Positions 1-64,000 of a stretch of DNA of 64,000 nt are shown here, piece by piece. The notes beneath the pieces were generated by a model. It saw only the letters and a list, made by a program, of their open reading frames with translations. It made no database searches and was not told the DNA's origin. Position numbers and translations under genes: made by a program. The stretch lies in assembly GCA_963855995.1 (NCBI GenBank), contig OY979731.1, positions 3,598,942-3,662,941 on the forward strand, written 5' to 3'. The stretch's first letter is position 1. Every line of letters starts with the position of its first letter. The stretch is from Muricea muricata (lineage: Eukaryota > Cnidaria > Anthozoa > Malacalcyonacea > Plexauridae).

Positions 1-574
1 TTGTGTGACGGAAAAATAATTTTCCAGTATATTGCTACACGTTTACGTTTGTGGTGTCTTTACGCGGCGTGATCTTCGTTCGTGATCAGCAGTTTAACTA
101 AAAACGCTTAAAACTATCATTTTCACCCTTTTTGATAGTTGTGCTAAAAACTGTGTTCCAACTTTGTTGTTGTTTTCGTAGGATTTAAGGCACCACTTGA
201 TCGCTTGCTAACTTGTAATAAATTCTGTAAAAATCTACAAATTCTGTAACCTTAATCAGCGAGAAATATTGACAGCTATACCTTACGCTATCGTTATCTT
301 CATTAATTATTCTTCATTACTTAATCTTCGTTATCTTACATTCTGGCTAGAGTGAAATGTATGTAAGCACTTACGAGTCCGTAGGATAGGAAACATTTCA
401 GGTCCACGAAAAGACATCATGATGGTATGGTCTCCAGCCACAAACATGTCGAGCATATGGAAACCCATGGAAACATAAAAGGTAAAGATCATTACACGAA
501 ACAGCTTCATGATTCAAATTGATTGACTTCAACTGTCTTGGCAGCTTCTTCTGAAAAGTTTTGCGCGTATGACA
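1..574. other. intergenic, no gene seen
   Basis: AT-rich sequence with no long open frame, no recognisable protein motif and no clear terminal inverted repeat. It leads into the 113-bp repeat array. Confidence 0.5.
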
Positions 575-1070
575 TTAGTCAGTTCTAAACTGTTCTTTCT
601 AGAGGTCCAGTAAAGATCATCTCTTATTGATCAAGTGTTACTACAAGAGGGAACGTAAACTAAGCTAACTTATTTATGCTAGATAGCTCTATCTGTTCTA
701 AACTGTTCTTCCTGGAGGCCCAGTAAAGATCATCTCTAATTGATCCAGTGGTACTACAGGAGGAACCTCAACTGAACTAACTTTATTTACACCGGATAGC
801 TCTGTCAGTTCTAAACTGTTCTTCATATAGGTCTAGTACGGATAATCTCTTATTGATCCAGTGTTACTATACAGGAGGAAACCTTAACTAAACTAACTTT
901 ATTTATACTGGATAACTTTATCAGTTCTTACCTGTTTTTTCCTAGTGGTCTTGCAAGGATCATCGCTTATTTATCCATCTATTATTCAATCCAGTGATAG
1001 AAATGGAGGAAACTAACTAGATTTGGATAGTTCTAGTGACTACAAGCTCTTATTATTGGAGTTAATTCTT
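575..1070. repeat. tandem array of about four 113-116 bp units
   Basis: The phrase TCTAAACTGTTCTT recurs at 584, 697 and 810, with a diverged copy at 926, so the spacing is 113, 113 and 116 bp. Each unit also carries an AGGTCCAGTAAAGATCATCTC-like block and a GATCCAGTGTTACTA-like block. Another copy of the unit lies at about 7062-7180, on the far side of the decayed nuclease-type gene. The arrays may therefore be subterminal repeats of one old transposon. Confidence 0.75.
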
Positions 1071-2551
1071 GTTGATCTAGCGTTGCTATAGGAACGAACT
1101 TAAAAAGAAAATTGGATGGCAAGTTTAGGGTTTAAATTAGATGTCCACATAAATTAGCCTAAATATGGTTATACAATATGGAAAGAAAGTTTTAAATATT
1201 TCATTTGTAAAAGATTGACTAATTTTCAGTGGCGTAGCCAGCCCGACAATTTAGTCCCGCTTTGCAAATTTCAAGCTTTTTTTGACTTATCATTATTTAT
1301 TTCTTTAGAAATTCATAGTTTTCGTAGTCAATGACTCTCCCTCAAACGTTTACAGACGAGGCTATACTGGCTTTTTGGATAACCGTATGCGTTGTTGTAA
1401 GGAAAATCGATGGCAAGCGGGGCGTCTGTAATGATCTTGAGTGAAATACGACAATTACTTGTACACGCAAGCTTGCATGGACCGCCGGAGGGCGGAAACA
1501 GCTGCGAAAATAAAGGTCGAGTGATGAGCAAAGCAACAACAGCGTTAATTTTGAAAGCACAGTGTTTTAAAAGATTTTTCGTACTGATTATAGTCAAAGT
1601 TTGGTTAGAAAAAACATATTTTAATAATGGCGCATTTTGACCGGCGCATTCAGAAAAAACAAAATATTTTTTCGTGGTAACTTACCTGCAAGACTGCAAT
1701 GTTGTTATCCTATCCTTCAAAATTTACGTTAAGCACATTTTTATACTTCGTAAATTGTCTTTTATATTCGGTATAACGAAATAAATATTTTTGTATTGTA
1801 TCCCCGAATATTTTGTGCTATATTACTAATAGTAATTGATCACAATGCAGTATCACTGAGCTCTATATGTAACTAGAGTGATATCTCGTGCTAATTCACC
1901 GTTCAAAGACTGAATATAAACACGCGGACATGCATGTGGGATCTAAAGAATTAAACATTGCATTGTTTTGATATTTTCTTATGGCTATAGCAAGGTGAGT
2001 AAGTGTAGAGGGACTTACTGTCCAATTTAAAAGTAAACTTATATATTTCTATACTATATAGTTTCTTCTAGTTAAAATTATTTTACAAACTACATTTATG
2101 ATAAAATAGCTAATATATTTGAGTCCAAACCGGCACAGAAGTTCTTAGACTTTATTATTTTTAGTTTGATTTAACAAATTCCTATGGTCATGCATCATTA
2201 AGACTGTAAAGTTATTTTAATCTCTATATCTTAGCTATCATAAGCTAACAATTCTTTATTCAACTTGGTCAATGCCATTTATAGAACACTAGTCATAATT
2301 GACATGCACTTAATGGCTTCGCTTGAAGTTTTGAGCTTTTGTTTACCGGAATTGTACCGAAACCTGAGTTTTTGTTTGTGATTCATTTTCAATAATGTTT
2401 ACCTTTATGATGCATATTTGGCCAAAAAATCACCTTCAAACAGATTAACACAAATTATACATTTTAGAGAAAATATTCACCTCATTTAGGAAAGGAAAAG
2501 TTTCAATTTTGAATCAATTGACTTCAAGTATTGTTTTACTTTCAATTTATA
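1071..2551. other. intergenic, repeat-like, no gene seen
   Basis: No supported coding region. Around 1230-1650 there are phrases typical of dispersed repeats (GGCGTAGCCAGC, and GACCGGCGCATT, which resembles GACCGGTGCATC at about 16830 and 25640). The remainder is AT-rich without recognisable structure. Confidence 0.4.
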
Positions 2552-4127
2552 CACTGCGACTCACGGTATTACTTTTATAAGATATTTATGCCGTACGTAT
2601 TCAAAATGAGCATTACTATTCATTAAAACTTACGAACATCAAAACAAAGTTGTGAGAAGATCTTTACGATGTTGATATTCGATGTTAGTCACATGACTGA
2701 AAATATATGGCGCTGTTCCATATTTCAGGCGGACCACGCTATTAGTTTTAAAAATATGATAACACGATAAGACGTCGTTTTTAACTTAATTGGAAGTGGA
2801 AACGACATTCTTTAACCAAAAACAGCATAGGTAACAACAAGAGAATGTTTTAGTTGGAAAATAGACGAACTTGGTGTCATAGTTGAAGGATTTTTCAAAG
2901 AATACGTGGAACGGCGGAAAAGAGGGATTCTGGACTTCTAAAATGGAAAAGAATGGGAAGTATTAGGAGTTTGAAGGAGAACTGGTCGTAAATTATCATG
3001 ATCAACGTCTATCAACATTTTGAGAAAGTTTGCTTTGCCATATATCTTCAAACCTAGCAATGATGGATTCCTGGTAATCAATAATAATTCTAAAAGTACC
3101 TCCACTGGTGTCGTGGAATGAACGTTTGGAACTGGATTGAGGCAAAAAAATGCTTGAGAGCACAACAAGTCGAGACAAAAAAGGCAGACAATTCGAGATC
3201 AACATGATAATGTCCTAATGCTGGGAAAAGGAACTTCAGATGACAGGTTTTAGGTACCTGCCAAAGAAGTTGTGGAATGATCATTTAGATCCGTATTATT
3301 AGCAAACAACATGCCTTCACATGTGCCTAAATGTGCAAAAGAGACCTTTGATCCCTATTTCCGCTGTTACCAGCGGAACTTTACCACTTTTTTGTTGACT
3401 CATTATCCTCGCCGGTCACATAACATAATTGAATATCAATAATCTAACCCATGCATGTATTTTCCAAGCTTTATCATGCTGATTTCGTCTGCCCGTCAAA
3501 AGGACAAACTTCCGTTGTGCTCTCGAGCATTTTTTTGCCTCAGTCCAGTTCCAAACGTTCATTCCACGACACCAGTGGAGGTACTTTTAGAATTATTATT
3601 GCTTACCAGGAATCCATCATTGCTACTTTTGAAGATATATAGCAAAGCAAACTTTCTCAAAATGTTTATAGACGTTGATCATGATAATTTACGACCAGTT
3701 CTCCTTCAAACGCCTAATACCTCCCATTCTTTTCATTTTAGAAGTCCAGAATCCCTCTTTTCCGCCGTCCCACGTATTCTTTGAAAAATCCTTCAACTAT
3801 GACACCAAGTTCGTCTATTTTCCAACTAAAACATTCTCTTGTTGTTACCTATGCTGTTTTTGGTTAAAGAATGTCGTTTCCGCTTCCAATTAAGTTAAAA
3901 ACGACGTCTTATCGTGTTATCATATTTTTAAAACAAATAGCGTGGTCCACCTGAAATATGGAACAGCGCCATATATTTTCAGTCATGTGATTAACATCAA
4001 ATATCAACATCATAAAGATCTTCTCACAACTTTGTTTTGATGTTCGTAAGTTTTAATGAATAGTAATGCTCATTTTGAATACGTACGGCATAAATATCTT
4101 ATGAAACTAATATCGTGAGTCGCACTG
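2552..4127. mobile_element. foldback element, copy 1 (TA target, CACTGCGACTCACG ends)
   Basis: The two halves are near-perfect reverse complements, giving arms of roughly 700 bp. The ends read CACTGCGACTCACG and its complement (one mismatch). They are flanked by TA on both sides (2550-2551 and 4128-4129), as expected for Tc1/mariner-type integration. Open frames inside the arms mirror each other and match no protein I know, so they are taken as non-coding. A second copy with the same ends lies at 45310-46891. The element is probably non-autonomous. Confidence 0.88.
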
Positions 4128-4478
4128 TATATAAACATGGATCAGCGTAAATGCATTGTTCACTACGACATTAAAGATACCAAATATAGTAACATAAAAG
4201 AGATTTCTTCTGCTAATGTTGAAAAAAATTATTTGGCAAAATGTATTCCCGAGTCGTGAGTAGGTAAGAATCATCATGCAAACCAGTGCCAATTAATTCC
4301 AGAAGAATACATCTCGTCCGTTGCTATAAAAAGTTTACTTTGATCCTCTCGAACGAAACAGATCGCTCCTCTGCGAACTCTAATATTAAAGCCTTTTAAC
4401 AGAGCCTCGCCCAAAACGAGCGAAAACATCACATGTTAGCAATGTCTACCTCAAGAAATTTTTAAAAAGTATAGGATA
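4128..4478. other. flank of decayed transposon gene
   Basis: No independent feature is visible. The N-terminal part of the downstream pseudogene may reach into this stretch, but no frame can be followed confidently before the ATG at 4479. Confidence 0.3.
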
Positions 4479-7040
4479 ATGAAGAAGAATAAAATTCACT
4501 TCCCAAAAACTGTAAGCACGGATAAGGCTGTACAAACTATCAAGGATGCTGCAGAATCTAAAGAAGATCAGAGTCTTTACTTTGAAATTAAAGATGCCGA
4601 TTTGACCACAAGGGAATTTCAATAGCACGAACACTGCTATAAGGAGTATACGCGAGAAAAAGTATTTTAAGTAAGCGGGAAACGAACTATCGCCATCTTT
4701 GGGCGATTTCGATCAAGTGAAGAAATGTATAGAAGAGAAAATTCGTTCCCAAAACCAGGCAATATCAATGCGCATCTTACATGCGCATCTACAGTGCAAA
4801 AGTTACTGAATTCTCGACGATTTACCGATACCTAACATATATGAAGCTCCTTGCCAGCGAAGTGAGTATGCCATATGTAAACGTGGCATTGGACGTTGGT
4901 GCTGCCATGAATGCCGAAAGGGCGCTGTGGAATTACCCCTCGAAATTCCAAAACGTTATTATTCACTTAGGTTGCTTCCACTTCATGAGGGAATACTTTG
5001 GTGTTATTGGAAAGATCGTCAAGGGTTCTGGGTTCGAAGATATAATTTTTCAAGCTGGAGCATGCTCGACAGGTAGTCTCAACGGTGTCTGGATGGGCTC
5101 TCACTACAACCGTGCATGGACAGACCACAGTGCTTTTTCAGAAGCTTTAGAAAGATTGTTAATCGAAAGATTCATCTTTGAGTAGAATATTTTCATTCCA
5201 GAAGACTTCATTACCGCTGCAGAGCCTGGTGCCACAGTCATTTTATGAGGCTATAGTTAGTAGCAATGCCACGTTTTTATCACAGTATCAAGAGTTTAAA
5301 GAAAGTATACGCAAGGGAGAACTTGGCGAAACACCGCGATTCTGGTTGCTACTATACTTGGATCTCATGCAAACGCAACATTTTCTTCATTTGGCAGTCC
5401 AAGACAACGATTTTGAGATGCGACTTCGCTGCTGGAATTTTTATTTGCTACTGTATTTTGCACTTCAAAAAACCAACTACGCTCGGTATGGTTCCTACTA
5501 CGTTAAAGTGATGAAGAATATCAAGAAAATGTACCCTGGCTTAAAAAATCTGCTTGAGAAAAATAGTATGTCCGTTCAAGCCGAAGAATCATTCCCTGTT
5601 AGAATTGCAATTGACCAGAGAGGAGAGCAAACGATTAACAGAGATGCCAAGACATCGGGAGGAACCAAGTCATTTCCGCAGATAGTTCAGCTATTTTGAA
5701 GTGGACATTAAGTCGTGCCGAAAAAGCAGAAATTAAAATACTAAAGTACTCCTAGGCTTCGCAGAGGTGCACAATGCCAGTAATGCTTATTGAAAGAAGA
5801 GTATGTTAACCCTTTCGATGTCCGCAATATTCCGAAAGAAAAGCTTGTTAATTTGAGTTCTGCCGTTGCTCTTCCAGACCAAATAGCTTCCGACATACTT
5901 TCAGTGAGAAGTGTTGGTGAAAAAGAAAGTCAGAAGTTTCGTTTAGAGCGCCTTGCGTCTAGTAAGGTCATACTTCACGATCCGATAAAAAGACGAAAGT
6001 TGCACTTGTTTAGCAATTCAAGTAAGAAAGTCACAATTGAGCAAAACAAGAAAATGAAATCTGTTGAAGTCAGTCGGAACATCTTGGGAACATTACTTTA
6101 ATTTTTAGCAAAGAGTGGGCAAGCTATTGATTTTAAAAGAGCACTTGAATACCCTTTGTGCCCTGTTCCGCTAAGCTTGGCTATCCCCGACGGATCCAGA
6201 AGAGTAACGACGAAAAGCAAATTAACTGAAATTATAATCAAGAATGTGAAAAGCCCTTTATTACACCCAAGGAAAAGTCGACCCCCAAAAAAAACCGTGT
6301 CTGCGTTTATTGTCGATATGATGGCAAGTGTTAGGAGCTTAACGCAAGTACCAGAAACGTATGAAGATCTCACGTGGAAGTTTTTGCAGCAGCTGCCGTC
6401 TGGATACATTCGAGTTGACATTGTTGCAGATACATACCAAGAGGTTTCACTTAAATCAGCCGAAAGAAATGCACGTGGGATTTTAAGCAAAGCGATGGTC
6501 CCTTCAAACAAATCGAAAGTGCCTCGAAATTTTAGCGATGTTTTAAGAAATGAAGAGAAAAAGCGGTGATTGCTATATTTAATGCACTAAACTATCATTT
6601 CAAACAAGCAAAAGGCTTTGGACTTCCTACGCTGTCAGGAGATTATTTCTCAACCTATAAAGATTGCCGAAAAATTACGCCTGTTTCATGCGAAATAGAA
6701 GCTAAGTTAATTAGCAATCAAGAAGAAGCTGATACCAAGATCGTACTACACTGCTGTCACGCATTGAGTCGTCATCCCCCAAAAAAGATCTTGGTACGAT
6801 CACCTTCAGGTGACACCGATATTCTTGTCATCTAGTTAAACAAGTTGCTTAAGCATCAAGACCGTGTATATCTCGATTATGGAAATGGAAAACATCGCAA
6901 AGGACTTTGGCTAGCCGATATCGACTTATCTGAGGAGATCAAGAAGTACATGTTGGGTTTTCATGCCTGCACAGGGAAAAACTATACATCTTCATTTTTT
7001 CGAAAAGGGAAAATAGCTTGAGGGAACATTGTTGAAAAGT
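4479..7040 (+). pseudogene. decayed transposon-type protein with PIN/FEN-like nuclease motif
   Basis: Consecutive plus-strand fragments in changing frames follow the order of a large multi-copy protein family of cnidarian genomes. First comes an HEHCYKEYTRE block (about 4620-4660), preceded by an in-frame TAG. Next is a central part with VALDVGAAMNAERALW and HLGCFHFM (4860-5170). Last are QEEADTKIVLH, SPSGDTDILVI (6722-6834) and LGFHACTGKNYTSSFFRKGK (about 6950-7018), which resemble the acidic residues and FHAFTGCD block of PIN/FEN-like nuclease domains. Stops and frame changes occur at about 4624, 5185, 5697, 6099, 6567 and 6833, so no full-length product is possible. The family name is uncertain; the nuclease reading comes from motifs only. 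Confidence 0.7.
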
Positions 7041-7061
7041 GTCCCAGGTTCGTTAGTATCT

Positions 7062-7180
7062 TGAGCCAGTGTTACTACAGAAGAAAACCTAAACTAAACT
7101 ATGTTTACTAACTTTCTTTGTACTAGCCAGTTCTATCCGTTCTAAATTTTTATTCCTTAGAGGTCCAGTGAAAAACAATT
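7062..7180. repeat. isolated copy of the 113-bp repeat unit
   Basis: It carries the same blocks as the 575-1070 array (CCAGTGTTACTA, AACCTAAACTAAACTA, GTTCTAAATT, AGAGGTCCAGTGAAA). It starts just after the last recognisable codons of the nuclease-type pseudogene. Confidence 0.65.
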
Positions 7181-7289
7181 TTTAGAGGTTTTTCACAATT
7201 TTCAGCCCCCCCCCCCCCGTGCAAAGAAGAATATCGATTGATGAAGTTGGTTGAAGAGAATACATAAGAGATAAAAATCACTTCAAAAA

Positions 7290-7291
7290 AA

Positions 7292-7330
<39 letters not shown>
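7290..7330. repeat. (TA)n microsatellite
   Basis: Alternating TA run, preceded by a C homopolymer at about 7206-7219. Confidence 0.85.
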
Positions 7331-7545
7331 AAAATATAAATATATCATCCCATGACCAACTATACACTGATAACTTAATCTATAGAAACTTACAAGATAA
7401 CTAATTTAGGCCCTTGCCCTTAAATTGAAGTTTTGCAAAGAAGCAGCAAGTGTAAGAGCTACATGCAACTAAAAGCCATGAGGTGATGTCAATTTTAAAA
7501 AGTTCACTTTTTTATATGCCATGTGATAATTACTCTGTATTATAT

Positions 7546-7691
7546 CATAGGCAGCCCAGGAACACTCTGCTTTGTTTTTTTTTATCGATGCGACGTATAC
7601 CTTATTATAATTACCATATTAGGATAATTATAATAATGTATACATCACATCGATACAAGAAACAAAACAGCGTGTTCCTGGGCTGCCTATG
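7546..7691. mobile_element. 146-bp palindromic MITE/hairpin
   Basis: It begins CATAGGCAGCCCAGGAACAC and ends with the exact complement. The whole unit folds into one hairpin with only a few mismatches. It lies about 150 bp beyond the stop codon of the BEN gene and could form a stem in its 3' UTR. No clear target duplication was seen. Confidence 0.75.
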
Positions 7692-7837
7692 ATTATAGAC
7701 AAGATAAATTAACTTAATATGATGTTATTCATGATTATTTTATAAAACAATTTACATGCAGAGAGTCACATAGATTGGCTTTAGATTTGAAATACTAATT
7801 AATATAAAAATGATATACTGTTGAAAGTTTTTTGTGA

Positions 7838-10800
7838 CTAGCAGCTCAGGTCACTATTTTTTTCACACGACTTCTTTTTAGCATTTTCAACTTTTACAAT
7901 GTTACCAATTCTGCTCATCATTACTTTTCGGACATCAGATTCAGGACAGCCATATCTTCTTGAAGCATAATCTACATTAAGAACATTACAACAATAGTTT
8001 TATATTCACTGCTCAAACAAGTTCTCTTAAAATAACCAGCTAGTACGTAATGAGTGCTGGGATAGTAGTATGCTTAACAAGAGGTAAGGGCAACTCTCAG
8101 CCACAACTAGATAAAATGGCTCTTAGAATATTGAAATCTGCTTACCACATATGTCTTTAACTTTTTCCTGGTCAAGTTGTGGCTTTGCATCCTTTTCTTT
8201 AAATGCATTGGAGGATTTTCCAGTAATGGAGTGGGTCGACAAAACTTCTCGGCTCCACAACATACCCATAATTGAATAGACAAAATCCTTCAAATTGCCT
8301 TTTCCTTTTAAAACCTTTTGTTGACCCTTTGTCACTGAAATACTTGGACGTAAAGACACCTGAAAAAGAATACAAATATCATTGGCGGAATTGTACTTTG
8401 ACCTTTCTATGGAAATATGAACTGTGGGAAAATAATTTTAACTTAAAAAATCAAAACCTTCAGAAACAGAAAAATTGCAACTTTTCTCAGTTTTCAATAT
8501 TTTATTCAATGTATAGTACAGTTATAAATTGCCACACTGTATTAAAACCAACTTTGATATATACTCAATACTCACCAGCTGCTCTGACTCAACATCAGAG
8601 TCTGTTGGGCAGTTTGAAGATGAACCTTGCGAAGAGGATCCTTGTGAAGATTGCCTTGATGAAGGGCGACTTTCTTGGGCTGGAATAAAATTGTTTTGAG
8701 TTCCACAATTATTAGAAAGTCTGTCCACTTCCTTTTGCAATTTCACCACAAGATCGGGCAGAGATGGCATTTCTAAAACCAAAATTTTCCAAGATAAGTA
8801 CAGGTATGGTAACAATAGAATTTCCTATATAAGGCTGACATAAACAACATTAAGTGAATACCCTTCAAAAAAGATATTTAAGTTTATTACCTGGTATATA
8901 GTAAGTACAAAATAATAATTTTTGGTACCTTTCAAATTTTTTATTACAAGGTGCAATTGTTTGACTTCCTTTTCTTTTTCTTTGAGCTGTTGATGAAGAT
9001 CATGGTTTTTTCTTTTCAGTTGTTCAATTCCTTCATCTCCAGAAACATCAGATTCCTTCAATTAAAATGAAGAATTGTAACATCATAAACATGTAATGGA
9101 GAACAATATAAAATAGGACTTAAAATTTGCAGTGTCTCATATTCATAGGGTAACTGATATCAGAAATTATATTAAATGACATTTTGGTGTCATTTCCGCA
9201 ATGTCTATACTTCTGATTTTTCATACTCTTTTGTAGCAATCCTGTTTTCTAGCAATTGTAAAACGTTCAATGTTGGGTTACCATTTGGTGGTTGATTGAC
9301 GTTGTTCTGGTTGTTAATTAGGTTGAAAATTATCCACACTTACAGTTCCACCGTCGTTTTCATCTGAGAGACATGTTTTATTATCCTGAAAAGACATATG
9401 CACTGTGTTATTGAAATTATATACATTGAATTATGGCATTAAAAGTACTTAGTGATCAAGTTTACCATCACTTAACCATAATTTGTTGTGGCAACAGTGA
9501 ATTACTGTTGTACTAGTTGCAAATTATTCTGTACTAGTTGCAAAATATGAACGAACATGTGATTTTTTCTATTTTCTTCTTATCACAACTTGTAAAAACA
9601 ATACATACCTTTTGTTTGGGTAAATTATATTTAGCCCTCAAAACCTCAAGCTCGTTAGTTCTTGATGGGCTACCTGAGAATTTTGGCAAATTCCTCTTTT
9701 GTCGTTTTCGAGCCTAAAGACATTAATTTAATTATCAGTAATGAATCCAATTTTCTATCTATTACGGCATGCAGTTAAGGTAATATTCAATGCACCAGAA
9801 TATTTGTAAAGATATGAATCGATACAGTTATTGCAGATGAAACCAATCTCTTTCAAGTTGCATCAAAAGATCTCAAATATTTTTAAGCTTGTAAACAAGC
9901 TTCTGGAAATTTACTTTGAATTTCAAGTTACCCTGAGTTGAGTTAACCAACTTTCCAATAACGATATATATAATGATACCACCAGCAAAAAAAATAGATA
10001 CCTTTTCTTGTGCAACCAGCTCCTCTGTCTCCTTCCACTCTTCATCAGACTCAATGTATCTACCATTCTTTTTGGCAGTCCGTTGTCCTCTCCCATGGAC
10101 AGGGGAGTCTGTTGAACCAGTAGCACAATACCGAGTCATATGCAACCGAATAGTTTCGTAGTCATCTGTTAACAAGCACAGTTATTAGTTATTATTATTG
10201 CAGCTAATAAGCTATTAGCCTAAACCTTGAAAACAAAGTTCACATTGCCCTAAAAATACGTTCCCTAGGGCAGTTGTTCAAAAGCTGGTTAGCTTAACCC
10301 TTGGTTAACTTAAATTTTAAAGCAAATTCTCCAACAGCTTGCTTGTGAATTTTAAAACATTTTGCCAGAAATCTTGTCTGAATCAATGGAAGCTTTTTTC
10401 TCTGGAGTTTTGAATTATACAGACATGCAGAAATACAGAAAATGAAACACAGAATTAAATTTTAAACCTTGGTTGGCCTTAACCTACCTGTGAACAAATG
10501 GCCCCTGGAAGATATAATTAAAAGACATGTATTTATAGAAGACAGTGGAGCATGGTAATCAGACACGACTTTCCCATCATGCCACAGGCAGTTTCACGCA
10601 CAGAAGCTATTTATGTAAATGATACGCAAAGTCTCAAGTCAAAAACTTTTTTAGATAATCTCAAAAACGACTTTATTATAATTAATAATGTTCAATAATG
10701 ATTATATAGTACTACACAAAAGATTTTGTTTTAGCCACTTGTGTTCAAATGTTGGTAAAATGGTAAATGTTTGGCCAGTAATGTGGAGTTTGACCGCGTG

Positions 10801-11161
10801 GCTGTATCAAATGTATCATATTTCTACATAAAACCGTTGGGAAGAAAATTTGTTTGTGACTCAAACAGAATCAATTTGAAGAGATCAAACTCACTTCTTG
10901 ATACAAGAAAAACCAGCACTTACCACTGAATATTATCACTTTTGCCACACAGGTCGTAGTTGGCACCGACATTGGATCAATGGATCCCTTCACGATTTTT
11001 TTGGACACTTTGGCAAATTCACGCGGCCAAGCAACTATGACTTCTTTTTCCGTATCCCAGCCAGCATTTTCGAACGTACTTGCGTCTTCACGACGAATCC
11101 AGCGTGTCTCACCGATCTCACAAGACTTTTCATCAACAAATTCAAACAATGCATACTTCAT
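7838..11161 (-). CDS. BEN domain-containing protein, 8 exons, 406 aa
   Basis: The reconstructed minus-strand exons are 10924-11161, 10002-10165, 9609-9713, 9344-9385, 8929-9055, 8576-8772, 8146-8359 and 7838-7971. All have GT-AG borders and matching phases, and they sum to 407 codons ending in TAG. Residues 1-79 form a conserved N-terminal module (MKYALFEFVDE...). A basic segment (ARKRQKRNLP) lies near 135. A coiled coil spans about 190-225 and a Ser/Gln-rich linker follows. The BEN domain (about 292-392) shows SREVLSTHSITGKSSNAF, PQLDQEKVKDIC and a closing RRYGCPESDVRKVM helix. BEN domains bind DNA and recruit chromatin repressors, so a nuclear regulatory role is expected by family. No disabling mutation was seen. 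A foldback element sits in the 5' flank. The start is the first ATG of the only frame that splices through. Confidence 0.92.
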
Positions 11162-11224
11162 TTTGATTTTGAAGGAGAAAAAATCGCTTTACAAACACTT
11201 CACGTCTGAACGAGTCAACGAGGT

Positions 11225-12708
11225 CACAGATCAGGTATAGAACCAGATGTCTCACTTCCTATCTATTCCTAATGTTTTCGTGTCCGCGATTTTTTGGCTG
11301 ATCACGAATTGCACACGCGAGATGGCGCAACCAGAGAGCACGAATTGCACACGCAATTAACGCTGACGTGTACTGCTTACGTGAGAGCACGAATTGCACA
11401 CGCAATACCTCTGGCAAATGTAATGCACATTTTTTATAAGAAAAAAGATAAGAAAATGCAGAATTTTGGCAGTTAAACGGTGATTTTAGGCGCAACTACC
11501 TATTGATCTTTATTTTCTTGACGAATTTTACTGATAAATGATACGCTGCTTCTTTTTAGCAAGAAAGAATTCAACGAATACCATATTTAACGGCGAAAAT
11601 GAGAAAAGACTTCAGGAGTGAGAATTTCTGGCAATCTGATGATTCGAACTGAATTCCAGCTGGAATTTGGCACCTTATATGTGAGTTGTTGTTTTTGAAC
11701 TACCTCATATTTATCAAATTAGCAATATATCTTTGTGTAGTGAATTCTTGTATGAAAGGGTTCTGTGTTCTTCTTAACCTGAACACTTATTTATGGAAAT
11801 AGAGTGAATATAGCAACTTGAACAAACAGTGTCATGAAGCAAGGGTACTCAAAAACACAAATAGGCTCTATTTAAATGAGTATTCACAAACTACTTCAGC
11901 AATATCTCAATAGCTAAATGCACTGTTGTTGATGTTGTGGTCAGGATTGTTATTGTTGTTGTTATTGTTATAATTATAAATCCTGACCACATCAACAACA
12001 GTGCATTTAGCTATTGAGACTCATTTAAATAGAGCCTATTTGTGTTTTTGAGTACCCTTGCTTCATGACACTGTTTGTTCAAGTTGCTATATTCACTCTA
12101 TTTTCATAAATAAGTGTTCAGGTTAAGAAGAACACAGAACCCTTTCATACAAGAATTCACTACACAAAGATATATTGCTAATTTGATAAATATGAGGTAG
12201 TTCAAAAACAACAACTCACATATAAGGTGCCAAATTCCAGCTGGAATTCAGTTCGAATCATCAGATTGCCAGAAATTCTCACTCCTGAAGTCTTTTCTCA
12301 TTTTCGCCGTTAAATATGGTATTCGTTGAATTCTTTCTTGCTAAAAAGAAGCAGCTTATCATTTATCAGTAAAATTGGTCCAGAAAATAAAGATCAATAG
12401 GTAGTTGCGCCAAAAATCACCGTTTAACTGCCAAAATTCTGCATTTCCCTGTCTTTTTTCTAATAAAAAAAGTGCATTACACTTGCCAGAGATTCGAGCA
12501 TGCGCATTAAGTGTCACGAAATTGACGCGAGCAAATCTGACGCGAGCAAATCTGACGCGAGCAAATCTGACGCGAGCAAATCTGACTCGAGCAAGTCTGA
12601 CGCGAGCAAATCTGACGCGAGCAATCTGACGAAGGCTGACGCGAGCTCTTAAAAATCGCGGACATAAATTTTGCTTAGTGAGACATCTGGTTCTATATCT
12701 GATCTGTG
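11225..12708. mobile_element. 1.48-kb foldback element with 7-bp target duplication
   Basis: A near-complete palindrome centred at about 11966. The ends are CACAGATCAGGTATAG and the complement of CACAGATCAGATATAG. ACGAGGT is duplicated on both sides (11218-11224 and 12709-12715). The arms carry different short repeats near their outer parts: an AGAGCACGAATTGCACACGC-like motif three times on the left, and a 15-bp motif eight times on the right. There is no transposase frame. It lies 56 bp above the BEN start codon, so it separates that gene from its original upstream sequence. Confidence 0.9.
12522..12650. repeat. 15-bp minisatellite (TCTGACGCGAGCAAA)n
   Basis: About eight head-to-tail copies with small variants, inside the right arm of the foldback element. 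Because the unit is a multiple of three it makes an open frame with a five-residue repeat; this is a by-product and not evidence for a protein. Confidence 0.88.
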
Positions 12709-12715
12709 ACGAGGT

Positions 12716-13186
12716 GATTATAAACACGATTATAAACAACGCAGTGAATGTCGTGTTTCCACTATTCCTTTGAAACTTCATGTTTCCACTTTAATATGTT
12801 CCTAGCTACCTTCAGCAATTTAGAATTTTTATTAAAATAGCTGAATTTCTTCTTGACACAACACATTAAAACGCCATAATTTGTAGGACTACTTATTTTC
12901 TGTATGATGTTAGTGGTAATTATAGTATTATACATTTTGATTTTGTTTTATCGCAAGTATCAATAACAGTTGAAAATTATCAAAAATCGAACCCAAGTCC
13001 CCGGCTGTCCGCAGAACAAGCATCACGTGAGTTGCTTGAAATTTGCATAGACGCCGTCGCCACACGTTTAATCCTTGAATTGTAGAACACTTTCTATAGC
13101 TTTTATTTTGTGAAATTGTTTTTATGATAAGAAATAATATGGCCCATCACTAGGGCTGTACTGACAGTGCACGTTTTAAGCCACAA
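12716..13186. other. intergenic; displaced 5' flank of the BEN gene
   Basis: Before the foldback insertion, this stretch lay directly upstream of the BEN start codon, judging by the target duplication. It may hold the original promoter. No recognisable motif beyond AT-rich sequence. Confidence 0.4.
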
Positions 13187-13333
13187 ATGTCTTGCCGAGG
13201 GCCTTATAAACGCTACGAGTATGATCCAGCTGTGTCTGTTCCAAAACGGACGTTCTAAAGAAGAAAACGTCAACATAAGGAGATTGAAGCGACTATGAAT
13301 GCTGCCAATGTCAGTGACAACGATTGTAACATG
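13187..13333 (+). pseudogene. possible broken first exon of an unrecognised gene
   Basis: From ATG at 13187 the frame reads MSCRGPYKRYEYDPAVSVPK, then RTF, an in-frame TAA, and a further basic segment (RRKRQHKEIEATMNAAN). It ends at a plausible donor (ATG|GTACGG). The wording has the look of a conserved N-terminus, but I cannot name the family. A small possible exon at 16575-16638 (TTTGCAG acceptor, GTGAGT donor, frame DAGQQVGSSCHILQFKGKKV) may be the next one, with the 2.36-kb element in between. Low confidence. Confidence 0.3.
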
Positions 13334-14259
13334 GTACGGTAACAGATATATATTTATGTTTAAACTTTAGCTCATATATATAAATTTGGTATGACATAAA
13401 ATATAACCAAAGATTTTTATAATATTAATCTAAAATTTATAAGATTAATATAAAATTATGGTTAATATTTTATCTTTATAAAGCATGTTTCAACGACAGC
13501 TATTATAGGTCTGTGTTACAGTGCCATCGCTGTCATGTTTGACATGCTAATGTCACTAAGGCGTAGCATCGCCAGTTCTACGCTTTGTTCCTCTGCTATC
13601 TGGCCAACTATGCATTTCTCATGTTTACTATGCAGGTTCTGGCCAGTCAGTTGCATTTTCTGGCCAATACAAATGCTGAATTACGTGTTCCAGACTTATT
13701 CTGTTCAGTCAATTGCATGAAAAATGGGTAAAATTTTACATTGCTGAGTGGTGCTACTGTTCATTCTCTATACTGTGGTGAATAGTGAAAGCATCACCAC
13801 CAGTTTGTTCAAATGTTGAGTGCAGGTCCTTTTGTCTTCTTGAAAAATCTGAATTGCTTTTTCACTTTTCTAGTTTTTTTGTATGTTTTGCTCAAGCAAA
13901 TTCAAATTATTGGGGAGGTGCTGGGCGAGGAATCAAAATTAATTGTTTTGGAAAGTTATTAACAATGATGTCTCGGTCTGATTTAATAACTTTTCATGGT
14001 GCTTTGAAACTATTCAAAACCAAATTCTATTTTATAATGAGACAGGTTTGCACTGTAAAAACTGATAGGTTAAAATAAACTATTTCTAATGGTTAAAACC
14101 ATTATTAATAGGTTGTTTTAACTAATTGAATAGGTTAGAACCAATATAAATAGGTTAAAATAACGTATTTCTAAAGGTTAAAACCATTATCAATAGGTTG
14201 TTTTAACTAATTGAATAGGTTACAACCAATATAAATAGGTTAAAATAACCTATCTTTTT

Positions 14260-14707
14260 TTGTCAATCGGTGTACCCTTTATAAATAGGTTAAAGTAACC
14301 TAATTTATTTGGTCACTGTTAGAGATTTGCCCTAACCTATTATAATTATTCAGTGAACTGTGCGATCGACTGTAATCAATAAAATAGAAATAGGTGTTTT
14401 GATTACAGTTGCAATGAAATCAGTTGTTATATAATTTGGTGAAATAAACAATTGTTACCATTTTTTGTGTCAATTGGTGTACCCTTTATAAATAGGTTAA
14501 AGTAACCTAATTTATTTGGTCTGTGTTAGAGATTGGCCCTAACCAATAAAAATAGGTTATTATAATCAATGTAAAAAAGGGTAAAATAATCTATTATAAT
14601 TATTCAGTGAACTGTGCGATCGACTGTAATCAATAAAATAGAAATAGGTGTTTTGATTACAGTTGCAATGAAATCAGTAGTTGTATAATTTGGTGAAATA
14701 AATTATT
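14260..14707. repeat. about 200-240 bp direct duplication within the 14051-16414 element
   Basis: The block that starts GTCAATCGGTGTACCC at about 14260 and contains TGTGCGATCGACTGTAATCA is repeated from about 14468. The second copy has an extra stretch of about 50 bp. Confidence 0.75.
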
Positions 14708-15394
14708 GTTAGCATTATTATTTGGTCAAGTAAACTAATTGTTTATTAGAAATAGGGGCAATTGTGTTGTTTTGACCATTCCTATCACTCTTGTTGAGAA
14801 AATACAGGGTGTATAAAAAAGTACAAAAGGCTTCTGAAATTCCAATCAGCCACAGCATATAATACAAATTTTACAGGGAAATTAATAACATTATATAACT
14901 CCCATGCATATATACAAGACCTTCTGTTTTAGCAAAGTGTGCAGAGCTATAAAATGAATACAACGGCTTGCAGATAACTTGAATTTTTAAGGACTACATA
15001 TACTTTTTTCTCACACCTCCTTTAGATACAAGACATTAACCAATTGAAATGAAGTATGTGCTGAATAGGCAAATCAATAGGAAAAATAATCATTAATAAA
15101 TCTATTATAATTTGAATTATGTTAATTAATTATATAAGTTAACAAATATGAATTAAAATAACCATATTGTAAATGCACTCTGTCATTCCTATGTTATAGT
15201 GCCATAAAGATCATTATTATAACTGTAACTGTAACTGCTATAATATATATATACACCAAAACAGCTTAATAATTACACAACATTTATGTTTGCAATTAAT
15301 TACAACATTATAGGTTGACCTGATATTAAAGGTAACTGACAGAGTAACAAAGTAAACTTAATTATTTAACCTACACACATATAGAGGTACAGGG

Positions 15395-15620
15395 GAATTC
15401 TTGGGTTTCATGTGACATCATAAATTTCAGTGAGAGTCAACCCTCAATCGGGACATAGTGATCAGATTAAATTAAATGTTCATGCTATGTTGACCTTGTG
15501 TTTGGTAGCAAGAACATGCAATTTCATACCATTTGCTCATTTTAGTACAGCAATCAGTACAACTGACATTAACCCACACCCAGATTCACTGCATAATAGT
15601 GTAGTGAAACCCAAGAATTC
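15395..15620. mobile_element. small inverted-repeat element (GAATTCTTGGGTTTCA ends)
   Basis: GAATTCTTGGGTTTCA at 15395 is matched by its complement ending at 15620. The interior shows no coding sequence. It is nested in the 14051-16414 element. A smaller 77-bp hairpin lies nearby at about 15994-16070. Confidence 0.55.
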
Positions 15621-16414
15621 AGGTCAGCATTTCAAGTATGTCCTACTTTAGAACTATATCCTCAGAGATATAGACCAGTTATTTTTCCAATTTTTGTATG
15701 TGCACCACACATTTCATGAAACACACAAGCATGAAATACATGTCACAGGCTATAAATCCTCAACTGGAACCATGCACCAAGCCCAGGAAAGGTGGCCCTA
15801 ATCTTCACAATGTTATGGAGAATTTGGCTCCTAAAGGGTTATTACAGGGGGAGGCTTGTTTAAAGAGGGATATTGGTCTTGTATATAGAGGATTTACTAT
15901 TACATTCAATTTTTGTAGTAACAATATTCAGCTTCTAATTATGGAAGGAGACTTGAATGTCAAGTTGATATGTAGTTCAAACCCCTTTTACATGACAAAA
16001 TTTTCTTTGACAAATTCTTAATGTCAAATGTCTTTTTGAGATAAGAAATTTGTCAAAGAAAATTTTGTTGTGTAAAATAGGCTGTAATGTGCTATATAAG
16101 TTAATATCAACATTCTTAACACTTTGGAACTCTGCATCTTGGAGCAATATAGACAACCCCATCAGCTGCATTTGACAACTTTACTTCATGTGCAGGCATG
16201 TAGTGCTTGAATTTAATTTGCTGCAGCACAATACTGCATTCACGTTGTGGTTTACAAACTTCAAATGCGTGATAATGGGTGGTAAACTGTCTTGATACAT
16301 ATATTTCCTTAATACAAAGTACACTTCCCTTGAACCAATCTTAATCGGGTTGTTTTGAACCAACTCAAATAACCTATTTTTTTTAGTTATTTTAACCTAT
16401 CAGTTTTTACAGTG

Positions 16415-17644
16415 TGGAGCATTGAAATTTCAAAAAAGTTCTAAAAATTAAACAGATGTTACTTTGATGTTTACATATAGCTTGGCCAATTCTCGAAATG
16501 AACTGTTTCCAAATCACTTTCAACTTTGCACAATGAGAAAATACGTTTACTAATTTAGTGCTGTATATTTGCAGAGATGCTGGTCAACAGGTTGGCAGTT
16601 CGTGTCATATTCTACAGTTCAAAGGCAAGAAAGTTATGGTGAGTAAGACATTAAGCCTGGAACTCACTGCAACACATTGTTGCAGCAAATTGCTTTTATT
16701 GTACCGTGAAATTGCAAGTTCACTGCGTCAGTACAGTACGTCACAGCAACAAGTTTCTTCGTGTGTTTCACTGGTGAATTTGAATGTAAATTCTTACTGT
16801 CATGACCAGGGGTGGATCTGGGCAAATTTCTGACCGGTGCATCAATCAGAAATTTAAAATAACAATTGACGCCGAAGGCGACACCGAGCGTCAGAGGCGC
16901 GAGACAGTTAGGGGGGGGGGGTGTCCGGGGAAGATTTTTAAATCTAGAGCCTCGGAAACGCAATTTCCTGCATTTTGAGAGCAATACTAAACTCAAAACA
17001 ATGCTTAAAAATAAAGGATTTTTATAAATACTTCTGATTTGCAGATACATTGATAAATCTCTTTAAAACTTAAAATATATAAAATTTATGTTTTTGTAAT
17101 GCTTACCGTACCTAATGCACATTGTAGGATTCAATATACTCACAGTTTTCGGCATGAATGTCACCATTTGGAGCACCTTTAATACTTTAATATTGAAAAG
17201 TAAGCGCATGACAATTTTCTTTCTGTGTAAAACAGCATAGGACTGATCAAGCACCACCTTCCATATTCAGAATTAAGAAGAACCATTATTCGGAAATTAC
17301 ATGATTTAAAAGGTTGATTATCAAAGGTAAATAATATCCCAACGACGGCAGGGTGAGACGAGCTAAAATTGATAGTAAATACTGTTCCAACAGCGGCAGG
17401 GTAAGACGAGGTTAATATTGACATGCGCAGTAAATAATAGGGAGCTTTAGCAGCGACTACTAGTACGATTACAAGTACGAGACTTGATGGCGTTTGCAAA
17501 AGTCGTAGTCGTTGTCGTTTCTGTTCTAATGTTCCTTTAACAGTAAAACAAACGACGAGAAATAAAGTTTCCACAAACTACATTTTATGTAACCGAAAAC
17601 CCCTCACAAAATTAGCTGTTTTTACGAAGAACAATGTGCGAATG
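16415..17644. other. intergenic with dispersed-repeat fragments
   Basis: It contains a GGGTGGATCTGGGCAAATTTCTGACCGG-type repeat fragment at about 16808, a G homopolymer at 16912, and a GGGAGCTTTAGCAGCGACTAC-like repeat end at about 17441, whose complement-like partner lies near 18450-18540. The candidate exon at 16575-16638 is discussed with the 13187 entry. Confidence 0.4.
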
Positions 17645-18053
17645 GACAATTTGCATGTTAGACTAACTTTCAGTCTAGCCAAGACAAACAAAATCTTTTA
17701 CCACAGTTAAAAAGAGCATCCTAAAATTAGTAGAATTGCCAAGTTTGGTGGCGAAATGTTGTAAAGCATGGAAAATATGGCGTCGCAAAGTTTGCAAATT
17801 TGTATACATTTGTATTACGCGAGGAAAAGTTACCACTTTTCAGCTAAAATTGTATCGAAAGTGGTAACTTTTTCCTCGCGTAATACAAATGTATACGAAT
17901 TTGCGAACTTTACGAGGCCATATTTTCCATGTTTTACAACATTTCGCCGCCAAACTTGGCAATTTTATTAATTTTAGGATGCTCTTTTTAACTATAGTAA
18001 AAGGTTTTGTTCGTCTTGCCTAGATTGAAAGTTAGTCTAACATGCAAATCGTC
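17645..18053. mobile_element. 409-bp palindromic element
   Basis: The arms of about 195 bp are reverse complements. The outer ends read GACAATTTGCATGTTAGACT and its near complement, and the centre is at about 17849. No coding sequence. It is probably nested in a larger repeat (17441-18545). Confidence 0.75.
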
Positions 18054-18653
18054 TATTAATTTCAAATAAATTTTGAATAAATAGTGTTAAAAACAATTAA
18101 AAAAACCAGATAATATTTATAATTTGGTCGCAACTCCACTTTTATTTAAATGCTGTAGATTTCAGAACTTAGCTGAAGTTTTAACTTTTCTAGGATATAT
18201 TCTTCATAACATAGTAAATCACTAAGCCGTATATCACACAGAAGCTACAATTTCGCGATGTAGTTCGCAATGTTTGTGGACATATGATGTATCCAGGATA
18301 GCTAATTTAGTGACAACGTGCAGCTCAAAATTTCCCGTTGTAACGTACGCTACCGCTTGAAAAAAGGCGCAGGATAAACGTCTAAGGCTGTGATAAATAT
18401 TTCCACAAATTACTCTTGAAGATAAGCAACGTAAACTAACTCTCAAAAGTATTTAAAAAGTCGTAGTGATGACGACAAGATTTCTGCAAAATGTCGTACT
18501 CAAATGAGTGACGGCTACGACTTTTTCTTTTCAGTACGAGATGGCGTAAGCATATGACGTGCGCTTGGCGCAAGAATTGTCCACATAATTATAAGTTCAA
18601 CTTCTTGAACAAGATTTTTTGTAAAGTTGTCATGTGTTTTACAAGGTGAAATA

Positions 18654-19458
18654 CAGGGTGTATAAAAAAAAACGGAGTCCATGTTTTGTGTCTAATTTTT
18701 TCTAAATTACTGAAGCTTATAAAACAATTTTGGACTTGTTTTAAACCACGTTCTTTTCTCTTTCGAACAAGCCGTAATTCGTATTTTTACTCCGCGTAGC
18801 GTACGTGCTATGACAAATTTAGTAAAAGCTATCGATTTGAGTTGCCCTCCAATTATGCAAATTCACTATGTGTTTCGTGGTCGCCAGTTAAATTTTTAAT
18901 TTTTTCGCTTATTACATAAGTGGTATTTCTGTTAAACTTAATAAAACTTGTTATAAAGCTTTACAGAAGATAACGGACCGTTAACGTGCACTACGAACGG
19001 ATAGTTCAAGCTTGTATCGACTTCATGAATATCAACATTATGCAATTTCGACAACATTGTGCACGCGCGGATAAACAAAACGCTAATTTCGATCATTATT
19101 TTGGCATAAATCTAAGGTTTTTGTTGATGTAAACGGTCCGTTATCTTCTGTAAAGCTTCATAACAAGTTTTATTAAGTTTAACAGAAATACCATTTATGT
19201 AATAAGCGAAAAAATTAAAGATTTAACTGGCGACCATGAAAGACATAGTGATTTGCATAACTGGAGGGCATCTCAAATCGATAGCTTTTACTAAATCTGT
19301 CATAGCACGTACGTTACGCGGAGTAACAATACGAATTACGGCTTGTTCGAAAGGGAAAAGAACGTGGTTTAAAACAAGTCCAAAATTGTTCTATAAGCTT
19401 CAGTAATTTAGAAATAATTAGACACAAAACATGGACTCCGTTTTTTTTATACACCCTG
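18654..19458. mobile_element. 805-bp foldback element (CAGGGTGTATAAAAAA ends, TA target)
   Basis: The outer ends CAGGGTGTATAAAAAAAA and complement are flanked by TA on both sides (18652-18653, 19459-19460). The arms of about 390 bp match over their full length. The same terminal phrase occurs alone at about 14805. The right end interrupts the OTU-domain remnant that follows, so the insertion is younger than that gene copy. Confidence 0.87.
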
Positions 19459-19460
19459 TA

Positions 19461-19968
19461 GTTCTATTTGGAAACTGAGAATACTTTGTCTTCTGCCCCA
19501 ACTTTTCTGGAAAAACTGAAATTACATTCGTTCCAATGACTGATGACAAGGGAAATATACTGTACACATTAAAGAAAAGAAGTTTCATTAGTAGCATATT
19601 GTATAGCCTCATGTTTGACAACTGTCACCCTGCTGCTGGAGTTTTTCCTGTTGTACCCTTCATCAAGTGCAGAATCAGAGGATGCTGCAGAAAAAGCAGT
19701 ATTTTCAGACTTGAAAATATGTGATTTTTGTTTGACGTAGGGAAGGAAACACAAAGAATTCCTGGTTTTCATAAAGCTCAATGCTTGTCAAATATCTCAG
19801 CAAATCACAAAGATCTTCTCTGCCACAAATCAACTTAGAACAGGCTCTGTACAGGCAATTTCCATCTCTCGTAGCTCTATATAACTTGAGAGTAACAAGA
19901 GTTAAATCAAGGAAGAGTTGTGTAAGTTCACTGTGTATCTGGTATGTATACACCTGTCCAACAAGCAC
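19461..19968 (-). pseudogene. OTU-like cysteine protease fragment
   Basis: Read on the minus strand from 19968, the frame gives LKLYRATRDGNCLYRACS (about 19883 down), which is the OTU catalytic Asp/Cys block. CGREDLCDLLRYLTSIELYE follows. After a frame change near 19745 the family continues with SSSRVTVVKHEAIQYATNE and then, in another frame, PLSSVIGTNVISVFPEK, ending at the foldback insertion. OTU proteins are deubiquitinases, and related copies are common inside cnidarian repeats. No catalytic His part was found. Two frame breaks and truncation by the 18654-19458 element make it non-functional. Confidence 0.72.
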
Positions 19969-19984
19969 TTAAGCTTAGATACTT

Positions 19985-20927
19985 TGTCTTTCTAGCCTAG
20001 GCTAAGAGAAAATTGACTCTTTTGACCCCCCCCCCCCCCCCCCCCATGAATGTACTCGGGTCTGAATGGTGGAAAACTAGAAAAGCTTGGAGTTGTCTCA
20101 GTATATTGAGTATGCAGTTTATCAAGCATTTAATTACAATCAAATCAGCCTGGATGTGTGACATATAACTGATTATATCATATGTCGCACAAAAATGTCG
20201 ACTTAAGGACAGGTAGTATCCTCGCAAATTATGCTAATTACTTACTAATAATATTAATTTAATAATATTAATATATAGATATGTTAGTACACAGGTATTA
20301 GATGTGCAATTGCACATACGATTTAATTTAATACTGTAATATACAGGACACTTTATACTTTATATCTCGATTCAACTACCCAAACAATAGATATTACACC
20401 TCAAATTTTAAAATATGCATGCTTACTTCAGAGCCCTCAACTCTCTAGACTACCACTTTTCAGCAATATGGGCTGGATTCAACAGCTCAGCCGAAACATC
20501 TCTTCCTCCTTTGCCTTTGGAGAATGGATTCCCAACTTTGGACGTCGCAATAAAATTGGTAACTCTCATCTCACAATCCGCTCGTATTTGTTTAATTTCC
20601 ATCGATTCCCCTTGTCGAAGCAAAGAGGAAAGATTGAAATCATTTGCATACCCTTTCTATTCGCCATATTAACTTCGTAAAGCGTGGGTGGCTTCGTAAA
20701 ACAATTGAATATGTATGGCGCATATATAATTTGTTTTCGTAGACTTGAGTATATAATTTGGTTTGGCAGATTGAAAGTGCACCGGTGAATCGGCCATCTG
20801 CATGAGTGCACCGGTCGGCGGCCAAATCTGCCGTGACGTAGGGCCATAAAGCAATAGTTTTGATGTCGTGACGGTAGATTCCGCGGAGAAAAGGACTCGG
20901 GATAGGTGCACTCACCACTGGTGCACT
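19985..20927. other. intergenic
   Basis: C homopolymer at 20026-20045, AT-rich stretch to about 20400. On the minus strand about 20655-20428 an open frame without ATG reads like protein (QIRADCEMRVTNFIATSK, then NPFSKGKGGRDVSAELLNPA), but I cannot assign it. An inverted partial copy of the following 27-bp repeat lies at about 20738-20770. Confidence 0.35.
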
Positions 20928-21008
20928 CAAATCTACCAAACCAAATTATATACTCAAATCTACCGAATCAAATTATATACTCAAATCTACCAAATCAAAT
21001 TATATATT
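20928..21008. repeat. 27-bp tandem repeat, three units
   Basis: The unit CAAATCTACCAAACCAAATT plus ATATACT is repeated with few changes. An inverted copy about 170 bp upstream makes a larger imperfect hairpin. Confidence 0.75.
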
Positions 21009-21123
21009 TTGATTATATATGCTGATTGTATATGCTATTTATTATTTTTTGAGATCAGTGTTATCGCTTTATTGTCGCGACATTATTAGCGAAAATAAGT
21101 CGTAAGATACCAAATAATACGAG

Positions 21124-24100
21124 GATTTAAGGTGGCTCCTTATAGTTTTATATCTGTGTAGCGGAGATTTCGCCCACGCGAGATATTTAGCAATGCAACA
21201 CGCGCGGGCTGGTGTCGCACGCGTGGCGGGCTTTTTAAAATTGCGGGAACAGCTCGCGCTAACAAAATATATGTATATTTTTTGTGATTTTTTACCTCGG
21301 CGAAATGGCAACTCTTTTAAAAAACATTTTCCGTCTGAAATATAGTACAGCTCATTTGTTTGCAATGTTACCTGTGTTAGGAAGGTTGTCTCCTGGTTTA
21401 CCAGAGAATGACAAAGAAACCTTGCACAATAATAACAAAACGCCGCCGAAAAATAGCTTTAGCGAGAGACTTGTGAACGGGCGTTTCGGACGACACTCAA
21501 AAAAGAAAGATTTTACCGCTAGGGACGAAGGAAAAAGAATATCGGCAGCAAAACGAAAGCTTGATTTTTGTACAGACACAGAAAACAGCCCCACGAAGCG
21601 ACAAACACGAAGCTCGGCGGTATGTAAATGTTTGTTTTGAAAGTTCAATTATTAGTAAAAATGTAACATTGTTTAGTGTAAAACCGACAAATTTTAACTA
21701 TAGATTGACTCCAATAAAATGCGTTTCTATCTCACGTTTATAGTTCAACACGAATTTTGGAACTCGTATAATTGACTTGGATGTTTTCAAAAACAGTATT
21801 GAGAGATGCATCAGTTGTAACTCAAGTAAAATGCACAACCCTGACAATTACAATGTACTTATATAACCATGAACACTTGGTCACAAAATTAAAACATAGT
21901 TACATAGCATAGTCAAATATAAAAATGTTTCAGAACATTTTTCTCATCAAGGGGAATGCATTTGTACTCTATCTAGTAACTTAGCAAACAAACTTTAAAA
22001 GGCTCCACATTTAATAAGAAAAACATTCTTTCATTAGACACAATAAAATACAAAGTAAGGCATATTATAGTCCAAGTTAAAAATCATGGTCTATTTTTCT
22101 TTTAGGTCCATTATCCTTGACCAAATGTAGAAAGGAACAACATTATGGCTTGGCAAGCACCTTTATGATTCAGTGTCCAACATGTGGTGATATTAATCAT
22201 GTTAAGACATCCAGGGAACATCGGACGGGCAAACGTGGACCAAAATCCTTTGATATCAATTCTCGCATTGTTCTTGGTTTTCTTCATGCAGTAATTGGCC
22301 AAACACACCTAAACAATTTGCTCGCGACCGCCAACATCCCTGGGTTGACAAACAACACATTCAAACATCGAGAACGAGAAGTCGGAGTTGCCATAGAGAA
22401 AGTTGCTAAAAAGAGTTGTAAACAAGCTTTAAATGATGAAAAAGTAATTGGCCTTAGTAATGGAATCCAACCAGATGAGAACAATGTATTACCGATTGCA
22501 TGCTCATTTGACATGGGATGGCAGAAGAGAGGGAAAGGGCACAATTCAAATACTGGTCATGCTGCAGTCATGAGTATGACATCTGGGAAAGTAATGGATT
22601 ACACCACCAGGGAAAAAACATGCAGATTTTGCGACTAAGCAAAGGCAAAAAACATAGCAGCCAAGCCTCATGATTGTCGAAAAGACCATTCAGCATCATC
22701 TAAGGGAATGGAGCCTGATTCAGCTGTAGAAATGTTTAACAATGCTCTGAAAGAAAACGTAAAATTCTCAACATACACTGGTGGTGATGATTCTACCACT
22801 GAGGCTCACATAAGGCAGAAAGTTTCATATGATGTTGAAAAACTAAGTGATGTTGTGCACACCAAAAGGTCAATAACAACCAGACTTTATAACTTGAGTC
22901 AACGAGGCAAATTTCAAAATAGTTCAGTCTCATCACAGAAAGTGATCAATTATTTGGTTAAATGTTTTTCCTATGGCATTGCTCAAAACAAGGGGAATCC
23001 CAAGAAAATTCAAAGTGCAAGCAGAAATGTCATACCACATGCATTGGGAAACATGGTCATTGTGACTCAACCTGGTGTCATTACAAGGAGGATCCGAGAA
23101 AATACAAACATAAGTCCCTTCCATATGGTAAGGATCTATATGGCGACAAGTTAGAAGCAGCTCTGCCACAAATATTTGATGAATACAGTACCGATATTGT
23201 AGCTGAAAAGTTAGCCCCTCTAACAAACTCACAACGTAATGAATCATTAAATGGCGTCATTGGGTCAAAGAATCCAAAAATACGATTTTACGGAGGAAGC
23301 GAAAGTAACGATTTTCGTGTAGCCTGTGGTGTTGCACAAACCAACTTAAGGTATGACTATATCAGCAAAACCTTGGAGGCTTTAAATACTGAGCCTGGAC
23401 GATTTTGTGAACAGTTTAATGAAAAGATGACCCAGAAACTAAATCATGATAAATCCAGAAAGTCGACTGTTGATTTTAAACGCAAAAGGTCACAAATGAA
23501 GTCTCGAACAATAGCAAGCACTTTACACAAAGAGGCAAAAGAAGGAATAACATATGAAACTTCAGTTGGCTTGAACCTTGATCCCAAAGCAAATGTCAAC
23601 ACCACATTAACCCCATCAAGTAGCATGAAGATTAATCTGCAAAGAGTGCCAGACAATGTTTTCAGGGAAATTGAAAATTTAGTTCCACCACACACTTCTC
23701 GTCCACAATCAGAAAAACTTCAGTTCAATGAAATGAAACATTATAATTTTGTGGTCTTTGACATTGAAACAAATGCCATGAGTAAATCAGCAGAAGTTTG
23801 CCAAATTGCAATGACAGATAAAACTGGTTCAAACACATTTTCCCAGTACATTTTACCAACAAAAGATAGAGAAATCCATGCTTCTAAAGTAAATAACCTC
23901 CAAGCTGTTAATGCAAACGGCCAAAGACTGCTTCTTAAAAGTGGACAAGTGCTACCTACTGTAGAATTACATGGAGCCTTAGACAGGTTTTTGACATTTG
24001 TATCTGACATAGTTGATCAAGCAAAAGCAAAAACACAGCAAGATGTACATACCATTCTCATAGGACATAATATTTCCTTATTTGACGCTCCAATTCTTTT

Positions 24101-25417
24101 ACGACACGCGGGAGAACAATTTGCATCACGCTTACAGTCGTTGGATGTCTGGTTTGCCGACTCAATCCCGTTATTTAAATATCTCACAAAATCCGAATAT
24201 CCTTTGCTAAAGAATGACGATGGTTCGTTCCCAAAAATCAACCAATCCTCTCTTTATCAAGCCTTGTTCAACGAATCCTTTTCTGCACACGATGCATTAG
24301 AGGATGTCATTGCACTCAAAAGAATCCTCTTTTCCTCGAAGTTAAAGTTGTCAACAAAATCTGTAGTTGAAAATTCATGTCCAGTAAACGTACGCCATGC
24401 AGTTGCAGACATGAAATATCTTGATCACCGCCATAGACTCGTGCAAACATTCCAAGGCAAACTATTCACGAGTGCATCCAACGCATCAGTTATATCTAAA
24501 GGAATAGTTGAAAAAATCGCCGGGAGTGGTTTGCCCTACAACGATCTTGAGAAAACGTATCGCAAATTCGGTCAAGACGGTTTATTTGCTTTGCTTTCGA
24601 AGCCACCATCGTCGGCAAGTGCTTCGCCTTCCACGACGACTCCAAGAGTGACCCGAACCGATCGAATCCTCACAGCGATCTTGCAGCATTTTAAAGATAC
24701 CGTTCAAATTACAACGTGACAAGTTAAAAAATGTGAGTACAATTGTAAAAATAGGTTAATTCTGGTATATTTGAGCAATATTATCGAGCATCTATCTTAG
24801 CAAATATATTTTTGCGCCAAACCGTTGAGCTCGTATCAGATGACTGTAAACAAATATGCACGCGAGATCCTGCGCGGGATGGTTGGTTTGTCCCGCGAGG
24901 AAATTGAAATCCTGATTATTGTGACGTCACATACATAAAAGTAAATGCATTTTTCTCGTGTTTCCTTCGGTAAATTTTTTTAAAACTTCGCACATTTTCT
25001 TGTAATCTCGAAGTGCGTAACATGAGTAGGTTTTAAAAAAATCGTACGAGCCAATTTTTTTCTATTCCCAAAACAGATCTTTCTGGCGATTAAAAAAGAA
25101 ATGCTTGTACGATTTTTTTAAAATACTATAATTTGAATGAATTAATTAATTATAAAATGAATGTGTGTAAAAGATAAGAAATTTTTACCGAAGAAAAGTT
25201 CGAAAATGTATCAAAATAGGTACAAAAAGACCATTTTTAAAATCACTTTGTTACCATGGCAACAGAGATATTTAACGATATATTTTATTTTTAGTAAATC
25301 GCGATATTTCAGCAGTTATGTGGCCGAGTTTTGTGATCGCACTTTGCAAGATGAGAAAATAATGAACTTTTGAACATGATTGTGTTCTACACAATCAAAA
25401 CTATAGGGAGCCACCTT
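21124..25417 (+). mobile_element. Mutator-like DNA transposon (4.3 kb)
   Basis: AAGGTGGCTCCTTATAGTTTT near the left end is mirrored by AAGGTGGCTCCCTATAGTTTT at the right end. The 8-bp sequence AATACGAG is duplicated on the two sides (21116-21123 and 25418-25425). An 8-bp duplication together with a Mutator-like transposase inside fits a Mutator-type element. Left of the shared TIR there are five extra bases (GATTT) after the duplication. Subterminal sequence is rich in GCGC and CGCGAG phrases. The transposase gene is now broken. Confidence 0.85.
21305..24719 (+). pseudogene. Mutator-like transposase fused to DEDDh (DnaQ/RNase T-like) exonuclease, broken
   Basis: Exon 1 (21305-21619) encodes a basic N-terminus. 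Exon 2 begins at 22106 after TTTTCTTTTAG. It shows a zinc-knuckle-like CPTCGDINHVKTSREHRTGK, then CSFDMGWQKRGKGHNSNTGH (part of the transposase core), CRFCD, and IRFYGGSESNDFRVACGV. From about 23741 follows a 3'-5' exonuclease: VVFDIETN (Exo I), ILIGHNISLFDAPIL (Exo II) and AHDALEDVIAL (Exo III), so all DEDDh residues are visible. Damage: an in-frame TAA at 22636-22638, and a one-base frame change near 23050 (before HGHCDSTWC). The exon 1/2 junction is also out of phase by one as I place it. The product would have moved the surrounding element; the exonuclease role is unknown. Confidence 0.85.
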
Positions 25418-25425
25418 AATACGAG

Positions 25426-26149
25426 CCTGTACTTTTGTAAATACAGGAGGACGAAAGTCGAATTTGATTAATTATAGAGGGGAATAAGGAATATTTAAAT
25501 CGACTTTACCATAACATGAATATGGAAACTTTTCGTTTGCTACCTGGCTCGGTTTGTGCAAGTTAGCAAAATATAATATCGTTGATCATTTTATGCAGTC
25601 AGACTCGCATTGTGAGTCAACACTACATCGCTAAATTTCTGACCGGTGCATCTGCACCCATGACACAAACGAAACCAAACCAGTTTGATTTTCTGCAACC
25701 TGTTGTGGCAGCAAATTCTGTTTCTTTGACTAAATGTTTGTTAAAATTCTCTTTTTCACACCATAAAGTCGGATGCTGTGTAACTCCGTAACAGTGGCAT
25801 ATAAATGGCATTAGAATATATTATTTGTACATACTACTGGCACACTTCTTGGTTGTTTAGTTTGCCTTCTTTACCGGTAGTTGGCTTGTAAGATAAGGAG
25901 AAATTAACGATGAATGCTATGAATTATCACATACAGATTAGCAGGTTTGACGTCGGCCCGCAGCCGGAAAATTTTGTCTCCGATTGCTCGGCTGCCAGCC
26001 GGGCTGTACTATAGTATACTGTCGCTTCAAAATTTGCGCGCACATTAGGCGTTCTAGAATGTTTTCTAATAAAAACGACCTAAATTACATTTAATCCCGC
26101 TTATATTATATGTTACACTTAAATACGCGTTTCTATTAGTTAAACTAGA
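25426..26149. other. intergenic with repeat fragments
   Basis: TTTCTGACCGGTGCATC at about 25635 repeats the phrase near 16828. No coding sequence is supported. Confidence 0.4.
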
Positions 26150-26430
26150 AAAATATGGTGTTCAGAAGAATGTTTGAAATCGTACCTCAAGGATAGAAAG
26201 CAAGTTTGTTCAATTAATGGCGAGAAATCATCTGCAAAATATATAAAATGTGGGGTTCCACAAGGGTCGAAATTTGGCCCCATTCTTTTTCTACTCTCCA
26301 TTATTTAATGATTTGCCAAATAGTTTAAAATTGTCAAAACCTTTAATGTTTGCCGATGATACAAATCTTACCTGTACAGGACAAAATTCGAGCGAGATTG
26401 AAATTAAAGAAAAGATATAAGGCTATGGTG
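26150..26430 (+). pseudogene. non-LTR retrotransposon (LINE) reverse-transcriptase remnant
   Basis: The plus-strand translation gives SYLKDRKQVCSINGEKSS, then IKCGVPQGSKFGPILFLLS, and after a one-base frame change DLPNSLKLSKPLMFADDTNL. These are RT blocks with the conserved GVPQGS and the catalytic F/YADD. The fragment is short and frame-shifted; no endonuclease or 3' tail is visible nearby. The clade is not assignable from this length. Confidence 0.85.
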
Positions 26431-26582
26431 TAAAAGATACAATGGCATTTTCTTGCACTCAATCTCGTCGGTCGGAAGTGAATAAAATGCCATTAAAATC
26501 TAATTTTCTATCGCTGTGTAAGCCCCTAAGAATGAATCAAGTGTCATTGTATTCCTCACATAAAAAGCTTTCGATTGAGGGG

Positions 26583-26885
26583 TTACTCTCGATTTCAGTT
26601 TGCTTTTGAAAAATCACTTCGAATGTTCGTTTGTAAGTTAAGAATGTTCGTTGCAAAGTTCCAATGTTTGTTTTGAAGTTCGTTCTGAGTATTTACGATG
26701 ATTGAACAGCGAGCAATTTGATTAGCTGACTTATTATGGCAGCCAATCAGAACTTGCAAAGCTGGCTCATCGTAAATTGTTGGAACGAACTTCAAAACAA
26801 ACATTGGAACTTTGCAACGAACATTCCGAACTTACAAACAAACATTCGAAGTGATTTTTCAAAAGCGAGCTGAAATCGAGAGTAA
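26583..26885. mobile_element. 303-bp foldback MITE (TTACTCTCGATTTCAG ends)
   Basis: The left end TTACTCTCGATTTCAGTTTG mirrors the right end. The arms of about 110 bp contain AATGTTCGTT and AAGTTCCAATGTTTGTTTTG phrases in opposite orientation. It lies just after the LINE remnant. Confidence 0.78.
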
Positions 26886-29800
26886 TATTATTGTCAAACG
26901 CTATACTTGCAAATATATTTAAGATTTGATTGGAACTTACCGTGATTAACTCGAGTTATGATAAAATTACACTGATTCTGTGAAACATCTTCCAATGGTT
27001 ATTAGTTAGGAATAAGGCTTATATTCAAGCGCTTTTGTACTGAAAATTTCGTTTGAATACTCCAAATAGAAGCTTATTTACAAGCATTTTTATGTCGGGA
27101 ATTTCGCTCTTGATCTTTGCTCTATTACCAAATCTGGCTTATATTTGGTTATGCAATAGTCAGAATCACGTGAAATACGTACTATATAGGGGTAAATTGA
27201 CCCGTAGAATCGATTGCCGGTGTGTTTGAGTGTCTAGGGGTCATTGTTCGTATAGTTGGGGTCACGAAACATTCTACTTCCGGTTTTCTTGCTACAATGG
27301 AATGCGTCTTTGTTCTCAGCGACTTGTGTGCGTATAGCTACAAAATATAGATCACTAAAAAGAGCTTTTCAAGGTGATTCTGCTGGTACAATTGCCAAGA
27401 AGTAATCCCTAGAAGAAGCGGAGATATTTTCAATCAAAAGTGACTGTTTACAATGTACGTTTATTGACAACGCAATTTATAATATATCAAATTTCATATA
27501 CTCTAAACGGCCTTAAATCTGCTGCATTGCACTGTATAAAAAATCTAAAAAGATGCTCTAATAGATCTTTATATGCTGATTCCAATGGGGTACTGGTTTT
27601 CTTTTGCGTTGCGTAAAAGCTAAGCTATGCTACGGCAAAGTCATCGTTCATGTCAGAACGAAATACAACGGAGTTCCGACAAGATGCAGAAAAGTTTTTG
27701 AGGCCGTTACACGAAGAGGTTCAAAAACGTTCAAATAGTACCCTTAGCATCATATTCTTCAAAAATAAATTACCCTGCGATAATAACCGCACAAAGATTT
27801 CTATGATTCTAAAATACAAAATTTCTTGTCTAAGTTGTTTGTGTGACGCTGCTTCGGAAATTATACATTAAAATAATAATCTGTGCACTTACATTGGCTG
27901 TATCATGAAAAACGGGACTCAAAAAAATTAGGAACTACTTTGTCGACTGGTATAATATAAGGGTTTTAGACATAGAAATCTCGAAAATTTTCTTAATTAA
28001 GATGATCCTCCTTTTTGCACCCCTCCCCCAAGTTTCACGAGTCAGGGTTTCCACTAGTCCAAGCTTCTCGACAACCTAGCCAAGCACTATCAGGAAACAA
28101 TATGACCTGTGTGTATAAATTGAATCTGCTAAAACTTGTAACACAGACGTACAGTTTACTAAAATCATGACCACGGCTACAGTGAACATTTACGAATATG
28201 TGGATGATAATATTTATCGATTTCTACTTGTAAACGATAAAAGTGTCTACTATATTTTATATTCTCGTTCGTGTGTGCGCGACAGTGATAAATTGCAGTC
28301 ACCGTTTAGGAAATTACTTCTAAAAAATGTATTCATTTAATTATGTACCAGTAAATCAAAGGCGTTACACCCCCTTTCTTGCCGCCTGGCATTTGAAGTT
28401 AAAAATTTAAAGAAGTCAAATTTCCTGCCTGTTGTCAAACAACAAGTGCCTGTCTTATTTAAGAAAATCGGTGATGGCAAATGTCTCAAACATACGCGGA
28501 AGGGGGGCTGTAACATCTTCAATGTGACTGGCATTATTTTAATTGTAAAATCTACTTCATGCTGATTGTTTTGTTGTTTTAACAGCTTTATTGGACTTAG
28601 CCAAATGGCGAGAGCGCGAACGGGACTCAAACTTCCATGCGAGGCACTCTCCTAGTAACAAGTATAACACTACAATAAATAATAACGTTTACACGTACAC
28701 AATAACATACATCCTTAATAAAGTGCATTAAATGGATGTACATACATGCAGACAGCAAGTGTTCTATCACAGATGCATTTAAATATCACAAAACCATTGA
28801 AATTACAAACATTTTATAAATCACTGTCACGAATGTCAATTAATGTCTCTGCTACAGTTGATCACTGCGAAAAAGATAAAGGATGTACACCTTACCAGAA
28901 TGCACTGTGGTCGGAATGGTTTCAAAAAGCAAAATGACGTTTGTTGAAGAGCAAGTATAAGAGAGGAGGTTATTTCTTGTTTTGTTGTGGTTATGTGTTA
29001 GATTTTTTCACCGTATTTATTCACTCATTAATGTTGATGCCCGCAATACATTCCGGTAAAATGCACATGCCGCCATTCCCTCCGGCACAGTCAACTAATG
29101 CCTTAGCCTGCTATGTGCTTACGTAATATTCCAATTAACCCTATGGCAAGAACAACTGCGACATAATGGAACCCATCAGTAACTGTAACCCATAAGCAAC
29201 TGTCCGTAAATGTACTTTATCCAGTTCCTCCTAATATAAAGTCCTTACTAGTGCGAAATATATTCTGCTTTTTAATTGAATGACTATATTTACATAAATT
29301 ACAATAACACAGTATAGTGAATGGGGTAGTGCTAGTTAGGGCCCTTTTTTATGCTCTTTACTAGCTGTGAGCAGCCACTTCAGCGTTTTTATTGGCCAGA
29401 AAATACAATTGAGTGGTGGTCAAATAATGTTAATGACATGAGCAACGGGACATGCGTGGACACAAATCATTTGAGTGGCAGTAGTAACCATTCCCTATAT
29501 ACTGCGACTACAACTTTTAAAAATTATGACTATGTCTGTACTGTCATTACTTTGCGTGTTATATTAAAGTATTACAATATAGCACTTGTAAATTCTGAAC
29601 GCTCATTGGCTAATAGCCATGTGGATATAATTCGATGTCAATACGGAAAATATCCCGTCGCTCTTCTATTCAAGTTGTTTTATATATTCTTCTATATTAT
29701 AAAGGAAATGTAAAACATTTTCTGTATTGATACACAATTACGTCAGCCGTCGTGAAAATTAGAAAAACAAGAAATTGTATGCAATCATATAGCAGAAAAA

Positions 29801-30174
29801 TATAAAAAACTTTTACAGAAGACTGGTGTGAAATTTTCCGTGTTGAGTTATATCAACACAGCTCTTAGCTAATGAGCGTTGAGAATTTACAAATGCTGGA
29901 TATTATAACATGTGTTATAAAGATCAAACAAAGGAACATTCACAAACACTTGTTGGAGATGGCTAATGAGAAACTATAACTGTGAAAATTATATTGAGGT
30001 TCTTGGAAATGCAATGCGTTTCTGATGTTTATGTTAATTTTTTCATTAATTTCATGATGAATATTAGGGAGACTCTTTTATAAGGTTCATAATCTATTTT
30101 TCAGACACCTCATTTTTACATCACGTAATTTTGAAAGCCCCTGATTTCTTTAGCCATCCCAAACAATTGTTTGC
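26886..30174. other. 3.3-kb stretch without a supported gene
   Basis: At 27640-27870 there is a diverged relative of part of the 30175-30890 element (shared phrases around GCATCATATTCTTCAAAA and the following 100 bp). At about 28570-28660, on the minus strand, is a sequence with a B-box-like GTTTGAGTCCC that may be a tRNA-derived remnant. No convincing exon or protein motif elsewhere. Confidence 0.45.
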
Positions 30175-30890
30175 AGATGGCTCTCTATACTATAGAATCG
30201 CAAATTTGCGCCTGAAATACGGATAATTACGACCTTTTTTGGCCAAAAATCATAGTGACATGAAGCAGTACTTGGAATTTTAGATATATTTCTCGTAACA
30301 GGTATGCGGCTGTTTAAGCTTTAAAATAATTTCACTTAAAATAAGTTGGTGACCTTCAAACTTTCAAGTTAAATTACTCTAAACCTTAAGGTGCATTTGA
30401 TAAGAAATGTGTATTTTTTCGAAGTCGTAGAATTATTTGCAGTGATTGTCACAGTTTTATTTATTTTCGAAAAGCAAGCAAAATGGCGCCACGGATTGAT
30501 TGAAGTTAGCTCGGGTTAAAGCCAGTGACGTCATTATGACGTCATGATGGTGTAAATTCGTTCCAATGGTTAGCGCAGTTTTTCCTCTCGGCCACGTATT
30601 CAAACTTTCAAATATTCCACTTTGCATCATATTTTTCAAAAGTAAACTGTACTGCAATAATCACCCCACGAAGAATTCTATTAATATGAAATACAAACAT
30701 TCTTGTCATGTGGAATTTAAGTAGCTGCACCAGAACGTCATTGTTGCCATTGTAACGTCCGTTACGAGAAATTTTTTAACTACTTCTTCATATCACTATG
30801 ATTTTCTTTGTCCTTCCAAATAATAATTTGCGAGAATTTTAGGCGCAAATCTGCAATTCTCACAATTTTCAAAAGTGTTGGGAGCCATCT
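30175..30890. mobile_element. about 0.72-kb inverted-repeat element next to the end of FReD gene A
   Basis: The left AGATGGCTCTCTATAC and right GGGAGCCATCT ends are inverted. Inside them the GCAAATTTGCGCC and GGCGCAAATCTGC phrases also mirror each other. The interior holds ATGGCGCC and a TGACGTCATTATGACGTCA double palindrome. The right end is 14 bp from the stop codon of gene A, so the element probably supplies part of that 3' UTR. Confidence 0.55.
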
Positions 30891-30904
30891 TCAGGTTTTT
30901 GTTT

Positions 30905-31548
30905 CTAACGAAGATAGATTTGTCCACCAGGATTACTAACTCCTTTCTTGTGATTTGGTTGACGTTTTCCACAAGGATCATGAACTGGCCAGAAATAACC
31001 TTTTTTTCCGTTAAAGTCGTAAAATTCCCTAATAGCAGAAATATCAAGTCCAGCACTGTACCAATTTATTCTATTTGGAACCACTCCACTACAAGCTGTC
31101 GCCACGTTCTTTACGTTTTGACAACTTATTGATCCTTCTTTCTTTGCGACTATACTTCCGCCACCTTGTTGACAAACTATCCAATCGTTTATGTTTGATT
31201 TGACCATGAAATCCTTTCCAATGTCCTTCCAGACATTCCAGTCAACAGCCCCAAGTGATGACTCACTAAGTGGAGGGGTGGTTGAGATTGAAATGCTAGC
31301 GCTGCTGGGACGCCAGTTTGGACGGGGGGTGACGGCATTGCTGAGTGAGTTAAAACTGCTGTAATTTGTAAAGGTGTAGCTGTAAACCAAGGTCCAGCCT
31401 CCCCCGCGAGTTTGCATGTCACAGTAAACTTGAAAGAGTTTATTGGAAGCGAGCTTGATCCAGTAAGTTCCTGAAACTGCGACAGTTTTTCTTGCTAAGA
31501 TATCTTTACACGACTTTCCAGGAAGTAATTTTGAACCAGCTGATAAAT
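30905..31548 (-). CDS. FReD gene A, last exon: fibrinogen-related domain
   Basis: Minus-strand exon from an AG acceptor (TTGTTTAAG|AT) to TAG at 30905-30907, open throughout. It encodes PGKSCKDILARKTVAVSGTY, then FQVYCDMQTRGGGWTLVYSY (the N-terminal block of fibrinogen C-terminal domains, including CDM and GGGWTLV). It ends HKKGVSNPGGQIYLR. It is very close to the exon at 57840-58480. Coral proteins of this type are annotated as skeletal organic matrix protein 5-like; secretion is expected. The acceptor needs a phase-1 donor, which the coiled-coil exon at 37778-38267 provides, so I infer they are one gene with a 6.2-kb intron. The canonical calcium-binding C-terminal fibrinogen motif is not visible. 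Confidence 0.85.
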
Positions 31549-32414
31549 CTTAAACAACAAAAATATATTTATTCGCACGTGACATTTCGTAAGATTCTGT
31601 AAACTGTAAAGTGCAACATGCAGTTTTGCTCTGTTTACTGCGAAATGAAAAATGTACGCGTACAAAGCCGTTTTAATTTGCGTACGGTTCAAAACTACAA
31701 AACTATAGAAATGAACGCTATTTACAATTAAACAATAAAATAGAACTACAAATTAATTCGCAATAATGGTTATTGTATAACATCATTTTCGTTTAGGCCC
31801 TCATATTATTTTATAGAACCAGAGTGAAGGACATTCGATGAAATATTTCCTGAAGTGTTGACCTGAGCCCGAGTGAAAAACTGTTTTGTTGGATGCACGT
31901 TACTTTCCTGGTTGAAGCAATCAGTTTGTTTGGTCAGCTTAGTGTTAGGCCAATCAAATTATAGCAATAGATGGATTCAAATACCGCTTTTTGGGACCGA
32001 TTTCTGAACAAATATTTAGACTAATCTGCCTTTACGAACTGTCATGTGCGAATAAAAAACTGCTTAGGAAGAATAATGAAAGACAAAGAAAAGTTTGTTT
32101 TAAAGGGGAAGTCAGGGTTCACAACAAGTTGAGCTTAAATGAAAGATTATACAATGCCTACCTCGCATACAAAGTTTCTTGTCTCCAGATTAAACATAAC
32201 CCCAGAAATAAAGCGACGAACTTGCTTAAATTTGCATGTAGAGCGGCCGCCATCATATACATTGAAGCGAAGCCGCGATCATACAGCGGATTTACTCTGT
32301 GACGTCATTGCGCGGTTTCGCGGGAGCGCCTCGTATTCAAATTTCAAAACATCAAAGCGAATAAGCGAAATCAGAGCAGTATTTAGCGCTTTAAATACTT
32401 ATTTTTTTGTCAAA

Positions 32415-35124
32415 ATGCCGTATTACATGGTGCCTGGTTGCACGAATTGTTCAAAAAAGACAAAAGGGAGTGATATATCGTATCATCGTTTACCAAATGA
32501 CCAGCATATACGCAGAGCGTGGCTTGGACGTGTTCGTCGTGAAAATCTACCCAAAGCAAACTCATGCTATGTTTGTAGCGTTCATTTTACCCCCGACTGT
32601 TTTGAAGGATCCCTTAAGGAATTATTTGGTATGAAAGGCAAAAAGGCTCTTAAACCTGGAAGTGTTCCATCAATATTTCCATTTTTACAACGCAAACCAA
32701 AACGTGAATTATCATACAAGAGAACACAAGTGAAAGAGAAAATTGCAAAAGACAAGGTAATTGACATTAATACTACATTGTAAGTACAACATTACAACAA
32801 ACTTTTAAGGTCCCTCTATTACACATAAAAACATTTATTATTTACAATGGTTGTGTTTGAAGGAAAGTGAGAAATCATTGGGGTTGGGGGAAATGTCATT
32901 GGAGATTGGTGGTGGGGGGGGGGGGGGGGGTTGGTGGTAGTTAGACAAACAAAAACAAATCTACAACAATATTGACCATTGTACAGACAGGTGCTGTACA
33001 TAGTACAAAATAGGTTAAATAGGACTTACATTATCTTGTCATTGTGAATTAGTGATTTTATGTCATTTAAATGTCATTTAAATTGGGGTTCCATTGCATG
33101 AGATAGAAAATTTATTAAGTGGAAAAGTACATGAGAGTATGATTGACACATCACCATGCACGGAACACAACCCTGCTAGTGTTATACATCATGATGCAGA
33201 AACACAGTGTGAAACAACAAATTTGTTTGATGCAGAGACCCAGTGCGAAAAAGTTTTAGAACGGAGTATTGCCATACAAACACTTGCACCACGTAAAAAG
33301 AACACTAAAAAATCAAAAAAATCAGATTCTGCTTATAATTCAAATTCAAATATCAGTTGTCCAGTTGCTACTCCTTTAACACCAGTAGAAATAAAACACA
33401 AGCCATCCACTGCTCGTGCTCTTTATCATGATAGCCCTGTCGAAACCCCACCTGTAGCATCAACTGTAGTGATGGAAACAGACACAACCATTCCACTACC
33501 TGACTCTTGTGAGGTTCCAGGAAAATCTAGTGGTTATGAGGATGACACTTCAGATAGCGACTTGACATCACACACAGATAGTGATGAGGATTTTGAATGT
33601 TCAGAATTGAAACCCACAGATGATGAGTCTGATGAAGAAGGACTAAAAAATGAGAGAAAATTTATTGTGTTTGAAAGCATGCTTGACCAGCTATTTATCA
33701 ACTGCAAAACGTGTGGTTCCATATGTGAGATTGAAAAGTCCAACACAGGCAGTATGGTATCAGTCAAGGCAACCTGTTGTTACAACCATACCTTCCACCG
33801 GACATCCCAACCACAGCTACATGACAAGCCAGCTGGTAACATTCTAATCCCGGCAGCAATTGTGTTTACTGGAGGATCCTATGAATCTATGAAACAATTC
33901 TCTAATGCACTCAATTTAAACTTTGTTAATAAGGATCAGTTTTATGGTGTACAGGATAAGATAGTATTCCCAGTCATCAATAATGCCTATGAAAAACAAC
34001 AAAAAGATGTGATTGAAACAATAAAAGAAAAGAAAAGTTCAGTGGATTTATGTGGTGACGGTCGATCTGATAGCCCTGGTCATAATGCTAAATATGGCAC
34101 GTACTCACTAATGGATGAAGCTACGGGACATATAATCGATTTCTCTCTTGTCCAAGTATCTGAGGTTTCTTCATCCAATGCCATGGAGAATGAAGGATGC
34201 CAAAGATCACTGAACAAAGTCATCGACCAAAATGTCAAGATCAGATCTTTAGCAACAGATCGTCACACTACGATAACAGCAGAAATGCGAAAGAAGTACC
34301 CTTCCATAATCCATCAGTATGATGTGTGGCACTTGTCAAAGTGGGTAACCAAAAAGTTGACCAAGAAAGCCAAGAAAAAAGGCAATGAGCCACTTTTTAA
34401 ATGGATTAAATGTGTTTCCAATCATCTGTGGTGGTGTTCACAGACCTGTGGTGGTAATGCTGAAGCTCTGCGGGAGAGGTGGGTATCAATATTAAACCAT
34501 GTGGTCAACAAACACAAATGGAAAGACAGCAAACACTTTAGAAGATGTGAGCATGGTCGTTTGTCTAGAAGAAAAGAAAGAAAGACAAAATGGTTAGAGG
34601 ATGGATCTTCAGCATATGTTGCACTGGAGGAGGTGGTACTAAATAAAAAATTTTTAAAAGACATTGAAAAACTTACTGAATTTCACCATACAGGCGAGCT
34701 TGAAGTTTATCATTCACTGCTGCTCAAGTACGTTCCCAAGCGTTTGCATTATTCTTACAAAGGCATGGTCGCCCGAACTCAGTTGGTAGTTATTGACCAC
34801 AACTCCAACACTGGAAGAAAGCAGGCAACAGTGACACGGGGAAAAAACAAAGGGAACATGAAATACAAGTTGGTTTTCCCTAAAGGGCAGAAGAAATGGG
34901 TGGCAAAACCAGTAAAGACCAGGAAGTCATACTCATTTGTTGAAGACTTGATGGAAACAGTTTTTTCATTTGAAGCTGCAACAACAGATGATAGAGACAC
35001 AACTGATGATGAGGACAATACCACTACTCCAGCCAGTATTCCAAAAAATATTGCACCCATACCAAGGCCAAGTAGAGAGGAGATTATTACTGCCCACAAA
35101 ACACGGATGGGAAAAAAACTATGA
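32415..35124 (+). CDS. Kolobok THAP-domain transposase, 2 exons, about 787 aa
   Basis: Exon 1 is 32415-32756 (donor AAG|GTAATT). Exon 2 is taken as 33103-35124 (acceptor at the AG of CATGAG, phase 0; this acceptor is weak and the exact border is uncertain). Residues 1-90 are a THAP zinc finger: GCTNC (C9, C12), W36, CSVHF (C54, H57) and the closing PSIFPF. An acidic, Ser-rich linker with two DAETQCE motifs follows. The core reads LCGDGRSDSPGHNAKYGTYS (D433), LATDRHTTI (D500), DVWHLSKWV, SNHLWW and GELEVYHSLLLKYVPKR (E648). The three acidic residues are my candidates for the DDE triad. By family it cuts at the TIRs and inserts at TTAA. No stop or frameshift was found. Confidence 0.92.
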
Positions 35125-35641
35125 GTACCAATTGGTAGTATGATTCTAGTTTGAGTGTGGTAACTCATTTATAAGCTTCAATGTACTCAGATGCATTCTA
35201 CCTTATTATTTTACTTTGTCTAATGCTTGATGATTTTACTTGGTGCAAGGGGAACATTGGGGCTTAGTGGGATAAAAACAACTCACAGTATATATAATTT
35301 GTTGTCAAACATTAAAGAGGGATTACAGTCCCGTATATGTAAAATATGACTTACTAAATGAATATCTGACACTTTTCTGGTTTGCTATGCTTATAAATGA
35401 ATGTAAACCAGAGTTTCAATTCAAAAAGAGTTCGAAAAATGCGAAATTGGGACAATGTTTATATTTGGTGGCACACCTTTGTTATGAGCAGAACCGATGC
35501 GCAGAATAATTACACTATACTTAGCATGTCTTGCTCATGATAACTTGAAATTATATTTAGAACGAAATTAAGTAGATTACAAACATGTAAAAACAACAAA
35601 GAACCAATGCTACAATATAATATTTACAGAAACTGAATCAC

Positions 35642-36481
35642 CTACTCATCTGCAAACTTAAACCCTTCAAAAACAAAGTCCTCTTCTAAGCCTGGTGGTG
35701 GAAAATGTGCTCTAATACAGCTCACTACACATGATGGCAAGGGGACCCTTATCTCCTTGCCTAGAATATCCCAACACCACCTAACAAATTGCCTATATGC
35801 AACATGTCGATGTTTTTTGTGTTCAGGGCCTTCAAAAGCTTTTGCACCATACTGCTGCCGATATTGACTCCAAGCAAGTCGCAATACCCAAAAATTTAAA
35901 CATATATTTAGAAATACAGGGTTATCAGTAATGCATTCTGGAATGGCTATTCCCTCAAATTCTGCTGATTCTTGGTTTATAGACACACAAGCTGGAACCT
36001 CCTGGCAACAAACACTTTCTTCTTCCCTTTCCATTATTTGGCAGTGGGTACAAAGGCACCTACATGTATAGAGCTAGGGTCAAATTTTATGATCATTTGT
36101 GATATGTTAATCCGCATTTTAACTCTAGAATTTTCAACCACCATGGGTACATGACAAACAGAACTACAGTGTTCATCTGCATTCATAAACTGTATATACT
36201 GTAAATATATCTTATATCTATATCTAAAATAATTCAGAATTAAATATTATTGTTAATTACCAGTTTGTATCCTGAAGTCTAGTATTTTCAGAATTCGATG
36301 AAGACTCTGAAACCATTTCCTCCGATCCTGAACCTTCGCCACCCGAGTCAGTTTCAACCGGCTCAAAGGCATACGGTTGAATAGTGTTTACCTCCCTTCG
36401 GACGTTCATTTCTTCGCTGGAGCACGACTCACTAATTTCAGAGCTGTTACACGAAGATTCGTTTGAGTAATCAACATCCAT
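35642..36481 (-). CDS. P2X7-receptor C-terminal-domain-like protein, 2 exons, 212 aa, no channel part
   Basis: Exon 1 is 36261-36481 and exon 2 is 35642-36059 (TAG at 35642); the junction makes the Trp of NWCLCTHC. The N-terminal 60 residues are acidic and Ser-rich with IQPYAFEPVETD. Then come CLCTHCQIME, SVCCQEVPACV, CITDNPVFL, HVAYRQFVRWCWDILGK, VPLPSCVVSCIRAHFP and a final GF. This cysteine/Trp pattern (WC-x-C-x2-C, CC, CIT, AYR, LPSC, IR-x2-FP) is that of the zinc-binding cytoplasmic ballast domain of P2X7 receptors. There is no transmembrane or ATP-binding part. Database entries of this type are often called P2X purinoceptor 7-like. The gene is wholly inside the Kolobok element and converges on the transposase (517 bp apart). 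Function in the transposon is unknown. Confidence 0.9.
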
Positions 36482-36788
36482 TTCGCCTTATATTCCTTTT
36501 ATAAATATCTTAAATTATTTGTATACCAAGATATGCTATAATCTGCATATGAAAGAGAAGAAACATTAACAGCTAACCGCGCAATGACGTCACAGAGTAA
36601 ATCCGCTGCATGATCGCGGCTTCGCTTCAATGTATATAATGGCGGCTGCGCTACATGCAAATTTAAGCAAGTTCGTCGCTTTATTTCTGAGGTTATATTT
36701 AATCTGGAGACAAGAAACTTTGTATGCGAGGTAGGCATTGTATAACCTTTCATTTAAGCCCAACTTGTTGTGAACCCTGACTTCCCCT

Positions 36789-37777
36789 TTAAGCACTGAA
36801 ATGATAGTTGTTCCAAGACTGAGTTTTAACAGGTTTCGAATGCGGAGGTTCACTATGAACTCTCGTTGGGGGGGGAGGCCTTTGCGTGAAAATATGCAAG
36901 ATGTATCAATACAATTTTGCAATTAAACTGGCTGTAAAATATGCATTACAAGCGCAAAAAATACGGAGTATAGCACCAAAAAAACCCCAAATAAAACTAG
37001 AGTAATAAAAATGGATTTAACCACAAATACCCAAGTATTCAAAAGACATTCGTTAAATTTCTGTGCACAATATTAAGGTGGTTTAATACAGTTTTCAAAA
37101 AATTAAGCTATATATAGTAGTTTTATAGCAGTTTTGATTACCAATGTCTCGTTGCTATGACAACACTTGCATATAAAACTTACTCAAAAAGGAGGTGTTT
37201 TGCTGCATAAGTAAAAAAGAAGCACGGTGACCCCCAAATTTTTCTTCGCATTATGTTGTAAACACCATAGACTAACATTGTGTAAAACTTCAAAAAAATC
37301 AATAACGCCAATTTTTTTTGAACTGCGAAAATGCTGTTTTCTTGAAAAATATTTTTTCCACATTACAATTTTTTATTATTTTTGTATAATGCAAATTTTT
37401 GTGGTACAATACTGAATGAAAAATTTGAAGATAGGTTACCGTGCGAAAAAAGAAGACATAGCATATTTAGTTTAAAAAAATAAATTTTTAGTGTCGTCAG
37501 CAGCTAGAAAATCCGCATTCTGCTGGTGTTTGTATTAATACGCGCGAAATGGCGACAGCATCTCAGGCCCCGTTTACACTATTACGCTACGAATAACAGT
37601 CTGTTGATGACATGCAATTTTCGATGTTTTACGTCTTTTGTTTGTTGTAAACGTGATATATAATAATTGTGTAAGTAACGAAGTCATGGTTAACATGATA
37701 TTGAGCAGAATATTAATTGGGTCCATGATTTCTTGCCATGATGATGCGGTGGTATGCTATATTTTACTTTTACTTAC
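36789..37777. other. intron of FReD gene A beyond the Kolobok element
   Basis: A TTAAGGTGGTTTAATACAGTTTT phrase at about 37074 looks like a repeat end, but no partner was identified. No exon seen. Confidence 0.4.
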
Positions 37778-38781
37778 TGTTTAGTTCTGTTTCAATCTTC
37801 TGTAACTTCTTCTCAAGAATTTTAAATTGTGTGTCTTGCTGAGAGGATTTGTTGCCGAGGTTTTGGATTTGGTTTTCTTGCTGGGAGTTTTTGTTGCCGA
37901 GGTTTTGGATTTGGTTATCTTGTTGCGAGTTTTTGTTGCCGAGGTTTTGGATTTGATTATCTTGTTGGGAGTTTTTGTTGCCGAGGTTTTGGATTTGGTT
38001 ATCTTGTTGGGAGTTTTTGTTGCCGAGGTTTTGGATTTGGTTATCTTGTTGCGAGTTTTTGTTGCCAAGGTTTTGGATTTGATCATCCTGTTGGGAGATT
38101 TTGTTGACGAGATTTTGGATTTGGTTACCTTGTTGGGAGATTTTGTTGACGAGGTTTTGGATTGATTTATCTTGTTCGGAGTTTTTGTTGATGAGGTTTT
38201 GAATTTGTTTTTCTTGCTGGGAGTATTGCCGCTGTAGCTTTTCAACTTGTAGTGTTAAATTGTCAGTCTAGAATATCAAACTTCAAATTAATACACTGTT
38301 GATGCTTTCGTGATACACCAATACTTTCAGAATTTTTTAACATTTTTGTTTTATCACACTGTGTGAAGGTTGTTAAAAAGCTGCAACAAGGCTCATATTA
38401 CTATGAAGCTTGTCGCAGTAAGCGTTTCAAAATAAAGCGATTTGTTTGCACGCCTTCACAAGGGGTGCTTTTTAAAATATTTAACATTCGACAACACCCC
38501 CAATCAAGCGCCTGTGTGAATTGACTAAAGTTCATTTTATAATCAATTATTAAATTTACTATTCGTAATTTTATTTCTCTCATCAGCCCGACTAATCAGG
38601 AAACATTGCTATTTTAAAACTCAACAAGATCTACAGTACAACTAACCTCCTTTTCACTACCGATTGCGTCCCATTTATTTCCTTTGCTGACGTAAAGTTT
38701 TTCGTTGTCCTCGCGATATGAAAGCATCCCTGGCAGTGGTGGAAGATTGTTAAAGCCTTCGTTGTTTTTAACCAAGAGGGT
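37778..38781 (-). CDS. FReD gene A, upstream exons: conserved linker and 14-residue coiled-coil repeats
   Basis: Exon 38647-38781 (45 codons, phase 0) encodes NNLPPLPGMLSYREDNEKLY then VSKGNKWDAIGSEKE, a segment I recognise from coral secreted collagen/FReD-like proteins. Exon 37778-38267 follows. From ACT at 38267 the correct frame gives LQVEKLQRQ and nine copies of a 14-residue unit (consensus NKNSQQDNQIQNLG), then KILEKKLQKIETELN, ending in phase 1 at ACA|GTAAGT. Ile and Leu fall at heptad spacing, so a long coiled coil, probably for oligomerisation, is likely. A longer Lys/Thr/Ser-rich open frame in another phase over the same bases is a by-product of the 42-bp repeat. The phase matches the FReD exon at 30905-31548. 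The signal-peptide exon was not found. Confidence 0.8.
37850..38222. repeat. 42-bp coding repeat, nine units
   Basis: Nine in-frame 42-bp units (GTTGCCGAGGTTTTGGATTT... on the plus strand). The middle units are nearly identical and the outer ones more diverged, which suggests recent expansion from the centre. Confidence 0.92.
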
Positions 38782-40033
38782 CTGAAAGGTGAAAATGTAA
38801 GTGCAGGTATAGTATAGTGCAAGTACAGTTGCGTATTTGTCAAGGAACTCTTGTACGGGGTGTTTTACTACCTGAAGCCTGTTTGCATTTGGACGTTACC
38901 AGGGGAGCCGAGAGATCGACGTGACTGCCGTAGCAGTCATCTTAAATCGTCGATGCCTTATACAGTCGACTGGCATTGTAGCGGCTACCCTAGGGACCAC
39001 ACCATTTTGTGTCAGCAGTAGCGAGTTGTGAACAAAATTCCTAATTTCAGGGCGAAGACAGTCTATTCAAAATGGTAGAGCTTTTCGTGCTAGGATGGTT
39101 CTAGTTAAGGTTTGTGTGATAAGTACTTTTGCTAATGAGCAACAACTGAATAAAAAATTAATTTATCATGTTGCAGAAAAACAACTATTGCAATACAATT
39201 AATAATAGTTTTAGCCGGGGATTTAAAAAGTGTCCTCATAGTAGCGGGGTGTTCGTAACTTCGTAATAGCGACGTGTCCGTAAGACGGCCGGGAGTCGAC
39301 CGTTGTCTAAATATACCTTCCTTTTGCGAGCTTTATTGGAGCCAAACAGTATTGACTATACATACATCGATTTGAGTTGTTACTCTATAAAATCGGTCCC
39401 TTTTTCCACGTAGCCAGTTACATACGTAACTAGGTAATATTTTAGTCGGTTTAGAAGTATTGTTTCCATGTAACCGATCCAATTAATCGCCAGTTACGTG
39501 TCTATCTGTATCCGACACATACAGTGGATAAATATTATCGGATATAATTGTGCCGGGGTTTGTGATACGTGGAGACAGGCTATCCGATGAAAATTTCCAA
39601 TTAAAAATGCCGCCTAGGAGTTTATTGTTGTGTACTCGCTTTATTAAATGTTGGTTTTTCTGTACTCTTGCAGTTAAAAGTTATTGTGTTTTATTTAAAT
39701 CTCATTGTTCATAAATATGTAAACGGCAAAGTGTGTATGCTCCACTTAGGGACGCTTGAAATCATGTCGTGAGATAAATTTATGTTGTCATTGGTGTTTG
39801 AAGATCGTGTGGACACAGATTAGTAGCCACGTGGAAACGGAATTTAGATTCAATCGTGTCCGGTCGTATCTAGTACTTGGGAACACTAAAAAGAATTATT
39901 CAGAATAGTATCATTCATCTTGTTCCGTTGACCACATAACATTAGAATACATAAATTCTACTTACACCTTCATTCAAAAATGTATTAAATTGTTCTGAAC
40001 ATTTACCCTAAAGAAGAAGGAATTTCATAATTA
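38782..40033. other. no further exon of gene A identified
   Basis: Expected to hold the 5' exons of gene A, but no signal peptide or spliceable frame could be supported. Contains repeat-like phrases around 38910-39310 (GTCGACTGG..., GTAGCGGGGTGT). Confidence 0.35.
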
Positions 40034-40399
40034 TAATTGCGGGAACCACTGAGTATTTTCATAAAATACACAACTACGGTAACTCCGAATAAAGACAACA
40101 TTATGATTCAACGTTTCGACTTTATTTAGTCATCATCAAGAATGGATAATGTTACATAGTAATGCCTAATATATACAGATAATTGTAATTCGATATCTAT
40201 GCTATAAGACAAGAGAACTTATTTACGACTGAACTCGGAAATTCCTTAGGTGTTTTGTCCTTGCATGAAACAAAGCAACTTGTTGTCATTGTGTCCCAGT
40301 AAATTGCTATGTTGCAAGGTTGATATCCAGAAAATGAACGTCGTTTTTCTCTATGAATTCTTCATGTGTGCATTGGATATCTGGGTGGTAGCTAGTTCA

Positions 40400-41340
40400 A
40401 CTTGTTCAATATCAAATCATTGTCAGACGGTTTGGCTAAATCTACTGTGTCATCAACATATCTAACGTAAAACTTTATGATGTCATTGTGTAGAAAATCT
40501 TTTATAATTGCATCTTCTAAAGCTATCATGATAATATTAGCTAGGGTAGGACTTAAAGGTGAACCCGTGGCAATGCCGTCAATTTGTCGGTAAAGTTCTC
40601 AGTTCGCAAAAAATGGAATTTTTCTACAAGCGTCATGCAAGAGTTTTTTCAGTGTGCGTTTCTTAAGTGTAGTCGATATCTTGTTCTCGTTGTAAATCTT
40701 ATGTAAAATGATGTTAATTGTTTTGTTAAGAGGAATGTTGGTGAAAAAAGATTTGACGTCAAAGGATATAAATCTGTAGCCTTCTGCAAATAAGTTGCTG
40801 GGGATGCTTTTTTATTCTGTTCATGTCTCTCAAGTTAAATTCATTGTTTGTGAGTGGGTTGAGTAAGCAAGATAAGTACCTATAGCAGTTGGTTGGTATG
40901 CTGTTCCAGTCGTGTCTATAACAGGTCTAAAAGGCGGTAGATTCTCAAAGGTTTTATGAGTTTAAGGAAGGCCGTGTGAACGTGCTGGTCTAGTGGATTG
41001 GGGTCGTATGTTATTGTATACATCGTCGTTAATTTCGGGTCGGTTGTGTAACGTTCTTAAGTAGGTTTGTGATGTTGTTAGTTGTGTCTAGGTGTTATTT
41101 TTGTCAAGTTTACGGAATTCAGTTCGGTCGGCAAACAATTCAGTCATGCTACTTATATAATCTTCTTTCTTCAGCAGGACTACACTGTTACCTTTGTCTG
41201 ATTTCAGGATGGCATATTTTTCGTTCAGTTCTTTTTGGATTTTTATGCGTTTGTGATCATCGTGTAGGTGTTTGTCATCAAAGTCCAGGAAATTGCATGC
41301 CAGCGCTCTGATGAAATGTTTTATTCTTTGTTGCTTCATG
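40400..41340 (-). pseudogene. Penelope-like reverse transcriptase fragments
   Basis: On the minus strand, 41339-41088 encodes KYAILKSDKGNSVVLLKKED and ADRTEFRKLDKNNT, the conserved block ahead of the RT. Further on (40610-40440) comes QIDGIATGSPLSPTLANIIM followed by IKFYVRYVDDTVDLA, containing the catalytic YVDD. The frames are interrupted between and after these blocks. A GIY-YIG endonuclease at the C-terminus was not recognised. Confidence 0.82.
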
Positions 41341-42000
41341 TAGCCTTTAGGAAGTAGGTTTTTGCGTTCGAATTGGTCGCATATAGATTCTGCAGCAGCG
41401 ATAACGTCCGATTGTTTAGGTCGAGTGGCAAGTCCGTGTTTAAGTCCAAACCGTAAAATCGGTTCATGTTAGGTAGTAATTGTATCACCTGTTAGGTTAG
41501 TGATGATTTCATTGGGTTTTGTCTGAGGCCAATTAAAATGTTATGTTCTTTGAGTAAAGAAGTATATTTGCGTTCGTGGCGATCAGAGACTTCACGTAGT
41601 TTCTTGTCCATTGGTTTCTTGACGTGGTATTTTAATGCGAAGAATTTTAGCCAGGAGGTTTGAGTGGAAATCAGAGTTTTGTGTACACGTATTTCAGTGT
41701 TAAGTTCATTAAGGGAAATGTTTGTCTTGTATCGCCTCTTTCAGTATCTTGTGGTGGTATGTGTTCCTTAGTTTTAAGCTTTTCGACTTAAGATTCTTCC
41801 ATCGAACAAACTTTGGAGTGATATTGTTATCACGGCATCGAAGCAGGAATTTGAGATCTTACTTAGCTTTCTCAGCTTTAAAGTAGAGCCTCTGAAATAT
41901 TAGCGCTGCATCATGCAACGAGCGGTCAGTGGTGCGGAGGTGCAACCAATAATTGCGGGAACCACTGAGTATTTTCATAAAATACTCATCAGGAATTATC

Positions 42001-42040
42001 CATTCCTGATGACGACAAAATAAAGTCGAAACGTTGAATC
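42001..42040 (+). ncRNA. hammerhead ribozyme-like motif in the Penelope terminal repeat
   Basis: CTGATGA (42006-42012) is followed by a short GAC/GTC stem with an A/T-rich loop and then GAAAC (42028-42032). CTGATGA plus GAAA is the core of hammerhead ribozymes, and Penelope-like elements are known to carry them. An inverted relative lies at about 40100-40145, with TTGATGA in place of CTGATGA. Helices I and III were not modelled, so activity is unproven. Confidence 0.45.
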
Positions 42041-42447
42041 ACAATGTTGTCTTTATTCGCAGTTACCGTTGTGTATTTTTAAGGAATTTCATATTTTAAC
42101 GCAGTTGACAATCTAGAAGTAAAGGCCTTGTCACACGCTGCAATTCCATTCTTAAGAGATGTTAACTAGTGAACATTGTTTGATTAGGAAAATGTAATGA
42201 AGATATAAGGAAAATGTAATGAAGACGTGTATTTGCCAATTTTACATCTCTCAAGAGTATAATTGTGTTGCAAGTTGTGAAGCAAATTGTAGCGTGTGAC
42301 GGTGCCCCACGGAGATGGGGCAACAGGAAGGGAGATTGAGTTGGCCATTGAAACTAACGAAACTTGCATGCAAAATAACATGTAAAATAATTTAAAGTGA
42401 TTAAATATGGAAAGTTACCCAACATTGCTTCAAACAGTTGTGCAAGT

Positions 42448-44421
42448 TTACAATACCTTATTGGCAGTACCAGTTCTCCGATCAATGTAGTATGTTTCCA
42501 TTTTGCCAGCCTCTGTTTTCTTCTTAAACTCCATACATCTTTTCCACACTCGTTTAGGCATGCGTGTTCGTATCCAATACCAGACGTAAACTTTACCTTC
42601 CAGGATAGTACCACCATTAACTGCCCTACATTTTCTGCCACAATAATGATCTCTTCCACCTTTAGGACCAAAACATGCACAGCACTGAAAAAATAACAAA
42701 GATTATCAAGAATTATCGAATTTTTTTACCTAGGATGTATTTTGGATATCAACTTCTCACACATTGCCGCTTTATGCCGTGTAGAAGCGAGTAAATTCTT
42801 CAGACGATCCGATTAGCGTGTTTCAATTTGAAGTTCACCATCAAGCGCTAAACGACAGGCGTGGCTGAAACTTAGCTATCGCTTAGTGACTCTAGATACT
42901 CGATCAAAGTAATAAATTATCAAACCTTGCCGCTAGCGCAACCAACAAAAGCTGTAGCATCGTGAGTGATCCCAGAATATTCTGAACTGGCACTATAACT
43001 AAGAACATATTATGGTGTATAAGCTAGTACTTTCTTTCATGAAAATAATGAAATATGATCAGGCTCTGTGATAATTCTGTTTACCTGAAGGATCCATGCC
43101 TGTCAAGTTTGAGATGAAATCCTTGTCTAAATGCATAACCTTTTGGACATTTGTTTCTCAGACAATAATTCATTCTTCCCTGTGAAATAAATGATAATGG
43201 TATAATCATATTGTGACTTCTTGTTTAGTAAACGTTTTGACCAATCATGTGAAACGTTCGTTAAGTGCATAATCTTTATATGTCCTGAAACGTATCGTTA
43301 ATATAAGCTTTTATTATAAGAAGGCATCTATCATAATTGCGTTTCATGACGTTGCCAGGGAGATAATGGAGCCAGTGGAGCCCTTAGAAGCGCAAGCATA
43401 CTTGGACATACCTGTAGCCTATATGTGCACATTTTACGTTTGCATTTTGAAGAGCTCTCATATTGTACTGAATACAAACATTGTCCATTTTATTTATACA
43501 ATCACTGTAATAATTACCCATCCATGAGCGTTATCAAACCCAAATTTTGAGCAGTTGAAGTTGGTTGTGACCACTGTTTCAGTGAGGATATCTTTAACAT
43601 AAGACACGTTTCCAATTCCTGAATGAAAATCTGTACATCCACCACTTCCGATACCAAACAGATCACCAAGAGGACGTTTTATTTTCAATCTGTATAACCT
43701 GTGCGTAAAACAATATAATACATTTAAATAATACAATGTATACACAGTTGAAATTTATGGCTGCCATAGAGTATTTTAATAAAACACAAAACTATTGATA
43801 CTCCGAAATTTATCAACATTTTTTATTCTAAACGTTTCGACATGTAGTACAAGTCATCTTCAGTAGAAGACTTCTACTGAGAAACAAAGATCTGCCTATT
43901 CTGTATTTTAGAGCGTCATATTCACGAAGGTATGTTCAACTTGAAGAACTTAAAACTTTATTCGTACGTAAGTTTTTTATTTTCTGTATAATATACCATT
44001 TTCCGGAGCGAGGGGGATTCGGCGAAATATTTCCTGAAGTGATGATATTTCCCGAGGGCTTTAGCCCGAGTTATATTACTCTCTCCCATAATTGGGTGGT
44101 CTAGTGTGGTGTGGTGTAGAGTGCTGTTGGGTGCTGTGGCATGAAATGCCACGGTGTAGTATGGTATTGTTTTCCTGAAACTACTTCTGAAAATCCTATT
44201 TCGACTCACCAATGTGCCTTTGTGTCTTCAAAATTCTTTGTTGTTGAGATTTGAACTGCAAAATCTTGTACCATGATGTCTCCAAACTCACTCGACCAAT
44301 GAGGATGTCCCACTGGATCTACTGGTTTCTCATTGGATGGAACATTCCATATCATTGGTTTGTTCTTCATTCCAACCAGCAGAAATCCACCATTATCTGT
44401 GTGTGTATTACACCATCCCTC
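42448..44421 (-). CDS. FReD gene B, 3' exons
   Basis: Five exons with GT-AG borders and consistent phases: 44210-44421, 43518-43698, 43085-43179, 42926-42998 and 42448-42684 (TAA at 42448). They encode EGWCNTHTDNGGFLLVGMKN, WSSEFGDIMVQDFAVQISTT, LYRLKIKRPLGDLFGIGSGG, YCLRNKCPKGYAFRQGFHLK, HDATAFVGCASGK and CCACFGPKGGRDHYCGRKCR, ending KKKTEAG...TANKVL. The pattern is a divergent fibrinogen-related domain followed by a cysteine-rich C-terminus, as in coral skeletal-matrix-protein-5-like sequences; an extracellular product is expected. No stop inside the exons. The exon that should join these to the upstream exons at 48520-49084 (CDM/GGGW block) was not found, so the integrity of the gene is doubtful. 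The last exon could in principle splice on, but the in-frame stop is the simpler end. Confidence 0.8.
43770..43895. repeat. Penelope-like terminal-repeat fragment
   Basis: CCATAGAGTATTTTAATAAAACAC followed by an inverted GTCGAAACGTTTAGAATAAA and CTGAAGATGACTTG resembles the terminal repeat of the 40034-42085 element in order and wording. It lies between exons of FReD gene B. Confidence 0.5.
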
Positions 44422-44728
44422 CTAAAGGTCAATTATTTAATGAGGAACAGTAGTATAGAGACAGCTATTTACAGAAAAACAGCAATATGTTTTTATAGGC
44501 TTATTGATAAGAACCTTTACAGTAAATGTAACATCTGCTATTAGTTTTTTGACAATATGCTCATTTTCTGAAACACTGAAAGACGAACAAAGACACTACT
44601 CACCCGCCATCTTAAATAGTCAAAAACCGCGGCATGGCGTCACAAACTGGGTAATTGTTTTTTTCTCTTACAGAAGCGATTAACAAGTATGTTGAATGTT
44701 GAAATTTAATTAAATTTGTATGGATATA

Positions 44729-47329
44729 CAGTAGGTGCCAAAAGTATGAGTCCAGTTGATATTAAACTGCTATTAGGCAATTTATACAACATTACCGCTC
44801 TGCATCACAGCAAAATATTTTTTTCCATTGAAATCAAGTAATTTAACAAGTAACTGTGTGATTTTAGTAATTAGTGTCTGAAGTCTTTCCTTTTGAAATA
44901 TCTTGTACTCTTTTTTTGCATTAGTTTCACTACAGACTTAGCATTGTCAACGTCAAATATCACTCTATAACAAGGAAAATTACATCCTACAGCTTGTGTT
45001 GGCCTCTGGCTACCCACTTGATTTTTTCTATAAAATGTTCCTACTAGTGTTGAATTAGATAAACATCTGGAAATTGACGAAGAAATACCGTGAGCACTAA
45101 ATTATCTTGGTTTTCGCATGTTCTTTAAGTTCAGTTCACACAGGTCAGAATATTCTTTATAACCCATCTTTCACATCGCCTTTTCCTAGACGTTAAAGCA
45201 CGCCTTTGTGAAATAAGATGATATTTATGTTTTCTATGAATACTATTTGTCATATAAATATCCCCAGCACCATTGAAAACCGCAATAAACGTAGTTCTTG
45301 ATGTATCTACACTGCGACTCACGATATTACTTGTATGAGATATTTATGCCGTACGTATTCAAAATGAGCATTGCTATTCATTAAAACTTACGAACATCAA
45401 AACAAAGTTGTAAGAAGATCTTTACGATGTTGATATTTGATGTTAGTCACACGACTGAAAAAATATGGCGCTGTTCCATATTTCAGGCGGACCACGCTAT
45501 TAGTTTTAAAAATATGACAACACGATAAGACGTCGTTTTTAACTTAATTGGAAGTGGGAACGACATTCTTTAACCAAAAACAGCATAGGTAACAACAAGA
45601 GAATGTTTTAGCTATAAAATAAACGAACTTGGTGTCATAGTTGAAGGATTTTTCAAAGATTACGTGGAACGGTGGAAAAGAGGGATTCTGGATTTCTAAA
45701 ATGGATAAGAGTGGGAGATATTAGGCGTTTGAAGGAGAACTGTTCGTAAATTATCATGATCAATGTCTATCAACATTTTGAGAAAGTTTGCTTTGCCATA
45801 TATCTTCAAAACTAGCAATGATGGATTCCTAGTAATCAATAATAATTCTAAAAGTACCTCCACTGGTGTCGTGGAATAAACGTTTGGCACTAAATTGAGG
45901 CAAAAAATGCTTGAGAGCACAAACAGAAGTTTGTCCTTTTGACGGGCAGACGAAATCAGCATGATAAAGCTTGGAAAATGTATGCATGGGTTAGATTATT
46001 GATATTCAATGATGGTATGTGACCAGCGAGGCTAACGAGTCAACAAAAAAGTGGCAAAGTAAACGAGTTCTGCCGGTAACAGCGAAAATAGGGATCAGAG
46101 GTCTCTTTTGCACATTTAGGCACATATGAAGACATGTTGGTTGCTAATAATACAGATCTAAATGATCGTTCTACCACTTCTTTGGCAGGTACCTAAAACC
46201 TTTCATCAGAAGTTCCTTTTCCAGCATTAGGCAATTATCATGTTGATCTCGACTTGTCTGTCTTGTCTTTCTCGACTTGTTGTGCTCTCCAGCATTTTTT
46301 TCTTCAATCCAGTTCCAAACGTTTACTCCACAACACCAGTGGAGGTACATTTAGAATTATTATTGCTTACCAGAAATCCATCATTGCTAGTTTTGAAGAT
46401 ATATGGCAAAGCAAACTTTCTCAAAATGTTGATAGACGTTGATCATGATAATTTACGAACAGTTCTCCTTCAAACGCCTAATACCTTCCATTCTTATCCA
46501 TTTTAGAAGTCCAGAATCCCTCTTTTCCACCGTTCCACGTAATCTTTGAAAAACCCTTCAAATATGACACCAAGTTCGTTTATTTTCTAGCTAAAACATT
46601 CTCTTGTTGTTAACTATGCTGTTTTTGGTTAAAGAATGTCGTTTCAACTTCCAATTAAGTTAAAAACGACGTCCTGTCGTGTTATCATATTTTTAAAACT
46701 AATAGCGTGGTCCACCCCAAATATGGAACAACGCCATATTTTTTCAGTCATGTGACTAACATCAAATATCAACATCGTAAAGACTTCTCACAACTTTGTT
46801 TTGATGTTCGTAAGTTTTAATGAATAGCAATGCTCATTTTGAATACGTACGGCATAAATATCTCATAAAAGTAATATCGTGAGTCGCACTGTAAAGTCTG
46901 TATCAGGATCCATTAGACAGCGTGATCTCTCAGGATGTCTCCTTCTAATATGTTGTGCTTCTTTACATAACAATCGATGATACGCTTATTTTGAAGAAGC
47001 ATAAATGTTTAGCGACTGCAACTTAACCTTTCAGACCACTTAATTACTCAGAGTAACCATTTGTCATCTAACTTGATTTAAATCTTTAGTTATCCTTTAT
47101 GCTCATGTTTTTACAGGAATAAATTCACTAATGTTGTGAATAAATGTGGTAAAAATGTTACAGCAAGAATGTCGGAAGCAATTGTAGACATAATGTGCAT
47201 GTTCGAGTACTAAATGTGCATGTTTTAGGACCAAATGTGCATGTTTAGGTGCTTAAAAACTTCGGATATAATTTTATCTCTAGTTTCTTCAAAAAAATTA
47301 GACTGGACTTATACTTTTGGCACCTACTG
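44729..47329. mobile_element. TA-target element (CAGTAGGTGCCAAAAGTATG ends), split by a foldback insertion
   Basis: The ends CAGTAGGTGCCAAAAGTATG and complement (CAGTAGGTGCCAAAAGTATA) are flanked by TA (44727-44728 and 47330-47331). The first about 350 bp match the short element at 58846-59224. Without the nested foldback (45310-46891) it is about 1.02 kb. The extra middle part has minus-strand coding-looking pieces on both sides of the insertion (KEAQHIRRRHPERSRCLMD and SQRRALTSRKRRCERWV). These may be remains of a transposase, but I cannot assign them. Confidence 0.82.
45310..46891. mobile_element. foldback element, copy 2 (TA target, CACTGCGACTCACG ends)
   Basis: Same family as 2552-4127: 1.58 kb, near-perfect inverted arms, ends CACTGCGACTCACGATATTA and complement with one mismatch, TA on both sides (45308-45309, 46892-46893). 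It is inserted inside the 44729-47329 element and is therefore younger than it. Confidence 0.9.
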
Positions 47330-47706
47330 TACTTTGTACGTAAATTGCGTAGTGTTGTTTAGTATGGATGAACAACGGCTGTTATAATTGCTTCAAAGGT
47401 TTTTATCAATAAACTGACAAAAAATATATTGTCATTTTCCTTTAAAGGATGACTATTTGCTCTCCTTTTTAATCTACAGTATGATGTGACCACACGATGA
47501 TAGAAAACACTTTTGAAGTATTTTCTCTTTCTCAATGCAAACCGGTATGTGCTATACATAGAATATGTAGCTATATAGGAGTAAACCTTAGCCCGGGTTT
47601 GTTTAGTGGTGCATGAATAAGCAAATTTTTTCAAGCTTATTCTTGAACGTTATCAAATTAGTATATTAATTTTGGTCCTTAAAAAGTGTTGAGGGGAGCT
47701 ATACTT

Positions 47707-48374
47707 TACCGGCTGTTAATTTCAGCAAATATAAAATGAATGTAATTCTGAATAAGGAGTGCATATTAATTATACACAAGTTTGAATTAATTATCTATTT
47801 ATTGTATGTATTGTATGACTGTGTATTTCGAATCAAGTCAGATTCATCTTCAGCAGAGTTTGCAAGATATGGCGTTTTATTTTTTCCCGGTCCGGTTTTC
47901 CACTGAATCCTGTAATTTGATTGGCTGACGAGCGGTCTGGTCTTTCCCTATACGGACCGCTCAGCCGGACCGCTAACGGTTTTCCCTAGCACTCTCCATA
48001 TATGGTTTGTTTTTTACCATTTATGGCAACTTTGTTTCAACTCTCACGTGGGCAAAATTGAATTGTGTGTACAAATAATTTTAATTTAAAAATACTTTCG
48101 ATAAAAGTTGAAATGGCAAAGCCGCATTGCTCGAAGTTTCATTGTTTTGAGTGAAAAAAATCTATTATTTACCGGCAGCGTCGGTCCGGATGGGCAGAAA
48201 CGGTGCCCTTGCTCTTGAAAACGTTTTTAAGAGCTCGGACACAGTATCTGCCCATCCGGACCTCCTACCGGTAAATAACATATATATATTTACAAGCGCA
48301 ATTAATTTAAAATAAGTCAGTGTGCGCATTTAATTTAATATGCACTCCTTATTCGGAATTACATTCATTTTATA
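47707..48374. mobile_element. inverted-repeat insertion flanked by a 12-bp direct repeat
   Basis: GGAGCTATACTT occurs at 47695-47706 and again at 48375-48386. Between them, ATAAAATGAATGTAATTC near the left edge is inverted at the right edge, and an inner hairpin (about 48170-48285) pairs TTACCGGCAG and GTCCGGATGGGCAGA with their complements. No coding sequence. It lies in the intron of FReD gene B that lacks the expected exon. Confidence 0.6.
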
Positions 48375-48519
48375 GGAGCTATACTTCGCGATGTTTGTAT
48401 ACTTAACAGGATTGGAAAATTCATGAAAGATTTCATTGCAAATGTCATGTTAGAAACTCTCTAGTGTCATTAGTTGTTTGTCTTCAATAGCGTTTTTGAC
48501 TACTCTTAATTATCTTCAC

Positions 48520-49084
48520 CTTGGAAAGCTTTCCCTTTGTCGGTTTTATCCAATAAAAACCATCTGTTGCTTCGGGAAGGTTGTCTACTATATCAGAACA
48601 ATCTTTTGCGGGATTGAAGTGTTCACCGAGCGTTGGAGAGCCTATAAAGGATATTAAAATCTGAATGGAAACATGTGTTTCAGTGTTGATCAAATCAAAA
48701 TATTTTTTAAAAAGTGTATTATTACCATCAGAGTACTCACTAAAATGAATTACACGACTTGTTTTTGACAGCGTTTATATACTGCATGCTTAGTATTCAT
48801 ACATGAAATATTTCCTTATCAAATCATAATAAGTATTTATAATTATTGTTCCAGTGAGACATAGTTCTTCTTAGCATTCTTCTTAAGTTAAGGTGAACAG
48901 TGGAGAGGTATTCAATCTCTTCTTATTTTTTTTAAATAATTCTAATTTTCCTATCCATCTTACCATCCAGAAATTTCCACAAATATTTTCCATTGTTTCT
49001 GAGGCAGATCACAACTCTATCATCTCCTGAGATCTTGCGATACAAAGTGTAGTTCCCTTCTGTTGCTTTTGAACAAACGGGCAA
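48520..49084 (-). CDS. FReD gene B, 5' exons
   Basis: Exon 48964-49084 encodes LPVCSKATEGNYTLYRKISG and VVICLRNNGKYLWKFLDG. It joins in phase 1 to exon 48520-48641 (SPTLGEHFNPAKDCSDIVDN, GFYWIKPTKGKLSK). The latter is the start of a fibrinogen-related domain (CSDI...GFYWIKP). The next expected block is missing, although the phase at LSK| (0) fits exon 44210-44421. A signal-peptide exon upstream was not found. Linking to 42448-44421 rests on strand, order, phase and the known order of blocks in coral homologues. Confidence 0.75.
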
Positions 49085-49369
49085 CTACGTAAAAGAATAC
49101 AATAGCTACCTTTGAATTCTTCACTTCTTACGTTAAACTACCATCTTGCATGCATGTAATCATAGAAGAGTGCATGCATTATTTTGTCTCACATATTTCT
49201 TGTAAAGATCAACATGACGATGAATCAAGAGCCTGAACCAGTGTTATCGACAATAAAAGTTCTCAGTTTTTTTATATAATTTTTTCTTGGTTTTTAAATT
49301 GGTATAAAAATATTAAATATGTTATAAGGTGGTAACTTGTGTGAGAGAATGTTATGAAAAATTTCTTCA

Positions 49370-50790
49370 TTGTTAGAGCTCATCATTCGCCATTTTCTGT
49401 CCGTCATGTTTGTCTGAGTTCACCATGTTTTGTCCGTACGCTCACTGGTGTTAGCGAAGATTTTGTTGATGTGTATGAGCCCAGATAGTCAAACTGGCTA
49501 AATTTGGCCAAATGAAAGTGACCAGTTTAATCTTCCTCGTGGGCCATGAAATATTGAAAGATGTTTTAAGGGTGTGAAGGGGAGGAAGATTACTATACAA
49601 GCTAACACGAAAGCAATACACTTGGGGTTAAGGTATTCATCACTTGATTCTTTAAACTAACTATTATCCATGCAATCACAGTGAAAGCACACATTATTTT
49701 GTCTTACAGATATATGGTAATTTGCTACATTGTTAGCATGATTCAGTATAACCGATTATAAAACGTCCGATAATTCCTTCTGTTATTCCAACTTGTTTAT
49801 AATGCATAAACTGGGCCTGATCGCGGCAGGAATCGAGCCTATGCGACCTTTGGAATATTAACTCAATGCTCTGCCGACTGAACTGTCCGGTAAGATCGAT
49901 TCGGATATGCGATTATTTCGAGGTCCGCTTTCTTCGATATCAATGCAATTTTAGTGTTGTCATGGCTTTTGTCTTTCTGAGTACGTTACAGTAGTACCAT
50001 GCCCATCTGATTTGTTGTACTTGGTAAATTTACTTTGATTTGGTCTAATTATTTGTTTAAGTAATTGTTTTGAGCATTTTAAAATTTAGCAGGCAAAAGT
50101 TAAGGAAAACTCGCTACACTAAATCCTTGTACAGCTTTGACGTTTAACTATCATGTCGAGAATTTCGCTACACTTTTCGGGCTCCACAATTTACGGAAAA
50201 GATTTTGCTTTTTTAATGAGCGTTGTTGTTACTATACCTTTGCCTCAGCTATCAACCATTGTAGAAATGTCAACAAGAGGACTAGCACTCCTGTACGAAC
50301 AGCGTTTTGTGATAGTAGAGAACTCATCGTATTCAAAATCTGATCAGATTTCTATCCTTCACCAATGTATGTAGATAAATGATAGAAAATCTTTAGTTCT
50401 GCTCTCGTAATATTGTGCAAATACGTAAACACTTGATGTATATAATTGATATTGTCCTAGAGTTAAAAATCAGCCGTTTGATTGAGCTTAAGAGTACAGG
50501 AGATCGTGGTTTAGTAAGTTGTTGAAGTAACATGCATGATGGAACTTTGTCTTACAGCCTCGCAACGTTGTACCTACTTTTATTATGAAGTCCTAACCAA
50601 TTTCTGAAGTGATGAAACTAAAAAGTGCAGTGACAACTTGTGAAGGGTGCATCGATGAAATTTGCATATGTCGCTTTCTAAGAGGCGAAACATGTCATCA
50701 TATGAAACCTTTGCTACTTGGCCAAAGCCATGTTTTTAAACTTAACTTGCCTTTTTTCAATGACAATTATATAAGAATCTATGTTCGCTG
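49370..50790. repeat. segmental duplication, unit 1
   Basis: It shares long colinear blocks with 51850-53760: GAAAGTGACCAGTTTAATCTTCCTCG (49520 versus about 51985), the tRNA-like piece, CCTGTACGAACAGCGTTTTG followed by GATAGTAGAGAACTCATCGT (about 50292 versus 53162), and AGTGACAACTTGTGAAG (about 50627 versus 53513). Identity is estimated by eye as moderate to high. No gene is supported inside; the short open frames are not conserved between the copies. Confidence 0.7.
49812..49893 (-). repeat. tRNA-derived sequence, copy 1
   Basis: The minus strand reads GGACAGTTCAGTCGGCAGAG (A-box-like) and then CTCGATTCCTGCC (B-box-like) at tRNA spacing. The stems do not close well and no anticodon can be given, so it is a tRNA-related repeat or SINE head, not a working tRNA gene. 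Confidence 0.5.
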
Positions 50791-50969
50791 ACATAGACAC
50801 TATATAATAGAGTCACTGTGTAAGTGAACTTTGTTGACTTCAGTAGAACATCTGGGAAGCAGTTATAAAACAGGCTAAACTTTCATTGAAATGTGTAGTG
50901 ATAGAAAATTATGTATAAAAACATATTCCGAGAAACAACATCTGCAAACTCAAGATTAATTCGAGCTTT

Positions 50970-51085
50970 TAAAAACAAGACAACAATTTTGCAGTGATAT
51001 TTTGACTCTTCATTCTGGTTTGACAATGAACTTGAAATAGAGTCGAAATATTACCGCAAAATTGTTGTCTTGCTTTTAAAGCTCG
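50970..51085. repeat. inverted repeat resembling a Penelope-type terminal repeat
   Basis: AAGACAACAATTTTGCAGTG and its near complement flank a centre with GACAATGAACTTGAAATAGAGTCGAAAT. The TAGAGTCGAAAT wording is like the hammerhead region of Penelope elements, but the CTGATGA part is not intact. Confidence 0.4.
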
Positions 51086-51769
51086 AATCTTGCGTTTACA
51101 CGTTGTTTATTTTCGGAGTGTTTTTTCTTATATTTTTTTAACGTAAGTAAATTCCAATGAATATATTTTGATACTCATGAACTTTGATATTTTTTATCTA
51201 CAGAATTAAAAGATCTTAACCATGTGGTAATGGACATCAAACATTATAATGACATACCGTGATATTGAAAATTTCGTGTCATGGAGTAATGATATTTCAT
51301 ATTTCAACGCGGTAAATCTGCTCAATCTTTAATTCAATATCGAAACATCTTATCCATGTGACAATTAATATAAACATTGCAAGAAAGCTAGCTGTGTTAA
51401 TTTAATATCGAAATAACATATACCATTTGTTAATTCACAGGAACATTTCAAAACACAATAGATTTGTTAATAGGATATTGAAAATTGGACTATCTGAGCA
51501 ATGTGTCAAGCCCCCTACAGACGAGCAAGTTTTGTATGACAAGTTTTCATGTGGCAAGTTTTTGTTTGGTCGTCTGTATGACTGTGTATGCCACTTTGTA
51601 CAACTTGTAATCAAAGGAAAGAACAGACATTGTTTTGTCGCACATATTTCTGGTAATGATAAACATTGTCAGCCTGAATCAGTATATTTTCTAAGTTGCT
51701 TTCTATTATTTTATCTTTGTTATTAATTTGTTTTAAATCGAAACACAGTATAAGCTGATTGTTTAGCAA

Positions 51770-52565
51770 AGCAAACTGTTAAAAATAGTGTCAAAGTAGA
51801 TGGGAATAGAAAATGCTAAACAAATTTCTTAAATTTTGGAACTCATCATTCGCCGTGTTTTTCCGCTAGGTAAAAACCGAAATTTGTACTCCAGATATAC
51901 AAATTGAGTTCAATGGGGGCAAGGAAAGATTTACGTGATGTTTATGGGCCAGGACAGTCAGACTGGCTATATTTAGTCAAACGAAAGTGACCAATTTAAT
52001 CATCCTCGTGGGCCATTTTCTAGAGCCTTGACATATTGAAAGATAATTCATGGGTGAGATAGGAGGGAAAACACAAGCTAGGTTACAAGGCATGATGAAA
52101 AGGGTTTAAGGTATTCTTCACTCCATTTGTTGAACCAACTAGCACCTTATTACCAACTAGCACCAACTGGTACATTATTTTGTACCAAATATTTATGGAG
52201 TGAAAATACCTTAAAACCTTTTCATCCTGCCTTGTAACCAGCTTGTGTTCTCCTTACTCTCCACCCTTGAATCATCTTTCAATATTTGAAGGCTCTAGAA
52301 AACCACGAGGAAGATTAAATTGGTCACTTTCGTTTGACTAAATACAGCCAGTCCGACTATCCTGGCGCATAAACACTACGGAAATCCTTTCCATACCCCA
52401 GGGAACTCAATATGTATATCGATCTAGAGTAAGAATTTCGGTTTTTACCCAGCGAAAAAAACACAGCAAATGATGAGCGCCAAAATTTAAGAAATTTGTT
52501 TAGCATTTTCTATTTCCATTTCGTTTCCCATGCACTATTTTTAACAGTTTGCATTGCTGAGCAAT
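51770..52565. repeat. 0.8-kb palindrome inside duplication unit 2
   Basis: AGCAAACTGTTAAAAATAGTG on the left is mirrored by CACTATTTTTAACAGTTTGC on the right, and the arms of about 370 bp match inwards to about 52160. Unit 1 has only one arm, so the inverted copy arose after or during the duplication. Confidence 0.78.
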
Positions 52566-53760
52566 AAGCTTATTATCAATGTCAGCTTGTTTCAGTATTA
52601 TCGTTTGTGAAACTTCCGTGTTCTTTTTTGTCATTCCAACTTGTTTTAATACATGCTGGCCTAAAAATATGCCTGACTATCGCGGTGATCGAACCTACGA
52701 CCTTTCCAATACTAGCACAATGCTCTGATAACTGAGCTACGCGTTCAGGTCTATTCGAGTATGTAATATTTCGAAACTTCCCTCGATACTTCCCTCGATA
52801 TGAATGAAGTCGTAGGGGTAGTCATGATTTTTATGCATCTGAGTACCTAGAATATATTTTGTCACTTCTGTTTTATAGTTGATAAATTCATTTTAATTTG
52901 ATTTAATTGTTTGTTTAAGTAATAGTTATGAAAATTTTAAGATTTAACAGCGAAAAGTTAAGAAAAAATGCTACTGTAACTCTGTGCACTGTTCTGACCA
53001 CTGAGCTATAGTGCGGCTTTTTTGCGGCCCTGTTATTCATAGACAAGGTTTTGCTATTTTACGATATGCGTTGTTGCTTTAGTAAAAATTAACTAACGTT
53101 TACTGCACCTTTGCTTCAGTCATCAACCATTGTACAGATACCAATAAGACAACTAGGACTCCTGTACGAACAGCGTTTTGTGATAGTAGAGAACTCATCG
53201 TATTGAAAACTTGATCAGACTTCTATCGTTCGCGAATGCGTGTAGATAAATGATAGCAAAATCCTTAGTTCTCGTGTTATCCGTGCTTTCGTAATATTTC
53301 GTTCCTGCAAATACGGAAACACTTGATGCATAATTGATATTGTCGTGAACCTAAAACCAGCCACACACGAGAGTTCTTGCCTGAGATAAACGTCACACAA
53401 GGTCGTAGTTCAGGTAACAAACATGGTGGATCTTTGTGTCACAGCCTTGCGACTTTATAACTAATTTTATTGAGCAGTAAAAACCAATTTCTAGGGTGAT
53501 AAAAAATTTGCAGTGATAACTTGTGAAGCCTGCATTGATGACATCTGCATTATTTCACTTTCTAAAAGGCAACGTGAAATTAATTTCCACAGGCATGCCA
53601 TTATATGAAGCTTTTGGTACTTCGCCAAAACAGATTTCGCAGTCTTGAAGTTAACATGGTTTTCTAACATGACAATTGCAAAATTTATCTACGCTGAATC
53701 TTTTTACCACTTATAATTATCAGAATTATCACAGACACTATAGAGTACAGTGGTTGTGTA
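51850..53760. repeat. segmental duplication, unit 2
   Basis: Colinear with 49370-50790 but enlarged by the inverted copy described at 51770-52565. No gene supported. The unit ends near a shared CACTATAGAG/CACTATATAATAGAG phrase. Confidence 0.68.
52670..52749 (-). repeat. tRNA-derived sequence, copy 2
   Basis: The minus strand reads GCGTAGCTCAGTTATCAGAG (A box) and GGTCGTAGGTTCGATCACC (good B box). It is the counterpart of 49812-49893. Stems are imperfect, so a tRNA-related repeat is more likely than a functional tRNA. Confidence 0.52.
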
Positions 53761-54471
53761 AGTTTCCTTGGTCAACCTCAGTGGAACATCTGATAAACGA
53801 AAGAAACTTTTTCAGATGTTAGCATGAGAGACATTAACATCGCCCGTTAAATATATAAGAAATGTGACCAAAAATATGTAAGCATGCACCAATGATATTT
53901 TTACAAGACTTTCTGAACCAAGAACAGGGGTGTTTGGTTTTCCTCACCTACTGATATAACGAGCCAACAAACTCACGTTGCTTATATATATAACAGAGAG
54001 GGTGATGTCTCTCTGGCAATCTCTTAAAAAGGCTGGGAAGAAAGATCTACTAAAACAGATTGGACTTTCATTAAAATGTGCATTGAGATAAAATTTTTAA
54101 AATGATGTAAGTGCGAGGTAAAATTTCCATGAAAAATCTTATAGACACGAAGATCTAAGCATACTGCCTCGCCAGGTCTTGGTCTCAGCGAAGATCTCTC
54201 GAGTAAAGCAAGCTTTTTGAAGTCCAATGAATTTATTGATGTGGTCAGGAGCTTGATATTTGTTTGTAATACGACTTGATATAGAAAACTGAAAGATCTT
54301 AACCATATGGCAACCATGATACATAAATATAATAAACTGATATGGAAGACTTGTTAATTGCTTAATTCGATGGCTAGCATTGGCTGAACGCAAGGATGCG
54401 TAAAACGACTTTCACAGAAATTAAAATACTCGTAAAGCGCACGGTTTTGTGCCCTTGAGAATTCAATGTAA
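53761..54471. other. intergenic, no gene supported
   Basis: Two overlapping minus-strand open frames (about 54024-54393) show no known motif and no splice context; left unassigned. Confidence 0.35.
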
Positions 54472-54721
54472 AATCATTTTCAAAAGTACTTGGGACACTA
54501 GCAATTTTTCATGAAAAATCAACGTACACCGTTGATATGTCTATAAAATCCATATTTCCCCTCCCCGCCTCCCCAATCAATGTTGGTTTCCCAACCTCAA
54601 CACCCGGCGAAGATTATGTTATGCTAGGTGGGTCACAACATTGAGAAGGGGGCGCGGGGGAATGAATTATTTGTAAAAATGAAATTTTCTCAAGTGTCCC
54701 AACACTTTGGAAAATGATTGT
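54472..54721. mobile_element. 250-bp MITE, copy 1
   Basis: The ends AATCATTTTCAAAAGTACTT...GGGACACT and the complement of GTGTCCCAACACTTTGGAAA are inverted. The copy at 56904-57157 is about 90% identical by eye and includes an unusual GGGGGCGCGGGGGAAT stretch. Confidence 0.82.
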
Positions 54722-55275
54722 CTGAACATAATAGTGAAAGCGATTTTAAGTTTTGTGTGAGTAGGCCAAATTTTTTGAAACCATATCAACAATCTGAATA
54801 CAAGTATTGATATAAAGCAATAATGCCAGACAATTTCGCGCAAAACTTTAAAACAGTTAATAATTAACAGAATTTGAATAAGTGTAAATAAATTGTTCAA
54901 TTTGACAAAAGCACATTTTTTTTATTTGTGATTTAATTTTTTATGTCTTGTATTTCAATTGCACAGACAAGTACCTGAAAGTCAGCAAAAGGAGATGAAG
55001 ATATGCACTTCATGTTTTGCTAAGCTTGTTTTGTGCAACGCAACGCTTGAAGTCCACTGAAATTGATCAGGCTTATTCCTAAGTAACAAATTCATCATGT
55101 AACAATTCTTTCAAATAATGGCAAAAATTTGCTGGAACATTGCGAGGGTTTGTAGTGGATTTCACTAAATCATCGACATTGGTTTTACGCATTTTAACAT
55201 AATTAACATAAAGTGCTGGTTGAAAATTTATTTTCATACACACTTGGGTTGCTTCTCCTACTAGAGTTTCATTAA
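54722..55275. other. intergenic, one unassigned minus-strand frame
   Basis: From about 55275 down to 55079 the minus strand is open (VCMKINFQPALYVNYVKMRK, FCHYLKELLHDEFVT, stop). It may be a downstream piece of the decayed THAP-type gene at 55600-56166, but this could not be supported by a known motif. Confidence 0.35.
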
Positions 55276-55851
55276 AAGATGACCTAACAAGTACGACACA
55301 TAATTTGCATTCGCACAATGTGTAATATTTGGTGTTTTGTTAATAGATCAAGCGGCTTTCTAGAAAGAGAAAGGCACCAACAAAAAGACTTTCTCATGGA
55401 AAAAGACTCAGAACAGCTGCAGATAGATCAGTCGCTGAAACTATGTTGCTTATTTCATCAACAGAAACAAATACAACCAATGCTGTGGATGATACTTATT
55501 TTTAAGTATTTTTACTTCATTATTTTGCTCTTTATCCGCATCAGACGGTCGAAATTTAGGGCTATTTTCTGTGTGATCAACCGAAGGCAATAAAGGAACA
55601 GTCTCCTTGTTAGTACCTATTCAGAAACTATGGCATCATCCACAGCATTGCAGGCTGTATTTGGTTCTGCTAATTAAATAAGCAACATAGTTTCCGCGGC
55701 TGATCTGCAGCTGCTCTGTATCTTTTTCAATGGGAAAGTCTTTTTGTTGGTGACTTTCTCTTTCTAGAAAGCCGCTTGATCTATTAAAAAAACACTAAAC
55801 ATTATACATTGCGCGAATGCAAAGAATTATTCGTACTCGCTAGGTCATCTT
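55276..55851. repeat. 576-bp inverted duplication
   Basis: AAGATGACCTA at 55276 is mirrored at 55851. Arms of about 280 bp both carry ATCAAGCGGCTTTCTAGAAA in opposite orientation, around a loop at about 55600-55620. The sequence in the right arm reads as an exon of a THAP-type gene on the minus strand. Confidence 0.8.
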
Positions 55852-56166
55852 AAGGTCATGTATACATGTAAACAGCCTACCATGGCGCAGATCTTTAAAT
55901 GAACTTTAAATTACTGAATAAAAAGTAATATGTAGACATACCGTATACACATAAATAACAAAACTTTTCTCTACTAGCTGTAGCTGGAACTGGATTTGAT
56001 GTTTGTTGGTCGGCCCGTTCTCTCCCACAAAATGCAAGCTGCAAATGTAGCTATCCTTCGTACACTTAAAGTCATCTGCCCGGCCACAACAACGAGTCTG
56101 CAATTCCCTACGTTCTTTCATTTTTGCCCGGAAAGCCGCAAAGGATGAAAATTTATAACTTCTCAA
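55600..56166 (-). pseudogene. decayed THAP-domain gene fragment
   Basis: The minus-strand frame at 56166-55990 reads AFRAKMKERRELQTRCCGRA, DDFKCTKDSYICSLHFVGENG, which is the second half of a THAP zinc finger (CSLHF supplies the Cys-x2-His). After an intron, the segment from about 55785 (acceptor TTTAATAG) reads IKRLSRKRKSPTKRLSH, a stop, then KRYRAAADQPRKLC. This is a basic block that follows THAP domains in related cnidarian transposase-like genes. The stop and the inverted duplication disable it. The first Cys-x-Cys half of the finger was not found. Confidence 0.6.
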
Positions 56167-56903
56167 TCCTTTATCAACCTTTTAGGATAGCGCAAGTCAG
56201 TTTTACATGTACCCCAAGCACATCTCTTAACCATAGACATAATAGACTCGGACACGACAACAATAATCAAACACAATAATCCACGGTTAAACAAATCTTT
56301 GCTCGTTTGAATACATTAAATAATAAAAAAAGTAATAAATTTCAACACTTTCTCCAGCTTCTGGCATAAAAACGGGAAAAAAAACTTTGTTCGCTATTTA
56401 TACCGTCGTGTAATAGTATCTATACATAAATCGCGCAATGTTTGTCCGAGTAAATGCTATTTTTAACACGTGGGGTGTCATATTACATGCGGGTCGTATA
56501 GGTGGATTGAATTACTTCACTTACTCATCGTACGACTACGAACGTCACACTTAAATACTTTAATACTTGCGTCATGTCAAATATGCACATGCTATACGCA
56601 ATGGTTTCAGCTTATCCATGCATTTTACTCATTAGCAATGCTATTATCAAGCTAAAATTGAATTTAGCACTTGCGCAAACATGCAATTAAGCAATTGCGC
56701 AAATACATGTTCTCACCGAATATAATTCCATTTGTTAACTGGCAATAAATTGTGTTTTATGCTATATTTTCAATGCTAATTATGTCAGATACCAAATGGC
56801 TAATATTTATGCTAACACCATTAAAAGTTAAAAAAAACCCATATATATTCTTTGAATTTTTACAAATAACTTGCCAAAGTACCAACTAAATATGCTTTAC
56901 AGA
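56167..56903. other. intergenic, no gene supported
   Basis: AT-rich, no motif recognised. Confidence 0.35.
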
Positions 56904-57157
56904 CAATCATTTTCAAAAGGACTTGGGACACTAGCAATTTTTCATGAAAAATCAACGTACACCGTTGATAAGTCTATAAAATCAATATTTCCCCTCCACG
57001 CCTCCCCAATCTATGTTGGTTTCCCAACCTCAACACCCTAACGCATAATATGTTATGCTAGATGGGTCACAACATTGAGAAGGGGGCGCGGGGGAATAAA
57101 TTATTTGTAAAAAATGAGAAATTTTCTCAAGTGTCCCAACACTTTTGAAAATGATTG
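56904..57157. mobile_element. 254-bp MITE, copy 2
   Basis: The ends CAATCATTTTCAAAAGGACT and complement are inverted; same family and orientation as 54472-54721. No clear target duplication was seen. Confidence 0.83.
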
Positions 57158-57839
57158 TAACTACGTAATAATAAAAGGAAATAACAATTGGTGTCATATA
57201 AGAATTTTTCCTCGCATTATTAAGGCCAATCTATGAGGCGCGACTGTTTGTACGGTTGCACTGTGTCCTGTAGATACGCCCATTAGTAATAAATGTTCTT
57301 AGAAATTTAACTAAAGTGGTCTGGTATACCTTGCCTATCGAATATATTTGCTTTTTCAGATAAAAACGTAAACACGACTACACGACTGGCTGTTGCCTTT
57401 CAAAGAGAAGTGTTAATGTTAAAGATTCTCGTAATTTTATTAAATGTAGACACACAAAAGCAAAGTCCAGACCAAGTTCAATGACAATTGTAGCTATAAT
57501 GCCCAAGAAGATATTGTTATTTTGAATTTATTGGAGTATATTACAGTACTAACTGGAACTTGAGTAAAGTAGTGTATAGTGTAAAGAGATATGATATTCC
57601 CCCCCGTTCAGATTTTACCTACAAAGAGATTATATAATTTTTTCCAGTAACTTGTACAACATTCATTGCAAGTAAAAACTATAAAACTGCATGCTTTGCA
57701 AGCAGTTTTGATAATGACCTCTTAGACATCACAGACTAGGCTATATACAGAATGACTATATCTGTGTTGCATTTCTTGTCTATGTTATATATCATTATGT
57801 TATATAAAACAAACTATACAGAATGCTAAGGTTTCCTTT
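57158..57839. other. 3' flank of FReD gene C
   Basis: Downstream of the stop codon on the minus strand. AT-rich with possible AATAAA-like signals, none decisive. C homopolymer at about 57600. Confidence 0.35.
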
Positions 57840-58480
57840 CTAACGAAGATAGATTTGTCCACCAGGGTTGCTTACTCCTTTCTTGTGATTTTCTTCAAGT
57901 TTTCCACAAGGATCGTGAATTGGCCAGCTAGAACGGGTGTCCCCATCAAAGTAATAATAACACGATGAAGCATAAAGCGAAAGTCCTCGAGAAAGCCAAT
58001 ACATTTTATTTGGAGCCACACCACTACAAGCTGTCGCCACGTTCTTTATGTTTTGACAGCTTAGTGATCCTCCTTTCTTTGTGAGTATACTTCCGCCTTT
58101 TAGTTGACAAACTATCCAATCGTTTATGTTGGATTTGACCATGAAATCCTTTCCAATGTCCTTCCAGATATTCCAGTCAACAGCGCCAAGTGATGACTCA
58201 TTCAGTGGAGGGGTGGTTGAGATTGGAACGTTGGCGCTGCTGGCAGGCCAGTTTGGACGGGGGGTGACGGCATTACTTCTTGAGCCAAAACTGTTGTAAT
58301 TCGTAAAAATGTAGCTGTAAACCAAGGTCCAGGCTCCGCCGCGAGTTTGCATGTCACAGTAAACTTGAAAGGTTTTATTGGAAGCGAGCTTGATCCAGTA
58401 AGTTCCTGAGACTGGGGACGTGTATTTGGCTAAGATGTCTTTACACGACTTTCCAGGAAATAATTTTGAGCCAAATAAAT
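57840..58480 (-). CDS. FReD gene C, last exon: fibrinogen-related domain
   Basis: Open from the acceptor GTTATTTTAG|AT at 58480 to TAG at 57840-57842, 212 codons plus a split one. It encodes GSKLFPGKSCKDILAKYTSP, SGTYWIKLASNKTFQVYCDM, RGGAWTLVYSY, DWNIWKDIGKDFMVKSNIND and HKKGVSNPGGQIYLR. It is a close paralogue of 30905-31548, with the same acceptor position. The frame also runs upstream to an ATG at 58526, giving a hydrophobic N-terminus (KVITIFVILDLFGS) that could be mistaken for a signal peptide. The conserved acceptor in both paralogues argues that this is intron. Its phase fits the EGF exon at 62866-62987, so I infer a PAN-EGF-FReD secreted protein. Confidence 0.85.
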
Positions 58481-58845
58481 CTAAAATAACAAAAATGGTT
58501 ATCACTTTACACGTGGTAGATCGCAAAATTCTCGCACTGATTTGGAACCATAACCTGATTTAGTAAAATAATGGGAATGACAAAGAGTCGAGATTTTGAA
58601 AACAATCGAGCAAACTAATTACATCGGTGAATTCCTGTTTTCGCATTACGTGAACAAATTCACCCAGTCAAAAACCGGATTTAAGTAGCCAGTCAGCTGG
58701 CCGTATTTCTGTGAAACTGGGTCGGGGGGAGGGGGATACGGCCGGCCCAAAAACTACGATATTTTGTATTTCTCAGTCGCGTACGCAACGCTAAATCCCT
58801 AGTGGTTAAGATTCAATTTCATTGTCAACTTGATGTTTTAAATTA

Positions 58846-59224
58846 CAGTAGGTGCCAAAAGTATGAGTCCAGTTGATACTGAATTGTTATTTGTCATTTT
58901 ATATACCTAACATTACCGCTCTGCATCACAACCCAAGTATTTTTGCTAAATCAAGTAATTTTAACAAGTAACTACATAATTTTAATGCTTGATGTCTGAA
59001 ATCTTTCCCTTTGAAATATCTTGTACTATTAATTTCAAAATAGATTTAGTACGTCAATGTGAAATATCACTCTAACAAGGAGCAATTACATCCTATGGCT
59101 TGTCTTGGCTCGTAGTTACCCACCTGATTTTTTCTTAAAAATGTTGCTAACAGTTTGGAATTTGGTAAACTTTAGAAGATTGATGAGGAAATACTGACTG
59201 GACTCATACTTTTGGCACCTAGTG
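58846..59224. mobile_element. 379-bp TA-target MITE (CAGTAGGTGCCAAAAGTATG ends)
   Basis: The inverted ends CAGTAGGTGCCAAAAGTATG...AGTCCAGT and complement are flanked by TA (58844-58845, 59225-59226). It looks like an internally deleted relative of the element at 44729-47329. It sits in the intron of FReD gene C. Confidence 0.87.
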
Positions 59225-62200
59225 TATATAATTGTTTTGACTGTTAAATGTAAACAAATGAAGTTGACAACCTACTTTCAATGCCTATTGTTCTTGTGAT
59301 AATTGAGAGTATCTTTCATTTTTATCGCGTATTGTGATTCTCTTGTTTAAAATAGCAACAATGTGGGCGTAATACAAAATATCATAGTTTTTGGGGTGGC
59401 TGTAATTCCGTCGCGGCCGCCTTAGCTCCACAGAAGTACGGCCCAGCACACTGGTCAGGCTTAAAACGACATGGTCAACTTGTGTAAGATTTCCTCACGG
59501 AATCATTAAAAAATTTCGCCCAGATTTAGGTCGAAGAACATTTTTTCATTTCCAGAAATTTTAGTTTCAGCCCAACACTGCGTGCTAATGATGGAAATTC
59601 TGTGCTGGTTGGAGAGGCACTTACCCCTCTGCTAAATATATAAGCAATGTGAGTAAAAAGTTTAAAGCTTCATTCTGCCACATGCAACCAAAGGCATCTG
59701 ACTTCTGCAGCAAGAGATTTTGAAATTTTGAGTAATTGACGCTGACACGCTGATTGTACGGCCGAGTATGCCTGAAGACAAAATATAGTGCTTTCCCGTC
59801 CAATTCAGTTTTCCTCGGATTATATACAGAACACTAGGAATAGCATTCGCGTATAAGACAAGGGTCAAGACAAAGGTCACAGTTTCACAATCTTTCAAGT
59901 CCTAACCAAGAAAAGGCATGGACCGAGCTAAAAGAAAATTGGGAACACAACAAACGATCAAGATTTGTGGGTTCTCAAAGAAAAGGTACAACCTAGCGTT
60001 GCAGGGAAGGATTTGACGTTGGAATCGATATGTGCGAGTGGGATCTGTCTTCGGCGAATCTCCTGTATATATTCGTCTCATTTGTATTATATGGTAAAGT
60101 ATTGTCTTGCCAATTCACCGAGTACCGCGATAAGTAAAGTTTATGGGTAACAACTGGAACAACATTGAAAAACCGCCGGGAAGAGTTGCTGAGCACTTGG
60201 CTGAGATCCACATTAGCTATCAACATATTAATTATTATCATATTGCGCGCAAGTTATATTATGGTATCGTAAGTATTCCGTTCTATTCAAGCTTCTAGTG
60301 CACATTTCGATGAAAAATCTAACCAAAATGCATAAAGTTTCTAATTTGTGATAAAACTCGGGCATAAAGTTTACTTAAATAATATATTCGACTTATACTT
60401 TGCTGTAAATTTGACATTTGATTCGGCAAAGATGATGACGTTCAAAGATCAAGTGTTTATATCAACGTCACATTATTAGAATACATTGGAAAGCCTTTTC
60501 CGTGCATATTTGTCGTCATATGTATGGTTCAATATTGATTTGAATTTTAATGCTTAATACAAGTCTTGATTTTTCTGCGCCAAGATTAATCATAAACCAA
60601 ATATAGATGTAATTTTCATTAGAAGATTCAGCACTGTATATTATGTGAATCTACATACGCAAAGTTTTTAATTTGGCTTAGGGTAATTCTAAACTTGGAT
60701 TTTACTGCCAGTTAGAAAAATGCTTCATTTTCTCGGCAAGCCTGGGGAATTGCCTGGTCTATATGACCATTTACTTTATACTTTGTTTGCCAAAGTTAAT
60801 GTTAATCCTGTCTTTCTGCATTTTGAGCTCAATTTTAATTAATAATTCATTGAAATGAAATTTGTCCATATTTGCTTCACACAAAACACTACACACTAAA
60901 TTTGTTGACGGCCCCTATAGCTGGCGAGAGAGAGCTATCTGGTATATCTGATACAGCTTGTTACCCATTTATACCACCATGCATTATATGTGATCACAAT
61001 CAATGTAATTAAAACTGGCAACTTGTCAATTGTAACACAGCTCCTATAAGATAAATAGCATGTTTGCCTAATAGTACTACAAGTTTTCAAAGTTATACTA
61101 ATTGATTACCAAGGCCAATTGATCTTTGCGATATAGCAATTATCTTGTTGCAACGGCAATATTCAATCAAATCAGTATTATCAATATTATCAGTGCAATT
61201 TAAAACTACATTACAACTATGTGAATTGCACTGAAAATTTTCTTTCTAAAATTCTTAACAACATGATATGAAAGACAACTGCAAAATAGTCTGCATTTGG
61301 TTTTTGCCTAACCAATGACTAGATTTTAAACTATTAAAAAATGCAATCATGAAGAAATAAGAAATGCAGGGATGGTCAGCTCTGTTTGCTGTATTATCAA
61401 TTGCTTAATCATCAAGTTGTAATATAGAAGCTTTGTAGGGATGCTGCTGGTAGTTGTCTTGGCCCCATTCAGGTTTCCTGTATTGCAGATTTTTCCTGAC
61501 CTCCCTGACAATCCAGCTGTATTGAAAGCAATGGTAATGCTCAGACGGCTTGTTTTTCCATCACCTGGCAAAGCAGTTTCTATTTCATTACAGCTATTGC
61601 AATTTTAACAAAAGGAACAAAACAACCAAAAAATCTGGTCCAACATTCCGGGGGAAGGTTTTTCGTCTATGGGGAGTGCGCATGCTGCGCATTTGTGGGG
61701 ATGTACTGCTCCCAAAGGTCACCCTTAACCCCATAGACTCACACAAACCAATGTATTGTAAAGTAAACAATGACCATCACGGGGATCTACAACCCCTTGG
61801 ACATTAAAGTAAACAATGACCATCACGGGGATCTACTACCCCTTGGACATTTAAGTAAACAATGACCATCACGGGGATCTACTACCCCTTGGACATTTAG
61901 AGTGCCCATCTCGGGGAGCTACTACCCCTTGGGCAAGGTCCAACATGGGGGACCTATTACCCCCTGAGGACATAATTATATCATAATCATAATGCATAAT
62001 CATAATTGTGAGTCTGTGAGGGGGGGGGGGGAATTTGACCACAGTTTATAATTATATAAGAATTGGAGCAGTTCTCCCCATCAACCCTTCTCCCACAACA
62101 TTGTGTGTGTGTCATAGTGGTTTCTTAATTGTCTCCTAATATTTTCCTGGCGATTGGTGCATTAAGGGTGTTTTATGCATGAAATAACTTTTGCAATATT

Positions 62201-62865
62201 TTCACAACAAGTAACTGGGGGGGGGTATGTTATTTCCCCACCAGTGATATCACTACCAAGGCAATAACCCCCCCCCCCCAATTTTTGGTCTGTTGGGAAC
62301 ACTCAAATGTATAGAGACAGTAGCTAGTATAAGTAGTAGATAAATACTTGAATACCAAAAAGCAGTTTCACAAATTTGTGAAACTTTGAAAACACAAGTG
62401 AAATTAAACCTTAGTTTTACGAGGAGTCAATGCGATTACATGTAAATTATATGCAGGGTAAAATTTATTAAAACATAATTCGCCAGAAATTCGAGCTTCG
62501 CTTCGAGTGTGAACTTCAAGTCCAGATTTGGCCCGCATGCCATTGTATATCAATAAGAAATAGACCATATTTTTAATCATAAAACGCTAGAAGGTCAGTT
62601 AAAACGCTGGAAAAAATAAATAATAAATTCTTTAAATTAGCGACGCGAAGCCAAGACAGACCATTCAGCAGCGTTTCAGACGAGGCATTTTGAATGAATT
62701 TAAACAACAGATAATGAACTAAGGGATTGATCTCATCTATTGTTTCAAATGCGACGTCTAGAATGGCTCAAATTTGATCATGTCGAAAACAATTGCATTG
62801 GTGCATGCGCACGAAATTTTTCAAAGTTTTATTCATAATGAACAAAACATTCATATCTGGCACAC
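59225..62865. other. intron of FReD gene C, no exon seen
   Basis: About 3.6 kb between the MITE and the EGF exon. Short open frames (for example 59621-60241 minus) carry no motif. Contains the 46-bp repeat at 61763-61950 and G/C homopolymers at 62020, 62217 and 62268. Confidence 0.4.
61763..61950. repeat. 46-bp tandem repeat, about four units
   Basis: GTAAACAATGACCATCACGG starts at 61763, 61809 and 61855 (46-bp spacing), each with CCCCTTGGACATT. A fourth, diverged unit (GTGCCCATCTCGGGGAGC) follows. Confidence 0.88.
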
Positions 62866-63509
62866 CTTTTTCACAAAGCTCTCCTCCGAATCTGTCTTTA
62901 CACAAACAGGCGAATTGTTTAACTGGATCCCAGATCATTGTTCCGCCATTGCGACATTCATTGACTTCTCCTGTGCAAGATGCATGCCTGGAAGAAAGGA
63001 CATTGCTTTGTGACAAACAGCATATCTGGTGCCGGGGATCAAAGCTAAAGCTTGAAAATATTTCTACAAACTCCTTCCAACAGAATGGTCTCGCAGGTTC
63101 CCGTATGTTACCCATAATATCGAGATCAATTATGAGCTTCAACAGTTCGACTTGCATTTTTTGAAACTGTGTTCAGTATATTGCAATTGTTTCTTTATTT
63201 GACTTAACTGATCACGAGTGCTTACCAGTAAACTTCTGTCCGCGTTTACTTTCCAACCTTGTCCTTAGTTTTCGCGTTTTCGTCAAATTTATGTTTCGTC
63301 GTGTTAGTCAACTGGCAGTTTGCTTCATTACTATTATTTTTTTCCTTGTAGTTGATCGCAACACAGAAACGATGAACTACACAAATATGACCACATAGCG
63401 TGTAAACAGGTTGTGAGCTTTCTTCCATGATGTGGATATTTAAACGTGACACATCTAAAATAGAATTACAGGTATTTGTGTTCACTGGGTTACACTTATT
63501 CTTATTTTG
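62866..63509 (-). pseudogene. FReD gene C, 5' exons: PAN/apple-like and EGF-like domains, with an in-frame stop
   Basis: Exon 63226-63509 starts at TTTTTCTCAG|C and reads CNPVNTNTCNSILDVSRLNI, LCGHICVVHRFCVAINYKEK, ANCQLTNTTKHKFDENAKTK, DKVGK. This is a PAN/apple-like cysteine pattern. An in-frame TAA at 63246-63248 follows; after it the frame continues TRTEVYW to a good donor (GTAAGC). The EGF exon 62866-62987 (phases 2 and 1) encodes CTGEVNECRNGGTMIWDP, QFACLCKDRFGGELCEK. It lacks the usual third cysteine, as many cnidarian EGF modules do. The phase leads to the FReD exon at 57840-58480. The frame and splice sites are intact except for the one stop, so this is either a recent pseudogene, a polymorphism or a base error. 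The signal-peptide exon is not visible. Confidence 0.68.
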
Positions 63510-63631
63510 CTGAGAAAAAGAAAGATTTCAGAAATTTTGTATTGTATTTCAGCATGTGAGAAGGTCGCCAAGCAACCAAGCTATTTAATAAAACTCCCGC
63601 GTCAAGACGACTTTGATATCTTAATCAAAGT

Positions 63632-63805
63632 AACAAATAGATGACATTTTACCGCTGTCTGTTCAGTTTAGATACACGGTATGACGTCATAATGTGACAA
63701 GCAAAAAGTGGACCGCAAGAAGAGCGGGCAGCGATGTTTTTACTGCATTATAGCGTCTACCGTTATATAACTGAACAGACAACGGCAAAATGTTATCTAT
63801 TTGTT
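63632..63805. mobile_element. 174-bp inverted-repeat element
   Basis: AACAAATAGATGACATTTTA, then CCGCTGTCTGTTCAGTT, mirrors the right end (AACAAATAGATAACATTTTG, then CCGTTGTCTGTTCAGTT). It lies just upstream of the PAN exon of gene C. The rest of the window end (63806-64000) shows no feature. Confidence 0.65.
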
Positions 63806-64000
63806 TTATATAATAAAAAAAGTGAAAAATGTTTGCCAGAATAGCTTTGTAGTGCAACGAAGAATTTTTGCACGCCATTTGACGTTATCTTGATCTATAC
63901 AAGACAAATCAAGCCATTGGCTGCTGATAACTCTGAAACTGCTATGATTGGCTTATCGTTGAAATTGCGTCAGCCGTGCGTTTGTTCTCTAATATCGTGG

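Follow-up and report, generated by a model that had tools for sequence, protein, structure and literature searches.

A Kol0-type Kolobok transposon of Muricea muricata encoding a THAP transposase and KolX, a likely accessory factor of its transposition

In the window, the 64,000-nucleotide stretch of Muricea muricata contig OY979731.1 that we analysed, we observed a transposon that belongs to the Kol0 lineage of Kolobok. It is likely an intact, probably recently mobile, autonomous element, with its second protein, KolX, serving as an accessory factor that acts in trans in its transposition. The Kol0 lineage comprises the Kolobok families that were reported first, which already encode both a transposase and KolX (Kojima & Bao 2022, PMC9587614), and the two-protein pairing noted in the initial annotation is not new but the one published there. 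Because this pairing is already in the literature, the discovery value is small; our addition is a set of numbers from one genome, namely paired and convergent genes at 68 of the 77 listed loci, parallel descent of the two proteins and purifying selection between families. Linkage, parallel descent and selection in this genome therefore argue that KolX is a selected part of the transposon.

Element boundaries and superfamily placement

The element spans 4,685 bp (32104–36788) and has TTAA on both flanks (Table 1). The TTAA flanks, the 214-bp terminal inverted repeats (TIRs) and the two open, facing genes described in the initial annotation are all present in the sequence; its repeat length stands, and its count of about ten differences becomes 8 mismatches, seven of which are transitions. 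The TTAA target site duplication of the Kolobok superfamily is found in the window copy and in related copies: among 12 copies for which both TIRs were found, 10 carry TTAA on both sides, and each side taken alone carries it in 11. The 5'-AG...CT-3' termini fit the Kolobok 5'-RR...YY-3' rule (PMC9587614) and argue against piggyBac, which, despite the TTAA sites, was ruled out by the termini and the transposase domain. With Kol0 families of the Kolobok-1_XT type the element shares TTAA sites, 5'-AG...CT-3' termini, a DDE transposase and KolX as second protein, the THAP domain in the DDE transposase being a feature of the window element in this comparison; the comparison with these named families is by published description.

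Table 1. Features of the Kol0 element, in window coordinates
Feature	Position	Strand	Evidence
Left TTAA target site	32100..32103		sequence
Left TIR, 214 bp, starts AGGGGAAG	32104..32317	+	sequence
Transposase exon 1: THAP domain, C2CH, SVPSIF box	32415..32756	+	PF05485 E 3.4e-18; motifs
Transposase intron, GT...AG, includes poly-G run; putative acceptor	32757..33102	+	sequence
Transposase exon 2, with an acidic linker, the catalytic DDE region, an H2CH motif and the stop codon	33103..35124	+	PF20700 E 6.8e-11; motifs
KolX exon 2, with the seven cysteines expected to bind zinc, the motifs RHVAYR and CIRAHFPP and the stop codon	35642..36059	-	PF20478; alignment A1
KolX intron, GT...AG	36060..36260	-	sequence; spliced-protein score
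KolX exon 1: acidic, serine-rich N-terminus; joins exon 2 at W preceding the C-x-C-x2-C cluster	36261..36481	-	sequence
Right TIR, 96.3% identity to left	36575..36788	-	sequence
Right TTAA target site	36789..36792		sequence

The transposase and KolX genes

The predicted splicing of two plus-strand exons yields a transposase of 787 aa with no internal stop, and an alternative in-frame acceptor would start exon 2 at 33136. Pfam matches to the THAP (PF05485) and Mutator-like transposase (PF20700) families, together with the TTAA sites and termini, uphold the initial annotation in its identification of the element as a Kolobok whose transposase is of the THAP kind. The THAP domain has the C2CH signature and an AVPTIF-like box, here SVPSIF, a combination that is usual in Kolobok though not universal (PMC6004289). 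Exon 2 contains the motifs GDGR, TDRH, DVWH (the form taken here by the (C/D)xxH motif), H2CH (H585–H598) and LEVYHS, and from this motif context D433, D500 and E648 are the putative catalytic triad. No relatives of the transposase were found in a scan of viral contigs or in a scan of genome contigs, and a sequence search of the transposase exon against the PDB returned no matches.

KolX is a protein of 212 aa encoded convergently with the transposase by two predicted exons on the minus strand. As the initial annotation noted, the gene lies between the TIRs; the gap from its ATG to the right TIR is 93 bp instead of 96. The P2RX7_C family (PF20478) matches the exon 2 frame alone with E 2.6e-8 (34.4 bits) and the spliced protein with E 3.3e-12 (47.1 bits), an improvement that supports the splice model. 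The expected zinc cysteines of the window protein are C75, C77, C80, C91, C92, C116 and C184, of which C116 and C184 were aligned by profile and the other five by the motif from PMC7016195. We compared 11 chosen KolX sequences, including the window copy, in an alignment (A1) from which L061 was left out for a stop and which represents fewer than 11 families because L036/L060 and L051/L057 are close pairs. All 11 match PF20478; six zinc-cysteine positions are invariant, and that of C75 is kept in 10. Among frames outside A1, one zinc cysteine is missing in each of L015, L053 and L055, and the RH motif has D for H in L009 and G for R in L019. Exon 1 is present at 90–100% identity in L009, L012–L016, L018, L020 and L023, as two pieces (95 and 82%) in L019, and at 68% in L022 and 49% in L027. 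A scan of viral contigs contained no relatives of KolX.

The likeness of KolX to the P2X7 ballast (PF20478; e.g. 6u9v) extends to aligned CIT and PSC cysteines and to the equivalents of R546-H547 and R578, and its C-x-C-x2-C and CC clusters fit the ballast motif of Rump 2020 (PMC7016195). Unlike P2X7, KolX is without the channel part and has an acidic N-terminal exon of its own. A KolX profile matches solved P2X7 chains with E 9.7e-5; when a single KolX protein was searched against the PDB, P2X7 alone was matched, at E 0.14–0.18. A single-sequence AlphaFold2 model of exon 2 had a mean pLDDT of 64, and Foldseek gave no match to it in the PDB at E <= 0.001. Kojima & Bao 2022 (PMC9587614) argue for a capture in which KolX was the source of the P2X7 tail, and Nanor of fishes is likely a domesticated KolX (PMC9587614), a likeness drawn from published description in which Nanor genes are host genes outside transposons whereas KolX lies inside the element.

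Copies and linkage in the genome

The TIR has 37 matches in the genome, and there are four full-length relatives of 4,689–4,729 bp with TIR identity of 96–99%, so the family has moved. Copy retrieval left out three places from the TIR search (C2:31538172, C70:138924 and C16:9905048). Of the 30 transposase loci retrieved, including the window copy, in which both genes are open, 29 have a KolX exon-2 match, convergent in every case. Across the 453-Mb host genome, with transposase loci taken from the 88 candidates scored among 1,539 and KolX loci from among the matches listed, KolX lies within 5 kb downstream of 68 of the 77 merged transposase loci (chance, ~0.06), and all 68 are convergent. KolX loci number at least 142 after merging, 68 beside a Kolobok transposase and 74 with no listed transposase nearby; some of the latter may be stand-alone KolX genes.

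At the remaining nine of the 77 listed transposase loci, the 5 kb examined contain no match to KolX, and eight of the nine have in-frame stops; C1:48499003 is a KolX-less locus free of stops over its matched part, and L035, another of the nine, still has no KolX over a further 2.7 kb (L059). Within the element's own family, deletion has reduced L011 and L017 to 1.3 kb, with KolX gone and little of the transposase left. In L010, exon 2 of the transposase is open but KolX is only partial. The genome check for pairing in other copies that the initial annotation proposed, run in part, hence favours pairing at most listed loci but not in every own-family copy.

Selection and parallel descent

KolX is under purifying selection between families, where this is measurable. 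In the eight pairs that set L048 and L050 against L051, L053, L055 and L057, which share one divergence between two clades, dN/dS is 0.15–0.16 for KolX and 0.04–0.08 for the transposase. Amino-acid changes were far below random placement in all four between-family pairs tested (0/2,000 each). The check on dN/dS that had been suggested for the minus-strand gene therefore gives a between-family value of ~0.15, not one near 1, and the suggestion that the second gene is conserved holds. Among very recent copies the KolX ratios are noisy and in many cases approach or exceed 1, as in L055–L057 (1.4, from one synonymous and five nonsynonymous changes); such values are expected post-insertion, yet they are of no help to the claim of selection. 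The dN/dS set comprised 24 frames and 276 pairs, 194 of them with dS >=2 or undefined, and left out seven second fetches of the same copies; of the partial KolX frames, only L043 and L050 were included. L018 and L043 contain frame-shifted stretches, which raise dN wherever they are compared. Across 58 pairs the median was 0.18, a value that mixes dependent pairs and was not relied upon.

Distance matrices of the two proteins are correlated, with r 0.46 for one copy each of nine families (14/10,000 permutations as high) and r 0.73 for 14 copies, of which some have an incomplete transposase frame (0/10,000), and the family groupings agree between the transposase and KolX trees. On account of the linkage, the matching trees and the dN/dS of ~0.15, KolX appears to have been kept by selection over the long term as a partner of the transposase and not to be passenger DNA. 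A decay simulation that takes TIR divergence as a clock starts from TIRs identical at insertion, which DNA transposons do not guarantee, and it serves here as a caution only.

Proposed role of KolX and alternative readings

We infer a joint action of KolX and the transposase. In the cycle that we propose, the THAP domain would bind the TIRs and the DDE core would excise the element and insert it at TTAA; KolX, a zinc-cysteine protein from the convergent gene, would act in trans in the same cycle, helping the transpososome to assemble or to reach the nucleus, or regulating it. No publication on what KolX does came up in our literature search.

Purifying selection and linkage fit any selected role. 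KolX might instead be a regulator or host-facing protein, such as a transposition repressor or a shield from silencing, and not a helper in the reaction. This is possible, though we think it rather improbable. KolX exon 2 is open in L012, L013 and L014, copies of the same family with a broken transposase, as a repressor acting in trans would allow, and it is also open, with an 8-aa loss, in L009, where the transposase is broken too. However, KolX is less than one third the length of the transposase, and longer chance survival of its frame is therefore expected; in the decay simulation, run with 12% indels and with TIRs taken to be identical at insertion, 15% of KolX frames stayed intact, as against 0.1% for the transposase. 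That KolX is passenger DNA, or cargo that does nothing for the element, is very unlikely. The KolX-less derivatives L011 and L017 have moved, and near-identical copies lack clear constraint, but those derivatives are also without most of the transposase, and non-autonomous mobilisation in trans explains them. We rejected the passenger reading on the convergent linkage at the listed loci, the matching tree groupings, the between-family dN/dS and the random-placement test.

The initial annotation called the module channel-derived, which would make the minus-strand gene a captured host P2X7-like exon. The shared Pfam family and the profile match to solved P2X7 chains would fit such a capture, but the abundance of KolX loci, many beside a Kolobok transposase, and the parallel between the KolX and transposase trees do not. 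In addition, Rump 2020 (PMC7016195) describes ballast domains fused to P2X in vertebrates only, and the direction published by Kojima & Bao 2022 (PMC9587614) is the reverse, with KolX as donor of the P2X7 tail. On that opposite direction we rejected channel-derived cargo, which we find hardly credible.

As for KolX as an accessory factor in trans, one further proposal, made by analogy with the GTP domain of the P element, is that it would be a guanine-nucleotide-responsive cofactor used in trans by Kol0 transposases; we consider this unlikely. In its favour, another THAP transposase, that of the P element, requires GTP as cofactor (PMC7776569), and in A1 the equivalents of R546, H547 and R578 are invariant in all 11 sequences, although Rump 2020 (PMC7016195) reports that H547 was not found in invertebrate ballast proteins; outside A1, the H is D in L009 and the R of RH is G in L019. 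Against it, the positions of R574 and K583 are V and P in all 11, and the invariance of the others may be structural. If the proposal were true, the GDP/GTP site of the P2X7 ballast would be the leftover of a transposition cofactor. The linkage, parallel descent and selection described above make the role of KolX directly testable, and likewise the question of where the P2X7 ballast acquired its nucleotide and zinc sites.

Comparison with other transposon systems

The element shares a THAP-domain transposase with the P element and THAP9, in neither of which, to our knowledge, is there a KolX. The P element differs in having its GTP domain inside the transposase and in making 8-bp target duplications (PMC7776569). 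KolobokD, KolobokE, KolobokH and KolobokP likewise combine a Kolobok transposase with a lineage-specific accessory protein (PMC9587614), but in these lineages that protein is a nuclease or a helicase, whereas the window element has KolX. A KolobokD-like copy lies in the same window, at 21131–25415.

Structure and identity of the window element

The window element is a Kol0-type Kolobok transposon of 4,685 bp, read from the sequence with TTAA at each flank and bounded by terminal inverted repeats (TIRs) of 214 bp that mismatch at 8 positions. Two convergent genes lie within it, one encoding the transposase and the other KolX, a protein with a P2RX7_C (PF20478, P2X7 ballast) domain. The spliced transposase is 787 aa long and free of stops, and splicing raises the P2RX7_C score of KolX from 34.4 to 47.1 bits. 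The boundaries, TTAA sites, TIRs and two facing genes described in the initial annotation are borne out nearly to the base, and its reading of the element itself is right. Inside the window, we found no second copy of the element and no further match to KolX exon 2 better than E 0.46.

Coordinates of the window features
Feature	Strand	Position	Details
Window element (Kol0)		32104-36788	
Transposase gene	+		Exon 1 THAP, PF05485 E 3.4e-18; long exon 2 Mutator-like transposase, PF20700 E 6.8e-11
KolX gene	-		Two exons, 212 aa; P2RX7_C match
Second Kolobok-like element, KolobokD type		21131-25415	TTAA at 21127 and 25416; interrupted frame of a Mutator-like transposase (PF20700 E 1.5e-49); exuperantia/DEDDh-like exonuclease (PF22123 E 8.1e-8)
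PML_C match		24480-24698	PF25244, E 1.5e-7
Fibrinogen-C-like frame		30905-31549	PF00147
Fibrinogen-C-like frame	-	57840-58559	PF00147

The element belongs to a known type, its identity settled by Kojima & Bao 2022 (PMC9587614), the one paper in the literature searched that treats KolX together with Kolobok. In its accessible text, the Kol0 group comprises the Kolobok families first reported, which encode a transposase and the second protein KolX, so the novelty initially claimed for this pairing does not hold. The description of the second protein as a "channel-derived" module also has the direction wrong. KolX, these authors report, resembles human P2X7 over residues 476-595, a cytoplasmic ballast that contains seven cysteines and two zinc ions, and they argue that P2X7 acquired the domain from KolX and that the fish Nanor proteins are likely domesticated KolX. 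The accessible part of Rump 2020 (PMC7016195) reports ballast-domain proteins across animals, with transposons unnamed; its main text contains neither "transpos" nor "Kolobok" (0 occurrences).

Copies sharing the TIR

A TIR search of the 74 contigs (453 Mb) of the host genome gave 37 matches, around which 20 stretches were taken for inspection. They include full-length relatives (L009, L012, L013 and L014; 4,689-4,729 bp, TTAA at both ends), internal deletion forms (L011 and L017, 1.3 kb; L015, 2.8 kb) and enlarged copies (L018, L019 and L020; 7.5-8.1 kb); no right TIR was detected for L010. Among these copies, the window copy is the only one in which we found both genes open. Transposase exon 2 is open in L010, where KolX is partial; the transposase is broken in L012, L013 and L014, where KolX exon 2 is open, and in L009, where KolX exon 2 is open minus 8 residues. 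Three further stretches (L024, L025 and L026) each have one window-family TIR and no gene match within the 5 kb taken. Because KolX fragments stand 7-16 kb farther along in each, these may be enlarged elements.

Linkage and parallel descent of the two genes

Across the host genome, the transposase has at least 95 matches (a lower bound, with 88 of 1,539 candidates scored) and KolX at least 150 (150 of 1,073 scored). KolX exon 2 lies beside the transposase in 29 of 30 loci (L029-L058, window copy included) and is convergent with it in all 29; the sole exception, L035, shows no KolX in 2.7 kb more (L059) either. Two further copies, L060 and L061, both have KolX, with a stop in the latter. Among the matches listed, merged by position into 77 transposase and 142 KolX loci, KolX occurs on the opposite strand within 5 kb downstream in 68/77 transposase loci (about 0.06 expected by chance) and on the same strand in 0/77. 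In eight of the nine KolX-less transposase loci of this set, the match to the transposase is interrupted by in-frame stops; in the ninth, C1:48499003, it has none.

The two genes also share their descent. Transposase and KolX distances correlate over 14 copies (r 0.73; 0/10,000 permutations as high) and over nine families represented by one copy each (r 0.46; 14/10,000). Family groups agree between the FastTree trees of the two proteins: L036 with the window family; L039 with L052; L048, L051 and L053; and L042, L038, L040, L044 and L046 in identical order. At their deepest level the trees join the groups differently, with node support of 0.74 (KolX) and 0.13 (transposase).

Among the transposase matches listed, 74 KolX loci have no neighbouring transposase. 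Four partial KolX matches at C1:110313899-110330650, spaced at a constant 5,486 bp, resemble tandem repeats of a unit that carries KolX. Another group ends at residue 105 (e.g. C1:108751417, C15:5570777, C3:32036715, C3:16466125 and C8:7549198), as though the PSC part came after an intron, and has no Kolobok transposase nearby among the matches listed; these may be host genes or a further lineage that carries KolX.

Selection on KolX

The proposed conservation of the second gene is upheld between clades, where dN/dS is below 1. In eight pairs (L048 and L050 versus L051, L053, L055 and L057), representing one divergence between two clades, KolX has a ratio of 0.15-0.16 and the transposase one of 0.04-0.08. 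Four between-family pairs of KolX show 23-37 amino-acid changes, against averages of 52-72 when equal nucleotide differences are placed randomly, and 0/2,000 trials were as low in each. In near-identical copies, the change counts are too few: the window-copy KolX has a deficit of amino-acid changes relative to L014 (24/2,000 trials) and none relative to L012, L009 or L013 (195, 466 and 2,000 of 2,000), and within the L051/L053/L055/L057 group dN/dS is close to or above 1. It is fair to state that long-term purifying selection on KolX is strong and that constraint since the latest insertions is not resolvable.

Ballast residues and the role of KolX

Of the seven expected zinc cysteines, six do not vary across an alignment of 11 KolX sequences and the other is present in 10/11. 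Outside this alignment, L015, L053 and L055 each lack one cysteine, and the RH motif has lost its H in L009 and its R in L019; several of these copies are broken in other ways too. A PDB search with the 11-sequence profile ranked P2X7 chains first to fourth (best E 9.7e-5). It aligned the cysteines of CIT and PSC along with RHxAYR and matched R578 to an arginine that does not vary in KolX; because the profile did not align the first cysteine clusters in register, their assignment depends on the published motif. The accessible text of Rump 2020 names R546, H547 and R578 among the guanosine-contact residues of P2X7. Their KolX equivalents are invariant in 11/11, whereas the positions of R574 and K583 are V and P. 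The predicted KolX structure was too poor in quality to contribute.

Transposase and KolX are linked, and KolX is under selection. The THAP-DDE transposase most likely moves the element by cut and paste at TTAA, and we infer that KolX would most likely work with it as a small zinc protein provided in trans. The main rival is that KolX is a repressor or a host-evasion protein; the literature searched yielded no paper with a functional test of KolX. A nucleotide role for KolX might be conjectured by comparison with the P-element transposase, also a THAP enzyme, which requires GTP (PMC7776569, accessible text).

Other features of the window

The two fibrinogen-C-like frames are related and stand about 26 kb apart; genes of this kind may point to a cnidarian host. 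The KolobokD-type element, in which KolX has no significant match, has terminal GGTGGCTCC(T/C)TATAGTTTT repeats (18 of the first 20 positions). The PML_C match lies toward the end of its exonuclease-bearing reading frame.
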